A stretch of 64,000 bases of DNA from Pegea sp. RAD2-039 (lineage: Eukaryota; Chordata; Thaliacea; Salpida; Salpidae). Numbering within the stretch: position 1 is the first letter of the stretch; every line of letters starts with the position of its first letter. The translations under genes were made by a program, and so were the position numbers. Under the pieces are notes generated by a model. That model did no database searches and was not told where the DNA came from. It was given only the letters and a program-made list of their open reading frames with translations. Where the stretch lies: the NCBI GenBank assembly GCA_034620365.1, contig JAQGEQ010000170.1:62001-126000 (forward strand), given 5' to 3'. This document shows, piece after piece, positions 1-64,000 of the stretch.

Positions 1-1070
1 AATACTCTAGTGTATGCAGTCTATACCCAACAGCTTCTATTTCAGTTAATTTTTTATTTGTCACAAATAGTGTTAGAACTAGAGTTTTTAAAACTGAATT
101 TTAGTTTGGAAAAACTCTTTAATGTAAATATCATGATGTAATTCTTATGTCAGTATATTTTACTTTTTGTGTTTAGATAATTCACATTTTTTAAACAAAA
201 CATATGCCTAGTTTATAATAAAGTTTTATTGGTTTCTCTTCTATTATAAATTAGTTTAAACCAATCGATAAGTGAACGTGTGTAGCGTATCTTTCTTTTA
301 TTTAGTAAATTTTTAAGACAGTTTGTAATATAGACGGAATGGAAAGTCGTTTATATTTATTTCAATAATTGTAGAAATGGCCAGTTTATTTCTTTATAGG
401 CCTGCTGTTGTGAACATAATTAAATGTAAATTTATTTTGATAAATCTGTTTTTTATTGTTATGATATGCCTTAGACATTTTATTCACTTGTTTTGTTGAT
501 TTTAATAATAATATAATTAATTTTTAACTTTTTTAGATGTCTTTAATGAATCTTATGAAAGTAAATTTTAGCTGAAATAATTAGATAAGTATTTTGATGA
601 CCAAAGTCTAAAAACTTTTTTATTAGGTTTACTTTTGTTATCTTAAAGTTATAGCTAATATTTCTACTATAATTCTTGAATAAAATTTAGTTAAAATTAA
701 TAAAATAATAAATTATTTTATATTATCTTAAGTTTTTTTAAGTTTAATATACTTTACTTTTGTTTATATCTAATCTTATTTAACTTCAATTAAAAGAAAT
801 AAATTTTTATATTAATTCTAAAATTAAACAATTTTAAAACTAATATGCTATAAAATGAATAGAAAATAAAAGAAATAAAATTAGTTTCCATTATTGATGT
901 TATCTAATTAATTTGTCTGATTTTTTAACCATTTGTTCATCAAGTAATAATTTTATAAACATTTCTAATTTTATTTGATTATTTTCTACTTAAAAATAAC
1001 AATTGCATTTTTATATCTTTGAATTTTCTAGAATTTTTCTTAAAAGAAATCTTTTTGTAAAACATTTAAA
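1..1070. other. A+T-rich intergenic stretch
   Basis: I see no coding frame, RNA gene or repeat here. The stretch is homopolymer-rich and strongly A+T-biased. A T-rich run followed by CTAG at about 1024-1031, some 40 nt before the ALYREF start, could be a 3' splice site for a 5'-UTR intron or a spliced leader. Confidence 0.6.
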
Positions 1071-1955
1071 ATGGATAAAGTAGGTTTGTCTTTGGATGAT
1101 ATTATTAAGATAAATAAGAAAACAAAGCAAGGCTCTATTAAACGGGGCACTAAAAGAGGTCGTGGGCCAGCTAGTAGAGGGGGCTCTGGTAGAGGTAAAG
1201 CAACTATAAAAAGTGTTTCAGCTACAAGAGGAGGTAAATTCTCAAGAGGAGCTGGGAGAGGAAGAGGTAAAGCTTCTTCTAGAGGTGGATTCAAACAAAA
1301 TAACAAATCTGTTATAAATGGCGGAGTACAGCAACGAAGATCAACTCGTATTAAAACTACCCGTGGTGGGCAAAGCTTAAAGTTGGCTTCTCGTCAAAAT
1401 AAAGCTGCAAACAAAAAAAGTAAAACTGGAAAGTTGATGATAAACAATTTGGACTTTAAAGTAACTGACCAGGATATGCAAGAGCTATTCTCTAAGCATG
1501 GTGTCTTATTAAAAGCTGCTGTTCATTATGATAGCCAAGGAAAATCACTTGGAGCAGCAGAAGTACTATTTCAAAGGCAAGAAAGCTGTATAAAAGCTAT
1601 GAATGAGTATAATAATGTATTATTGGATGGAAGACCTATGAAAATATCTCTAATAGGTCCTCAAAATGAGCTTATAAGTATTGATAGTAGGCTTGGACCA
1701 AAAGTTAACAATTCTCCTTTAACACCAAAAAAATCAAACAACCAACAAGCTGGTGGTACTACTAGAGGTCGTGGACGAGGTACAAGCCGTGGTCGTGGAT
1801 CAGGTCCTGGCAGCACTGCCACACGTGGAAGAGGTGGTAATCGTGGGCGAGGAGCTGCACAAGGGCGACGTAGAGGTCGCTCAGCAAATAAACCAATTTC
1901 TGCTGAAACTTTAGATCAACAATTAGATGAATATATTCAGCAGGCTGGTCATTGA
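1071..1955 (+). CDS. ALYREF: ALYREF/THOC4-type mRNA export adaptor, single exon
   Basis: Predicted 294-residue nuclear RNA-binding protein of the TREX complex, which links spliced or capped mRNA to the export receptor NXF1 through the helicase UAP56/DDX39B. The N-terminus has the UAP56-binding motif LSLDDIIKIN (residues 6-15). An Arg/Gly-rich segment follows (about 20-95), then one RRM (about 121-198) with RNP2-like KLMINNLDF. A second RGG region (about 225-280) precedes the C-terminal UAP56-binding helix ETLDQQLDEYI. All five blocks are in the family order; human ALYREF is about 257 residues. The ATG sits at the family N-terminus. The gene is one uninterrupted exon, while vertebrate ALYREF has several, so intron loss or a retrocopy replacing the parent gene is possible. 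The family call is firm. Confidence 0.95.
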   Translation: MDKVGLSLDDIIKINKKTKQGSIKRGTKRGRGPASRGGSGRGKATIKSVSATRGGKFSRGAGRGRGKASSRGGFKQNNKSVINGGVQQRRSTRIKTTRGGQSLKLASRQNKAANKKSKTGKLMINNLDFKVTDQDMQELFSKHGVLLKAAVHYDSQGKSLGAAEVLFQRQESCIKAMNEYNNVLLDGRPMKISLIGPQNELISIDSRLGPKVNNSPLTPKKSNNQQAGGTTRGRGRGTSRGRGSGPGSTATRGRGGNRGRGAAQGRRRGRSANKPISAETLDQQLDEYIQQAGH

Positions 1956-1975
1956 ACATTCTAGATAGAAATTTT

Positions 1976-1981
1976 AATAAA
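1976..1981 (+). terminator. Poly(A) signal of ALYREF
   Basis: AATAAA hexamer 20 nt after the ALYREF stop codon. Confidence 0.6.
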
Positions 1982-2249
1982 GCTTTGAGCTTGAAGAGTC
2001 ATGTATTGTACATAATTCAGTGAATAGTTTTATTAATTTGTATTCAGTTTAAGGTTTAAAATAGCCTTTATGCTTTGTGTTGGTTATTTTGTGTAAAATG
2101 TAAATTCCTTTTTTATCATAATACTATATAAGTTTCATATCTGAGTTACATTAATAAAAAATATTTGTAATGATAATTTTAGCTGTGTTTGAATATATTT
2201 ATTTTCAGAATTGGTGTTTCTATAAGATCAGTTCAGGTTTTTCATAGTT

Positions 2250-2900
2250 TTATGAATGAATTGAAAGTTTACAATGGTGAAAATAAAGATATAAAAAAGT
2301 TGGTCTGCTGATGAAAACCATTTTGGAAATACTTACACAAAATTAACAGCTGGAAATGAATTGATGGAATTCATATCAATATATAAATTTTATGATCATA
2401 AGAACTTGGTCTACTTGATCTATGGTCTTCAATTCAAGTCCACCAAACATGCAATTGAGAAGTCTGTGAAATTTTTAAAATATGATCCTATATTTTTAAA
2501 AAAGCATCTTTAAGATTACAAAACTGATGGAATCATAAAAATTAATTTTGGACTTTTATAAATTCTCATTAAATATAAATTTTGAATTTTTTGCAAGAAT
2601 TTGCTGAAATGATAAAGCAATTGAATTTCAGAGTGATGAGAAGCACTTGAAAATACTTTCTGCTCTTATATATCTACTCATGTAATTCAAAGATTCATGT
2701 TTGTTCATCTCACGCAATACTTGAATCATAAATTGAAAACTGTTGCTGAAAAACCACCAATCTCAAATGATTAAATTGAAAAGCTTATGAAATAGGTTTT
2801 AGTGGAAAGTTGTTTATATTAGGCAATCTGAGAAAGTAATATGCAATAAAATAGCTCTTCAAACTAAGTTGTTGGTTAGCAGTCAATTATCAAAAATAAA
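2250..2900 (+). pseudogene. Possible decayed coding remnant
   Basis: Part of the spacer between ALYREF and MTO1 reads like a worn protein-coding sequence. A frame starting near 2307 stays open for about 68 codons up to the TAA ending at 2512, with a balanced amino-acid mix (for example YDHKNLVYLIYG). A shorter open piece follows in another frame near 2680-2770. In A+T-rich DNA, stops are expected about every 12-13 codons. I do not recognise the family, and no splice sites join the pieces. It may be a dead transposon or gene fragment, or chance. Confidence 0.25.
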
Positions 2901-2975
2901 TTAACTTAATCATAACAAACAGAATAATCAGTTTCAATCAAAACATTTTCTAAGATGTCTTAGTAAAAAGTGACA

Positions 2976-5232
2976 ATGTTTTGGAAACTGAACAACTTCA
3001 GTATTTGCAATAAATTATCTGACATTTGTCTCCACCGGAGCCTCCATCAACAGCGCTTGTATGACGTCATCATAGTAGGTGGAGGGCACGCTGGATGTGA
3101 AGCTGCGGCAGCTGCTTCTAGGGTCGGTGCCAAAACCCTACTGGTCACTCATAAAATCTCAACAATCGGTAAATGATGACCTTGAACGCCCCAAATAACT
3201 CCCCATACCCTTCCTTCCCAGGCGAGATGTCTTGTAATCCTTCATTTGGGGGGATCGGGAAAGGACATTTGATGAAAGAAATCGATGCTCTAGATGGCGT
3301 TTGCGCTCGAATTTGTGACATATCTGGGGTTCATTATAGGATCCTGAATAGAAGCAAAGGGCCAGCTGTTTGGGGACCTCGTGCCCAAATTGACCGTCAA
3401 CTCTACAAGTTAGTTTCAATTGACATAGTGACGTCATCAACATCGTGCGTTTAGGAAGCACATGCAACACGAGATGATGACTACACCTAATTTGTCAATC
3501 TGCGAGAAGCCAGTCGAGGACCTCCTGGTCGAGGACTGTTATGACAACGAAGCTAAATACAGGTCAGTAACTAGTTGTCGCAGTGGTCAGTGGTCGATTT
3601 ATGACGTCACAGATGCAACGGCGTAGTGTTGGCCAATGGCGAGCGAGTGTTCTCGAAGAGTGTTGTCATAACAACCGGCACCTTTTTGAGAGGCGAAATT
3701 CATTTAGGAATGGAACGATTTGGAGGTGGAAGGATGAATGATGATAACGCGATTGGAATCGCGAAGACGATTGAAGGTTTCGGGTTTAAAATGGGTCGGT
3801 TAAGAACTGGGACCCCTCCCAGGGTCCTGAAGAACACCATCAAGTAAGTGCCCCTCATACCAACTCGCCCTTTATCCCCTATTTGACAGTTACCATGGCA
3901 TGATCAGTTGGCATGGTGACCAACCACCTCACCCCTTTTCGTTTATGAACGATAGAGTTTACATCGATGCTGATCAACAACTTCCCTGTTTCACCACCAA
4001 CACCAAACCTCAAGTGAAGAAACTTGTTGAAGGTGAGGTTGTAGCAGCATGATGACGATCTCACCACCTCCTCATCAGACTCCATGCATCTCAATCAACA
4101 CATTCGTGAAGAAGTTAATGGTCCCCGGTACTGTCCTTCAATCGAGTCCAAGTTTATTCGATTTCCCAACAAAGACACGCATACATGTTGGGTGGAGCCG
4201 GAAGGGTGGGACTGTGAAGAGATCTATTTACAAGTAGGTGATGGATTCCAATTATTTGTAGCTTATTAGAGTCTTTCGAAGGGATTCAGTTGCACGATGC
4301 CACGAGAGTATCAAGAGAAAGCGGTTCGATTAATTGAAGGTTTTGAACGCGCTGAGATTTCTCAGTTCGGTTATGGCGTCGAATACGACTTCATCGATCC
4401 TAGGCAACTCCGGCAAACTCTAGAGACTTATCTGGTCGATGGTCTGTATCTAGCTGGTCAAATTAATGGAACCACTGGTTACGAAGAAGCTGCTGCCCAA
4501 GGACTTATCGCTGGTGTAAATGCGGCCCGCAAATCCAAACTACTTGACCCATTCGTGGTGCAGCGTAGCGATAGTTACATCGGTGTGATGATTGATGATC
4601 TGACCACTCAAGGAACAAATGAACCTTACCGGATGTTCACTAGTAGATCTGAGTTTCGTCTCACCCTCCGCCCTGATAATGCAGATCAGAGACTAACTGA
4701 GAAAGGATTTATCGAAGGTGGTTGTGTTGGTGAGACGCGGTTGCTACAAACTCGTCGAAGATTGAAGTTGATTGACGAAGTTATCGGTTATTTGTTGGAT
4801 GTCATCAAACCTCTTCATGTTTGGAGAGATCTATCAAAGGAACCTCAAACTCGAGTGAACAGGGACAAGAAAACTGCCCTTGCTTATCTAGGAATGCTAG
4901 ATAGTGACAAATCACATGAAGTCCTTAAATTGATCTTGCCCAAATCCTTCGATGAAATCACAAGTGATTATTTGCTGATGGAAAGGGTCCGTTCCTTGGC
5001 TCTTTACTATCAAGTTCTTCCTGAGCAAGAAAAGATGATTAATGAGATTAAAAGGGAGGAAGAGCTGGTTCTTCCAGATTATATTGATTATAGTGAACTG
5101 GATGTGAAGATGGAACTCAGAGAGAAGTTGGCGGCTTCAAGACCTGGCAACCTTGCTGCTGCAAGTCGCATCCAAGGGATCACTCCTTCTTCACTTCTTA
5201 CCCTGCTTCGATTTGTAAAAAGGCGAATCTGA
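2976..5232 (+). CDS. MTO1: MTO1/GidA-type mitochondrial tRNA 5-taurinomethyluridine synthase subunit
   Basis: Seven exons: 2976-3168, 3222-3408, 3455-3562, 3613-3843, 3890-4032, 4079-4233, 4270-5232; all GT-AG introns, 36-53 nt, phases consistent; 659 residues (human about 690). MTO1 works with GTPBP3 to modify the wobble uridine of mitochondrial tRNAs. The N-terminus ([13 protein letters not shown]...) is basic and lacks acid residues at first, as in a mitochondrial presequence. It is followed by the FAD-binding motif [14 protein letters not shown]. Family blocks follow in order: [79 protein letters not shown], and a C-terminal [17 protein letters not shown]. An in-frame GTG lies at 2970, but the first ATG is 2976. 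The gene is more G+C-rich than its flanks and carries three TGACGTCA palindromes. Confidence 0.95.
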
Positions 5233-5283
5233 TGTTCTCCTATTTCTTATTTGATTTTTGGAAATTTATTTATTTTAACATTT

Positions 5284-5289
5284 AATAAA
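5284..5289 (+). terminator. Poly(A) signal of MTO1
   Basis: AATAAA about 50 nt after the MTO1 stop codon. Confidence 0.55.
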
Positions 5290-7592
5290 TTAACATCTGA
5301 ATTTTCTATAACTTCCTGTTTACTTTTTCAAGTTGATTGGTTTGACAAAAGTCGTAATAATTTAGTTAAAATTATTTTTTAAATATCCACTGAAAATTAC
5401 TTAACAAATTACAATCTGATGTTTGCAAGCCACTACAGCCACTCTACTCATATCAACTGATAACAGTTACAACTGAACAAAAGTTTCAAGTACCTTCTGC
5501 ATCTCAATGACAAACTAATCGATTATTGAACTGTAGATAGTAACAAAAAAACATTTGTTCATCTGATAAGATGTGCTTGATGTCAACTGGTAAACTTATT
5601 GAGTATATTTAATGATTTAGTTTGAGGTCAGTTTTGAAATGTAAAATGGTAAGAATTATTTTAATCAAATAAAAGAAGAATTTTTTACAGCATTTTCTTT
5701 TGGACTAACGGATATGTAGTTAAAATCCATCTAAACTATTTTAAATGGATAATTTGACAGCTTCTTAAAATACATCTTAAGTTTTAATATTTAAAAGTTT
5801 TATTTATACACAGTTGTAGAAATATGAAAAATTAGTGTTGTGTCTCATGGGAAATTATTTCTGGTATTATCCTATTAACTATTTAGCTGGCAGCTTGTTC
5901 AGTAAACATAAATCTCACAATATCACAAACAAGTCTAACTAAAAGTATTTAGAAAATATTCTATTCTTCAGTAAACATTAATTACAAGAAAGTTTGCAAA
6001 TATGAAATTATTTAAATCTAAAATCGAATATTTTTCTCACAAAAGCGTCTAAAAATTAAAATAGATATTTTAGTTATATGATTCAAAGCTACATGTTTTT
6101 AAGAATGACACTTGTAAAAGTGAAAAGTAATGTTTCTAAAAGGTGATTATCAATTTGTAAGTTTAAAAGTACTCGAAGATAACTCTGAAAAAAAATATTG
6201 TAATAACTATAATTTGATTTGAAATTGATTGTTAGAATAAAAGAAATGAAGTATCTTAATTTATAAATATGTTGTATCATACTTGGCAATGAGATAAACA
6301 AGTGCGTAAGTTAATCGGTTATCCATTATACTTTAAACGCTGTATTCCGCTTTAAACGGATGTGAGTCCCATTTTCAATAAAAAAATACAAATCATTGAC
6401 CTCGATATCATTGTCTTTGGTCACTGGACTCTTATGACCGTACAACCTACTTTTAAAGTAAAAGTCATTCAGCGTACGTTACTTGTTACCATAATCAAAT
6501 CCCAAACGCAGGAAGAAAGGGTATGGCTGTTAGCTTTTTTTCATCTATTGCTTCGGCATACAAAGCAAAGCGAAAAAATGCTTCAACAAGTGTGATAAAA
6601 ATTAAATATTATGAAAAATGATTTAAGCAATAATAGGTTGAAAATAACATTTATAAAATATTTTAATAAATGTTAAAAATTGTGACTTTGAATTACTTTA
6701 TATATTTGTAAAAACTTCATAAGTTTCAAAAATAAGCTTTTATTTTTCTATCTTAATTTCGAAGTCTTTTAAAAGTTTTACTTGAAAATTTTTGGCAGTA
6801 CTTTTACCTATGGTAACTGCGATGCTCTAACTAAATCTGGAAACTTAACTTTTAGGCTTTAAGTTAATTAAAGATATATTTAAAAAGCTGTTGTTAGTAA
6901 CATAAACAGTATTTATTATTAATTATAATTGATAGCTTTTAACTTTTACAGCTTGTAATAATGAAATTACTCACAAGCGATTATTTTTCTCTTTTTTGTA
7001 CTTTATTCTTGGTTAAAAGATACGTTAGAAATGTTTTCCATTATTTGCTAAAAATAGTTATTAATGTAAAATGATACTCATTTGATTTGATTTATGAAAG
7101 AGATGTAAAGATGATTATACTTTTAATTGCAAATTTCTTTATTTTGTGATTTTTATTTGTATTTAGTCTGGTTGAAAATTTAAAAAAACAGATTTCCTAC
7201 TTTAACTGGATACTTGATAATATCATAAAAAAAACTTATTTTAAAGATTGGAGATTAATAAAGTTATTTCTGTACAAATTTTTAAGTTTCAAAATTGATA
7301 GAAGAAAATGATAAACTTTGAAAAATGAGTAATTTTAACAACATTTTGAGATAATTATTTAAAAAAAGTTTTTTTTATCTATTTTATTATTACAAATTTT
7401 ATACTTTATTTTAATTTTGATTAATCTATCTGATATTAAACTACCTTTTAGTTTTATTTATTGATTAAACACAAAATAGTGAATAATAAGAATAAAAGTT
7501 TATTACTTATAGTTTCTACATTTGAATAATACAGATTGTTTTAATTTCTTATTTTATAAAAAACTCATTTTTAGTTTTAATTTGATAGCAAC
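5290..7592. other. Intergenic stretch with one slightly G+C-richer patch
   Basis: Mostly A+T-rich with no gene signal. Positions about 6310-6600 are less A+T-biased. There the 9-mer CTTTAAACG occurs twice (6331-6339 and 6350-6358), followed by an open frame (6362-6595) that starts with GTG and whose product I do not recognise. It could be an unrecognised exon, an RNA gene or a repeat remnant. Just before the next gene, TTTTTAG at about 7568-7574 resembles a 3' splice site. Confidence 0.4.
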
Positions 7593-8837
7593 ATGTCTTC
7601 TGAAGAAGACTCTAACTCAAGTAGTTCAGAAGTTGACTTGCCTAAAATTGCTCAAACCTCTGAAGAAGAAATAAAAAAACAAGAGGATGAAGGAACTAAA
7701 AGAGTAATAGAGATGATTTATGAAAAACAGGAATTAGAAGCTTCAGTTTTTATGAATAAACTTAGCTTAGATGAAATTGCTTTAATACTTTTTCGTGATG
7801 ATTTAGTGACATACGATGAAGATGATAAGCCTGTTGGAAGTTACTCGGCATCAATAGAAAAAGTTCGTCGACAAGGAGAAGACCTTCTCTTTGTCAGAGT
7901 TGAACACAATGGAAAAACTAAAGACTCAAATATGGGAAATAGTCTTGAAGCATATCTTGATATGAAAACGTTACAATTGATTGAACAAAATCATTGCCAG
8001 CATTTAAAGATGAAAGGACATGAAATGAATAAAAGAATTACAATGAAATATGATCAAGAAACAGAAATCTTAGATGTAGAAAGAGAAACAGTAAAAAATA
8101 AAGTTTCAAAGACAGCTAAATGGCAGCACAAAGTAAATGCTCAATTGCTAGCCAGTGAAGGACTTAATGTCGCTCTTAAGCGTTTGATGGTCAGATACAA
8201 AGTACAAAAAGAATTTGCTTTCTATAAAGTTGATAATGACAATGGTCAATTATGTCGGGTCATTTACAAGCCATTACCATGCAGAGAACAGAATATCAAT
8301 GGACATCAAACATTTGTTAGCGGAATCGAGCGTCTTGTGGCCTCCTCTAACGATCTTCCCATGATTTGGCAAAGTTACTTTCTCCCTGATGGTCACGTGA
8401 CTATGATTGTTCAAGTTGGAGCTTCAGTTGTGAGTCAAGTAGAAGTAATGCCTAGCTTGATTGAGAGAGAAATTGTGGATCCTAAGCCCAAATTTGATAA
8501 AAAAAAGTTGATCTGGGAAGAAGATTTAGAGATGAGATCGCGATTTCTTGATCGAAAAGAAGAGTTAGAAGCAGGGCATAAAAGTTATTTAACAAGTCAT
8601 CCTGAAGTGAACGCTATTTTATCTGACTTTTTTCAACATGTGTTAATCCGTCGACCTGACAATGTTATTCATGCTGCAGCAAAATATTTTGCGTCTTTTT
8701 CACTTGACGATTGTGCTACAGACACAATCCACGAACTTGGAGAGCTAGAAACAAAAATCTCGATGACCAGCTGCACATCAGACAAACAACTTCCTAGCTA
8801 TCGGTTAGCAAGTGATAATGTTAAAGATACAACTTAA
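7593..8837 (+). CDS. CATIP: CATIP-like ciliogenesis-associated protein, single exon
   Basis: Predicted 414-residue protein. After an acidic Ser/Glu-rich start (1-45) comes a globular region with FMNKLSLDEIALILFRDDLV and VEHNGKTKDSNMGNSLEAYL. The C-terminal third has HPEVNAILSDFFQHVLIRRP, followed by a short helix, which fits the RIIa/DPY30-like dimerisation-docking fold known at the C-terminus of CATIP (C2orf62). In vertebrates CATIP binds TTC17 and promotes actin polymerisation and ciliogenesis. The assignment rests on overall architecture and remembered family motifs, not on an alignment. The gene has no intron. The ATG follows an acceptor-like TTTTTAG by 18 nt. Another protein with a docking-type C-terminus remains possible. 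Confidence 0.7.
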   Translation: MSSEEDSNSSSSEVDLPKIAQTSEEEIKKQEDEGTKRVIEMIYEKQELEASVFMNKLSLDEIALILFRDDLVTYDEDDKPVGSYSASIEKVRRQGEDLLFVRVEHNGKTKDSNMGNSLEAYLDMKTLQLIEQNHCQHLKMKGHEMNKRITMKYDQETEILDVERETVKNKVSKTAKWQHKVNAQLLASEGLNVALKRLMVRYKVQKEFAFYKVDNDNGQLCRVIYKPLPCREQNINGHQTFVSGIERLVASSNDLPMIWQSYFLPDGHVTMIVQVGASVVSQVEVMPSLIEREIVDPKPKFDKKKLIWEEDLEMRSRFLDRKEELEAGHKSYLTSHPEVNAILSDFFQHVLIRRPDNVIHAAAKYFASFSLDDCATDTIHELGELETKISMTSCTSDKQLPSYRLASDNVKDTT

Positions 8838-11800
8838 ATGTCATATGTGCGAATATATATATTTGAGAAAATTACAAATTAAATTCTTTCAAATTTCAAA
8901 TTAAAAGCGAGCTTATTGCAACAATCATTGTATGTTTATTTATAAAATCTTTTTATAACGATTTAGACCAGCTTTAAAGATCACAGTTTCTGAAAAAATT
9001 GTAAAATGTTCCATGTAAAATTGTTTTAATAACAAGATGTAAACTTATTTTTTAAAGATTTTCAATTTTTTATGTTTATAATTAATTAAAAAAAACTTAT
9101 TTTGTAATTTTCAACGTTTCAATGGTTTCCCATTACAAGAATCTTGATATTAAAAAAGAATTAAGCTTCTCAAACTATTATATGAATTTTGCAACATTTA
9201 GTCAAGCACCTTGAAGTAACCTAAACACTTGTAGAGTATTTTGAAAAGATTATTATTATTATGTGTGATACTTGTTAAAACTAAATCCAGTTGAACAACA
9301 ATGTACTGTTGTTTTATCAATTTTTTCAAAAATGTTATGGGCTAGTAACGTTCTTAAATTTATGTTAACCGCTTACCAAAGTTTTATTGCGTGGCACACT
9401 CTCATCCACCAGCAGAAATTAGGTAAAACCTTTATTGTAAGAGCTAGGTATATAATACTCTCAGTTAATCTAACTTGTAGCAGATCATACAGCATACAGA
9501 AAAGTCAACAACATCTTTTCGTGAAATAAGCGAAAGCCGATAATGTAAATAAACGGAGAAAGCGCAGAGAAGTTAAAAGTTCTACGGTCACTCGACAACC
9601 CCACCTATCACATCCTTATAAAAATGCATCTGATTTACGCAAATATTCTATTTTATTAGTTATAAACGTACCTCCCAAAAGAATAAAAGTTGTCAATCTA
9701 TTTTTTTACCCTTCTTTCTTGTGTATTGCTTTCATACACCTTATGTCTTCCCATGCTCTATCTTCAAACCTCGAAGCACTGCCGAAATAAAAATCTGATA
9801 ATAAGTGACAAAACTGATTTAGATTAAACAATAAACTGTGACTGTGATTTTTATTTGTTGTTTAACTATGTTGACACTAGTTATCTTGAAAACAAATTTA
9901 AACGTAAAAGTTGAACCGATTTCAACAAAGTTTTATTTTCAAATAATAGTTTTAATTGATAAGTCCACTCTAATCTGAATCAATTGAAATTTTTTGACTG
10001 ATTTAACGTAAGTATTGGTTTACATCAACTAATAATGGCTTGCTTCAGCCGAAAAGGTCATTCTGATTAAACAAACTAAGTAACAACTATCTATAAAAGT
10101 TATAATTTTGTTGTTTACCTTTTTTAGCCAATTATAATATAGAAATAGAGTGAATTAGTTAAAGAAAGTTTGCTACAACTAGCTTTAAGCATAAAATAAT
10201 CTTCTTACAACTAATATTATTTCAACTATAGTACAGTATCAAGGTAAAAAATTAACTCTATGAAAAACTGTAAATTTCATTTATAATTTGTTCTCCAAAA
10301 CTTTGCAAAGCAATGAAATTCTTGCCTTAAATTTATCTAATCATATTTTCATTGAAAACTTCGACAGCTTAGGCAATGTCTGCATTTTTTGAAAAATAAA
10401 TTTTTATTATCACATTGAGCTTACTCATGAATAATTTTTTCAAGTCTAACTATTTTTAATTGTTGCTTGATTCAAACAAATTGTGAACATAAATATTTTT
10501 TAATTAGAAGTTAATGTAAATTATTACAACTATTTACTGTAAATTTAATACTCTACTGCCAGATTTTTATTTCACTTTGAGTTTTTGGTTGAATAATTTC
10601 GTCTTAAAGCTATGAGAAAGAAATTTTTGGGCCATTAAACACTTATCAGATTCTCGAAATAGACCAAAATCGGTATTTTGCTGAATATCTTTTTTTAGCG
10701 CAATTATGGGTCAAAGGATACTGTTGAACTTAATACAATTTTATATCTATGTTATTAAATTTATTTAATATAAAATTACCTTAAGTACTAAATTATGTGG
10801 TAAAACATTAACAAGGAAATATATTTTTCATAATTGTTTTAATGTATCATAATCATAAGTCTTTTATAGATTTATAATTTTTGATGTAAGAGATAATTCT
10901 ATAGAAGACTTTACACAAGTTTATTTTATATTAAACAGTTTTTTGATAATATTCTGTAGCTGTTCTAGAATGCATAACTTAAAACAATTTGGTTTTTGAA
11001 TAAAAAATGAGTAAATTAATTAAATAAACCGTTTATTTTTCTAATTTATAGTTCAATTTATAAGTTCAAATTGATAGTGAAAATATGTTATTTTCATGAG
11101 GGGTAAAATATATGAATCTTTTTTTTTTTGCTTTCAGGTATTTTTTAAATTAACTTTTTTCTGCTTTTAGCTAATGTATCATGTATTTTATATATTATGT
11201 ATTTTCTATCTAAAGTGTATAGAAGAAACTATAGAACTTTTAAAATTATTTAACTGCAAAACATTTAATGTAAAAGTTAAATTCTTTTTTATATCATTAA
11301 AATTATATATTATCTTAACTATTTTTAAAATATCTTTTGTTTTAGGTTATTTTTAGAAGCAGTCTGAACAACTTACTGTAGAATTAATTTTATTAATAAA
11401 GTAGTTAAATTTTAATTTTTTAAATTTTCAAAATTCTTTTACTAAATGTTTATATTATTGTCAAAACAATTTTTTAAATTAATTACCTGTTTTTATTTGT
11501 TATTTATTTATTTTTATTTTAAAAGCAATAATCAACGTAAAGGTTAGTTTTACTATATTAATTTTTTATTAATAGCTCTGTTTGTTTCTAGGAATTATTT
11601 TAATTGTTTCTTACCCTTTATTTTTGTTTATAATCTAGTTGCAGAGGTTTTAAAGTAAGGAAAGGCCTCTTATGCATTTTTTATTTCAAATGATTATTTT
11701 TTATATTTGTTGAAATCTTTAAAATATGCATTCTTTTGATAAACATTTTGGTTATTGAGTTGATCTATTTATTTGATAGTTTGGTTTGTTTATTACCTTA

Positions 11801-12071
11801 TTATAGCATCATTTTTAAATTTGTAATTATACATAATGTCAATCAATTATTTTATTTACTTTGTTTATTTTAAATCTTTATGAAATAGACAATTATAAAA
11901 AAAGTATAATTATCACTCATATTATTCAAATTTTTTTCAAATTAAAAATATGATGAACTGACAACTACACAATTTTCCATACTATCTAAATGTTTCATTT
12001 TAATAACATTTGGTTTTAGTACAGATCTTTTAATAATTGAAGGTTGTACATGAATCTGATAACTTTTGAAT
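8838..12071. other. Intergenic stretch, mostly featureless
   Basis: Apart from the patch at 9272-9790, listed separately, I see only A+T-rich sequence. A TTTTAG near 12013-12018 could be a splice acceptor for the following gene. A short upstream frame begins with ATG at 12050, ends after 18 codons and overlaps the next start. Confidence 0.5.
9272..9790 (+). pseudogene. Unrecognised open frame of ~170 codons broken by one TAA
   Basis: One frame is open from 9272 to the TAA at 9527-9529, and the same frame is open again for about 86 codons from 9530 to about 9789. The first half has no ATG near its beginning (it opens with TTG). The second half has a basic start (NKRRKRREVK). The patch is less A+T-biased than its surroundings. 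I recognise no domain. A decayed gene or transposon, exons of an unseen gene, or chance are all possible; the reverse strand has more stops. Confidence 0.25.
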
Positions 12072-15000
12072 ATGCAGTCAGGTCATATGATCTCTTCCCT
12101 GTTTGATGAAAGTGAACTGATACAAGCTGTTTTTAATAATGATATAAATGCTGTAAGAACAATTGTTAACTCCAAAGAAGAGGTTAATGTTAGAGGTTCA
12201 CGTTCAAGAACAGCTGCTCATGCTGCTGCTTATACAGGCAACACTGAAATTATGAAAACACTTATTCTAAGTGGAGCAGATATTGGAGTAAAAGATTCAC
12301 AATGGCTCACACCACTACATATTGCATGTGCAAAAGGGAATGAAGATGTTGTTTGCTTGTTGTTGAAAAATCAAGCTGATGTGAATGTTCGTGATAAGCA
12401 TTGGTTGTCACCTGTACATGTTGCTGCTGCTAATAACTCACTTAGTTGTGTTGAATATCTCTCTCAACATTTATCAAGCTTAAATTTTTCTGATCGAGCT
12501 GGTCATTCAGCTTTACATCATGCTACTTTAAATGGTCATAAAAAAATGGTGAATCTTTTGCTTGAACTGGGTGCTGCTGTTGGATCTTATGATAGACAGA
12601 ATCGTCGTGCTTTACATTGGGCAGCATTTGAAGGTGAAGTTGAAATTATACAAACACTTGTTGCTCATGGAGCTGATATTAATTGTAAAGATAAGCATTC
12701 AGGTAACACTCCAGCCCACGCTGCTGCCGCTGCTGGTGGTTTAATTTTTTCTATGAAAACTTTAATTGATTTTGGATATAATGTTAATACTGAAAATTTC
12801 AAGAAAAACACAGCATTGCATATAGCTTGCTTTAATGGCCATGAACAAGTTGCTCAATTACTAGTCAATGCTGGTTCTGATGTCAACAAACAGAATAAAT
12901 TCAACTGTACTCCTTTGCATTATGCTGCCATTTCTTCCCATGGTGTAAGCTGCTTAGAAATGCTTTTAAATCAAAATGCAAATGTTGACTCACAAGATAG
13001 CACTGGCAAAACCGCCCTACATCTTTCTGCCATACATGGACGATACACAAGAGCCAAAACTTTATTAGATTTCAATGCCCAAGTAGACATTGTTGATAAT
13101 AATCAGAACACTGCTTTGCATTATGCAGCTAAGTATGGTCATGAGCTACTATTACACTCTTTGTTAAACACTGGAGCAGATCCCTTTCTAAAAGGTGAAA
13201 ATGGAAGACTTCCTTTACACCTAGCTGCCCTAAATGGCCATGTAGATTGCTGTAAAAGACTTTTAACTACATTTGTTTCAATGGATAGATCTCATCAAGA
13301 TGTAATTGCCATATGTGATGAGGATCAGCGATCCAGCATTCATCATGCTGCCTGCAGTGGATCTTTAGAGTGTCTAGAGCTATTTTTTTCTTTGCTGAAT
13401 AGTTATAACTTGATTGTAGCTACTGATAAAACTGGTAGAATGCCCCTTCATTATGCTGTAGCTTCTGCAAAGAAAGATTGTACCGAGCGCCTACTAACTG
13501 AGATTTTCATTCATGAACAGTTACAAGTTGATCTTAATCTAACTGATCAGGACGGAAGATCAGCTCTACATCATGCATCAGCATCTGATGTAGATGGAGA
13601 ATGTGTTGAATTGTTGATCAGTAAAGGAGCTGATGTCCTCATCAGTGATCGATTTGGAGCAACAGCTCTTCACTATGCTTCTGCTTGTGGCCATGATTCA
13701 GTCGTCAAATTGTTAGTTCATTCAAACAATGAGCTTCTGAAGATGACTCATCTTCCTGAACAAGAGATTCCAACTCCTTTACATCTTGCTGCTTATTATG
13801 GATATGCTGATGTTGTTTTAAATCTATCTAATGAGTTAACACGAATTGATATAATCGATGTAGACATACCTGATAATCAAGGTAGAAGTCCTTTGGAGTT
13901 GGCCGTGTCCAGACTATCTGAGGATTGTGTCAAAGCCTTGGTTAGACATGGAGCCTCACCTGCGAAGAGAAATATTTACAACAACCGGACAGTTCTGCAT
14001 TCAGCCGCTTTTAGTGGAAACATCAACATAATGGAAGTGATTGTGGATAGTCTAAACTGTTTTGATGAAGATTTTAGTAAATTTATTAACGCAAAAGATG
14101 GAGATAAATGTACAGCCCTCATGTACAGTGTCACTAATGGTCACAAAGCAATTGTGGACTTTTTATTGGAAAAAAATGCCAGCTTGTGGCCAATTGACAA
14201 GTTTGGATGCACAGTTTTACACCGAGCAGCAGTATCGGCTGACGATGATATGATCGAAACTTTAATGATTCCCAACTACCAGATCAATGACCAACCAAAC
14301 CTGTTAGAAAGTTGTAAGTTAGTTGGAGCGCGAAACTTCGATGGAAGAACTGCTCTACATTTTGCAGCTATACGTGGAAACTCTGGAATATTGGAAGCGT
14401 TGCTACAATTAACTCAGACTGTGAATGTGATTGACCGATATGGGTACACGCCCCTACATTATGCGTGTCTAGAAGGTCATGAAGCATGTGTTCAATCAAT
14501 TCTAAATCATGATTCGTTCTGTGAGTTTAAAGGTTCGACATTCAGTCCTTTGCATTGCGCTGTGTTTAATGACAACGAGTCATGTGCTGAGTTACTTATA
14601 CAAATAATGGGAGAGGATATTGTTAATTTAAAAGATTGGAAAGGACGTACACCCTTACATATATGCGCTCTTACTTCTAGCCTCGATTGTACAAAGTTTT
14701 TAATAATTTTTAATGCTGATGTCGATGCTACAGATTCAAAACAACGAAGTCCTTTGATTGTAGCCGCTTATCAAGGAAGCCATTGTATCATTGAAGAGCT
14801 GTTACAGTCAAATGCAAATTACAAATTAGTGGATGAGCAGAAGAACAACATTCTTCATGTTGCATGTCTATCATCAGATTGTACAAGCGCTCAAATGATC
14901 CTTAATAGTATAGTTGCTGACCATTCATTAATTGACGCTCAAAATTGTGAAGGAAAAACTCCTCTACATATAGCAGCAAGGCAGGGACTTACAAATGTCG

Positions 15001-15344
15001 TGATGAAGTTAATTGAAGTGAATTGTTCAATTGATTTATATGACAATAATGGACTAACACCAGCCTTGGCTTGTGCCCCTACTTCAGATGTGGTAGATTG
15101 CCTTGACTTAATTCTATCTGTTATGGCAAGCAATTTAAAGAACACAACTTTAAGTAGTAGTAACAATTATTCATCTATCTTGGAAAGCTTCGAAACCTCC
15201 AAGTTGTCAACTCAAAATAATAAATCAAAAAAGAGAGTTTCTTCTATATACTTTTCTACTGCTCATTCTACATCTAAAGCTACCAACAACAGTACAACTC
15301 CTACAGAAAATGAGGCTGCTGATAGTGATTCTGAAACATTTTAA
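12072..15344 (+). CDS. ANKRD28: ANKRD28/44/52-type regulatory ankyrin-repeat subunit of protein phosphatase 6, single exon
   Basis: Predicted 1090-residue protein made almost wholly of ankyrin repeats (about 28 by family comparison). The first repeats match the family start (ELIQAVFNNDINAVR; WLTPLHIACAKGNEDVV; DRAGHSALHHATLNGH). The last block, NGLTPALACAPTSDVVDCLD, is the diagnostic C-terminal signature. In vertebrates these proteins scaffold PP6 catalytic subunit with SAPS subunits and act in ER-to-Golgi transport. After the repeats there is a Ser/Thr/Asn-rich acidic tail of about 65 residues. An upstream in-frame TTG exists at 12066; the first ATG is 12072, with a second at 12093. The family has three vertebrate paralogues, so the symbol marks the family only. 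Vertebrate orthologues have dozens of exons, whereas this gene has none. Confidence 0.93.
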   Translation: MQSGHMISSLFDESELIQAVFNNDINAVRTIVNSKEEVNVRGSRSRTAAHAAAYTGNTEIMKTLILSGADIGVKDSQWLTPLHIACAKGNEDVVCLLLKNQADVNVRDKHWLSPVHVAAANNSLSCVEYLSQHLSSLNFSDRAGHSALHHATLNGHKKMVNLLLELGAAVGSYDRQNRRALHWAAFEGEVEIIQTLVAHGADINCKDKHSGNTPAHAAAAAGGLIFSMKTLIDFGYNVNTENFKKNTALHIACFNGHEQVAQLLVNAGSDVNKQNKFNCTPLHYAAISSHGVSCLEMLLNQNANVDSQDSTGKTALHLSAIHGRYTRAKTLLDFNAQVDIVDNNQNTALHYAAKYGHELLLHSLLNTGADPFLKGENGRLPLHLAALNGHVDCCKRLLTTFVSMDRSHQDVIAICDEDQRSSIHHAACSGSLECLELFFSLLNSYNLIVATDKTGRMPLHYAVASAKKDCTERLLTEIFIHEQLQVDLNLTDQDGRSALHHASASDVDGECVELLISKGADVLISDRFGATALHYASACGHDSVVKLLVHSNNELLKMTHLPEQEIPTPLHLAAYYGYADVVLNLSNELTRIDIIDVDIPDNQGRSPLELAVSRLSEDCVKALVRHGASPAKRNIYNNRTVLHSAAFSGNINIMEVIVDSLNCFDEDFSKFINAKDGDKCTALMYSVTNGHKAIVDFLLEKNASLWPIDKFGCTVLHRAAVSADDDMIETLMIPNYQINDQPNLLESCKLVGARNFDGRTALHFAAIRGNSGILEALLQLTQTVNVIDRYGYTPLHYACLEGHEACVQSILNHDSFCEFKGSTFSPLHCAVFNDNESCAELLIQIMGEDIVNLKDWKGRTPLHICALTSSLDCTKFLIIFNADVDATDSKQRSPLIVAAYQGSHCIIEELLQSNANYKLVDEQKNNILHVACLSSDCTSAQMILNSIVADHSLIDAQNCEGKTPLHIAARQGLTNVVMKLIEVNCSIDLYDNNGLTPALACAPTSDVVDCLDLILSVMASNLKNTTLSSSNNYSSILESFETSKLSTQNNKSKKRVSSIYFSTAHSTSKATNNSTTPTENEAADSDSETF

Positions 15345-16182
15345 ATCAACTTTTTTTGGTTATATTTATATCGTTTTTAAAAACGTTGCAAGATGTAAAT
15401 GTCGAATTTCAACAACTGGAGTTTTATTATTATATAACTCTTTGAAAGTATAAACAGATATATCTTATATCAACATTTTTTATATAATTTCAAATTTGAA
15501 GAATATAACTTGAAAGAAGGTATTTTAATCTAAACTAGAAATATTGCTTTTAATTTTTATAGCTTATATACATAATTCTAATATAATTTGCATAAAATAT
15601 ATTCAATATTTGTCACACAATTTCTACTGATACTGTTTTAATTGAATATGATAATTGTTTAATGCTGATATTAAGCTTGAGTTTTTCTTTATTTTTGCTT
15701 TTGTATGGGAAATTTCGTTATTATTTTTTTCTAATTTCAATTATCTTTATCGAAAATCTTTTATATATAAAGTAGAATAAAAAAAAACTTTAATTCATTT
15801 TTTTTGGAATTGGTTCTAGCAACAAACCAAACGCAGTTTATTAGTAATCAGAAAAACTTGATTAAAAACCAGAAAAATGAAGATAATGTTGATATTTGCT
15901 AAAAGAATAAATAGATCTTCATATATTTCTCAACTAAATCAAATTCTTCTTCATAAGAACTTTTTCAAATTGAATTTAAGGGATTTCGTTGTTTGCTTTC
16001 TCATTTTTGCTCATATGTTTGTTGTTTAATTTTGCAATGCCTATCTTTATCAAGTAATTGACCGATGACCAAAACATTTATTAGAAAATATTTGTAATAA
16101 AAGATGGACAAATTTTTTTTCTTCAACAGCTTTACTTGAGATTTTTCTAACTAACTGTCTGTACCTTGACTTGCAACTAATA
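15345..16182. other. 3' UTR of the ankyrin gene and spacer
   Basis: A+T-rich with no coding signal. AATAAA at 15776-15781 is a plausible distal poly(A) signal. TTTCTTCAACAG ending at about 16130 is a strong-looking 3' splice site about 50 nt before the CMTR1 start, suggesting a 5'-UTR intron or a trans-splice site. Confidence 0.5.
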
Positions 16183-19100
16183 ATGGATGATGAAAGTAAG
16201 TCTCAAGTGCAACAACAAGAACTTTCTAAAAATTTAAAATTTACAGGAAAGTTAAAAAGGTATAAAATCTACGATAAATCAGAAGAGTCAAGTCTTCAGA
16301 AGATACAGAAAATGGTGGAATAATCAGTCACTCCCAAACGATGTCTTACTCATTTTCAGATATATTTGTAGGGTAACTACAGTGGGACAGCTAGTAGGAT
16401 GATGGCCAAGATGGGGTTTAAACCTGGTAAAGGTCTTGGCAAGAAAGACCAGGGTCGTGTGGATATAGTACCAGCATCTGACCAACGAGGAAGACATGGA
16501 CTTGGTCTGTCCATCAAGGTATGACCTCTGACCATCTCTTCATCTTCATAACCTCTCCCCCTGTCCAGGCACTTGATAATGAAGTCACAGTGGATTGGCG
16601 AGATAGTAGAGAACCATCAGCTGATGACCACTTCGAGTGGTTGGGACCATATAATGGTCCACAGTTAGAAGAAGATTGGTTTTCAGTTGGAAAAGTAAAT
16701 TTGTGAACTTGATCTTTCACCGATCTTAAAACTCTTCTCTAGAGGAAGAATTCTGTCAAAGATGAGACTCTTTTTGCATCTAACGAAACTATCTCAACTC
16801 TTCTTGTTTGCAAAGTGGGTCTCTTCATCCTCATCTTTTATCTGATCATCTTCTCATCTTCAGAGTATCTTCGACGGACTTGAAAGAATGGAGCTTCGAA
16901 CAGCACGATCTCGATCTAATCCTTATGAGGCTGTGAAAGGAGCAATTTTCCAAAATCGCGCCGCGATGAAGATGGCAAACATCGATTCCTCTTTTGACTT
17001 CATCTTCACTTCTCCACCGGTAAACTCCTGTTTCCATGACAACCGCTCATGACAACACTCACTTGTGCAGGATGTTTTCGACAACGAATTGATGTATTTT
17101 GCGGATGTGTGCGCGGGACCCGGAGGCTTCTCGGAGTACGTCTTATGGAGGAGAGGGTGGAAAGCGAAAGGATTCGGTTTTACTCTGAAAGGAGAAAATG
17201 ATTTCAGACTAAATGCTTTTCACTCGACTAACTCGGAGCTCTTCGAACCGCACTATGGTAACGCTTCACTGCACACCACCGCGCGAGACATCATCGTCAC
17301 GTGACAGGTGCAAATGACGATGGTGACGTCACTAATGGTCAAAACATCGAGTCGTTTGCTGACTTTGTGATGAAGAACACGAAGGAGAAAGGAGTACATC
17401 TTGTGATGGCAGATGGAGTAAGTACTCTTTGTGTGATGTGCCACCTAGTGACAGAAATACTCTGTAGGGTTTCTCAGTCGCAGGTCAAGAAAATGAGCAA
17501 GAGATCCTCACTAAGCAACTGTTGTTATGTCAATTTACTACTGCGCTCGCGATTCTTCGCGAAAATGGAAGTTTCTTGTGCAAAACCTTCGATATGTTCA
17601 CTCCTTTCACTGTGGGACTCGTTTATCTTCTTCGAATCGCCTTTCAAAAAGTCGCAGTCATGAAACCAGTCACCAGTCGTCCTGCCAACTCCGAGAGGTC
17701 GGTGCCCCTGTTCCCACATTCCACCTACTTTCATCCTCATCTTCAGATACGTGGTCTGCACCGGATTTCGTGATCATTGTCATCGACAAGTCTTTAGCTA
17801 CCTCTTCAAGATTAACGAGGAGCTGAATGATTTAAAAGGATCAGATGAAGACATTCTGGATGTTGTTCCAAATGAAGTTCTCTTCGAAGACTCAGATTTT
17901 GTCAATTACGTTACAAACCTCAACAAACAGTCAGTTGCTCCTTGAATCGTCCAATCACAGACTTAGTTGAGATTTTCAGGATTGCTGATGAACAGTGCAA
18001 GGCGCTGGCTAAAGTTCACGACTTTGTCAAGGACAAGTAAGGTGCCCCTGACTTTCTTTCACGCCTCATTTGATCAATCTCTTCATCTTCAGAAGTCTAA
18101 GGGAAGATTGCCAAAGTGATGTAAGAAAGATGTGTCTTGAGAAATGGAAGATTCCGGATCAGATGCGGAAGGAACCACCACTAAAACATCCCAACATCTT
18201 CTTCCAGGAGCTAATCCCTCGCCAGTTTGAGATCAACTTCTTAAAACGATCCAAGAAATTAATAAGGAGCAATCTTTGTGATCTCAATCGCATCTTCAAC
18301 TTCAGATGCTATCCAGCCGGAAGTCCCAGTACCACTCTTCTCATCAGCAGAGGAGTAAGTCCTCATCCTCATCTTTTACTGATCCTCATCTTTTACTGAT
18401 CCTCATCTTTTACTGATCCTCATCTTTTACTGATCCTCATTTTTTACTGATCCTCATTTTTTACTGATCCTTATCAGCGGAGAAATGTCTCTCTGTGGGA
18501 TTTATCTTTAAGTAAATGGAGGCCTCAAGGCGAGTTTGACATCAAATGTGAGCTTCCGTACGGGACTGTCCTCGAAGTTGAGATCGTCAAAGAACTGAAA
18601 GGAGAGGTTTGTAGTCCACTTGTGGCTGTGCCGAAAGTTGATGTTTGTTGGATCAGGGCAAAGGTCAGCACCGGCAAAACGTGGTCCATGTTGTAGATGC
18701 CCTGACCATTGCTGGACAAGATGTGACCCAGAAGCACTTCACAGAAAGGTTTGGTTCAATTAATGTTGAGTTGTTTTAATGGTTGTGTCCAGGGTCAGAT
18801 TGGCGGACTTGCTAGTGACCGCTTGCCACAGAAGTACCCGGAAAGACCTAACATTGGTCCGGATCAAACCGATTTTCTGCGTTGAAGAGATTGAGACGAT
18901 ATTTGAAAGGTGATAATGATGGTCTTCCAGTGGATTTTGATATTTTATATGATTCAGGTTGACCCTGAAACGGGTAAAAGGGAGCAACTGGTTCGAACCC
19001 CAACCTTGTTATCAAACTCCAGGGTCAGATTCATTCACATTTGCTCCCACTGGTATTCAATTCATCAAAATTTCAAAAGGTTCCTCTTATCTTCATCACT

Positions 19101-19444
19101 AAGACCTTCTAATCTTCCTCATATAGATCCGTGGTCGATAGAGTTTAGTAAATCTCAACGAGCCAAATATTTCTACAACTTCATGTCATCAACTTCCACT
19201 TTCGAAGAGCCGCTAGAAGCAATCGCTTCTTTTCAGTGAGTTGTTGTTTATCACTAAAATATCTTCTTTAATATTTGCTTCTTGAAGATCATCTAAGGAT
19301 CAGCGAGTCTTTTGGGAATGGAATCCAGAAGTTCAAGTTCATAATGATCAAATAGACAAGGGTAAACCAGACAATGTTTGCAAGGACTCCATTGTTGCTT
19401 TTATTCACGAGAAAGCGGCATCTTTACTCCAGAAAAAGTCTTGA
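16183..19444 (+). CDS. CMTR1: CMTR1, cap-specific mRNA ribose 2'-O-methyltransferase 1
   Basis: Seventeen exons: 16183-16314, 16372-16518, 16569-16694, 16743-16814, 16864-17019, 17071-17257, 17308-17417, 17468-17697, 17747-17929, 17980-18036, 18093-18354, 18478-18606, 18657-18748, 18793-18909, 18958-19079, 19127-19235, 19288-19444; 795 residues (human 835). The enzyme methylates the first transcribed nucleotide of capped mRNA in the nucleus. Domain order: G-patch ([17 protein letters not shown]), Rossmann-fold methyltransferase with SAM motif [15 protein letters not shown] and catalytic blocks LVMADGG, FLCKTFD and [13 protein letters not shown], a degenerate guanylyltransferase-like region, and a C-terminal WW-like segment ([18 protein letters not shown]). 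Lys, Asp, Lys and Glu of the expected tetrad appear present. All introns are 44-57 nt except intron 11 (123 nt), which holds a tandem repeat. Confidence 0.96.
17437..17453 (-). promoter_or_regulatory. CTCF-like motif in CMTR1 intron 7
   Basis: On the minus strand the sequence reads TGTCACTAGGTGGCACA, close to the bilaterian CTCF core (CCACTAGGTGGCA) with one change. It lies in a 50-nt intron. No binding evidence is available. Confidence 0.4.
18369..18470 (+). repeat. 17-bp tandem repeat, six copies, inside CMTR1 intron 11
   Basis: The unit TCATCTTTTACTGATCC occurs four times exactly, then twice with C to T at one position, and runs to 7 nt before the acceptor. Each unit contains a pyrimidine run and an ACTGAT core resembling a branch site, so the intron appears to have grown by copying its own 3' signal. 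Confidence 0.9.
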
Positions 19445-19475
19445 TCCAAACCTATCTTCGATTTTCATCAATTTT

Positions 19476-19481
19476 AATAAA
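19476..19481 (+). terminator. Poly(A) signal of CMTR1
   Basis: AATAAA 32 nt after the CMTR1 stop codon. Confidence 0.55.
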
Positions 19482-21097
19482 CTTGCTTTTTAAAATTTCG
19501 ATTTTAATTGTTTCATTTATTTCAGTTCAGATTGTCTGAGCAGTTTGGGCTTTTTTAACAAACCCTCACCTACATGTGAAGATTATTTCGACTTTCGATT
19601 TTAGCCGAGCAAGAGAGATACTTTGAAAGCTTCGTGTGATTAGTTAAGTAGCTCAACAATTTAGTTTTAAGATGAAAAGTCATTTTTTTCTAATTTCTTA
19701 TCTTTAATTATTTATAAAGTCTCGATGCATAGTTGCACCAAGTCTTATCCAATAATACTGAAAGTAGGACATAATGTTGCTGGAACTATTTTTATTAGTC
19801 TTCAATTCAATGAATTTTTTACCTATACATATTTTATTAGAATAGAAAGTTTTAGAATTGTTTTTCTAAAGTTGGGACCACAAAGATTGTTTTTAATTTA
19901 AAAATGATTTAATATTTTACAGTGAAAGTTGCGATTGACAGATTCAGAGTTTTCAAAAGAGAAATAAAATCTTTCTGAAATATTACATAAAGAAATTTTG
20001 GTTGACAATTTTTAATTGGTAAATTATTCAATGAATCTAATCCTGGTTATGTCATGTTCAGTTGATATCTTAAAATAACAACTTTAAGACAAATTTATAA
20101 AATGAAAATGTTTGAATTCATGAGAAGATTTTTGAAGTTTTTTTTAACTGACAGATTTTGCAAAATTTAGAATTTTAATAAAATGAATTTTTTACTTGAA
20201 TGCTGAAATTGATCAATTTAATTCATCACTTCAACCTAATCACATCACTATTTGTTTGAATTGATATCTTCTACCGCAAACCGAACAGCTACAATTTTTA
20301 TTTTGTCAACTAACTGAATAATATTTGCTTTTGAAATTCAAAAGAAATAAAATAGTTAAATGATTTCAGTTATAATAAACTATTTTTATTTAAAATTCTC
20401 GACTTTTGGCTGGATCAAATATCTAAGCTCCACTAGAGGGTGCTGGCGTGATATCATTTCACAAATCATTCATAAACTATTTGTTGTATATTTTCTAAAT
20501 TAAGACTTTGCTGAAAGATTTTTGTTTCTAATTGAGGTTTTGATGACAACAAAACGTCACTAGCTATATCCCTACCTCTATCTTGATTATTTTTGAGGTT
20601 AACTAATTTTTAAAGCTTTCCATTATGTAATCTATTTTTCAAAATCTCAAAATTTTCTCAACTGTATTTAAGAAGTTTCCAGCTTTTAGAGCTTATTTCT
20701 AAACTTACAAAGTTGTTAATGCTATAAAACTTATGTTTAAAAGTATTTCTAAAAGCAACAAAGTTTTTGTTGAATTATTTAAACTTCTTAAATACATTTT
20801 TCTGAATGTAAAAGAAGAGATAAAAGATTTAATTTTGAAGATTTGAAATAATCTCTGTAAGAATAACCAGTTTTTTTTCTATATTTAATAAACTTACAAT
20901 ATATGTGTACGAATGTTCTAAACCAAAAACATAAAATACTAATTGATAAAGTTCACAAGATATAAGCACAATAAACAAAAAATAAGTTATAGAAATAATG
21001 TAGAAATATATATAAGGTCATGTGAGCTCTATATGTGTGAAAAAAGAATATCTTATACTGTATTTTACACAAATGCTGATATGTTTAAGATAACAAC
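19482..21097. other. Spacer between convergent CMTR1 and SLC35B2
   Basis: A+T-rich, with no coding signal on either strand. It contains the CTCF-like site at 20430-20448. Both flanking genes end into this stretch. Confidence 0.55.
20430..20448 (+). promoter_or_regulatory. CTCF-like motif between two convergent genes
   Basis: The plus strand reads CCACTAGAGGGTGCTGGCG, close to the CTCF consensus CCACTAGGGGGCGCTGG. It stands out as a G+C-rich word in an A+T-rich spacer. Occupancy is unknown. Confidence 0.45.
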
Positions 21098-22994
21098 TTA
21101 TTTTTTATCTGAGGTAGCCTGTCTTTGTTTGGAAGTTCGACTTCTAGCATATATCCTTAAAAATAAAGCCAAGAAAATTATAAAAATTCCACAGAAGCCG
21201 GGAATAGATATAGGATGTCCATAGATCACACAAGAAAGTAGGATTGCGAACGCTTGCCGAAGAGTCATGATGATGGTGAAGACTACTGCTCCAAACTGTG
21301 AAATTGTGAAGAAGATAAAGAGCTGACCAGCTGCAGAACAAAGCTGTAAAAAAATAATTTGAAAAGTTGAAGTGTAAAAGTGAAGTTGAGAAACGAACCG
21401 ATAAAATGACAGTGTGGACAGCAAATTCCGAATGACGAAACATAAAAGCAGAAGCTTCCAAAAAGCCTCCTTGTTCCAATAGTGAGATTGCTGTGAAGAT
21501 GCAAGAGAAGAGATTAACCCCAAACATCATTTGTGTTGATGACATGTGATGTACTTTGAAGAGTTCGCCCTGAAATCAACACAAGTGATGAGAAAATGAT
21601 CTCAACAAGATGGAATCAAACCTGCCAGTTAGATGTGAAGCTATCAAACATCATGTAACCAATCATCAAAATAAATCCGGAAAATATCACAATCCCATTC
21701 CCATAAACCTCCTCTACTACGTCACTACTTGAACTGTCCACGTGATCACCTCCTTGACCCAGCAGGAAAAAGCTGATTCCCACAGATAACATGGCGGCAG
21801 TGAGCCATTCGTACATTTGGTATTTGTTCCCCGAAACAATTTTCCCCATAAACATCACAGGAATCACTTTACAAGCTTTACCGAGAACCTGATATAAAAC
21901 AGAAGGCTTAAACAGGATTTGATGATGGAAACATTTAAACATAAAGTGCTTAATGTTGTCCCACGCAAATGTAGTTGAAAAGTGACGTGTCAACTTTGAG
22001 AAAAGCCGGTTACACGAGAAGCTCGTTTGTTTAACTATTGGACGCTTGAGGCGTAGTTTGAAGAAGTGTTGTATAGCTCGTCGTAAAATAATTTGAAAAA
22101 TGAATTTTGTATTGACTGAGTTGTACAAAAGAATAGTTGAAATAGAAGGCGTTACCTCAACAGGTGATTGATAAAAAAGAGAATTGAACCTGAGTTGGAA
22201 AACTGACGAATTTGAGGGCTTCGTATTGAAACCAGCTGCTCATAATGTTCGAAAATGAAGCATATGAGAATTTGTACAAGGGGCAACTATGGCGAGGTTG
22301 TTTTGATGATAAAATTACAGCTCCTGATACTACAAAGGCTAAAAGTCTACAAAATTAATGAGTGAATAAGTTGCTTCAGAAATTGATGAATAACCTGTTG
22401 ACAAAAACAAGGAATTGGGAGTTTTGGAACTTCTCTCCTCCAATTCCAGCAGCTGATCCATACTTTCGAGTCATGATTCGTTCTTGGATCAGTCCCCAAG
22501 TCAAATAGGAAACCTGAAAAAATATAAATGATTCTGATCTCTTAGTGATCTTCATTAAATTATTTGACATCTGAACAACCTGAAGACCAATTGCACAAAT
22601 CAGCAGGACACAGCCTTTCTTCTTCCCAGATGATATTGAGGAAGATTTTTCAGTCAATTGAAGATCAATATCATTGTTTCCAATCACACAAGCTTTTAAA
22701 CAGGAAAAGCACCCTCCTCTGGCTACAATTGAAAATTATTGATTAACTTAGTGAAGATGATTAAAGATTTTGAAACAAACCTTTTTTAATTTTTTCGGAT
22801 TTTTTCAAATAGCTTATAAGTACATATGATGGTATACCAACACTTGCGTAACAAAATACATTTAAAATAAGACGGAATAGCCAAAAATCATTCCATACTC
22901 TAGCTGGTAATGTTGTAGGTACAGGAGGTGCTTTTGTGTAGATAAATAAAGATAATAAAAAGGTTCCAAACAATAAAAATCTCAATGCTAACAT
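21098..22994 (-). CDS. SLC35B2: SLC35B2, Golgi PAPS transporter (PAPST1/slalom type)
   Basis: Seven exons on the minus strand, from the 5' end: 22994-22781, 22722-22580, 22513-22395, 22346-22190, 21888-21622, 21569-21399, 21343-21098; 438 residues (human 432). The protein imports 3'-phosphoadenosine-5'-phosphosulfate into the Golgi lumen for sulfation of glycans and proteins. It is rich in transmembrane helices. Family blocks include [77 protein letters not shown] and [20 protein letters not shown]. The frame is also open 12 codons upstream, but that begins with GTG; the ATG at 22994 gives the family-like hydrophobic N-terminus. An acceptor-like AATTTAG lies 11 nt before it. Introns are 48-66 nt apart from one of 301 nt. 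Confidence 0.95.
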
Positions 22995-25568
22995 TTTAAT
23001 TTCCCCTAAATTATAATAAATGTATTTCACGTTTGTAATAAAATATTCATATATATCTTTAATGAAAATAATAAATACAATTATTGTTTATTTCATCCAA
23101 TTTTACTTTTAAAATTTGCTGAAGTAAGCATTTAATCTAACTATAAAAAGTCATTACCCAAAAATACAATGAAATTCAGAAACACAAACAAATATTAAAA
23201 TATTCAAAACAAATTTGATGAATTAACTTATTTACTTAACAAGTTTAAAGAGCCCAACTAAAAATATTAATCTAAACTGATAAAAATAAACACAATTATT
23301 AAAGAAAGAAAGATTTAATTCCAAAATCTAATTTCTCATTTACTTTCTATATTTGAAAACAACTTGTAAAAAGCAAAATATTCTTTTCATCAAAAACTTA
23401 CCACATGTAGTAAACAAAATAATTATGTGATTATAAAATGGGGAAAAAAAACTACTAATACTTAAATAAAATAACCTGCTACTTTTTTCACTTTATTATC
23501 AATATCTTTTATCAAATACGAATATTTATAAACTTTATTTACATAAAAATTTAAGCACAGAAGCAAAAATCAGGTCTATTGTCGTAAAAGAGATTAAGAA
23601 AATAAAAGTAGTTAAAGTTCTCAAAAACAAAAGGTTTAGGTTTTATTTAAAAATTGAAGTCAATACTTTTCTGAGTAAAAGTTGTTAGAAAACATTTTCA
23701 CAAAAACCTGCTGGAAGCAAACAAATACTGTTTAGGTAGGAAAGTTTAAAAATTATAAATCAATTATAGCAGAAAAGCCATTATAGGCTAAATAGTATAA
23801 TCATTATTCTTGCAGTAAATGAGTCAATAAATCATTTTAGTCTTAAAATATTAATTCAAAATAATTAATCATCTTACAAATAATTTATTTAACTAGTTTA
23901 ATGCATAAACATTTCTACTTCTACGCCGAAACTTGTAGCTAAACTATTGAGGAAGAATATTTGTTTTAAGATCGTTTCTGCTTATATACCATAGTAACAT
24001 GAAAATTTACACCCAAGAAATAAATATATTTTCAGTAACAAAAGTTTAAACTGCATGAAAACTTTAATTGGTCTGCAAGAATTCATTTTTATCCATAAAA
24101 ACAGTTTTTAAACAAAAAATTTATAGATACTGAAGTTGCGAATGTAGTAAATGCGGTTTATTGCTGTATCAACAAATAAGTAATTATTTAAGGAGTTTCA
24201 ACCCGAGTTATCGATTATAACAATATAGAAATAACAGTTACCGTAAACTGCAAAGCTCAAAAAGTAGGGTGTCTTCAGTGAATCGACAAGTACAAAAAAC
24301 TCATTAAATTAAAAAAACTAATTTTACAATAATTTGTAAAACTACATTTAAAAAAAAATTAAGAATTTAATTATTGAGCAAATAGTATTAAAATGAAAAT
24401 TTTTGCATCTCGACATACTAATCGGGAAAAAACTTTCATTATAACATTAAAAAGATGGTTTTGATTTTTTTATTCAAAGATTTAATCTACACCATGTGAT
24501 GAATTCAGTGCTACTTTGTTTCATGTAGCTCACAATGATCGATTAAATAACTAAGGCACATTAATCTAACATCAAAGGCTTAAGCTCTTGCTTAAGAACT
24601 AAACCTTCGTGGGCTGAAGAAGCATATAGAAAGCGATAAGGCCATTTTTCCTTCCTACCTGCGTCTGAGCTTTAATTATAGTAGAATGCAGTGTGCACTT
24701 CTAACTACTCCTTAAATCCGTTATTTGGTGACACACCTCAGTGACCTGAGACAGTGACATGGAGGTCAACGGATTGTAGGTTTTCTGTCGAAGTTTACTC
24801 CAATAGCTTTTACTTCTCCATAAGGTAGTTATGGCTCTATTAACTCATAGTTGAGGAAGATTTTCCACACTCAATTGGTGGCATTATATAGTGCGGTATG
24901 TTGTAACTTCTATGACAAGGTGGGACTCGAAAAACGTATGTAAAGCACATTTGTTTAGTAGTCAATCAACTTTACCATTCATTCATCTCGTCGCTCTATT
25001 TCATTTATATTATATTTCAACCGAATACACCAACTTTATACAAATTGTTTTTTTTTTGAAAGCCGATATTTTCATTCAAGGTATGAAAATATGTCTTCAT
25101 ACAAAATTCTTTTAAAGACGGGGACTCCCCTTTTTTTCCACCAATTTTTAATTTACTTTATTTCAAGTGAAGTGTTTTATCTTTTAATAGAGTTATTTTT
25201 AACTGATCGCAATTTTTTTTTTATATGAGTTTTTTATTTCTTTAGTTTAAATAATTTTTACTTAAAATAGTTTGCTTTTTAAGTAAGTACATCAATTATT
25301 ATTGAAATGTGAACATAAAATAATCTGTTTGAGTAAAATTACAAATTGATCAGGTTAGATTTTTAAATTAGAATAAAATAGAACAAAAAAATACTTTTAG
25401 TAACATTGTTTACTTAAAATGTTACTGGGTGTTATGATAATATTTAGTTAATTGGATATTAAGTTGGAATACTGAAATATATTTTATTTTTTCTCATGTT
25501 CTTATTAAATTTTTGCCAAAGAATTTATCATTATCTTTTATCTTTTATTATACTGTTCTGTATCAGCA
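22995..25568. other. Spacer between divergent SLC35B2 and MRE11
   Basis: Long A+T-rich stretch presumably holding both promoters. Apart from the island at about 24560-25010 I see nothing recognisable. A strong acceptor-like sequence (CTGTATCAG) ends 2 nt before the MRE11 start. Confidence 0.5.
24560..25010. repeat. G+C-richer island, probable repeat or RNA remnant
   Basis: The sequence is distinctly less A+T-biased than the surrounding 2 kb. It starts near a perfect hairpin, CTTAAGC-TCTT-GCTTAAG (about 24579-24596). Frames on both strands are broken by stops; on the minus strand, pieces such as GRKEKWPYRFLYASSAHEG look coding-like but are interrupted. I see no convincing tRNA, rRNA or snRNA. 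An interspersed repeat is my best guess. Confidence 0.3.
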
Positions 25569-28453
25569 ATGGAAGAAGACACATTCTCAATTCTTGTTGG
25601 TTAGTTTTGGTTGTTAGTAGATCTAAAAGCATTTTTTTAATGGATAAATTGACTAATTACTTGATTGCTTCTTTTTTCTCAGAAATATTTTGATCAATTT
25701 TTTTTTCAAACTTAAGCTACAGATATTCATCTGGGGTATGGAGAAAAGAAGCCTGAACTTTGTTCAGACTCTTTCACAGCTTTTGAGGAGATTCTACAAA
25801 TTGCCAAAAAAAGGTAAACATTTTTATGATGATAATTTTTTAAAGTATTTTTATAAAATTATTGAATTTTAGTCAAATAAATTAAAAGTTGAATGAAATC
25901 TTTTCACAGAAATGTGGATTTTATTTTATTGGGAGGTGATCTTTTCCACGAGAATAAACCTTCCCGAAAGACACGCCATGCCACCATTGAATTGTTGAAG
26001 AAGTATTGCTTTGGAGACCGGCCTTGTGAATTTGAAATTGTTAGTGATCAAATTGAGAATTTTGGGAAGTCCTCTAAAATGTAAGCTCTTCCAACATCTA
26101 AGACACAACTTAAAACTTCCTATTCATCTCTCAGAATCAAACATGTCAACTACGAAGACCCCAACATTAACATTTCTATTCCCGTCTTTTCTATCCATGG
26201 CAACCATGATGATCCAACCGGGGTCTGACATTTGCTTCATATATGTGACGTCATTTGATGATGTCATCTTTGTTGTTTCATAGTCAGATGAACTAAGTGC
26301 GATTGACCTTCTTGGTGCTTACGGGTTGATCAATCATTTTGGAAAACAAACTAATTTAGAGCATTTAAAGATCTCACCTGTGCTGATGGTAAAAGGAAAG
26401 ACCAAGTTGGCTTTATACGGTTTAGGTGTGGAGATGTTTTGACGTCAAATTAGAAATGAAAAGAACTTTTTGTAGGCTCAATGAAAGATGAAAGACTTCA
26501 TCGGCTCTTCCTCCGAAAGCAGGTGACGATGATTCGTCCGAAAGAGTTTACAGATGAGTGGTTGAATGTGATGGTGATCCATCAAAATCGGTAATCCCTC
26601 CTTCCCTTGCATCCACTTCTTGATCTTGTTGATCTTGCAGAGTCAGCCACTCTCGCACAAATTACATTCCAGAAGAGTTTCTTGATGATTTTCTTGATCT
26701 TGTGATCTGGGGACATGAGCATGAATGCTTGATTCAACCTCAGCTAAATGTGTCCCGAAACTTTCTAGTGATGCAACCAGGAAGTTCTGTTGCTACATCT
26801 TTGTGCGAAGGGGAAGCTGAGCAAAAGTAAATCCTCCCGATCTTCTTAAAGTCCTAACTGATCTCTTGCATTTTCTAGAAAAGTTGCTATATTGAAAATC
26901 AGAGGTCGTGAAATGAAAGTGGATATCATTCCACTTCAGACAGTTAGACAGATGTACGTGGAGACGATCTTCCTGGAAGATGAGCTGGATGCTCGCAAGT
27001 ATCCACTCCTAGATCAGCGTCTTTCAGTTGTAAAGAGCTTCTTGGAACAAAAAGTTGAAGACTTGCTCTCAAGAGCGAATTCCGAAAGATCAGGAAACGA
27101 GAAGCAGCCAAAGAAGCCTCTGATCCGACTCCGAGTGAGCTCTCTAGAGTTTGATCAGCTCTAGATCAGATTAGATCCTTTGATGCAGATCAATTATGGG
27201 GAAAATTTTGAAACTTTCCCCACTTACCAATTTGGGGCAACTTTTAGCGATCGGGTGGCAAATCCAGATTCCATCATCCACTTCTTAAAGAAGTCCGCTT
27301 GTAAGAAGTCGAGAGGTGAGTATGATGATGATCTGATCTTTCGTGACGTCATCTTCACAGGATCGAATCAATCTCATTCGGGAGCGGGTGAAGATCTAGT
27401 TGGAACAAATGTGGAAAAGTTGGAACAAGTTGAAGATTTTGTGAAAGAATTTTTGAATTCAAAAGGCGAAGTAAGAAATGTCTTCATCATTTGATCTTCA
27501 TCTTCATTTATATCCTTATAATTTGATCTTCATCTCATTTGTGTCCTCATCTAAGGATCAGCTTTCGCTCCTCACTACCAAAGGGCTCAATTCTGCTTTG
27601 TCTGAATTTGTTTACAAACAAGAAAAGGAATCAGTCAGCGAGATGTGTAATCATCAAATCACTCGCATCCAGAAGTCCCTGAATCTGGTGAGCATCAAAA
27701 GATCTGATCGCTGATTGGTTGATTTATCTTCTATTTGTAGTCAGATGTTGAACGTTCATCTGTAGCTGTCAGAGAGGAAGTAGTTCAAGTTCGAAATGAG
27801 ATCCTCTTCAAAAACCATGAAGATCAAATTGAAGAAGTAAAAAAGGAATCCGCGAAGAATATTTCAAAAATGGATGAAGAGTCCTCTGCATCAGATGATG
27901 GAATATCTTCAATGGCTCCTTCTTCTCAATCAACCAGAATCTCTTCAAGGTAAAGATCAGTTCTTGGCTTCAAAGATACTGAAAGATAATCTTCAGAGGA
28001 AGAGGAGCTAAAAGAGGATCCAGAAAAGGAACAACGCGAGGAAGAGGAAGATCAACTCGAGGCAAACCGACTTCCAACAACGAAAGTGATCTCACAGGTA
28101 TGTCATTTGCATCTTCATCTTTTGATCCCATCTTCTTTTCAGCTTATTTTACAAGCTCACAAACCAGCTCGACAAAATCTAGAAATCCGATTCGGAAGAC
28201 ACAGAGCCGATGCGATGAGTCTTCATCAGTATTTGATACAATCCCAGAAACTGATTGCTCCACGCTCCAATACGAGTCTCAAGAAGTGGGATCATCGATG
28301 AAGAAAAGATCGAAGAGCATTCTGGCTGATTTATCGTCCAGTGACGTCAGTAACTGCTTAGTGTTTCCAACTAACTTTTTTACAAATCTTCTTCTTTTTC
28401 AGGATGCGGATGAAGAGCCTTTTACTTTTATGTTGAAGAAGAGACAAAAGTGA
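25569..28453 (+). CDS. MRE11: MRE11, double-strand-break repair nuclease
   Basis: Fifteen exons: 25569-25599, 25717-25813, 25910-26080, 26135-26222, 26284-26425, 26476-26590, 26641-26826, 26879-27134, 27189-27315, 27361-27470, 27556-27687, 27741-27949, 27997-28097, 28143-28345, 28403-28453; 672 residues (human 708). MRE11 is the nuclease of the MRN complex with RAD50 and NBS1. The phosphodiesterase motifs are in order: [45 protein letters not shown] and WGHEHEC, so metal-binding Asp, His and Asn residues look intact. The DNA-binding cap contains [20 protein letters not shown]-like sequence. A Gly/Arg-rich segment near the C-terminus ([19 protein letters not shown]) matches the GAR motif. Exons 1-3 are A+T-rich with introns of 117 and 96 nt; later introns are mostly 45-60 nt and several contain TGACGTCA. 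Confidence 0.97.
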
Positions 28454-28555
28454 TTTCAGATCTTCAACCTGACATCATCTTCCATATTTCCCAACTTTTT
28501 TTTTGCCAAATTTTTGTTAGTTTTTTTTTTAAGTTGTTAATTTTTGAAGAAAGTT

Positions 28556-28561
28556 AATAAA
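28556..28561 (+). terminator. Poly(A) signal of MRE11
   Basis: AATAAA about 100 nt after the MRE11 stop, following a T-rich run. Confidence 0.5.
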
Positions 28562-30218
28562 AGTTGAAAAATCTTGAAGTCGAAATTGAACGAGATCTTT
28601 ACTGGTGTGATCTTGAAGTAGAGATTCGTTGATCTGGTAAATCAGCAAACTTCTGATCCTAGCTCCTCCGTGTCCTGCTTTGAAACCATTCAAAGTTTCG
28701 ATCTTCAACATCTGTTGATAAAATTTCTAAAAAATCTTTGAGGATAGATTTCTGTCAATATAATCAAGCCGATTTCTCTCTGAATGTCTCCTGGTCTATT
28801 TGTTCGCCCGAGGCAACTGAATTTCAAGACAACGCATCATTTTTAGAAGTTCAAAAACAAACTTCTAGATAATAGTAACATTGAAAAGTTTTTCAAATTA
28901 TTTCTATTAAATAAGATGCTTTTTGATGTTTAAAACTTGTAGACTTAGTTGACAGAAAAGTTAAGAATTGTTTAAAGGCTAGTAAGTTTAACAACTTCAT
29001 GATAGGGTTTAGTTTGTTTTCTCAGTGGTTTTGGTTTAATCACAGAAGACAATATTGAGAAGATTATTTTGTTGCTTGACAATTAGTCTTTTTTTCACTA
29101 TTAGTTTCATTATCATTCTTACACTAAGAATTTTTTGGAACATTACTTACAGAAGCTGTAGAAAATTTGTTTCTTGCAGACTGTACTTTGAAATTTTAAT
29201 TAAAAAAAAACTATTAATGATTTTATTGACTGCAACATTTTTGAAATATTTGAAAACATTTTGAAAAACTTTGAACGCGCATTGATAAGATTTCAAAAAT
29301 TTCAACAGTAATAATTTGTAAAATAATTGTCACAATTTCCTATATAGCAAGAGACTTAAATATTACTAAAATTAATGTCACCTAAACTAATTTAAACTTT
29401 TCAAGTCTTTGATAGATCTATTTTTCTATACATAAGTTAATCTAAGTATATAAACTCTCAGCTGTAATCTAAACTGAGTTTTGTAACTACCTTTTATCTT
29501 TATAAAACAATAAACATATTATTTATAAACCGTCAGAAATACGATAAATCATTAACTCATAAAAACACAACAGATAACCTAAATTGATCTTCCAAAAAAA
29601 AAGCTTTTCAAAGAAATTCTAACTTTTTTCAATCTTTGACTTTTCAGAAATCTTTTCACTTGAATCCTTTGACTTACATCTCTTCATCTACTCGCTTTTT
29701 TCACTTAAGAAAAAAAGAAAAAAAAGTTGTTCTTTGACGACCAGCTTTTCTTGGTTGGATGTTTCTTTCACCAACTGAATCTTGTTTTATAACTTTTGAA
29801 ACGTCGTTCTTTACTCGATTTTCAGTTAAGTTTTTCAGTTTATAAGTTTCATCCAAATTTTATAAACTTAAATAGAAGATTTAAGATAAAGAATATTCTT
29901 GAACATTGCACCTACTTTTCATTATGATTTTATTAACTTTAAAAATCCAATAAAAAATAGTTTCAGATTGTATTACAGAATTGTAAAGTTTCGCATCCTT
30001 CACATTTTTGTTTTCATTTTTTTGATCAAGTTTATTTCTTGAATAAAAAAAACTTTAAGCTAATAAAAAGATCTAAAGAGAACTAAAAGTTCCTTCATTT
30101 GCAATTAATTCAATTAAATAATTTGTTAATCATCAAATTAAATCAACTAGAGTATATTTTATCAGATTGGGGTGATGGACATTATTTAAATTAGTTTTTA
30201 AGTCATTTATTCGAAACA
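28562..30218. other. Spacer downstream of MRE11
   Basis: About 28562-28850 is somewhat G+C-richer and carries a 60-codon open frame on the minus strand that I cannot support as a gene. The rest is A+T-rich without signals until the next gene. Confidence 0.45.
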
Positions 30219-33096
30219 ATGATAATAGATATCGGGATTCTAGTTGCTATCTGCATCTTGGCAGTTGAACTAATTATAATAGTCATTGTAGTCGTGTACA
30301 TCATGAAGATTGGACGAAAGAGGAAAGCAGGCAAGATGTCTAAGATCAGATCTTTTGTTTTGAGGATTTATTTAAGCGTTTTGATTATTCAACTTTCAGA
30401 AAAGAGAAAAATTGAAGCAAAAATGATGAAGGAAAACGAAGAAGCAGAAAAGGAAGAGGCAGAAAAAGAAAAAGAAAAAGAAGAAACAGAAGAAGAAGAA
30501 GACAAAAGAGCTGAAGATGGTCAGATCAGTTTTTCGATGTTAAAAATAAGTTAAATAGTTTTTATTTTATCTAGAAGCTGATTCAAGCCACATAACTGTT
30601 GCTGTAGAAGATGAAGCTGAAGTAAATTAAAGGAATAAATAATTTGTATAATTTGAAGAAGTAACTTACACAAACAACAACAAAACCATTCATTTCTAAA
30701 CATTTATCTTAAAACAAATAAACTTTGTTGAGTTTAAACAAATACATTTGACTTAATTTTAGAATAAAGTTGCTGATGAGGACATCTGTGAAGAAGTTAA
30801 TTCAGAAAAAAGTAAAGATGCAGCTGAAGATGATAAAAACCCACCAGCAGATCTTCCTGAAAAGGATCCAAAAGATCCCGATGATACAGTTAAAGATACA
30901 GAAAATGAGAGCGTTCCAATTTATGAAAATTATCAACCAAAAAAGGAAGAATCAGAAAATGAAGAGGACAAAAAGGAGGTAAAGGAAGTTGACATAAATG
31001 AGGATAAAGAAATTAAAAACGATGAAGAAAAAGGAGCCGAAGAAAGTGAAGGGAAAGAAGATGATGAGAAAGTTGAAAATAAAATTCTTGAATCACAAGA
31101 AGAACTTCAGTTATCGGTGAAAATCTTGACAGAAAAACTTGAAATTTTAACTGCATCTCAGTCGACGCTAAACTCAGCTGCAAGTTTGTTTTAATTTCAA
31201 TTTTTTTTTGTCAAAAATGTTTCGAATTTTAAAACTTTTTTTTGTCACAATTTATAAAAAAATCAACTTGTAAAAACGAAAAAATACAAGATGGATATTT
31301 CAAGGAAAATTTTGTCAATTCTATTTTTACAGCGCCTTTAAATCGAAGTATTTTACTCAATAAAGAACAAGAACCAACAACAGCAAGTGAAGTACCTCCA
31401 AAAAAGTCTTCTCACAGATCTAACTCATCAAATGATCAGCTGGAAGTGATTCGAAAAGTTGAAAACATTGCAGATATGTTTCCACCCAAAAATCAGGTAA
31501 TAGATCATCGGAACCGGCTGAAATGGAATCCAAATTTAGAGTTATTCAAAAAACTGAAGTAATTTTTAGTAAATGAAACTTTATTTTGAACTTTAGGAGC
31601 CCGAAGAACCCGAAGAAGTATTTTATCCGACCGAAGAAGGTGAACCTGCTGTTGCTGGTGTAGTCAACGTCACCACTGGTGAAAAACTGAATGTTTGTCA
31701 AGCTGCCAACAAAGGTTTGATCCCAAAACGCACCGCTCTTTTGCTACTGGAGGCTCAAGCAGCTACTGGTTGTGTGGTGAGCCCCAAAAATGGGGTAAAA
31801 ATGGCAGTTTTGGACGCGATTGAAAGCGGGTTGGTTGATCCTGGATACAAAAAGGGTCTGATAGCAGCTGAAGGAGCTTATTATGGATATTTGGATCCTC
31901 GTAATCAGGAACAAATCACTTTAAATGAAGCCGTGAAGCGAGGAATCTTTCCAAGACCCCATGGAATCCGGTTGTTGGAGTTCCAGGTCGCTACAGGAGG
32001 TGTGATTGATCCTTGGAGCGGAAATAGATACAGGATCGAGTACGCAATGGAGATGGGATTGATTGATGAAGAGACTGCTCGTGATCTTGATCATGTCAAT
32101 GACGAAGCCAACTTCTTTGATCCAAGCGCTCAGACACATTTGGGATACGCGGATTTATTACGTAAATGTGTCCGAGACATTGACACCGGTCTTAAGTTCC
32201 TCTACGTCGAAGAGAAGCATTCAGCGGGACACAATCGATATCAACCTGATCTTTTAACCTTCAGGAGCGCTTTCAGGAAGAAAGTGACTCTTCAAGAGCT
32301 GATCCAAGCTGGGATTGTGGAAGAAAAGTCTTTTAAAGCTCTTCAACAAGGATTGATCAGCAAAGAAGATCTGAGAGACCGTTTACATCCATATCTGATT
32401 GGTGAAGATCCAATTGCAGGAGTTCTAAACAAGACAACCAACAAAGTGATGTCGATCTCACAAGCAGTTACTGAGGGTCTTTTGAGGAGGAACACCGCCC
32501 TCGAGTTACTCGAAGCTCAAGCTGCTACTGGGAATATCATTGATCCATTATCAGGGAAGAAGATGTCCGTGAAAAGAGCTGTTAAGGAGGGAGTGGTCTT
32601 GCCTCAATTTGCCCCTGCCCTGCAACGAGCTGAGCAAGCTGTCAGTGGCTATTTGGACTGTGTCAGCGGTCAGACTATTTCATTATATGAAGCAATCCGG
32701 AAAGGTGTTGTGATTGAGATACACGGGATTCGACTACTGGATGCTCAATTTGCAACTGGAGGACTAATCGATCCAGAGGCTGGTTACAGGATCCCTGCAT
32801 CAGTAGCGTTAGAGAGGAAGTTATTAGATCAACGATTAGCAGAGATTCTGACAAATAAACGAAATGATATGGGACTAAAAGGATATTATGATCCTAATTC
32901 AGGTGATGATGACTTTATCATTTATCTTAATCAATTAATTTTCATTTATTTAGGTGGAAATTTAACTTACTCAGAATTGATGACAACTTGTATCCGAAGC
33001 AGAAAGCATCACTCATTTCCGCTGCTTCCGATGCGTCAAAAGACTCCTGTAACGTCAACATACCGATCTAGGTCCAAAGGTCGTCATATTTACTGA
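30219..33096 (+). CDS. Membrane-anchored plectin-repeat protein (short plakin-like)
   Basis: Seven exons: 30219-30330, 30400-30519, 30575-30621, 30763-31183, 31333-31496, 31597-32902, 32954-33096; 770 residues, phases consistent. Residues 5-29 form one very hydrophobic helix followed by KIGRKRK, a typical signal-anchor with cytosolic basic flank. A Glu/Lys-rich, probably coiled or disordered region runs to about 300. Then come two plectin-repeat domains: one with LLLLEAQAATGCVVSP, YYGYLDPRN, GIRLLEFQVATGGVIDP and LLRKCVRDIDTGLKFL; a second with LELLEAQAATGNIIDP, VSGYLDC and GIRLLDAQFATGGLIDP. The C-terminus is Arg/Ser/Lys-rich, as in desmoplakin and plectin. In those proteins the repeats bind intermediate filaments. 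There is no plakin, spectrin or actin-binding domain. Inference: a membrane tether for filaments. Intron 1 would be GC-AG (69 nt, a multiple of three); without splicing the frame stays open. Two merged genes remain possible. Confidence 0.85.
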
Positions 33097-33149
33097 TGAC
33101 GTCATTACCATTTGTTGTTATTGTTGAAATAATCGTTTAAAAATTAAAA

Positions 33150-33155
33150 AATAAA
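33150..33155 (+). terminator. Poly(A) signal of the plectin-repeat gene
   Basis: AATAAA about 55 nt after the stop codon. Confidence 0.5.
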
Positions 33156-35209
33156 GCAGAAAAGTGTAACTTTTGTAAATAAGATTTGTGCTTAAAAACG
33201 ACATCAACATTTAGGAGTTCTTCTGTCTTCACTCTCATTTCTCAGTTATAAATAATTGATTGTGAAGCAGATGAAAACATAAAAGCAGTGAAAGTAATAT
33301 ATCTCAGGGTCAACACTCCTCGTTTCCATTTGCAACATGAGCTTGATGCTTATTAAAAAGATCTTTAAAAAGAATACAAATCTCTCCAGAGATTTAGATG
33401 TCTTCAACTATTTTTTTCACCTCTCAGCTAAAAATATTTGGTCATATTGTCTAAGCTCCTGGTCGATTTTTAGAAAAACTAAATTTCAAAGCTCTAAACG
33501 TTTCGTGGCAAAGTAAGGTTAGAGAAGGTCTTCATCGCCACGATATTACATTATGCTCGTTAGAGTTTATTACATTGGAAGTTGTTAAAGTTAGAATAAG
33601 CTGAAGATGATTTGTAAGAGAGATTATTTGCTTCTTATACATTTTCTTGTATCCAAAGCAAAGTAATTTTTTATGTCTTATTTATTTGCTAAATAGCTTT
33701 TTTAATATTAACCTGAGCGTAAATGAAAAGATTTCATTTTTTGACAGCTTACATCTTATTATGTTCTTTAAGAAGTTTTAAGCTCGGAATGCTGGATTTG
33801 GGCGACAGACTTTTAATATTAAAAGATTTAATTTCCTTTAAAAATGTTGTTTCTAGATTAGAACTATATAACGTCTTGTAAAGTAGCCAGCTATTTTTCA
33901 ATGTAAAGTTTAATCGAGTTACTTTATCTTACGATATTAACATTTTAAAGATTAAGTAGTTCTAAACACACAGATACTAAATTATTGAAAATAATTACAT
34001 ATGAAGATAAAAAGAACCCCAGCAGTTATTTGAGGGAATATAATGAAGTAACTTTCATGTTTAGACTGAAATGTTTTTTTTTTAAATATCAATTTGTTAA
34101 TTTACATATTCAGTTAATTCTCTTCAATAAAAATGTTGTTTTTATCAAAACATTTTAAAATTAAACAAGAAAATTGTTTGTATAAAATGCTTTTTAACAA
34201 ATTTGAAAATTAGCTTTGAGTTTTTCAGATTCAGGTTTAAATTATTAATGAGTACAATATACGTTATCACCTTTATAGAGAAAAAAAACAGTTCAAAAAA
34301 AGATGATTTATAAGAATTCATTAGTAATTAAAAGGATAGACATGATGCTATTAACATAAGCTGTCAGTTCTGAAAAAAGGTATTGAATTTATAAAAGGTC
34401 GCTTCATTTTTGTCAAAAGTTAACAGCACTTTTTCAACATCTACCTTTGCTGTATGAATTTTTAATTTTTTGACATCTTATTGAAGTATTTCTTAATTAT
34501 CTTACTTACAGCTTTTCATATTAAACTTTCATTCACTTTGCTAAACTTTTTAAGTATTTAAAATATTCTAACAATTTGAATAAATTTAATTTATTTAAGA
34601 TTTCTTATAACAAGATAATGATAACGGCTAATAATTATAATTAAATAATAATATAATAAGATTACCATGAATAAAAAAAAAAAGTTGGAAAAATTATTGA
34701 ATAAAAATTATTAAACTTTTTTTAATTTGTTTTTAATTTAGTGAAATTAATTTAAAAGTAATTTTTGAAATTTACACCTCATTAAGAGTTTATTACTTAA
34801 ATTTTCATTTGTTTGAAAAATTTCAACAAATTTTTGCTAATTAAAAAAGAATTAGAATTTAAAGAATTGAGAAAGAAGGAATCTAAGTATTCATGAAGTA
34901 TCTCGTCATGTGATAAGAACTACCCTTAGAAAGTTAGTTCCAATGTTAAACAAATTTCTAACGAGATAAAAAAGTTTGCAAATATAAGTTTTATAGTAAA
35001 AGTATTTGATTTAATCAAATTTAGGTAAGTTTTGCATTTTATAAAGTAATACAAACTTGCAAGCAAACAACCTTAAAGTTTTAATGATAATTATTGTGTT
35101 AAGATTATTATTTAAATTTTTACAATATTTAATTTTTACTAGAAAATATAATAGCTATAATAAAACTATTTTATTGATAAACTATTATGCATTTTCACCA
35201 ATTAACTAT
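33156..35209. other. A+T-rich spacer before the tandem duplication
   Basis: I see no coding frame, RNA gene or repeat with confidence. The first 450 nt are slightly less A+T-rich. Confidence 0.5.
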
Positions 35210-38137
35210 TTACAATAAGAATTAAAAGTAAATTAAAACTGAATCAAATTTGTCTGAAAATTTTCTAAATTTTTCAGTTCGTTTAGTTTTTTGAAAATCA
35301 CGTATTTATTGTTCCAAAAACAAATTATTTCACGCATTTCACTAAAGCTCTGAACGATTGAATTCAATCGGCTTCAATGAAATCTGATATTCAAACTGCT
35401 ACAATCATACTTTCAACCTCACAGAAAAGTTACCAAAAGTAAGGTTTAGGAATAGTGAAAGCATAAACAGAAGCTCTCTTCTATTTTATAATTGTTTTTA
35501 TAAATTATAAAAAACTTATTTTTTAGTTTAGCTGATTATAAGATTAAAAAAAAGTTAATATCTACTTTAAGCTTAAAGAAAGTGATTTTTAAAAGTATTT
35601 TCATGATACAAAAAAGAAAAATATTTTAATGTATGGTCTTTTCTATAATAAGTATTTTTGTTTATTAATTTAAACATCAGTATTACTTATAGAAAACTGT
35701 AATTAATAGTATAAGGGAACAACATACAAGTTTCCACCATTTCAAGACAGGTTTAAATGCTAGGGTTAAGTAAGTTTTAAGGTTTCAATAGAAAAAAATA
35801 TATATCAGTATTTTTGTTATTTTAAGTATCTAGTTTAATTTGCGTGTAGGTTGTTTCCTGATATTCAATTGATAGATGTCTTTATAGAACTTTAAGTTAA
35901 TATCCTTTCAAACAAAATTAATTTAGCTTCCACCAATAACTGCCGTTGATAATTTTGTAAAGTAAAAGTCTTCTTACTAAAAGCTTCATTTGTGTAAATA
36001 CTTTTTAAGTATTTTATCATTTACAGTTAATAAAATGTTATCCAAGTAGAGTTTTAAACCTTTTAATTAGTTTTTGTAGCATTTTTTTAGTTATAATTCT
36101 AATGTTTTCTAGAAAGTAGTTAAATGTTAAAATATCTCTTAAGATTTTTTTTGTAAAGTTCACATTATTATTTTTAAATATTTAAAATAAATCTGAATGA
36201 AACAAATATTTTTGTTTGTAAATATCTAAATATTAGGTTAAGGAGTAAACTACAAATTCTTTTCTTAAAAAAGTTGATTATCTAAAGATATGCTTATACT
36301 CACTACAAATACATTTAGATACTTATAAAACTTTTTAGCTCATTGCTTAAATACTGTAATGTTATATAAAAATTAAAATATATGTCAAGTACAAAATTCA
36401 ACGATAAATTTTTAAGAAGCTAATTTGATGCTTTTAGTAAATCAACATGAAAATTTCTATTAGTTTTTGAGATATGCTTTCCAAATAAAGATATTTTTAA
36501 TCCAATTAAAATTGATGTCGAGTGAAGTTTGTTCTAATTTCGTAATAAAGTTCTTTTCCTGCTTTCTTCGATATGTTTTATTCAGGATTATATCTAACTT
36601 ACAGAGAAATTCATATTTTAGCATAAGCTTTGTTTCTGGTTTGTAAGAGAATGCTGAATTTCGGGGAGTTTTTCTGCACTGCTGTTTAGACTTATATTCA
36701 ATAAGTGTTCGATTTTATCTAGAAACTAATATGCACTTTTACCATTTAGGGTTATGATAAAAACATTAAATACTTTAAAATAATTATTCAGAAAATTTGT
36801 GTTCATTTTTCATGAAGCTCTAACGAGTTTTAGAAGAATACCATACAGTTTATCGTCATTTTCAAATGTTGTTATTTCTTTAGTTAGCTAATTGTTAATT
36901 TTATCATTCTACATTAGAAGTTGCATATTTTAATTTAAAAGTTAATTTAAAGTTAATTAGTCTTTGCAAAAGTTAAGACTGCTCATAAAAGCATCATAAC
37001 TCGTACTTACATTAAGTTCAACATTTGTTTTCATTTTATTAAATCTAATAATTGGTTTAACCGTCTCTATTAGGAGTTGTCATAAAAATCGAATTGATAT
37101 TCTTGTGCCTTGCATGAATAAATTGTATTATAATCAAAAATTAATTCATGAATTATAAATCATAATAAGTATTAATTGCGATAAGACATTTTGGATGATA
37201 GACCTTTCAAATTGTAAAAAAATAAAATTTGAACGGCGATATGTTAGCATTTGATAACTTACTAGTGATGCTTTCTAAAGTGTTTAATAGTTATAGTCTA
37301 AACTAGTGCTCAAAGCATTTTGTCGTGCTTTTTAAAATGTAATCAATTTAGCAAAAGTTTGGTCTATTAAACTTCAATTAACTAACAATTGTTAAATAAA
37401 ATATTACCAGAGGTTGGAAGAAACAGAAAACATTCACCATCAATTTGAATTATTGAAAAGGGGGTAGATTTTACGTAAAGTTATTGTTAATAAATGAAAT
37501 AATGATGAATAATTTCTTACTTAATCAATTTATAACACTCGTATGACTAATTACATATAATTAACTTACTTGTTACAGCTACTTATTTAGTAAATTTTGA
37601 AAGTGAAATTATTGAAAGGTGTTTTTTAAATGAACAAATAAGAAATTTAATGTATTCTTATAAGAGGCTTCTATCAACCATGAAATAAGAAGTAGATGAA
37701 ACAATAGAACTATATAAAAGTCCTTTAAATTGTAGTTGAGTGCTGTAGAATCAGTTTTTTAAGAGGTTTTTTTTTAGTTTATTTAGAGATCTTAGTAGTC
37801 ATTTCAAAGTTCTTGTTAGAAAATTATTGAAAATGATGATAATGTTAAAATCATGTTTTCTAAATTCCACCACATGGCTTAAACATCTTGTAAAACACTA
37901 TGCTAACGGCTTATCGAGATTGTTATCCTTTTAAATATGTAACTTCAGAAGATAAAGGTCTTCTTATTCAGAAGAAGAATTTGCAAGAAATAAAAATTTC
38001 TAATTTATTCCAAAATTCTTTTATCTATAATTATGAATTGCTTAGAAATGCCGTCTAATTGCTCCATGAACTATTTCTATAATGAAATGTGTTGCTAAAC
38101 TGTCCTAGTCACAGAAGATGATGAGTACAGAGTCATT

Positions 38138-38152
38138 AGTGCCACCTAGTAA
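38138..38152 (-). promoter_or_regulatory. CTCF-like motif, copy A
   Basis: The minus strand reads TTACTAGGTGGCACT, matching the ACTAGGTGGCA core of CTCF sites. It is a rare G+C-containing word in this unit and is repeated in copy B. Confidence 0.35.
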
Positions 38153-38890
38153 TAATCCAGTTTTTTTTAGTTTAAAATTTAAATTTCTTTAAGCTTATCA
38201 AGAAGCTATTTTTTATGATAAACTTTTCATTCGTGATTAAATTTTGTTTAAGTATTTCATCATTTTAATGATTATGGATACAGTAACTTTCAAAAAAATT
38301 ATTTCAGGATTTTTATTATGATATGATATTTAGTCTATTTATATTTTAATGAGGCTAAAAATAAACGTTAACATTGTACACGAAAAACTATTTTTAGAAA
38401 TACATCTTTAATTCTGCATTAAATATGATTATTTATCACAAACTACTATATATTTTAAATTTAGAATTTGTATCAACAATTTCATGTCTATATGACTTTC
38501 TAATTATCCTATCATTAGTTTTTCATGTTTGTAACATATCAAAAATTAAATATAAAAAATCGAATATTATAAATTTTAATAATCAGGACCTACTTTCAGC
38601 CACTTTTACTTTCGACAAGTTTCTTTTCTCATTTGTTAGTTTCACATTTGCTTATTATCTTCTGACAGCCTACTGATATCAAACTGTCTTATGATATCTG
38701 CCCCCTACATTCAACAGTACACTCACATAAAAATACTCATCCTGTATGCTTCCAAAAAAAACTTTTTAGATAAATTCCTCAATAAAATAATCTTTCACTC
38801 ACCAAATGATATCTTCTTATAATTACATTCGTAAAAATATTTTTCTGTAAAATTTTATTTTTATTTTTAAAGGTTTTCATAAAATTTCAG

Positions 38891-38968
38891 GTTTTTCCAT
38901 TTACTTTGGTAGAATATATCCGAGGTTTCGAAGAAGTTGGTAAAATCACGAATTTGAAACAACCAATC
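38891..38968 (+). CDS. Exon-like segment of 26 codons, copy A
   Basis: The segment lies between an acceptor (ATAAAATTTCAG) and a donor (GTAAGT). Only one frame is open, giving VFPFTLVEYIRGFEEVGKIT plus six more residues. It is symmetric (phase 0 at both ends), so it can be included or skipped without shifting the frame. I do not recognise the peptide. It could be a 5' exon of the downstream RASGRP gene, whose next exon also starts in phase 0, or belong to another transcript. Confidence 0.45.
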
Positions 38969-39617
38969 GTAAGTAGTTTACAATTGAATATTTTGAATAT
39001 TTTGAAAGTTTTCACAAAATGTTACACTATTTTGGAAGATTTAATCTAGTTATTTTTTGGAATTTATTTCATTTGCTTTGGGCTAATACTGTGGTTTACA
39101 AAGAAGCAAAAGTTTGCAAAAAAATAACTTTTTACTTATTTGTATTCAGAAAAGTAGAAAATTTATTTTAGTCAAAAAGTAAAAGGAAAAGGAAATTTAT
39201 ATCAGTTTTTTGAAATAACGTTTTGAAGAAGACAACCTGTAAATAAATGAAAATAGTAAAACAAATAATCAATATCAAGCTTTTTATAAGTTAAACAAAC
39301 AACGTAATTATTTTGTTGTAATATAAGTAAAAAAATATAAACAAATATTTACATATCCCTAACTTTTGTGATTAGTATGATTTGAAAGTCAACTAACTAA
39401 CTGCTAATTACATAAGTCCATTTATATCTGAGAAAATAACAAACTTAGAAAACTGTTAGTAATTTTTCAGCTTAGTTGCATTATCTTAAAACGAGAAGGA
39501 AATAAAACAAGCCTCATGTTCATGACATGAACATTTTAAAGCAAGCAGTCAGTTATACAGCACCTTCAAATACCTTTCGTGTTTCTTAAGCTGGCTGTGA
39601 AAGAATAACAAGCAAGA

Positions 39618-39653
39618 ATGGGTACCCCTGCTGGTAGTCTATCTACAATTAAG
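39618..39653 (+). CDS. Candidate 12-codon start exon, copy A
   Basis: ATG in a favourable context (AAGAATGG) opens MGTPAGSLSTIK and is followed by GTTATT, a weak donor, in phase 0. The sequence is less A+T-biased than its flanks. It could be an alternative first exon for RASGRP. Support is only the ATG context, composition and phase. Confidence 0.25.
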
Positions 39654-42600
39654 GTTATTTGTTTATTTTTTGCAATTTTCAAGAAGTTATCTTTTTTTTT
39701 TGTTATTGTTATTTTAGGAAAGGGTGGTGGTATTAAGCTTTTTTAATATTCAAAAATATTTAGAAACAAAATGTTTTTATTTTGATGTGAGCTTTTCATT
39801 ATACTTCCGTGACATCAGCATTTACTCAAAAGTTAATTTTTCCAAAAATCAAGTTTGATAAAAACTACAGTGAAGGGTGGAGATATGAGTTTTAATGATA
39901 TTAATATACTTTATTTAATTAGTAAGAAAAAGAAAAAAAGAAAAAATATTTCCACTTACAAATTAGTAAGTGGATTTAAAAATTTTCCAAAAACTTTCAG
40001 CTTCCAAAGTGTTAAAAATTTATCAAAAAATCTTTTGAATTGTATCTCTGTAGTGTTTGTATATGAGAAAACAATATCTGTGCTTTACGCATATTTATTT
40101 AAGCGTCATTTTATTTTTCACTAGAAACAGTAAAAGTTATATAGAGCGTACAACAAAATGTAGCTCTGTAAACAAGTAGCTAGACATATGTGAAAGGATA
40201 TAAATATTATGCAGAATTTGTTTAAATAAAACTTATATTTCAACGTAGAAAGACTTTACAAGTCTTGAAATTTTGTAGTTTTTATTATTTTTCTTTTCAA
40301 TTGTTTTGAAAATAAATTGATCACACCTTACAAAAAATTCAGTAAAATAATTTAATATAGTTTTTACAAGGTATCGATTATTAAATATTTATCAAAGTGA
40401 AATAGAAATAAAATGTGAGATGAAAACCTTTGAAAATATTTTCATTTCATATGCTTAGTACAAAGGGTAGTAAGATGTTTTTTTATAGCTTCACAAGTAG
40501 ATTTGAAAGGGTGAGTGTTTCTGTAAAAAAAGTGAGAAAAGAAACTGAAAGAAGAAATTTATTTTATATTTACTCTCATTTATTTCTGAATCAGTTGTTA
40601 AATTCATTTGTAGACATTCAAAACATAGCAACTTGTTTTTAATTGTTAATTACATTTTTAAATGATCCAAAATTGGACTCAGATTTTTTCTTTTTCAAAC
40701 AAAAGTGGAGAGAATGAGGAGTTGAAGACTTCAAAAACTTCCCGCCGATATTCTGAATCATGTACCAAGCAAAATCCTTCATTTCTAGTATGAATAGACT
40801 CTTGTATTTTAAAGCAAATAAATTTAATTTCTATCAGTATTGTTTTTAACTTTGTTTTCTGAGTCATTTTAATCAGCTGATTAATTAAAAAACTATCAAC
40901 TACGTAAAGACTTCATTATGACAGAAATAGATGATGTAGTTGTTGTACCACTAATGTTTTGACATGTTAAGCAACATAAATGATAGTTGCGGTCAAATTT
41001 CTACAAGTTGATGCAAAACAAATATTTGTACAAGACTTAAGGACGCTTAGTTGTCAGCATAAAGTTGGAGAATAATTTAAACTTTATGAGAATAACTACA
41101 AAGTATTTATTTCATTTATAATTTTAAAATTAAGTTACTCAAATTAGAAATGGTGTAATAGTCCAGTTGATAAACTATCAACTGAATTGATAACTTTTTA
41201 TTGCTTCCTTGTAGTAGTAACGTAACCAGACTAACAACTCTTCAAACTATTCTCAACACAAAGGCTTTTTGACTGAAATAGATTCAGTTTATAAAAAAAG
41301 TTTTCTAGAACACTTAACTAGATTCATTCACCATCACGTGATGTAAAAAGCAATTACCAAAAAGTTATAAAAATATTAATTGACGAGAGTTTTGTTGCTT
41401 GCAACATCAGGTTAATGCTTGTTTAACTTATTTTTTGTTGTAACTTTTTTCATGCTGATTTTGTTCAGTGTACTTTCAGCTGCTTTATATGATTAACCTG
41501 AGAATGATGTCATCATTAGTTTATAAACATCTATATTTCATAAAGAATCAAACAAAATTCAGCATTTAAAGGTATTTAAAAAAAAATTAGACTAGAATTA
41601 AAGAAAGTTTAGAAAAAATTGAAAAGCTAAAGAAGTTACAAGAAAACTAATTATGTTTAGAAAACATTTTCTTTATTCTTAAACCTTTTCTATTCGTTTT
41701 TTTGTTGTTTATTTTTAGTAAGTCAGAAAGTAGTTTTGCAACAAACATATTCAGAAAACTCATCAAAAAAATGGAGCTTATTACAATAAGAATTAAAAGT
41801 AAATTAAAACTGAATCAAATTTGTCTGAAAATTTTCTAAATTTTTCAGTTCGTTTAGTTTTTTGAAAATCACGTATTTATTGTTCCAAAAACAAATTATT
41901 TCACGCATTTCACTAAAGCTCTGAACGATTGAATTCAATCGGCTTCAATGAAATCTGATATTCAAACTGCTACAATCATACTTTCAACCTCACAGAAAAG
42001 TTACCAAAAGTAAGGTTTAGGAATAGTGAAAGCATAAACAGAAGCTCTCTTCTATTTTATAATTGTTTTTATAAATTATAAAAAACTTATTTTTTAGTTT
42101 AGCTGATTATAAGATTAAAAAAAAGTTAATATCTACTTTAAGCTTAAAGAAAGTGATTTTTAAAAGTATTTTCATGATACAAAAAAGAAAAATATTTTAA
42201 TGTATGGTCTTTTCTATAATAAGTATTTTTGTTTATTAATTTAAACATCAGTATTACTTATAGAAAACTGTAATTAATAGTATAAGGGAACAACATACAA
42301 GTTTCCACCATTTCAAGACAGGTTTAAATGCTAGGGTTAAGTAAGTTTTAAGGTTTCAATAGAAAAAAATATATATCAGTATTTTTGTTATTTTAAGTAT
42401 CTAGTTTAATTTGCGTGTAGGTTGTTTCCTGATATTCAATTGATAGATGTCTTTATAGAACTTTAAGTTAATATCCTTTCAAACAAAATTAATTTAGCTT
42501 CCACCAATAACTGCCGTTGATAATTTTGTAAAGTAAAAGTCTTCTTACTAAAAGCTTCATTTGTGTAAATACTTTTTAAGTATTTTATCATTTACAGTTA

Positions 42601-44708
42601 ATAAAATGTTATCCAAGTAGAGTTTTAAACCTTTTAATTAGTTTTTGTAGCATTTTTTTAGTTATAATTCTAATGTTTTCTAGAAAGTAGTTAAATGTTA
42701 AAATATCTCTTAAGATTTTTTTTGTAAAGTTCACATTATTATTTTTAAATATTTAAAATAAATCTGAATGAAACAAATATTTTTGTTTGTAAATATCTAA
42801 ATATTAGGTTAAGGAGTAAACTACAAATTCTTTTCTTAAAAAAGTTGATTATCTAAAGATATGCTTATACTCACTACAAATACATTTAGATACTTATAAA
42901 ACTTTTTAGCTCATTGCTTAAATACTGTAATGTTATATAAAAATTAAAATATATGTCAAGTACAAAATTCAACGATAAATTTTTAAGAAGCTAATTTGAT
43001 GCTTTTAGTAAATCAACATGAAAATTTCTATTAGTTTTTGAGATATGCTTTCCAAATAAAGATATTTTTAATCCAATTAAAATTGATGTCGAGTGAAGTT
43101 TGTTCTAATTTCGTAATAAAGTTCTTTTCCTGCTTTCTTCGATATGTTTTATTCAGGATTATATCTAACTTACAGAGAAATTCATATTTTAGCATAAGCT
43201 TTGTTTCTGGTTTGTAAGAGAATGCTGAATTTCGGGGAGTTTTTCTGCACTGCTGTTTAGACTTATATTCAATAAGTGTTCGATTTTATCTAGAAACTAA
43301 TATGCACTTTTACCATTTAGGGTTATGATAAAAACATTAAATACTTTAAAATAATTATTCAGAAAATTTGTGTTCATTTTTCATGAAGCTCTAACGAGTT
43401 TTAGAAGAATACCATACAGTTTATCGTCATTTTCAAATGTTGTTATTTCTTTAGTTAGCTAATTGTTAATTTTATCATTCTACATTAGAAGTTGCATATT
43501 TTAATTTAAAAGTTAATTTAAAGTTAATTAGTCTTTGCAAAAGTTAAGACTGCTCATAAAAGCATCATAACTCGTACTTACATTAAGTTCAACATTTGTT
43601 TTCATTTTATTAAATCTAATAATTGGTTTAACCGTCTCTATTAGGAGTTGTCATAAAAATCGAATTGATATTCTTGTGCCTTGCATGAATAAATTGTATT
43701 ATAATCAAAAATTAATTCATGAATTATAAATCATAATAAGTATTAATTGCGATAAGACATTTTGGATGATAGACCTTTCAAATTGTAAAAAAATAAAATT
43801 TGAACGGCGATATGTTAGCATTTGATAACTTACTAGTGATGCTTTCTAAAGTGTTTAATAGTTATAGTCTAAACTAGTGCTCAAAGCATTTTGTCGTGCT
43901 TTTTAAAATGTAATCAATTTAGCAAAAGTTTGGTCTATTAAACTTCAATTAACTAACAATTGTTAAATAAAATATTACCAGAGGTTGGAAGAAACAGAAA
44001 ACATTCACCATCAATTTGAATTATTGAAAAGGGGGTAGATTTTACGTAAAGTTATTGTTAATAAATGAAATAATGATGAATAATTTCTTACTTAATCAAT
44101 TTATAACACTCGTATGACTAATTACATATAATTAACTTACTTGTTACAGCTACTTATTTAGTAAATTTTGAAAGTGAAATTATTGAAAGGTGTTTTTTAA
44201 ATGAACAAATAAGAAATTTAATGTATTCTTATAAGAGGCTTCTATCAACCATGAAATAAGAAGTAGATGAAACAATAGAACTATATAAAAGTCCTTTAAA
44301 TTGTAGTTGAGTGCTGTAGAATCAGTTTTTTAAGAGGTTTTTTTTTAGTTTATTTAGAGATCTTAGTAGTCATTTCAAAGTTCTTGTTAGAAAATTATTG
44401 AAAATGATGATAATGTTAAAATCATGTTTTCTAAATTCCACCACATGGCTTAAACATCTTGTAAAACACTATGCTAACGGCTTATCGAGATTGTTATCCT
44501 TTTAAATATGTAACTTCAGAAGATAAAGGTCTTCTTATTCAGAAGAAGAATTTGCAAGAAATAAAAATTTCTAATTTATTCCAAAATTCTTTTATCTATA
44601 ATTATGAATTGCTTAGAAATGCCGTCTAATTGCTCCATGAACTATTTCTATAATGAAATGTGTTGCTAAACTGTCCTAGTCACAGAAGATGATGAGTACA
44701 GAGTCATT

Positions 44709-44723
44709 AGTGCCACCTAGTAA
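44709..44723 (-). promoter_or_regulatory. CTCF-like motif, copy B
   Basis: Same word as in copy A, offset by 6571. Confidence 0.35.
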
Positions 44724-45461
44724 TAATCCAGTTTTTTTTAGTTTAAAATTTAAATTTCTTTAAGCTTATCAAGAAGCTATTTTTTATGATAAACTTTTCA
44801 TTCGTGATTAAATTTTGTTTAAGTATTTCATCATTTTAATGATTATGGATACAGTAACTTTCAAAAAAATTATTTCAGGATTTTTATTATGATATGATAT
44901 TTAGTCTATTTATATTTTAATGAGGCTAAAAATAAACGTTAACATTGTACACGAAAAACTATTTTTAGAAATACATCTTTAATTCTGCATTAAATATGAT
45001 TATTTATCACAAACTACTATATATTTTAAATTTAGAATTTGTATCAACAATTTCATGTCTATATGACTTTCTAATTATCCTATCATTAGTTTTTCATGTT
45101 TGTAACATATCAAAAATTAAATATAAAAAATCGAATATTATAAATTTTAATAATCAGGACCTACTTTCAGCCACTTTTACTTTCGACAAGTTTCTTTTCT
45201 CATTTGTTAGTTTCACATTTGCTTATTATCTTCTGACAGCCTACTGATATCAAACTGTCTTATGATATCTGCCCCCTACATTCAACAGTACACTCACATA
45301 AAAATACTCATCCTGTATGCTTCCAAAAAAAACTTTTTAGATAAATTCCTCAATAAAATAATCTTTCACTCACCAAATGATATCTTCTTATAATTACATT
45401 CGTAAAAATATTTTTCTGTAAAATTTTATTTTTATTTTTAAAGGTTTTCATAAAATTTCAG

Positions 45462-45539
45462 GTTTTTCCATTTACTTTGGTAGAATATATCCGAGGTTTC
45501 GAAGAAGTTGGTAAAATCACGAATTTGAAACAACCAATC
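45462..45539 (+). CDS. Exon-like segment of 26 codons, copy B
   Basis: Identical to the segment in copy A, with the same acceptor and GTAAGT donor. If both are in one transcript unit, the duplication has created two equivalent symmetric exons. Confidence 0.45.
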
Positions 45540-46188
45540 GTAAGTAGTTTACAATTGAATATTTTGAATATTTTGAAAGTTTTCACAAAATGTTACACTA
45601 TTTTGGAAGATTTAATCTAGTTATTTTTTGGAATTTATTTCATTTGCTTTGGGCTAATACTGTGGTTTACAAAGAAGCAAAAGTTTGCAAAAAAATAACT
45701 TTTTACTTATTTGTATTCAGAAAAGTAGAAAATTTATTTTAGTCAAAAAGTAAAAGGAAAAGGAAATTTATATCAGTTTTTTGAAATAACGTTTTGAAGA
45801 AGACAACCTGTAAATAAATGAAAATAGTAAAACAAATAATCAATATCAAGCTTTTTATAAGTTAAACAAACAACGTAATTATTTTGTTGTAATATAAGTA
45901 AAAAAATATAAACAAATATTTACATATCCCTAACTTTTGTGATTAGTATGATTTGAAAGTCAACTAACTAACTGCTAATTACATAAGTCCATTTATATCT
46001 GAGAAAATAACAAACTTAGAAAACTGTTAGTAATTTTTCAGCTTAGTTGCATTATCTTAAAACGAGAAGGAAATAAAACAAGCCTCATGTTCATGACATG
46101 AACATTTTAAAGCAAGCAGTCAGTTATACAGCACCTTCAAATACCTTTCGTGTTTCTTAAGCTGGCTGTGAAAGAATAACAAGCAAGA

Positions 46189-46224
46189 ATGGGTACCCCT
46201 GCTGGTAGTCTATCTACAATTAAG
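46189..46224 (+). CDS. Candidate 12-codon start exon, copy B
   Basis: Identical to the candidate in copy A. This copy is the nearer one to RASGRP, about 2.3 kb upstream of its first secure exon. Confidence 0.25.
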
Positions 46225-48341
46225 GTTATTTGTTTATTTTTTGCAATTTTCAAGAAGTTATCTTTTTTTTTTGTTATTGTTATTTTAGGAAAGGGTGGTG
46301 GTATTAAGCTTTTTTAATATTCAAAAATATTTAGAAACAAAATGTTTTTATTTTGATGTGAGCTTTTCATTATACTTCCGTGACATCAGCATTTACTCAA
46401 AAGTTAATTTTTCCAAAAATCAAGTTTGATAAAAACTACAGTGAAGGGTGGAGATATGAGTTTTAATGATATTAATATACTTTATTTAATTAGTAAGAAA
46501 AAGAAAAAAAGAAAAAATATTTCCACTTACAAATTAGTAAGTGGATTTAAAAATTTTCCAAAAACTTTCAGCTTCCAAAGTGTTAAAAATTTATCAAAAA
46601 ATCTTTTGAATTGTATCTCTGTAGTGTTTGTATATGAGAAAACAATATCTGTGCTTTACGCATATTTATTTAAGCGTCATTTTATTTTTCACTAGAAACA
46701 GTAAAAGTTATATAGAGCGTACAACAAAATGTAGCTCTGTAAACAAGTAGCTAGACATATGTGAAAGGATATAAATATTATGCAGAATTTGTTTAAATAA
46801 AACTTATATTTCAACGTAGAAAGACTTTACAAGTCTTGAAATTTTGTAGTTTTTATTATTTTTCTTTTCAATTGTTTTGAAAATAAATTGATCACACCTT
46901 ACAAAAAATTCAGTAAAATAATTTAATATAGTTTTTACAAGGTATCGATTATTAAATATTTATCAAAGTGAAATAGAAATAAAATGTGAGATGAAAACCT
47001 TTGAAAATATTTTCATTTCATATGCTTAGTACAAAGGGTAGTAAGATGTTTTTTTATAGCTTCACAAGTAGATTTGAAAGGGTGAGTGTTTCTGTAAAAA
47101 AAGTGAGAAAAGAAACTGAAAGAAGAAATTTATTTTATATTTACTCTCATTTATTTCTGAATCAGTTGTTAAATTCATTTGTAGACATTCAAAACATAGC
47201 AACTTGTTTTTAATTGTTAATTACATTTTTAAATGATCCAAAATTGGACTCAGATTTTTTCTTTTTCAAACAAAAGTGGAGAGAATGAGGAGTTGAAGAC
47301 TTCAAAAACTTCCCGCCGATATTCTGAATCATGTACCAAGCAAAATCCTTCATTTCTAGTATGAATAGACTCTTGTATTTTAAAGCAAATAAATTTAATT
47401 TCTATCAGTATTGTTTTTAACTTTGTTTTCTGAGTCATTTTAATCAGCTGATTAATTAAAAAACTATCAACTACGTAAAGACTTCATTATGACAGAAATA
47501 GATGATGTAGTTGTTGTACCACTAATGTTTTGACATGTTAAGCAACATAAATGATAGTTGCGGTCAAATTTCTACAAGTTGATGCAAAACAAATATTTGT
47601 ACAAGACTTAAGGACGCTTAGTTGTCAGCATAAAGTTGGAGAATAATTTAAACTTTATGAGAATAACTACAAAGTATTTATTTCATTTATAATTTTAAAA
47701 TTAAGTTACTCAAATTAGAAATGGTGTAATAGTCCAGTTGATAAACTATCAACTGAATTGATAACTTTTTATTGCTTCCTTGTAGTAGTAACGTAACCAG
47801 ACTAACAACTCTTCAAACTATTCTCAACACAAAGGCTTTTTGACTGAAATAGATTCAGTTTATAAAAAAAGTTTTCTAGAACACTTAACTAGATTCATTC
47901 ACCATCACGTGATGTAAAAAGCAATTACCAAAAAGTTATAAAAATATTAATTGACGAGAGTTTTGTTGCTTGCAACATCAGGTTAATGCTTGTTTAACTT
48001 ATTTTTTGTTGTAACTTTTTTCATGCTGATTTTGTTCAGTGTACTTTCAGCTGCTTTATATGATTAACCTGAGAATGATGTCATCATTAGTTTATAAACA
48101 TCTATATTTCATAAAGAATCAAACAAAATTCAGCATTTAAAGGTATTTAAAAAAAAATTAGACTAGAATTAAAGAAAGTTTAGAAAAAATTGAAAAGCTA
48201 AAGAAGTTACAAGAAAACTAATTATGTTTAGAAAACATTTTCTTTATTCTTAAACCTTTTCTATTCGTTTTTTTGTTGTTTATTTTTAGTAAGTCAGAAA
48301 GTAGTTTTGCAACAAACATATTCAGAAAACTCATCAAAAAA

Positions 48342-51300
48342 ATGGAGCTTAAAGTAGACAAGCAAAATTCCAACCAAATCAAACAAAAACTCAAGGATGT
48401 AAAAATCGAACAGAATGTCGAATATTGAACTTTCAAATTCTGAATACTGAATGTTGAATAATTTTCAATTTTCTTTCCAGGAAGAAGCAGCAAAGCGGCC
48501 GCGGTGTAAAAGCAACTTATACAAAACAAAAAGCTTTGCTCTGAACCGACCTTCAAGTCTCACTCCCTCCCCTCAACGGAGCTCAGGAATTGAAAACTTG
48601 TCATCTTCGGAGCCTAGCAACAAAAACTTCCATTTCTTTCCATCGCTACGACGGTCGAAATCGCGCCAACGTAAATCGCTGCTCACAAGCCACGTGATCA
48701 GCAACGACAACGTCACAAGCACGCGACTACCACTCTTTCGATCTCCAAGTATGTTTGCGTTGGAGCACGCCAAAGAAGAAGATCTAGTCCCTGCTCGAGT
48801 GGAAGATCTAATCCTGAGATGTCTCAAGTACTTTGGTGAGATTCTCAAATCACGAAAAATTAATCATTAATTCATGAAACTGTAGATGTGAAGACGGGAA
48901 GATGTGAAGAGAGGGACTTTCCCAAAAAGCTCTTCATTGCTCACCATTGGTTTGTGTCTTCGGATCAACTGATGAACAATTTCCAGGAATTATATCCTTT
49001 CTAATTTGCTAATTGCTTAATTTCAAACTGAGAAGTGACGTCATAGCTGTCGATCAGCAGACAATAGAGTTCGAAAAAGCGTTTTTATTTGCATGTTTGC
49101 TTTTCCTTGACTTTTGTATTGTTGCTATGGAAACATTCAAAGAAAAGTTGCAAGATGTGGAGCTGAAGAAGAAGATTTTTCTGGCTGTCGGGTAAGTTGT
49201 GACGTCATCAAGAAGTGATGCAGTTTCAAAACGTTTTCTTTGAAGCTTCTGGCTTCGGGAATTCCCCCAAATGTTTCACTCTGACCCGACTTTGACCCAA
49301 GCTTTGAGAAATTTTCAAGAAATGGCGCGAAACGATCCAGATGTGGACAATGACGTCATTGAACTCAACGCAGAGTCAGTTGTTTATAAATAATTAAAAC
49401 ATGTTTGATGACGTCACTTGTCTTCGACTCGCTCCTTGCAGATGTGATTTCGGCAAAATTCAGCGACTGCAAATGTCTAAGCGACCCAATGACACCAACC
49501 GTAAGTTACGCAAGTACTCACTGGTCTTCAACCACCTCAAGGCCCAGGAACTAGCCGTCCACATATCTTATCTCGAACACAAATGTTTTCGTCGTTTAAC
49601 TGTGAGTCCTAATCTTTTTTTTTACATCTTTCTCTATTTTCTGATATTTTGATTGAAATGATTTTGACGTTTTTATGTAGCACAATAACTAGAAGGCTCA
49701 CTCGATTTTACGATCGATAAATTGATCGATAATCGTTTTGAGCAACTTCTAAATCTACATCAGTCTTATATTGATTATCGAATGTTCAAAATTAGTTTTA
49801 AATTTTCAAATTCAAATCTTTAAAAAACTTTTTTTGATGAATTTCAAACATTTTCAACCATGCTAATTAAAAATCCATTTCTGTATTGTATGTTCGAAAA
49901 AATTCTTTTCATTTTTAATTAATTTGTTTTTAGGTAACTGACTATCTTGAGTATGCTAAACGTGGTTCGATTAAAGGAATCCTGAAATTAGAGAGAGCTG
50001 TCGTTTTATGTAATAATATTACACACTGGGTACAATGTATGATATTAGAGAATCATTCTGCTGCTGAAAGAGCTGCTGCTATTAGCAAGTTTGTAGCAAT
50101 TGCTGAAGTAAGTCTGAAAGTTTATATATATTAAAAAAAGAAACTCAATTCTTAACCTTATTTATTTTCTTGTTACAATTCTTCTTTTTTTCTATTGTCC
50201 TTAGGCTTTTGTTCTGACTGAAAAGTTAAAGCAACAATTCATATATTTTTCTGTCATTATAAATTAAATTTGAAGCTTTTAATATTTTCACGTTAAACAA
50301 CAATGATTAAATATAATACTTTTCTTCAGCAAATATAAATTAATTAAGAAACTATTTATAAACAAAATTTGGATTTTTATTATTAACAAGTTTACTTCAA
50401 TTAGTTTTAAAATAAAAGCATATTTTATCTGCTCTATAATATTTAGTTTGTCTTTTTGTCAACACCTTATAAGAAAATATATCTTTAGAATTAATATATA
50501 ATATTGATCCATTATTTTAGCTTCTATATTTTTATTATAAAGCCAAACTCATATTTGGTGTTTCAAAGTCTCTTATGTCAATATGTTTTGATCACATAGT
50601 GCGTCACTAAAATATAAACTTACGTAGATGTTTCTAAAATTAAAGTAATCCTTGCGAGATTATCAGTTTAAGACCAAGACACAATGAAATATCGAAATTT
50701 TACTTACAAGCACCTTCTATTTGATGAGACACTGATTAGAACCCTTTTTAATTGTTTTTAATACTTGTAGAATTAAAATTACATTCTTTTAAAGATTTAT
50801 TTTAACTTTCATGAAATCTTTAAATAAAAATCTTGAATCTAATTTGCTGTCTACTATTCAAATTGTTTACTGCTACAAGAAGTTAACTTTTTCAAGTAGT
50901 AACTAAAAACCTTTTCTCCTTTCTTCAAGCAATTGATGTTTCATTTATTGATCTAAAGTTAATCAAATCTTAAATACAAAGTCATTAATAAAAACCACTG
51001 ATTGGTTTCCAGATTCTAATCTCGATTATTAACTGATGTTTACTATTTATCAAAACTACCAAATAGTTATTTGCAAGCTCTTGTTTTACAGAAGTTTAAC
51101 TTCAAATTTTAAGTGATTATTGAAAGGTTATCTACTTTAAATAGATTTATTCAAAATTCTTCTGAATCAATCCTTATAAATAAGATTATGAAAGATTAGA
51201 CATTTGAGTCTTCATCAGATTTGACTATAAATTACTTTTTATAGATTTATTTACAACTTATCAATTAGTATTTTACTTGTCAACTATTATCTATAACTAG

Positions 51301-54300
51301 AAACGAATTGAATTTTTTCAACATGAATTAAACGAGAGGAACTGGCTTTTGACAAAATCTAAGATACTTGAAACAGAATATGACCGCAGATTTTGCTAAA
51401 CGGAAACGCGTTAAACTTTTAAGAAAGAAATATTTTGAGATGTGTCATTTTTAACAGTCCTGTTTTTTAAACTAAACAATAACTTTCTTGTTATTTTGAA
51501 TTAATGTAACTAGTCCTAGTTATTGTATATGACCTGACTATTTAATTTCTATTAGCTTTCAAGTTTCCTGTTAGGATTTATCATAGTTTTAAAAATACAC
51601 TTAGAAAATGTTGTTGTTATGAAAAAGATTTAAAAGCTCTTGAAAATTAAAAACAAATACAAAAGAAAGAGTTTATAAAAAAGTTGCTAAAATAAACCAG
51701 AAAAGGAAAATAGAATTTTTAGTGCTTATACCTTCAATAAATGAAATAATTTCAAGACCAAAAATCGATTCAATTTTGTTGTAAATTTGGAATTAATAAT
51801 AGATGACCGGCTTAAGATGCTGAAAGTTTAAAATATTTCAAAAAAATCTAAAAATAAAGAAATAGTTTGAATCGATTAAATGTTTCTTCCAGAAACTTTA
51901 TGTGATGAACAACTTCAGCACGTTAGGAGCGATTGTAGGAGCTTTGGAGCACACAGCAATCGCAAGAATGCACAAAACTATGGATGCTGTTCCAAAAGAT
52001 GTCACTAAAGTAACTTTCGCCCAAAAAGTTGTTTTTTTACTATAACCATGGTAACAAGAGTTTATTTTACAGACTCTAGAACGATTTGTAGAACTGTTGG
52101 ATTCGAAGGCGAATTACAGTAAATATCGAAGAGCTTATGCACAAATTGAAGGCAAATTCAAAGTTCCAATCTTGTGAGTTGATCAAAATTAATCCAAAGA
52201 AATTTAATTTAAATAATCTAAAATGAGTTTGTAGCTGAATTTTTAATGAAATTTGTTTACAGGGCTATCATTTTAAAAGATTTGATTGCAGTACAAGCTG
52301 CTAATCCTGATAAATTAGAAGGCAGTAAGATAAATGTGAAGAAAATGTATATGATTGGAGGAATCTTTGAGGTAGCTCATTTCTAAAAATTGGTAACATG
52401 TTTCATCTCAAATCTTGGATGTTTAGGAGTTGATCAGAATGCAGAGAGCAGCTTTTCCTTTTGAAGTCAACTGCGATTTAGTAAATGCTGTAAGATTCGC
52501 TCTTTACCTGGAATATAGTGAAGATGAAATTTACAAGTTGTCTGAAATCAGAGAACCCCGCCAATCTAAAAACGCAACCTCTCTGGTGGGTTCCAACACT
52601 TGCATCTAAATATTTTATCTTACTAGTAAGAATACTTCTATAAGTCACGTGACTCTTGGTGTTTTTAGAGTCACAATAGTAATAGAATGGCGCTAGAAAA
52701 CATCGGCTTTGCAGACTTTGCTCGTTATACTTGTCAACTAGACACAAACACAATGCGACAACACGTGACTAACATAGTAAACGTAAGTTTGCTTTTATTT
52801 TCAAGTGGCAACTGAAAATGTGTAATGACCGATCGCTCTACTATCACATGATGACTTATTTGTAAAAACAAACTGACTATAATTAGGTTACATACTAATA
52901 GCAAACTATGATACTTAAATCAATTTTCAAGTCTTAAATAACTGCTGATTACTGAAGCGTAACGATGTCACTAGGTATAAGTTTGATCTAAAACATGGTA
53001 TGATAGATACACAAGAAAACTTCCTTTTATTTATTTTTGAACAGTTCTGTTTGGTAAATTGGGTTTTTATACTTTCACTATTAATACCAGCTCTTAAAGA
53101 AGCAATATGTTCACAGCTGTTTTAATTTCTTGTAAATGTTATCCATTTTTTTGATGGAACAAATTTAACTTTTCAAATTTAACTGTTTTTGTAAATGATT
53201 TTAAAAAGGAAATTGGGTAAAATAGAAAGTACCAAAAGTTTATAAAAGTTAATTTATAAATAAATAGTTTGTCACTTTTTATATCTCACTGCTATTCATA
53301 AAAATTTTCACTTAACCAGAAAAGCTATTATTGATCATTAAAGGCTTGATTTACTAAAAGAGGGAAGGTTATTTTTGAACAGTATTATTGTATTTGGTAT
53401 AATCTTTTTATAACTTTTTATTTGTTGCCCTTCAAAATAAACATAAAAATAATAATTATAGATACTATTAATTTTCCCAAAAAAACCTTATCATTGATAA
53501 TTATTTTAAAGGAAATTAAACCATTTTGTAACAAAGTACTTTTTTACTGTATTTGTAAAAGTAAAATTAAAGAAATAAAAATGTTCAATAATTTATTTCA
53601 CTACTTTAGTAAATGTAAATCTTAAATAATCACATTAAAACATTTTTTAATGTGTTAAATATAATTGAAACATATATAATTGGACTTGTCAACATTTCAA
53701 ATAATACTATTTTTATCTGAAACTAAAGTAAATAATGTTTACTTCATAAGCTCCTTACTTCCTGATTTAAACAAGATTGATGATTAGATAATTTAAAGAA
53801 TTATTCTAAAAATAACTTCCTTAAACTTTCAACATTTATTTGTACTACAGTCTGTCTTCAAAGCGTATGATTTAGATTGTGATGGTTTTATTTCAAACGA
53901 AGAATTTGAGAGTTTTGCCAGAAATTTTCAAGGTTTGGATAGCTTCTCTCTTGTTGATGAAGATGGGTAAGTCAAAAATAAGTCTAAAAATTAAGAAAAT
54001 TTCAAATAAGAAATTTAATGAAAAAGCGTTTGATAAACTGTTGCACATTCTATCTTGATGAAAATGACCAGTTAAAATATTCAAACTACTCTACATTCGA
54101 TTTAGTCATTTATTATTAACTACAAATACAAAAACATCGCTTTATTTCAGAGATGGTTTTATAAGTATGACAGAAATGATGGATTATTTCTTGAAATTAA
54201 CATCAACATCAAGCAGAAAGCACGAAGTTTTTCAAAATTTTCAACATGAGTTTTTTGAAACAACTTATTTTCATCTAACTTACTGTGATTTGTGTGAAAA

Positions 54301-57300
54301 AGTGGTAAGCAGAGATAAAAATTTGATTAAAATAGAAAATTTCAAATCTATTTGCCTAAATTGAGCAGACTTCTAGCCTAGTTATTATCGAATCGAAAAT
54401 TCTATTTGTATAGCTCCAGCAGTTAGTAAAAGTTTTATTTATCTCCTACAGCTTTCAATTGTATTGAAGTAATTGCCAACTATTCGTTTATTTTGTAAAC
54501 ACTTTTATTAGTCGTCTACATTTCATTTAAATCAAATTTTACTAACATATAAGTACAATATAAATAATTGTCTTGTAAAGTTTTTTGAGAATACTTTTTT
54601 ATTAGAGTAATTTGCTTCAATTAAAAGCTTGAAAGTCCAAAATACTTGTGTTTTTTATGTTGGTCTAATGATAACTGTATCTTTATCATTTAAATTATAT
54701 TTTGATGTATTTGCAAACACCTGAGTATCCTCATATTGCATTTAGAGCTTGCATTACTCATATATTCAAACAACAAAAGTAGTTTGTAAAATGCTCACGT
54801 GCAAATAAATGAATGCGACACTTTAAGCTTCCAACTATATTCACTTTTTTTAAATAAAAAAAATTTACTTTATGGATGCTTTTAACAAGTGGAAATCCAC
54901 TTTAACTTGTTGGTGATCAATTGCAAAAATATTCAAAAACAAAAAGATAAAAGCATTTATTAAATGTCGATCAAACTTTTGTAAGAAAAATATTTTTATC
55001 AAATTTTATTTTTACAGTTATGGGGTATTGTGAAGCAGGGTTGGAAATGCAGAGGTTTGTTGGTGTCACTACTTTATAATAATATTGTCTGAGCCTTGTG
55101 TAAAGCATTCTTGTTTTACTTATCTGTATTTTTGTGATGAAAACGTGGCATCACAGATAGCTTGACGAATATCAGTAACATAAAATTGTTTATTAGTTGG
55201 CTTTGAAATTAAAACTGATTTATGTTTGTATAGAAATTGTAAGGTTTGAATGCTTCGGGTATTAAATGGTTTGTTTCAATTAGTTGAACTAAAACATTAA
55301 ACTTAAAACTTGAAGATTTTAAGGTTTTGATTCAATAAATAGAATATTTTAAGTAATAGAAAATGTAAAATTTATTGAATTCAGAAAGTTCAGTGATGTG
55401 ATCTTGTTGAATTTTATGCCTAATTTATTAAGGTCATCGTTAAATAAAGATTTTTCTTCCTTAGTGTGTGGCATCAACTGTCATAAGTCATGCAAAAGTC
55501 AAATCGTAGTCGAATGTCGGCCTAAAGACAGTCGTGATAATCATGAAAAGAAGAAAAAGAAAAAAACAAATTCGAAATCTGCATATTCTCCGTCATTTTC
55601 TCCTAAAACAGGTAATTTCTGTTGCAAAATTACATAAAGAATTTCAACAAATTGTAAAAGATCATTTATAAACATGATTCGCTTCAGCAGCTGCTATAGA
55701 AGAAGATGACGCTTTTGAAGCTTCATCTCCAAAACTATGTCTTACTCCTTCATCAAAATCAGCAACATCCACACCAACACATCATCGACATATACCTCAG
55801 ACCACCTCCCAGCTCCCTCACTCCAGCTCTGAATCGTTAAATGATTCGAATCGCTTCAAATCTTCTGATTCGAAAGTGTTTCTGTTTGAAGTGACGGAGA
55901 AAAACCAAAACCGAACTCTAAACATCAGCAGCGAGAAGTCACCTGTAAAAAGAAGATTCGCTGAAAGAAGGAACACAAAAAGACCTCGATCTTCTACTTT
56001 ATGTCTTATAAGAGATCCCACATCTTCATCAAATTCATCCTTGGATTCGTCTAAGCAAGCCATGCATCGATGTGATAGCGGTGTCAGTGGTTGCAGTAGT
56101 TGTGCTTCGTGGTCGGCGCCACCTACACCAGCCACAGCAGAACAGTCGTTAGATGGAGTCAAATTCCTCTACCCACCAGTGACAGGGACCTCTAACCGCT
56201 ACAATCTTACTCCTGCGAGCTCTGATGAAGGTGTTAGAAGTGAAATAAGCAGAAGCGCTGAAAGTTGTATTCTGTCTCATAAAAATAAGGTTAGTAGTTT
56301 TATTGAATCGCTATGTTGTTAATTAGTTAATTAGTTTCAGTAATTTTTTTTCTGGTTCTATTTATCTTTGAGTTTATCTTTCTTGTGGCTGATTACTCAT
56401 GAACTAATGTAACAAAAGATTAAAATCAGAAAATGTAGAAAATATAAATAAATCCAACCCTTGATTGGGGGTTTCCAGCTGCCGAAAACTCCCTAATAAC
56501 TTGTTTATTTACTTTTTATTTATGATTACATAAATAATTATCAAACGATAGTTGTTTTCGAGTTACCATTTTTCAAAAATAGAAAATGTTTGATTTACAT
56601 CTTAAAACAATAAAAGTCCACCGAAAAATTATGAAAAAATACTTTTTATAGAACTGAAGTAAACTTGTTTGGTGCACATCCAAAATATTTATCAGGAAAA
56701 TTATTAATATTGGATTTCCATCAGCTCTTATAAGGTTGATTTCAGTATTATGTCAGATTTAGAAAACTTAAACAAAACATTAAAAACTGAAATAAGTTTT
56801 TTTCCAAAAGGTTTTTGATATTTTTTATACATCTGTAATTTCTTATTTCAGTTTTGATAAGTTTTAATCTAGTTAAACTGTTAGCTGGAATTTTCACATT
56901 ACATATTTAAAAGTGTATAATATTGCAGAAAATTGCTTGACATCAAATCTCTATATCAATAATTCATCTGAAAAAGTGTAAAATTTTTCCGACTAGTAAA
57001 TTTGGAAGGTTAAAAACAATGTTTTTTATAATTTGAACTGTTGTTAAAAATCCATCTAATGTCAAATAAAACTCATTTTCATATATACCAAAACTTGTTT
57101 TACATGAAAACTATTTTACATTGTCATATTTGTAATGTATGAATACCATTATTTTATCAAGAAGAACTCATATAAAAAGCTGTTTTATTAAAAGAGTAAA
57201 CTAAAAAATTGTCAGCAACAAACTCAAACTTAATTTTATTTCTAGAATAATATAATTAACATTTTTATATTTTTGCCTTAATTTTCAGATTGCATCAAAT

Positions 57301-57357
57301 GTATGCAACGAGTTTCAGATGAAATTGAAACTTAAAAATGAAAAAGAGGATTTATGA
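48342..57357 (+). CDS. RASGRP: RASGRP-type Ras/Rap guanine nucleotide exchange factor
   Basis: Exons: candidate 48342-48398, then 48481-48835, 48886-48991, 49135-49191, 49246-49374, 49442-49601, 49934-50107, 51893-52009, 52073-52173, 52263-52371, 52427-52585, 52669-52782, 53851-53966, 54151-54304, 55018-55054, 55465-55611, 55691-56289, 57289-57357; about 919 residues. It exchanges GDP for GTP on Ras or Rap in response to calcium and diacylglycerol. Domain order: Ser/Arg-rich start, RasGEF-N (RVEDLILRCLKYF to FWLREFPQMF), catalytic CDC25 domain (YSLVFNHLKAQELAVHISYL; KVPILAIILKDLIAV), two intact EF-hand loops (DLDCDGFISNEE, DEDGDGFISMTE), and a C1 domain with complete zinc ligands (H-X12-C-X2-C-X13-C-X2-C-X4-H-X2-C-X7-C). 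A Ser-rich tail follows. The 5' end is uncertain: phase 0 entry at 48481 also fits other upstream exons, or an ATG at 48451. Confidence 0.93.
48992..49134 (+). other. AT-AC (U12-type) intron in RASGRP
   Basis: No GT donor lies between the end of the upstream frame and its stop. Instead the intron starts ATATCCTTT, the U12 5' splice-site consensus. It contains TTCCTTGAC (49103-49111), a perfect U12 branch-site match, and ends in AC 24 nt after the branch adenosine. Removing exactly this segment joins NNFQE to LFKEKLQDVELKKKIFLAV in frame, which aligns with the RasGEF-N domain. Confidence 0.85.
50108..51892 (+). other. Long RASGRP intron
   Basis: 1785 nt, A+T-rich, GTAAGT donor and TTCTTCCAG acceptor. 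I see nothing else in it. Confidence 0.8.
52783..53850 (+). other. RASGRP intron before the EF-hand exon
   Basis: 1068 nt, A+T-rich. Open frames inside are A+T-driven and I give them no weight. Confidence 0.8.
54305..55017 (+). other. RASGRP intron inside the C1 domain
   Basis: 713 nt, A+T-rich, splits the C1 domain between CDLCEKV and LWGIVKQGWKCR. No other content seen. Confidence 0.8.
55055..55464 (+). other. Second RASGRP intron inside the C1 domain
   Basis: 410 nt, phase 1, no other content seen. Confidence 0.8.
56290..57288 (+). other. Last RASGRP intron
   Basis: 999 nt, phase 0, A+T-rich, with no other content seen. Confidence 0.7.
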
Positions 57358-57557
57358 ACAAGTCTTGAATGTAACTAAATATTTAGCTTTTTTTTGAGAA
57401 TTTTTGATCTATTTTTACACGGTGTAATTAAGTCGTTTTTAACAAACTGTGCTTAAGTTAAGTTTGACTGGTCGTTGTGTGAGCCTCTAATTATTTTATT
57501 TTGCAATTATCACGATACAAATAAGATGCAGTTGTAGTGATTTTTTTTGGTAAATAT

Positions 57558-57563
57558 AATAAA
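57558..57563 (+). terminator. Poly(A) signal of RASGRP
   Basis: AATAAA 200 nt after the RASGRP stop, followed by a less A+T-biased T/G-containing segment. Confidence 0.5.
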
Positions 57564-60500
57564 GTTCCGTTTCTGCCACTCTTTGTAAGTGCTACATTTT
57601 CGGAAAATTTTTTTCACATATCTTGGCGAGGTCTGTAAAAACTGATTTAATTGTTTTACCTAAAAGTAAACATCAATATGTTCAAATTTCATTTATTGAT
57701 TTTTGGAAAACTCAGTGTAAGCGTTTTATATGTTGAATCATCTTTGTAATAAATTTTTCAAAATTTAATTGCTTGATTGATATTATTAATCGTTGTATTT
57801 AGAATATTTACAAAAAACAAATTTAATAACTAAATATGAAAAGAGCTTTTTCTTATCCTTTGTTAGATTAATTTGTATCTTTACTTTCAAGTACTATAGT
57901 TAAGGAATAATAGTTTAAAAAGAAAAAACCATAAACGAATTAATTTAAACGCCACAATATCTTTGAATTTAAATAAATTTCAAAACACTTAATATTAAAT
58001 AACATAAATAAATAACATAAAAACTACTAATAAAGTCCATTTAAATTATTTAGTTGAAAGTGTTTTAGCGACATCTAGTGTTTTCTCCGTGAAAGCTTCT
58101 TGCTCGAAATAGTATTTGCAATAATTTTACAGATTTTAAAATTATCACTAAACTTTGTATAATTTGTATACCTAACAACCATAGTAATTTTTAGAGAAAA
58201 GCCAAAAATGTTTCAAGTCAGAAGGTTAAATTCTGACGTTTCGTCAGCTTATGTTATACCATGTATCTAAATTGTTTAAAAAATAAAAGTATAACTATCT
58301 CATAAATTTTTAGACTCTTTTTGAGTTATAAAATTTTTGCTAAGTCATACTGAGTTCACAGAAGTAGAAAATGAATAATTTTTTGTCAACAAATTTAGTT
58401 AAAATATTAAAATAGAGCTTATTATTCTTTGTTTCATTTCTATCTTAATCGCTTTATTTGAACTAAAACTATTGTAAAATTACTTCAATAAGTTTTTATT
58501 TATAATTTTTTACAATATTTTTTGCTGCAAAGTGCACAAGCTTTCATTAAGGTAGGTTATTGAAAAATAGTTTAAAGTTTCTGATAGAAATTTACTTGGA
58601 AAGTTTATGTCTTTAGCATTCAACAAAATTTTAACTTAAATGGGTCAATCTAAAAATACTTTATTTTAAAAAGATAAGAAATATCTAAGAACCTTATTTC
58701 TTTTAAACAATCTTTTTGATATTTATATTCAAAATTTTTCGAAATGTAGAAGTTGTTTTATTTTTAAACTATGATGATTTTAATAAGTTTAAGATTCGTT
58801 AGGATACTAAAAATCCTTTAAAAATTGATTAACACATTTTTTAACTAAGTGAATACAAATATCGATAACTTCAGTTTATATTTATCAAATAATACTAGGA
58901 ACATCAAATTTCTATCTTTTGATAATACACATAGTTAATTTCTAAAAATACAAATAAATCGATAGATACTTACACTAAGTTAATGCTGTATTTACTTTTC
59001 AACTTTAAAAATTTTATACCAAAAAGTATTATTAGATAAATCAAATGAAAACATTTAAATACAAATAATCTAAATAGTTATTTCCAAATAATGATTGCAA
59101 ATGTAATCTTGACACAAAAAAACTTAAACTTTTTACTTTTTAAAGTACTTGACAGTTTTTTTTTTATAAAATTATAAATTATAAAAAACTTTATAATTTA
59201 CAAAAATCTTTTTTATCTGAATTTTATTATTCTTATTATTTTGCACTGAATTAATAAAACAATTATTACTTTCCTAACTTGAACCATAATTGACGTTTTG
59301 TAAAAAAATTGATGTTTTTGTAAATTATTTTAATTTTGTAATCTAGAAATATGCCAGTTTTTACTAGATTTCGTAAGTTCTAACAAGCCATCGTAAAATC
59401 TTAAAAGTAATTCTTTAAGTATATTTAAGATTAAATCGTTAATCAGAATATAATTTTTATGTTCATTTAAAACTAAGCGTAAATAAGTTAACTTTAAAAC
59501 TGATTATAATTTTAACGATAATATTAAACAAATAAGTATTTAAAATTCTTTTTATTTTACATTTTTCTGAACTATACATTTAAAAAATGATATTCTACTA
59601 GAAGTATATTTAGTTGAGATTTTGAAAAATGATCATTCAACAAATTTAATTTATAAATCAATAACCTAAAATATAATGTTAATAGTACTTCATTTATTAT
59701 TTTAAGGTTATAATTGGAATACTTTTTTTAACAGAAATTCATCTAACGTCAAAAGTTTCCAATTTATTTGTTTATGATCTTAATAATTATATAACGATTA
59801 TGAGAAAGTACTTTTTTTAGTTTTTTATCACCGTTTAATATATTTTCATAAATATATTCAGTTAGAGTAGATTACTTACCTTATTATTATTTACCTAATT
59901 TCATTAGATATTTTTCTTTTATTTTACTGTATCTAATAAGTTTTACTATTTTCTTTCACTTCAGTTTTAATTAGATTTGTTTGATAAATTCCTGAAAACT
60001 TCAGTCTTTTCACTGTTACCTGTCAATTAGTGATTTGGTTATAAAAAATATTTATATAAAAATATTTATTTAAAAATATTTGTTTAAAAATACTAAAAAA
60101 TATCTTTAGTTTACGATTATAATTACTAGAAGTGAACATTTTATCCTATTCAATATCGATTTCTCATACTTGCATGAAACAGCCACAGTAAAAGATAAGA
60201 TTTTTTAATTTTCTTAAAAACAGTTCACATGATTGGTAATTCAATTTATTTTAGTTACTTGTGTTGATGAATAAGGAAATAATTCTGAGAATTTCTATAT
60301 TTTACAATTTAGTTGTATTTTTTCTCATTTTCTTCACTCTCGAAAAATGTATCTATTCCTAGATTATTTGAAAAACAAATTTCACTTTATTGTTAAAATG
60401 TTTTTGTATTTGACAACTTTTTTATCAAAACCGTGAGGTTAAGAACTGATCAGAAAATAAAATCTGTCTTTAATTTGTGAAATCAATAAGTTTAAATATA

Positions 60501-62127
60501 AAAAAGGCAAATTAAGTTATATCCTTTTACTAGAGTAATATATAAAATAAATTTTAGATTAATAAATTTTGATGAATTTATACTTTCAACTGTTAATATG
60601 ACAGCTGTAAATCTACACTTTTTTAGTTTTTGTCATTTTAACTATTGTACAAATTATTGATTTGAGCTGAAAAATTGTTATAAGCTCTGTTGTTCAACCC
60701 AAATTAACAAAAGTTGATTTCAAACTTTTGTAAATATCTATTTATTTGAGTTTATCTAAGCGGTAAACTTTAAAACTACTAGTCTTAATAATTCAAGTCA
60801 CTTTTTAACAGTGGATTTCGTTGTATTGATGTAAAAAACACATTTATCAAATGTTTTCAGTTTATTTAGTTCCCTATGGACTGATAGATAGTTAAAAAAA
60901 CTTATTTAGTGAAATTAAATGCTTTAATTTTTTCCACTGCCTTTACATAAAACTTGAATATCAGTTTACTAAAAGAAAGATCTTGAATTATACAACCGTC
61001 TATAGTGAATATCTTACTACCACAATTAAAGAGTATAAATTATGTAAGTATTTTTGAGCAGCTTAAATAAGTCATTGTATGGGTTTTTACTTAAAAATCT
61101 TAAGCATATCTAATAGTTAGATTAAACAAATTATCTTTAATTACTTATATTTTATTTTAGTAAAAGCTATGTTTGATTACTTATCAAATTTTAGTTGATA
61201 TAACAGACAGCAAACTGCAATAGATAACAATTGACTCAATAAAAAAATTTTAAGAAAGTGAATTTATCTTTACCGCTTTTAAATAATTAATTTAAACATT
61301 TTAGTCTGTACTATATATCTAACTTTTTGCTGTTTCATCTACAACTGTAAATTTTAGCAAAAATTAAAAAAGAAAATTGATTTTTTAATTATCTGCCTTT
61401 ATTATTTCAATTAATATTTCACTGCTTAAAGATGGTTTTTAATTTTGAGATTCTTTTTATAGTTTAAACTAAATGATAAGAGAACATCATTAAAGTTTAC
61501 TGGTTCAAGTTATAAACTAAATGTAATTGATATTGATTTATGTTAATTAGTATAAGACAAAATTGTTGTTGTTTATTTGCCACATTAATCGATTAAACTT
61601 TTTGATATTTACTTTTTAAAAAGTTAGATACCGATTACTTTTACAAACAGAACCAGTTAGAAAATTGTATCAGTTTTATACAAGTAACTTATAAAAACAG
61701 TCGATTGAAAATCTAACTTCATGATTTAATCTTATTTCGAGTTTTGACTTTTTATTCAGTGCCAAATTTAATGATAGAAAAAGTGAACTTTTTAAATACT
61801 TGGCTCTTTAAACGTTTTGTCATTTCTACTGTCTTTTACTTGAATTTCTTTCTTGAAACATTCTTTGCTTGCTAAACAGCTAAAATTAAATTATTATTTT
61901 TATTTCTATTAGATGGTTATGTAATACTTTCATTACTGTACTTTTATTTTATTCTTATTTTTATCAATTTTTTAGAATTAAATTTCTCTTTATTTTTTTA
62001 GTAGAAGTCTAATAAATTGTAATAGAAACTGTAAAAAGATTTTTATCATCTTATCTATATTTGTAGCTTTTCCTGGCTACATGTTTTATTACATTTATTA
62101 TCTTGAAAAAGTTCAATTTTTTTGTAG
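57564..62127. other. A+T-rich spacer of about 4.5 kb
   Basis: Apart from a CTCF-like word at 58069-58086 I see no gene, RNA or repeat. If the orphan exon at its end belongs to RASGRP, this would be an intron of an alternative transcript. Confidence 0.5.
58069..58086 (-). promoter_or_regulatory. CTCF-like motif, weaker
   Basis: The minus strand reads ACACTAGATGTCGC within this span, one change from the CACTAGATGGCGC form of the CTCF core. It lies in the spacer after RASGRP. Confidence 0.3.
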
Positions 62128-62229
62128 CCATACACTGCAGCTCGTACCGATTTAGTCCGAGTAGATATCTCTATTGATCCAAACGTACAAGTAAAAAGAT
62201 TTCGTGCCAACCTTGAAAAAAAGTTTTAA
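62128..62229 (+). CDS. Orphan 3'-terminal exon, gene unknown
   Basis: Follows a clear acceptor (CAATTTTTTTGTAG). One frame is open for 33 codons to TAA, giving a peptide with YTAARTDLVRVDISIDPNVQ and VKRFRANLEKKF. The other two frames stop at once. Composition and a balanced residue mix look coding. It enters in phase 0, as does the last known RASGRP exon, so it could be an alternative RASGRP terminal exon; it could equally end an unseen gene or be skipped into OSBPL9. I do not recognise the peptide. Confidence 0.45.
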   Translation, partial: PYTAARTDLVRVDISIDPNVQVKRFRANLEKKF

Positions 62230-62453
62230 CATTACAAGAGAGAGAAAGAGATAATATTGAAATACTCAGAGTTTATATAAGCATTGAGTTGTATGTGAGA
62301 AAGAAGTTTTTTTTCAGCTTTCTCAGTAACTTTTATTTTTTTCTTTGAGTTAGGTGTTACAAGCTATTGTTTGTCATTAGCTCTCAAGGTTTTATAAAAA
62401 CAGATTATTTGCTTTACTTGTTAACCTGTTATACTTGAAACAGTTATTTAACG

Positions 62454-64000
62454 ATGAATAAGTTTAAAAAGGAAAGAAGAAAAAAAAAGCTACAAGATAA
62501 TCTGACAACTGAAATAACTGTTAGGCATATCACAGAAGTTTCTGTTGATCCTGAAAATCCGAGATTTATGTTGGAAGAAAACGATCAATTAAATGATGGT
62601 AAGATTCTTATTGACCTCTTAAAGTAGCTAATGATGTTGCAGCTTCACTACATAATTAATCACTAAAAAGTAAACCAGCGTTTAACCGTTGCTTCGCGCG
62701 CACCAGTTTCACTACAACTTTCTACTTATTAGTTTCTATTTCCTATTTGAGACTTTTTTCACTAAGTTGACTTTCATTATAATCGTTAAAAGCCTTTGAC
62801 ATTGTCATTACATAAAATAGGTTTGATTCAAATCACCAGAATTGTTTTCATTAATCAAAATTGACTTTTTAAGTAGATTTTTAAACAAAATTTAAAAAAT
62901 AGTTCGAAATCTTATCGAAGAACAAATTTGAAATAAACTTTTTGAATTAATTTTAAAACTGATCAAGATTTTGAAGTGTTTATGAAGAAGAAACAGATTT
63001 TGTTTTTGTTTAGGTTCTCATCATGAACAACAGAAAAGTGTAATATCTCATTTACTCTCGCAAGTCAGTTGCAATTATTTCATTTACTTCCATCTTTTAA
63101 ACATCATAAATATCAATTATCAACAAACTAAATATTTATTTGCTAATTAAAGCTGTTGTTCGAAACTTCATTTGCATATTTGTCACTAAACATCTCGATT
63201 AGTTGAAAATCGGCATGGACCTCACTAAGGTTACTCTTCCCACTTTCATCTTAGAGAAGCGATCTCTTCTTGAGTTTTTTGCTGACTTATTTGCTTATCC
63301 TGATTTGTTCGTCGAGTAAGCACTGCTCATCACTAAATAACCAATCAGATGACGCCATTTGATTTTTAGCATCGCGCGGAAACCAACGCCTCTGACACGA
63401 ATGATTGCATGTGTCCGATTCTACCTCAGTACCTTCTCGGCTGGTCGGGAAAGTACCACGGCGAAGAAGCCCTACAACCCGATCATGGGCGAGTACTTCC
63501 GCTGCTTCTACAACATTGACAAGAAAGCAAATACAAACAATTTCAACTTCGACGGAATTGAAGAAGATCTTCAGGTCCTTCATCCTCTTCTCGATCTTTC
63601 ATTTATCGTGAATCTTACAGAAGAGCAATCCCTTGTATTGGATGAGCAAAGACGACCTCACCTTCATCAGCGAGCAAGTCTCGCACCATCCACCTGTCTC
63701 CGCCTGTTTTGCTGAACACACCAATCTAGGCATCAGATACGAGGGACATGTGTGGACCAAGTCCAAGTTCTATGGACTGTCAGTCGGCGTGGAGATGATT
63801 GGACCAGGTAACGATATAGTTTAAGGTGCTGAGGTGGATTTGGAAATGAGCGTATGACAGGCACAATCATCTTAATCAACAACGGTGAAGAATATGAGCT
63901 TATCTACCCAAATGCCGTCTGTCGTTCCATTCTCACCGTACCATGGACAGAGCTAGTGGGCGAAACAACCATTCGTTGTATCAAAACTGATTTAACCGCT
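62454..64000 (+). CDS. OSBPL9: OSBPL9/10/11-type oxysterol-binding-protein-related lipid transfer protein, 3' end outside window
   Basis: Six exons in the window: 62454-62598, 63014-63063, 63203-63315, 63370-63574, 63621-63807, 63861-64000 (cut); 280 codons, no stop. ORPs exchange sterols or phosphoinositides between membranes. Family blocks: [39 protein letters not shown], the ORP fingerprint [30 protein letters not shown], and [14 protein letters not shown]. The GMDLTKV...LEKRSLLE start fits the OSBPL9/10/11 group best. The first ATG gives a Lys/Arg-rich N-terminus ([12 protein letters not shown]) without a PH domain; PH exons might lie farther upstream, or the gene may encode a short form. 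Introns are 46-415 nt; the three short ones lie in the G+C-richer 3' part. Confidence 0.92.

Follow-up and report, generated by a model that had tools for sequence, protein, structure and literature searches.

The 64,000 nucleotides of the Pegea sp. RAD2-039 genome analyzed here (C25:62001-126000; referred to as the window) carry a seven-exon gene whose 770-residue product joins one N-terminal hydrophobic helix to a long acidic linker and two plectin-repeat domains. This architecture is well supported from the DNA alone and is strengthened by its family context, since the gene is one of at least four membrane-anchored plectin-repeat genes in this tunicate. We propose (probability, roughly 0.65) that the product is a single-pass protein that tethers cytoplasmic intermediate filaments to a membrane, with the plasma membrane in epidermal cells as the most likely site.

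Structure of the plectin-repeat gene

Joining splice sites wherever their phases fit gave an unbroken 770-residue protein from seven exons (30219-33096, plus strand; Table 1). The splice phases (i.e., 1, 1, 0, 1, 0, and 1, in order) are mutually consistent, in agreement with an earlier note on this DNA, which had read the exons as one short gene. The main open frame (31597-33096; 499 codons) matched the Pfam plectin repeat (2e-75), and six plectin-repeat stretches (PF00681; 1.7e-73) were recovered in the full model; the two repeat domains that the note described are present. The N-terminal anchor and the acidic region before the repeats, both claimed there, were also found. The hydrophobic helix (residues about 5 to 29, with a single Glu at residue 17) has a 19-residue mean hydropathy of 3.5 and is followed by KIGRKRK; with one such helix and a positive inner flank, the protein is predicted from the hydropathy scan to be a single-pass membrane protein. 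Residues 37 to 290 contain 23% Glu, 9% Asp, and 13% Lys (net charge, -43), and this linker is probably disordered. A match to DUF4834 over the helix and the acidic part (21.6 bits) was below the cut-off of 27.8 and was taken as compositional.

Table 1. Coordinates of the plectin-repeat gene (window positions) and of Ser-rich frames at two further plectin-repeat loci
Feature	Position	Strand	Description
Exon 1	30219..30330	+	Start codon, hydrophobic helix, KIGRKRK; phase-1 end; same exon type at three other loci
Intron 1	30331..30399	+	GC-AG, 69 nt
Exon 2	30400..30519	+	Acidic segment, Lys/Glu-rich
Exon 3	30575..30621	+	Encodes EADSSHITVAVEDEAE
Exon 4	30763..31183	+	Acidic, probably disordered; Leu-rich stretch at its end
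Exon 5	31333..31496	+	Linker end
Exon 6	31597..32902	+	Bulk of both plectin-repeat domains
Plectin-repeat domain 1	31636..32202	+	Protein residues 302-490
Plectin-repeat domain 2	32401..32902	+	Core from residue 557; end in exon 7
Exon 7	32954..33096	+	Domain 2 end, short Arg/Ser-bearing tail, stop codon
AATAAA	33150..33155	+	Likely polyadenylation signal, 53 bases past the stop codon
Ser-rich frames (C258)	L010 7551-8670, 3-1001	-
Ser-rich frame (C85)	L009 2-1837	+

Intron 1 is stop-free and in frame, so that its retention, which is possible, would keep the reading frame too. An intron at the same place and in the same phase has GT-AG ends in L010, L011, and L012. GC-AG introns were seen in two plectin-repeat genes (L011 5822, minus strand; window 30331). 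The segment encoded by exon 3 (EADSSHITVAVEDEAE) resembles NITFEDETNQAE of the gene on contig C21, a likeness judged by eye only.

A codon-usage statistic for which four further open frames of the window served as the training set favors the model frame over the other two frames in exons 2 to 6 and is weak in exon 7 (0.08 in frame versus 0.14 on the reverse strand). Exon 1 scored 0.19 in frame and 0.21 in another frame, and the best of 23 noncoding ATG frames of its length reached 0.24. Since these scores leave exon 1 undecided, its assignment rests on paralogues, and the linkage between the helix and the repeat exons was sought in the rest of the genome.

An MRE11 gene (25893-28453, plus strand; Mre11_DNA_bind by Pfam) lies directly upstream of the plectin-repeat gene, and no plakin or spectrin exons were found there; a late frame of the MRE11 gene is rich in RGR-like motifs. 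The window also holds the ciliogenesis-associated gene CATIP, whose Pfam domain falls within one open frame (7593-8834, plus strand), and a single ankyrin-repeat open frame of 1,093 codons (12063-15344, plus strand), which is intronless, though short introns abound in the genome.

Plectin-repeat and plakin genes elsewhere in the genome

A PF00681 profile search of the AT-rich genome (105.7 Mb in 387 contigs; 28.8% G+C over 224 kb counted) returned at least 19 matches at five loci (i.e., the window and contigs C21, C177, C258, and C85); the counts are lower bounds, and a weaker C258 repeat (24.7 bits) lies outside that list. The C85 locus is 92 to 97% identical to the C258 locus over four blastn pieces spanning the C85 repeat exons. 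Its contig begins inside a Ser-rich exon, and the 5' end of the gene is cut off. At both of these loci, C258 and C85, the Ser-rich frames contain a repeated unit of poly-Ser and EDESLKEVEEVEIKEVE. We modeled the exons of the C21, C177, and C258 genes by hand; for C177 and C258, the 3' part of the model is incomplete. In all three genes, the first exon encodes an initial Met, a hydrophobic stretch, and then a basic cluster and ends in phase 1, like that of the window gene; the architecture described in the earlier note is thus present at three further loci. A hydrophobic first exon with a phase-1 intron therefore precedes the plectin-repeat exons at four of the five loci, the fifth (C85) lacking an assembled 5' end.

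The rarity of this arrangement was gauged by scanning 234 kb (10 stretches, both strands) for a hydrophobic stretch, a basic cluster, and a phase-1 donor; because the pattern was built after the cases were known and its donor list includes the C258 donor, the scan is a measure of rarity and not a blind test. At a mean hydropathy of at least 2.0, there were four matches, and all were the four first exons on the right strand (for C177, the match printed the inner GCAAGA rather than the modeled GTAAGT donor, both in phase 1). Relaxing the threshold to 1.6 gave five matches, the extra one at window position 17370, and raising it to 2.3 left three, with C21 lost. A looser scan without the phase condition overlooked the C21 helix, the weakest of the four, and also matched a gene on C177 (L015) and one at window position 21268. 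Between the window and C258, the helices could be aligned gap-free, with one Glu inside each, and their score was reached by 5 of 2,000 core shuffles (0.0025). The values for the other five pairs were 0.0165, 0.038, 0.282, 1.0, and 1.0, i.e., clear similarity in one of six pairs. Position and phase thus speak for the common descent of the helix exons more than the letters do.

Only Plectin exceeded the Pfam cut-off in the 770-residue model; the plakin domain, spectrin repeats, SH3_10, and the actin-binding CH and GAS2 domains were all absent above it. As judged from its domain content, the predicted protein would not be classed as a plakin or spectraplakin cytolinker. Such parts occur elsewhere in the genome. 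GAS2 gave three matches, on C262 and C194, and C262 carries spectrin-like, EF-hand-like, and GAS2 exons in succession (GAS2 by profile, the others by reading of frames); the single SH3_10 match in the genome is on C66 (27.2 bits; cut-off, 22.8). The genome-wide PF00681 search found no plectin repeat on C262, C194, or C66.

These observations bear on two other readings of the gene. It is very unlikely that exon 1 is part of another small gene and that the plectin-repeat gene starts further in: codon statistics are undecided there and the junction to exon 2 needs a GC-AG intron, but an exon of the same kind, place, and phase is found wherever the 5' end is assembled (four of four loci). Even less weight, close to none, falls to the view that scaffold exons further 5' make the gene the end of a large plakin. 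Such proteins do usually carry their plectin repeats at the C-terminus; however, MRE11 and not a plakin scaffold adjoins the 5' side of the window gene, in keeping with the earlier note's reading of a protein without the large scaffold, zinc-finger-like frames (by reading) lie upstream of the C258 gene, and the contigs with spectraplakin-like exons and SH3_10 (C262 and C66) gave no plectin-repeat match in the PF00681 search. One short gene beginning with the helix exon is the reading retained below.

Acceptor-like sites directly 5' of the start codons scored well in the C177 and C21 genes and no better than background in the window and C258 genes; as two of the four were at background level, these sites were dropped as evidence of trans-splicing. 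The 16-nt Ciona spliced leader has 272 exact copies in the genome (149 and 123 by strand; reversed control, 0). A tandem array on C4 (L048; C4:1135044-1142217) has a unit of about 200 bp, and one sampled stretch contains two leader copies 200 bp apart, each followed by GTAAGT. The same leader is described in the accessible part of a report on Ciona intestinalis with a 264-bp unit (PMC7986045). The leader marks the genome as that of a tunicate, and the different unit length makes a species other than C. intestinalis probable. A rotifer source was rejected: the lamin-like gene on C29 ends in a CaaX motif, whereas CaaX lamins were absent from the rotifers sampled in PMC10125929; the rotifer lamin ends given in that paper did not turn up beside the filament genes examined; and the bdelloid spliced leader does not occur, even allowing one mismatch. 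The idea of a rotifer-type intracytoplasmic lamina was dropped along with it. A search for COX1 gave no match in the genome.

Plectin-repeat domains and intermediate-filament genes

The five solved chains matched by sequence were those of desmoplakin (5dzz, 1.2e-112; 1lm7, 2.5e-53; and 1lm5), plectin (2n03), and envoplakin (4qmd), and the tandem repeats of the window protein are predicted to form plectin-repeat domain (PRD) folds. Six domains were compared (two from the window, one each from C21 and C177, and two from C258, whose third, more divergent domain was left out), and all six were closest to desmoplakin 1lm7 (41 to 57% identity), which is PRD-B according to the available portion of PMC4726743. 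Window domains 1 and 2 share 41% and 46% identity with it, the closest among four compared. The structure model of domain 2 (mean pLDDT, 74.8) had 5dzz (1.9e-16) and 1lm7 (2.4e-16) as its best fold matches and matched six chains of five PRD entries at an E value of 3e-10 or better; nothing outside those entries appeared at 0.001. A first model, built from two rows over 434 aa, reached a pLDDT of 53.3 and, being poor, was left out of the fold search. Searches for relatives of domain 2 confirmed none of 33 pattern matches in the genome contig collection and none of 63 in viral contigs (three-row alignment), and an NCBIfam search with two proteins gave no match.

Six envoplakin groove residues (R1876, R1895, K1901, R1914, R1952, and K1994) are reported to serve vimentin binding in the accessible text of PMC4782060. 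Of these charges, two of six are kept in each window domain and in C258 domain 2, and three of six in C21, C177, and C258 domain 1; the references keep four (desmoplakin 1lm7) or all six (desmoplakin 1lm5 and plectin 2n03). Net charge is -6 in window domain 1 and +5 in domain 2 and says little, since 1lm7 itself is at -10. As described in the available part of PMC4726743, vimentin binding is weak for a desmoplakin PRD on its own and improves in constructs that include the B-C linker; neither this linker nor a C-type domain, which that paper links to stronger binding, was seen in the window protein. The window domains would probably bind filaments, weakly per domain, and clustering in the membrane could supply the binding strength.

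Candidate partners are encoded in the same genome. The 19 matches to PF00038 fall at six places, spread over five contigs (C21, C44, C8, C1 [two], and C29), which by reading comprise five cytoplasmic intermediate-filament gene places and one gene, on C29, that looks lamin-like. The last frame of the latter (L034; C29:1054000-1063999, minus strand) ends in CIIM, a CaaX motif. Annexin coding sequence lies at most 2 kb downstream of a C1 filament gene (L035 3740-7998, plus strand) on the same strand (Pfam, 3e-16), making this locus a probable intermediate filament-annexin fusion. The filament part recurs, inverted, about 20 kb away (L036; C1:3470000-3479999); annexin was checked in L035 only. A unique fusion of this kind was reportedly found in Ciona (Karabinos, 2004). 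That fusion, too, points to a direct link between filaments and membranes in tunicates, but its domains are unrelated to those of the window protein and its annexin part sits on the filament protein itself.

Proposed membrane attachment and comparison with known plakins

In the proposed mechanism, the short N-terminus would face the lumen or the outside and the plectin-repeat domains the cytosol, the latter because of the basic cluster just inside the helix. The long acidic, probably disordered tether would bear two B-type domains which, weak singly and clustered in the membrane, would jointly grip the rod of cytoplasmic intermediate filaments. The filament network would thus be held at the membrane without actin-binding, plakin, or cadherin-linked parts.

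Two alternatives concern what is held, and where. A possible but less probable reading keeps the membrane protein and moves it to the endoplasmic reticulum or nuclear envelope, or to the mitochondrial outer membrane, so that filaments would be tied to an organelle. Plectin 1b does reside at the mitochondrial outer membrane. Dystonin-a2 sits at nuclear and perinuclear membranes through its transmembrane domain (PMC3352338, accessible part), and the window helix is preceded by only about four residues and, by eye, lacks a cleavable signal peptide. However, a helix this hydrophobic fits the secretory route, as does the signal-peptide-like start ahead of the C177 helix (by reading), which would place the C177 repeats in the cytosol. 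That the domains now serve as a scaffold at the membrane for some partner different from intermediate filaments is more doubtful still. The sparsely kept groove charges and the negative charge of domain 1 would suit such a role, but domain 2 is positively charged while desmoplakin 1lm7 is strongly negative, the genome holds several intermediate-filament genes, and both the fold match and the 41 to 46% identity point to a desmoplakin fragment described as filament binding. Attachment of filaments to the plasma membrane remains our preferred reading.

The window protein shares the domain fold and sequence of desmoplakin PRD-A/B (5dzz) and PRD-B (1lm7), but it is without the plakin domain, and a membrane helix takes the place of the adaptor-mediated attachment of desmoplakin. 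In vertebrates, plectin-repeat domains reach membranes via large linkers and adaptor proteins. Epiplakin is likewise a plectin-repeat protein without a plakin scaffold, but its repeat domains are numerous and it is not known to have a membrane anchor. The earlier note had held that plakins lack such an anchor; this is not supported in that form, because the plakin-family protein dystonin-a2 (BPAG1a2) has a transmembrane domain near its N-terminus (PMC3352338), as in the window protein, within a large spectraplakin that, unlike the window protein, has actin- and microtubule-binding parts. A membrane anchor on a plakin therefore has a precedent in print. In a literature search that left most subscription journals outside, no paper listed had a title or displayed abstract on a membrane-anchored plectin-repeat family. 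To our knowledge, dystonin a isoforms carry no plectin repeats, and tunicates have no vertebrate-type desmosomes. Plectin repeats are described in spectraplakins and plakins, with membrane-anchored forms unmentioned, in the available portion of PMC9145010, and five echinoderms have none of these repeats according to that of PMC7351957.

There is perhaps an even chance that the spectraplakin lost its plectin repeats in this tunicate lineage and that the repeats survive only on single-pass membrane proteins, which would tie intermediate filaments directly to the membrane, independently of desmosomes and hemidesmosomes. Compared with the known membrane-anchored plakin isoform, the protein described here is a short plectin-repeat protein with its own helix and no large linker. 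If the family is real, filament-membrane coupling would be possible in one step, with the helix within the same short chain. It would tell how keratins are anchored in a close vertebrate relative and would provide a natural construct of minimal size in which to learn how weak contacts between PRDs and filaments sum at a membrane. Additionally, a repeat-bearing spectraplakin could then no longer be assumed wherever a genome encodes plectin repeats.
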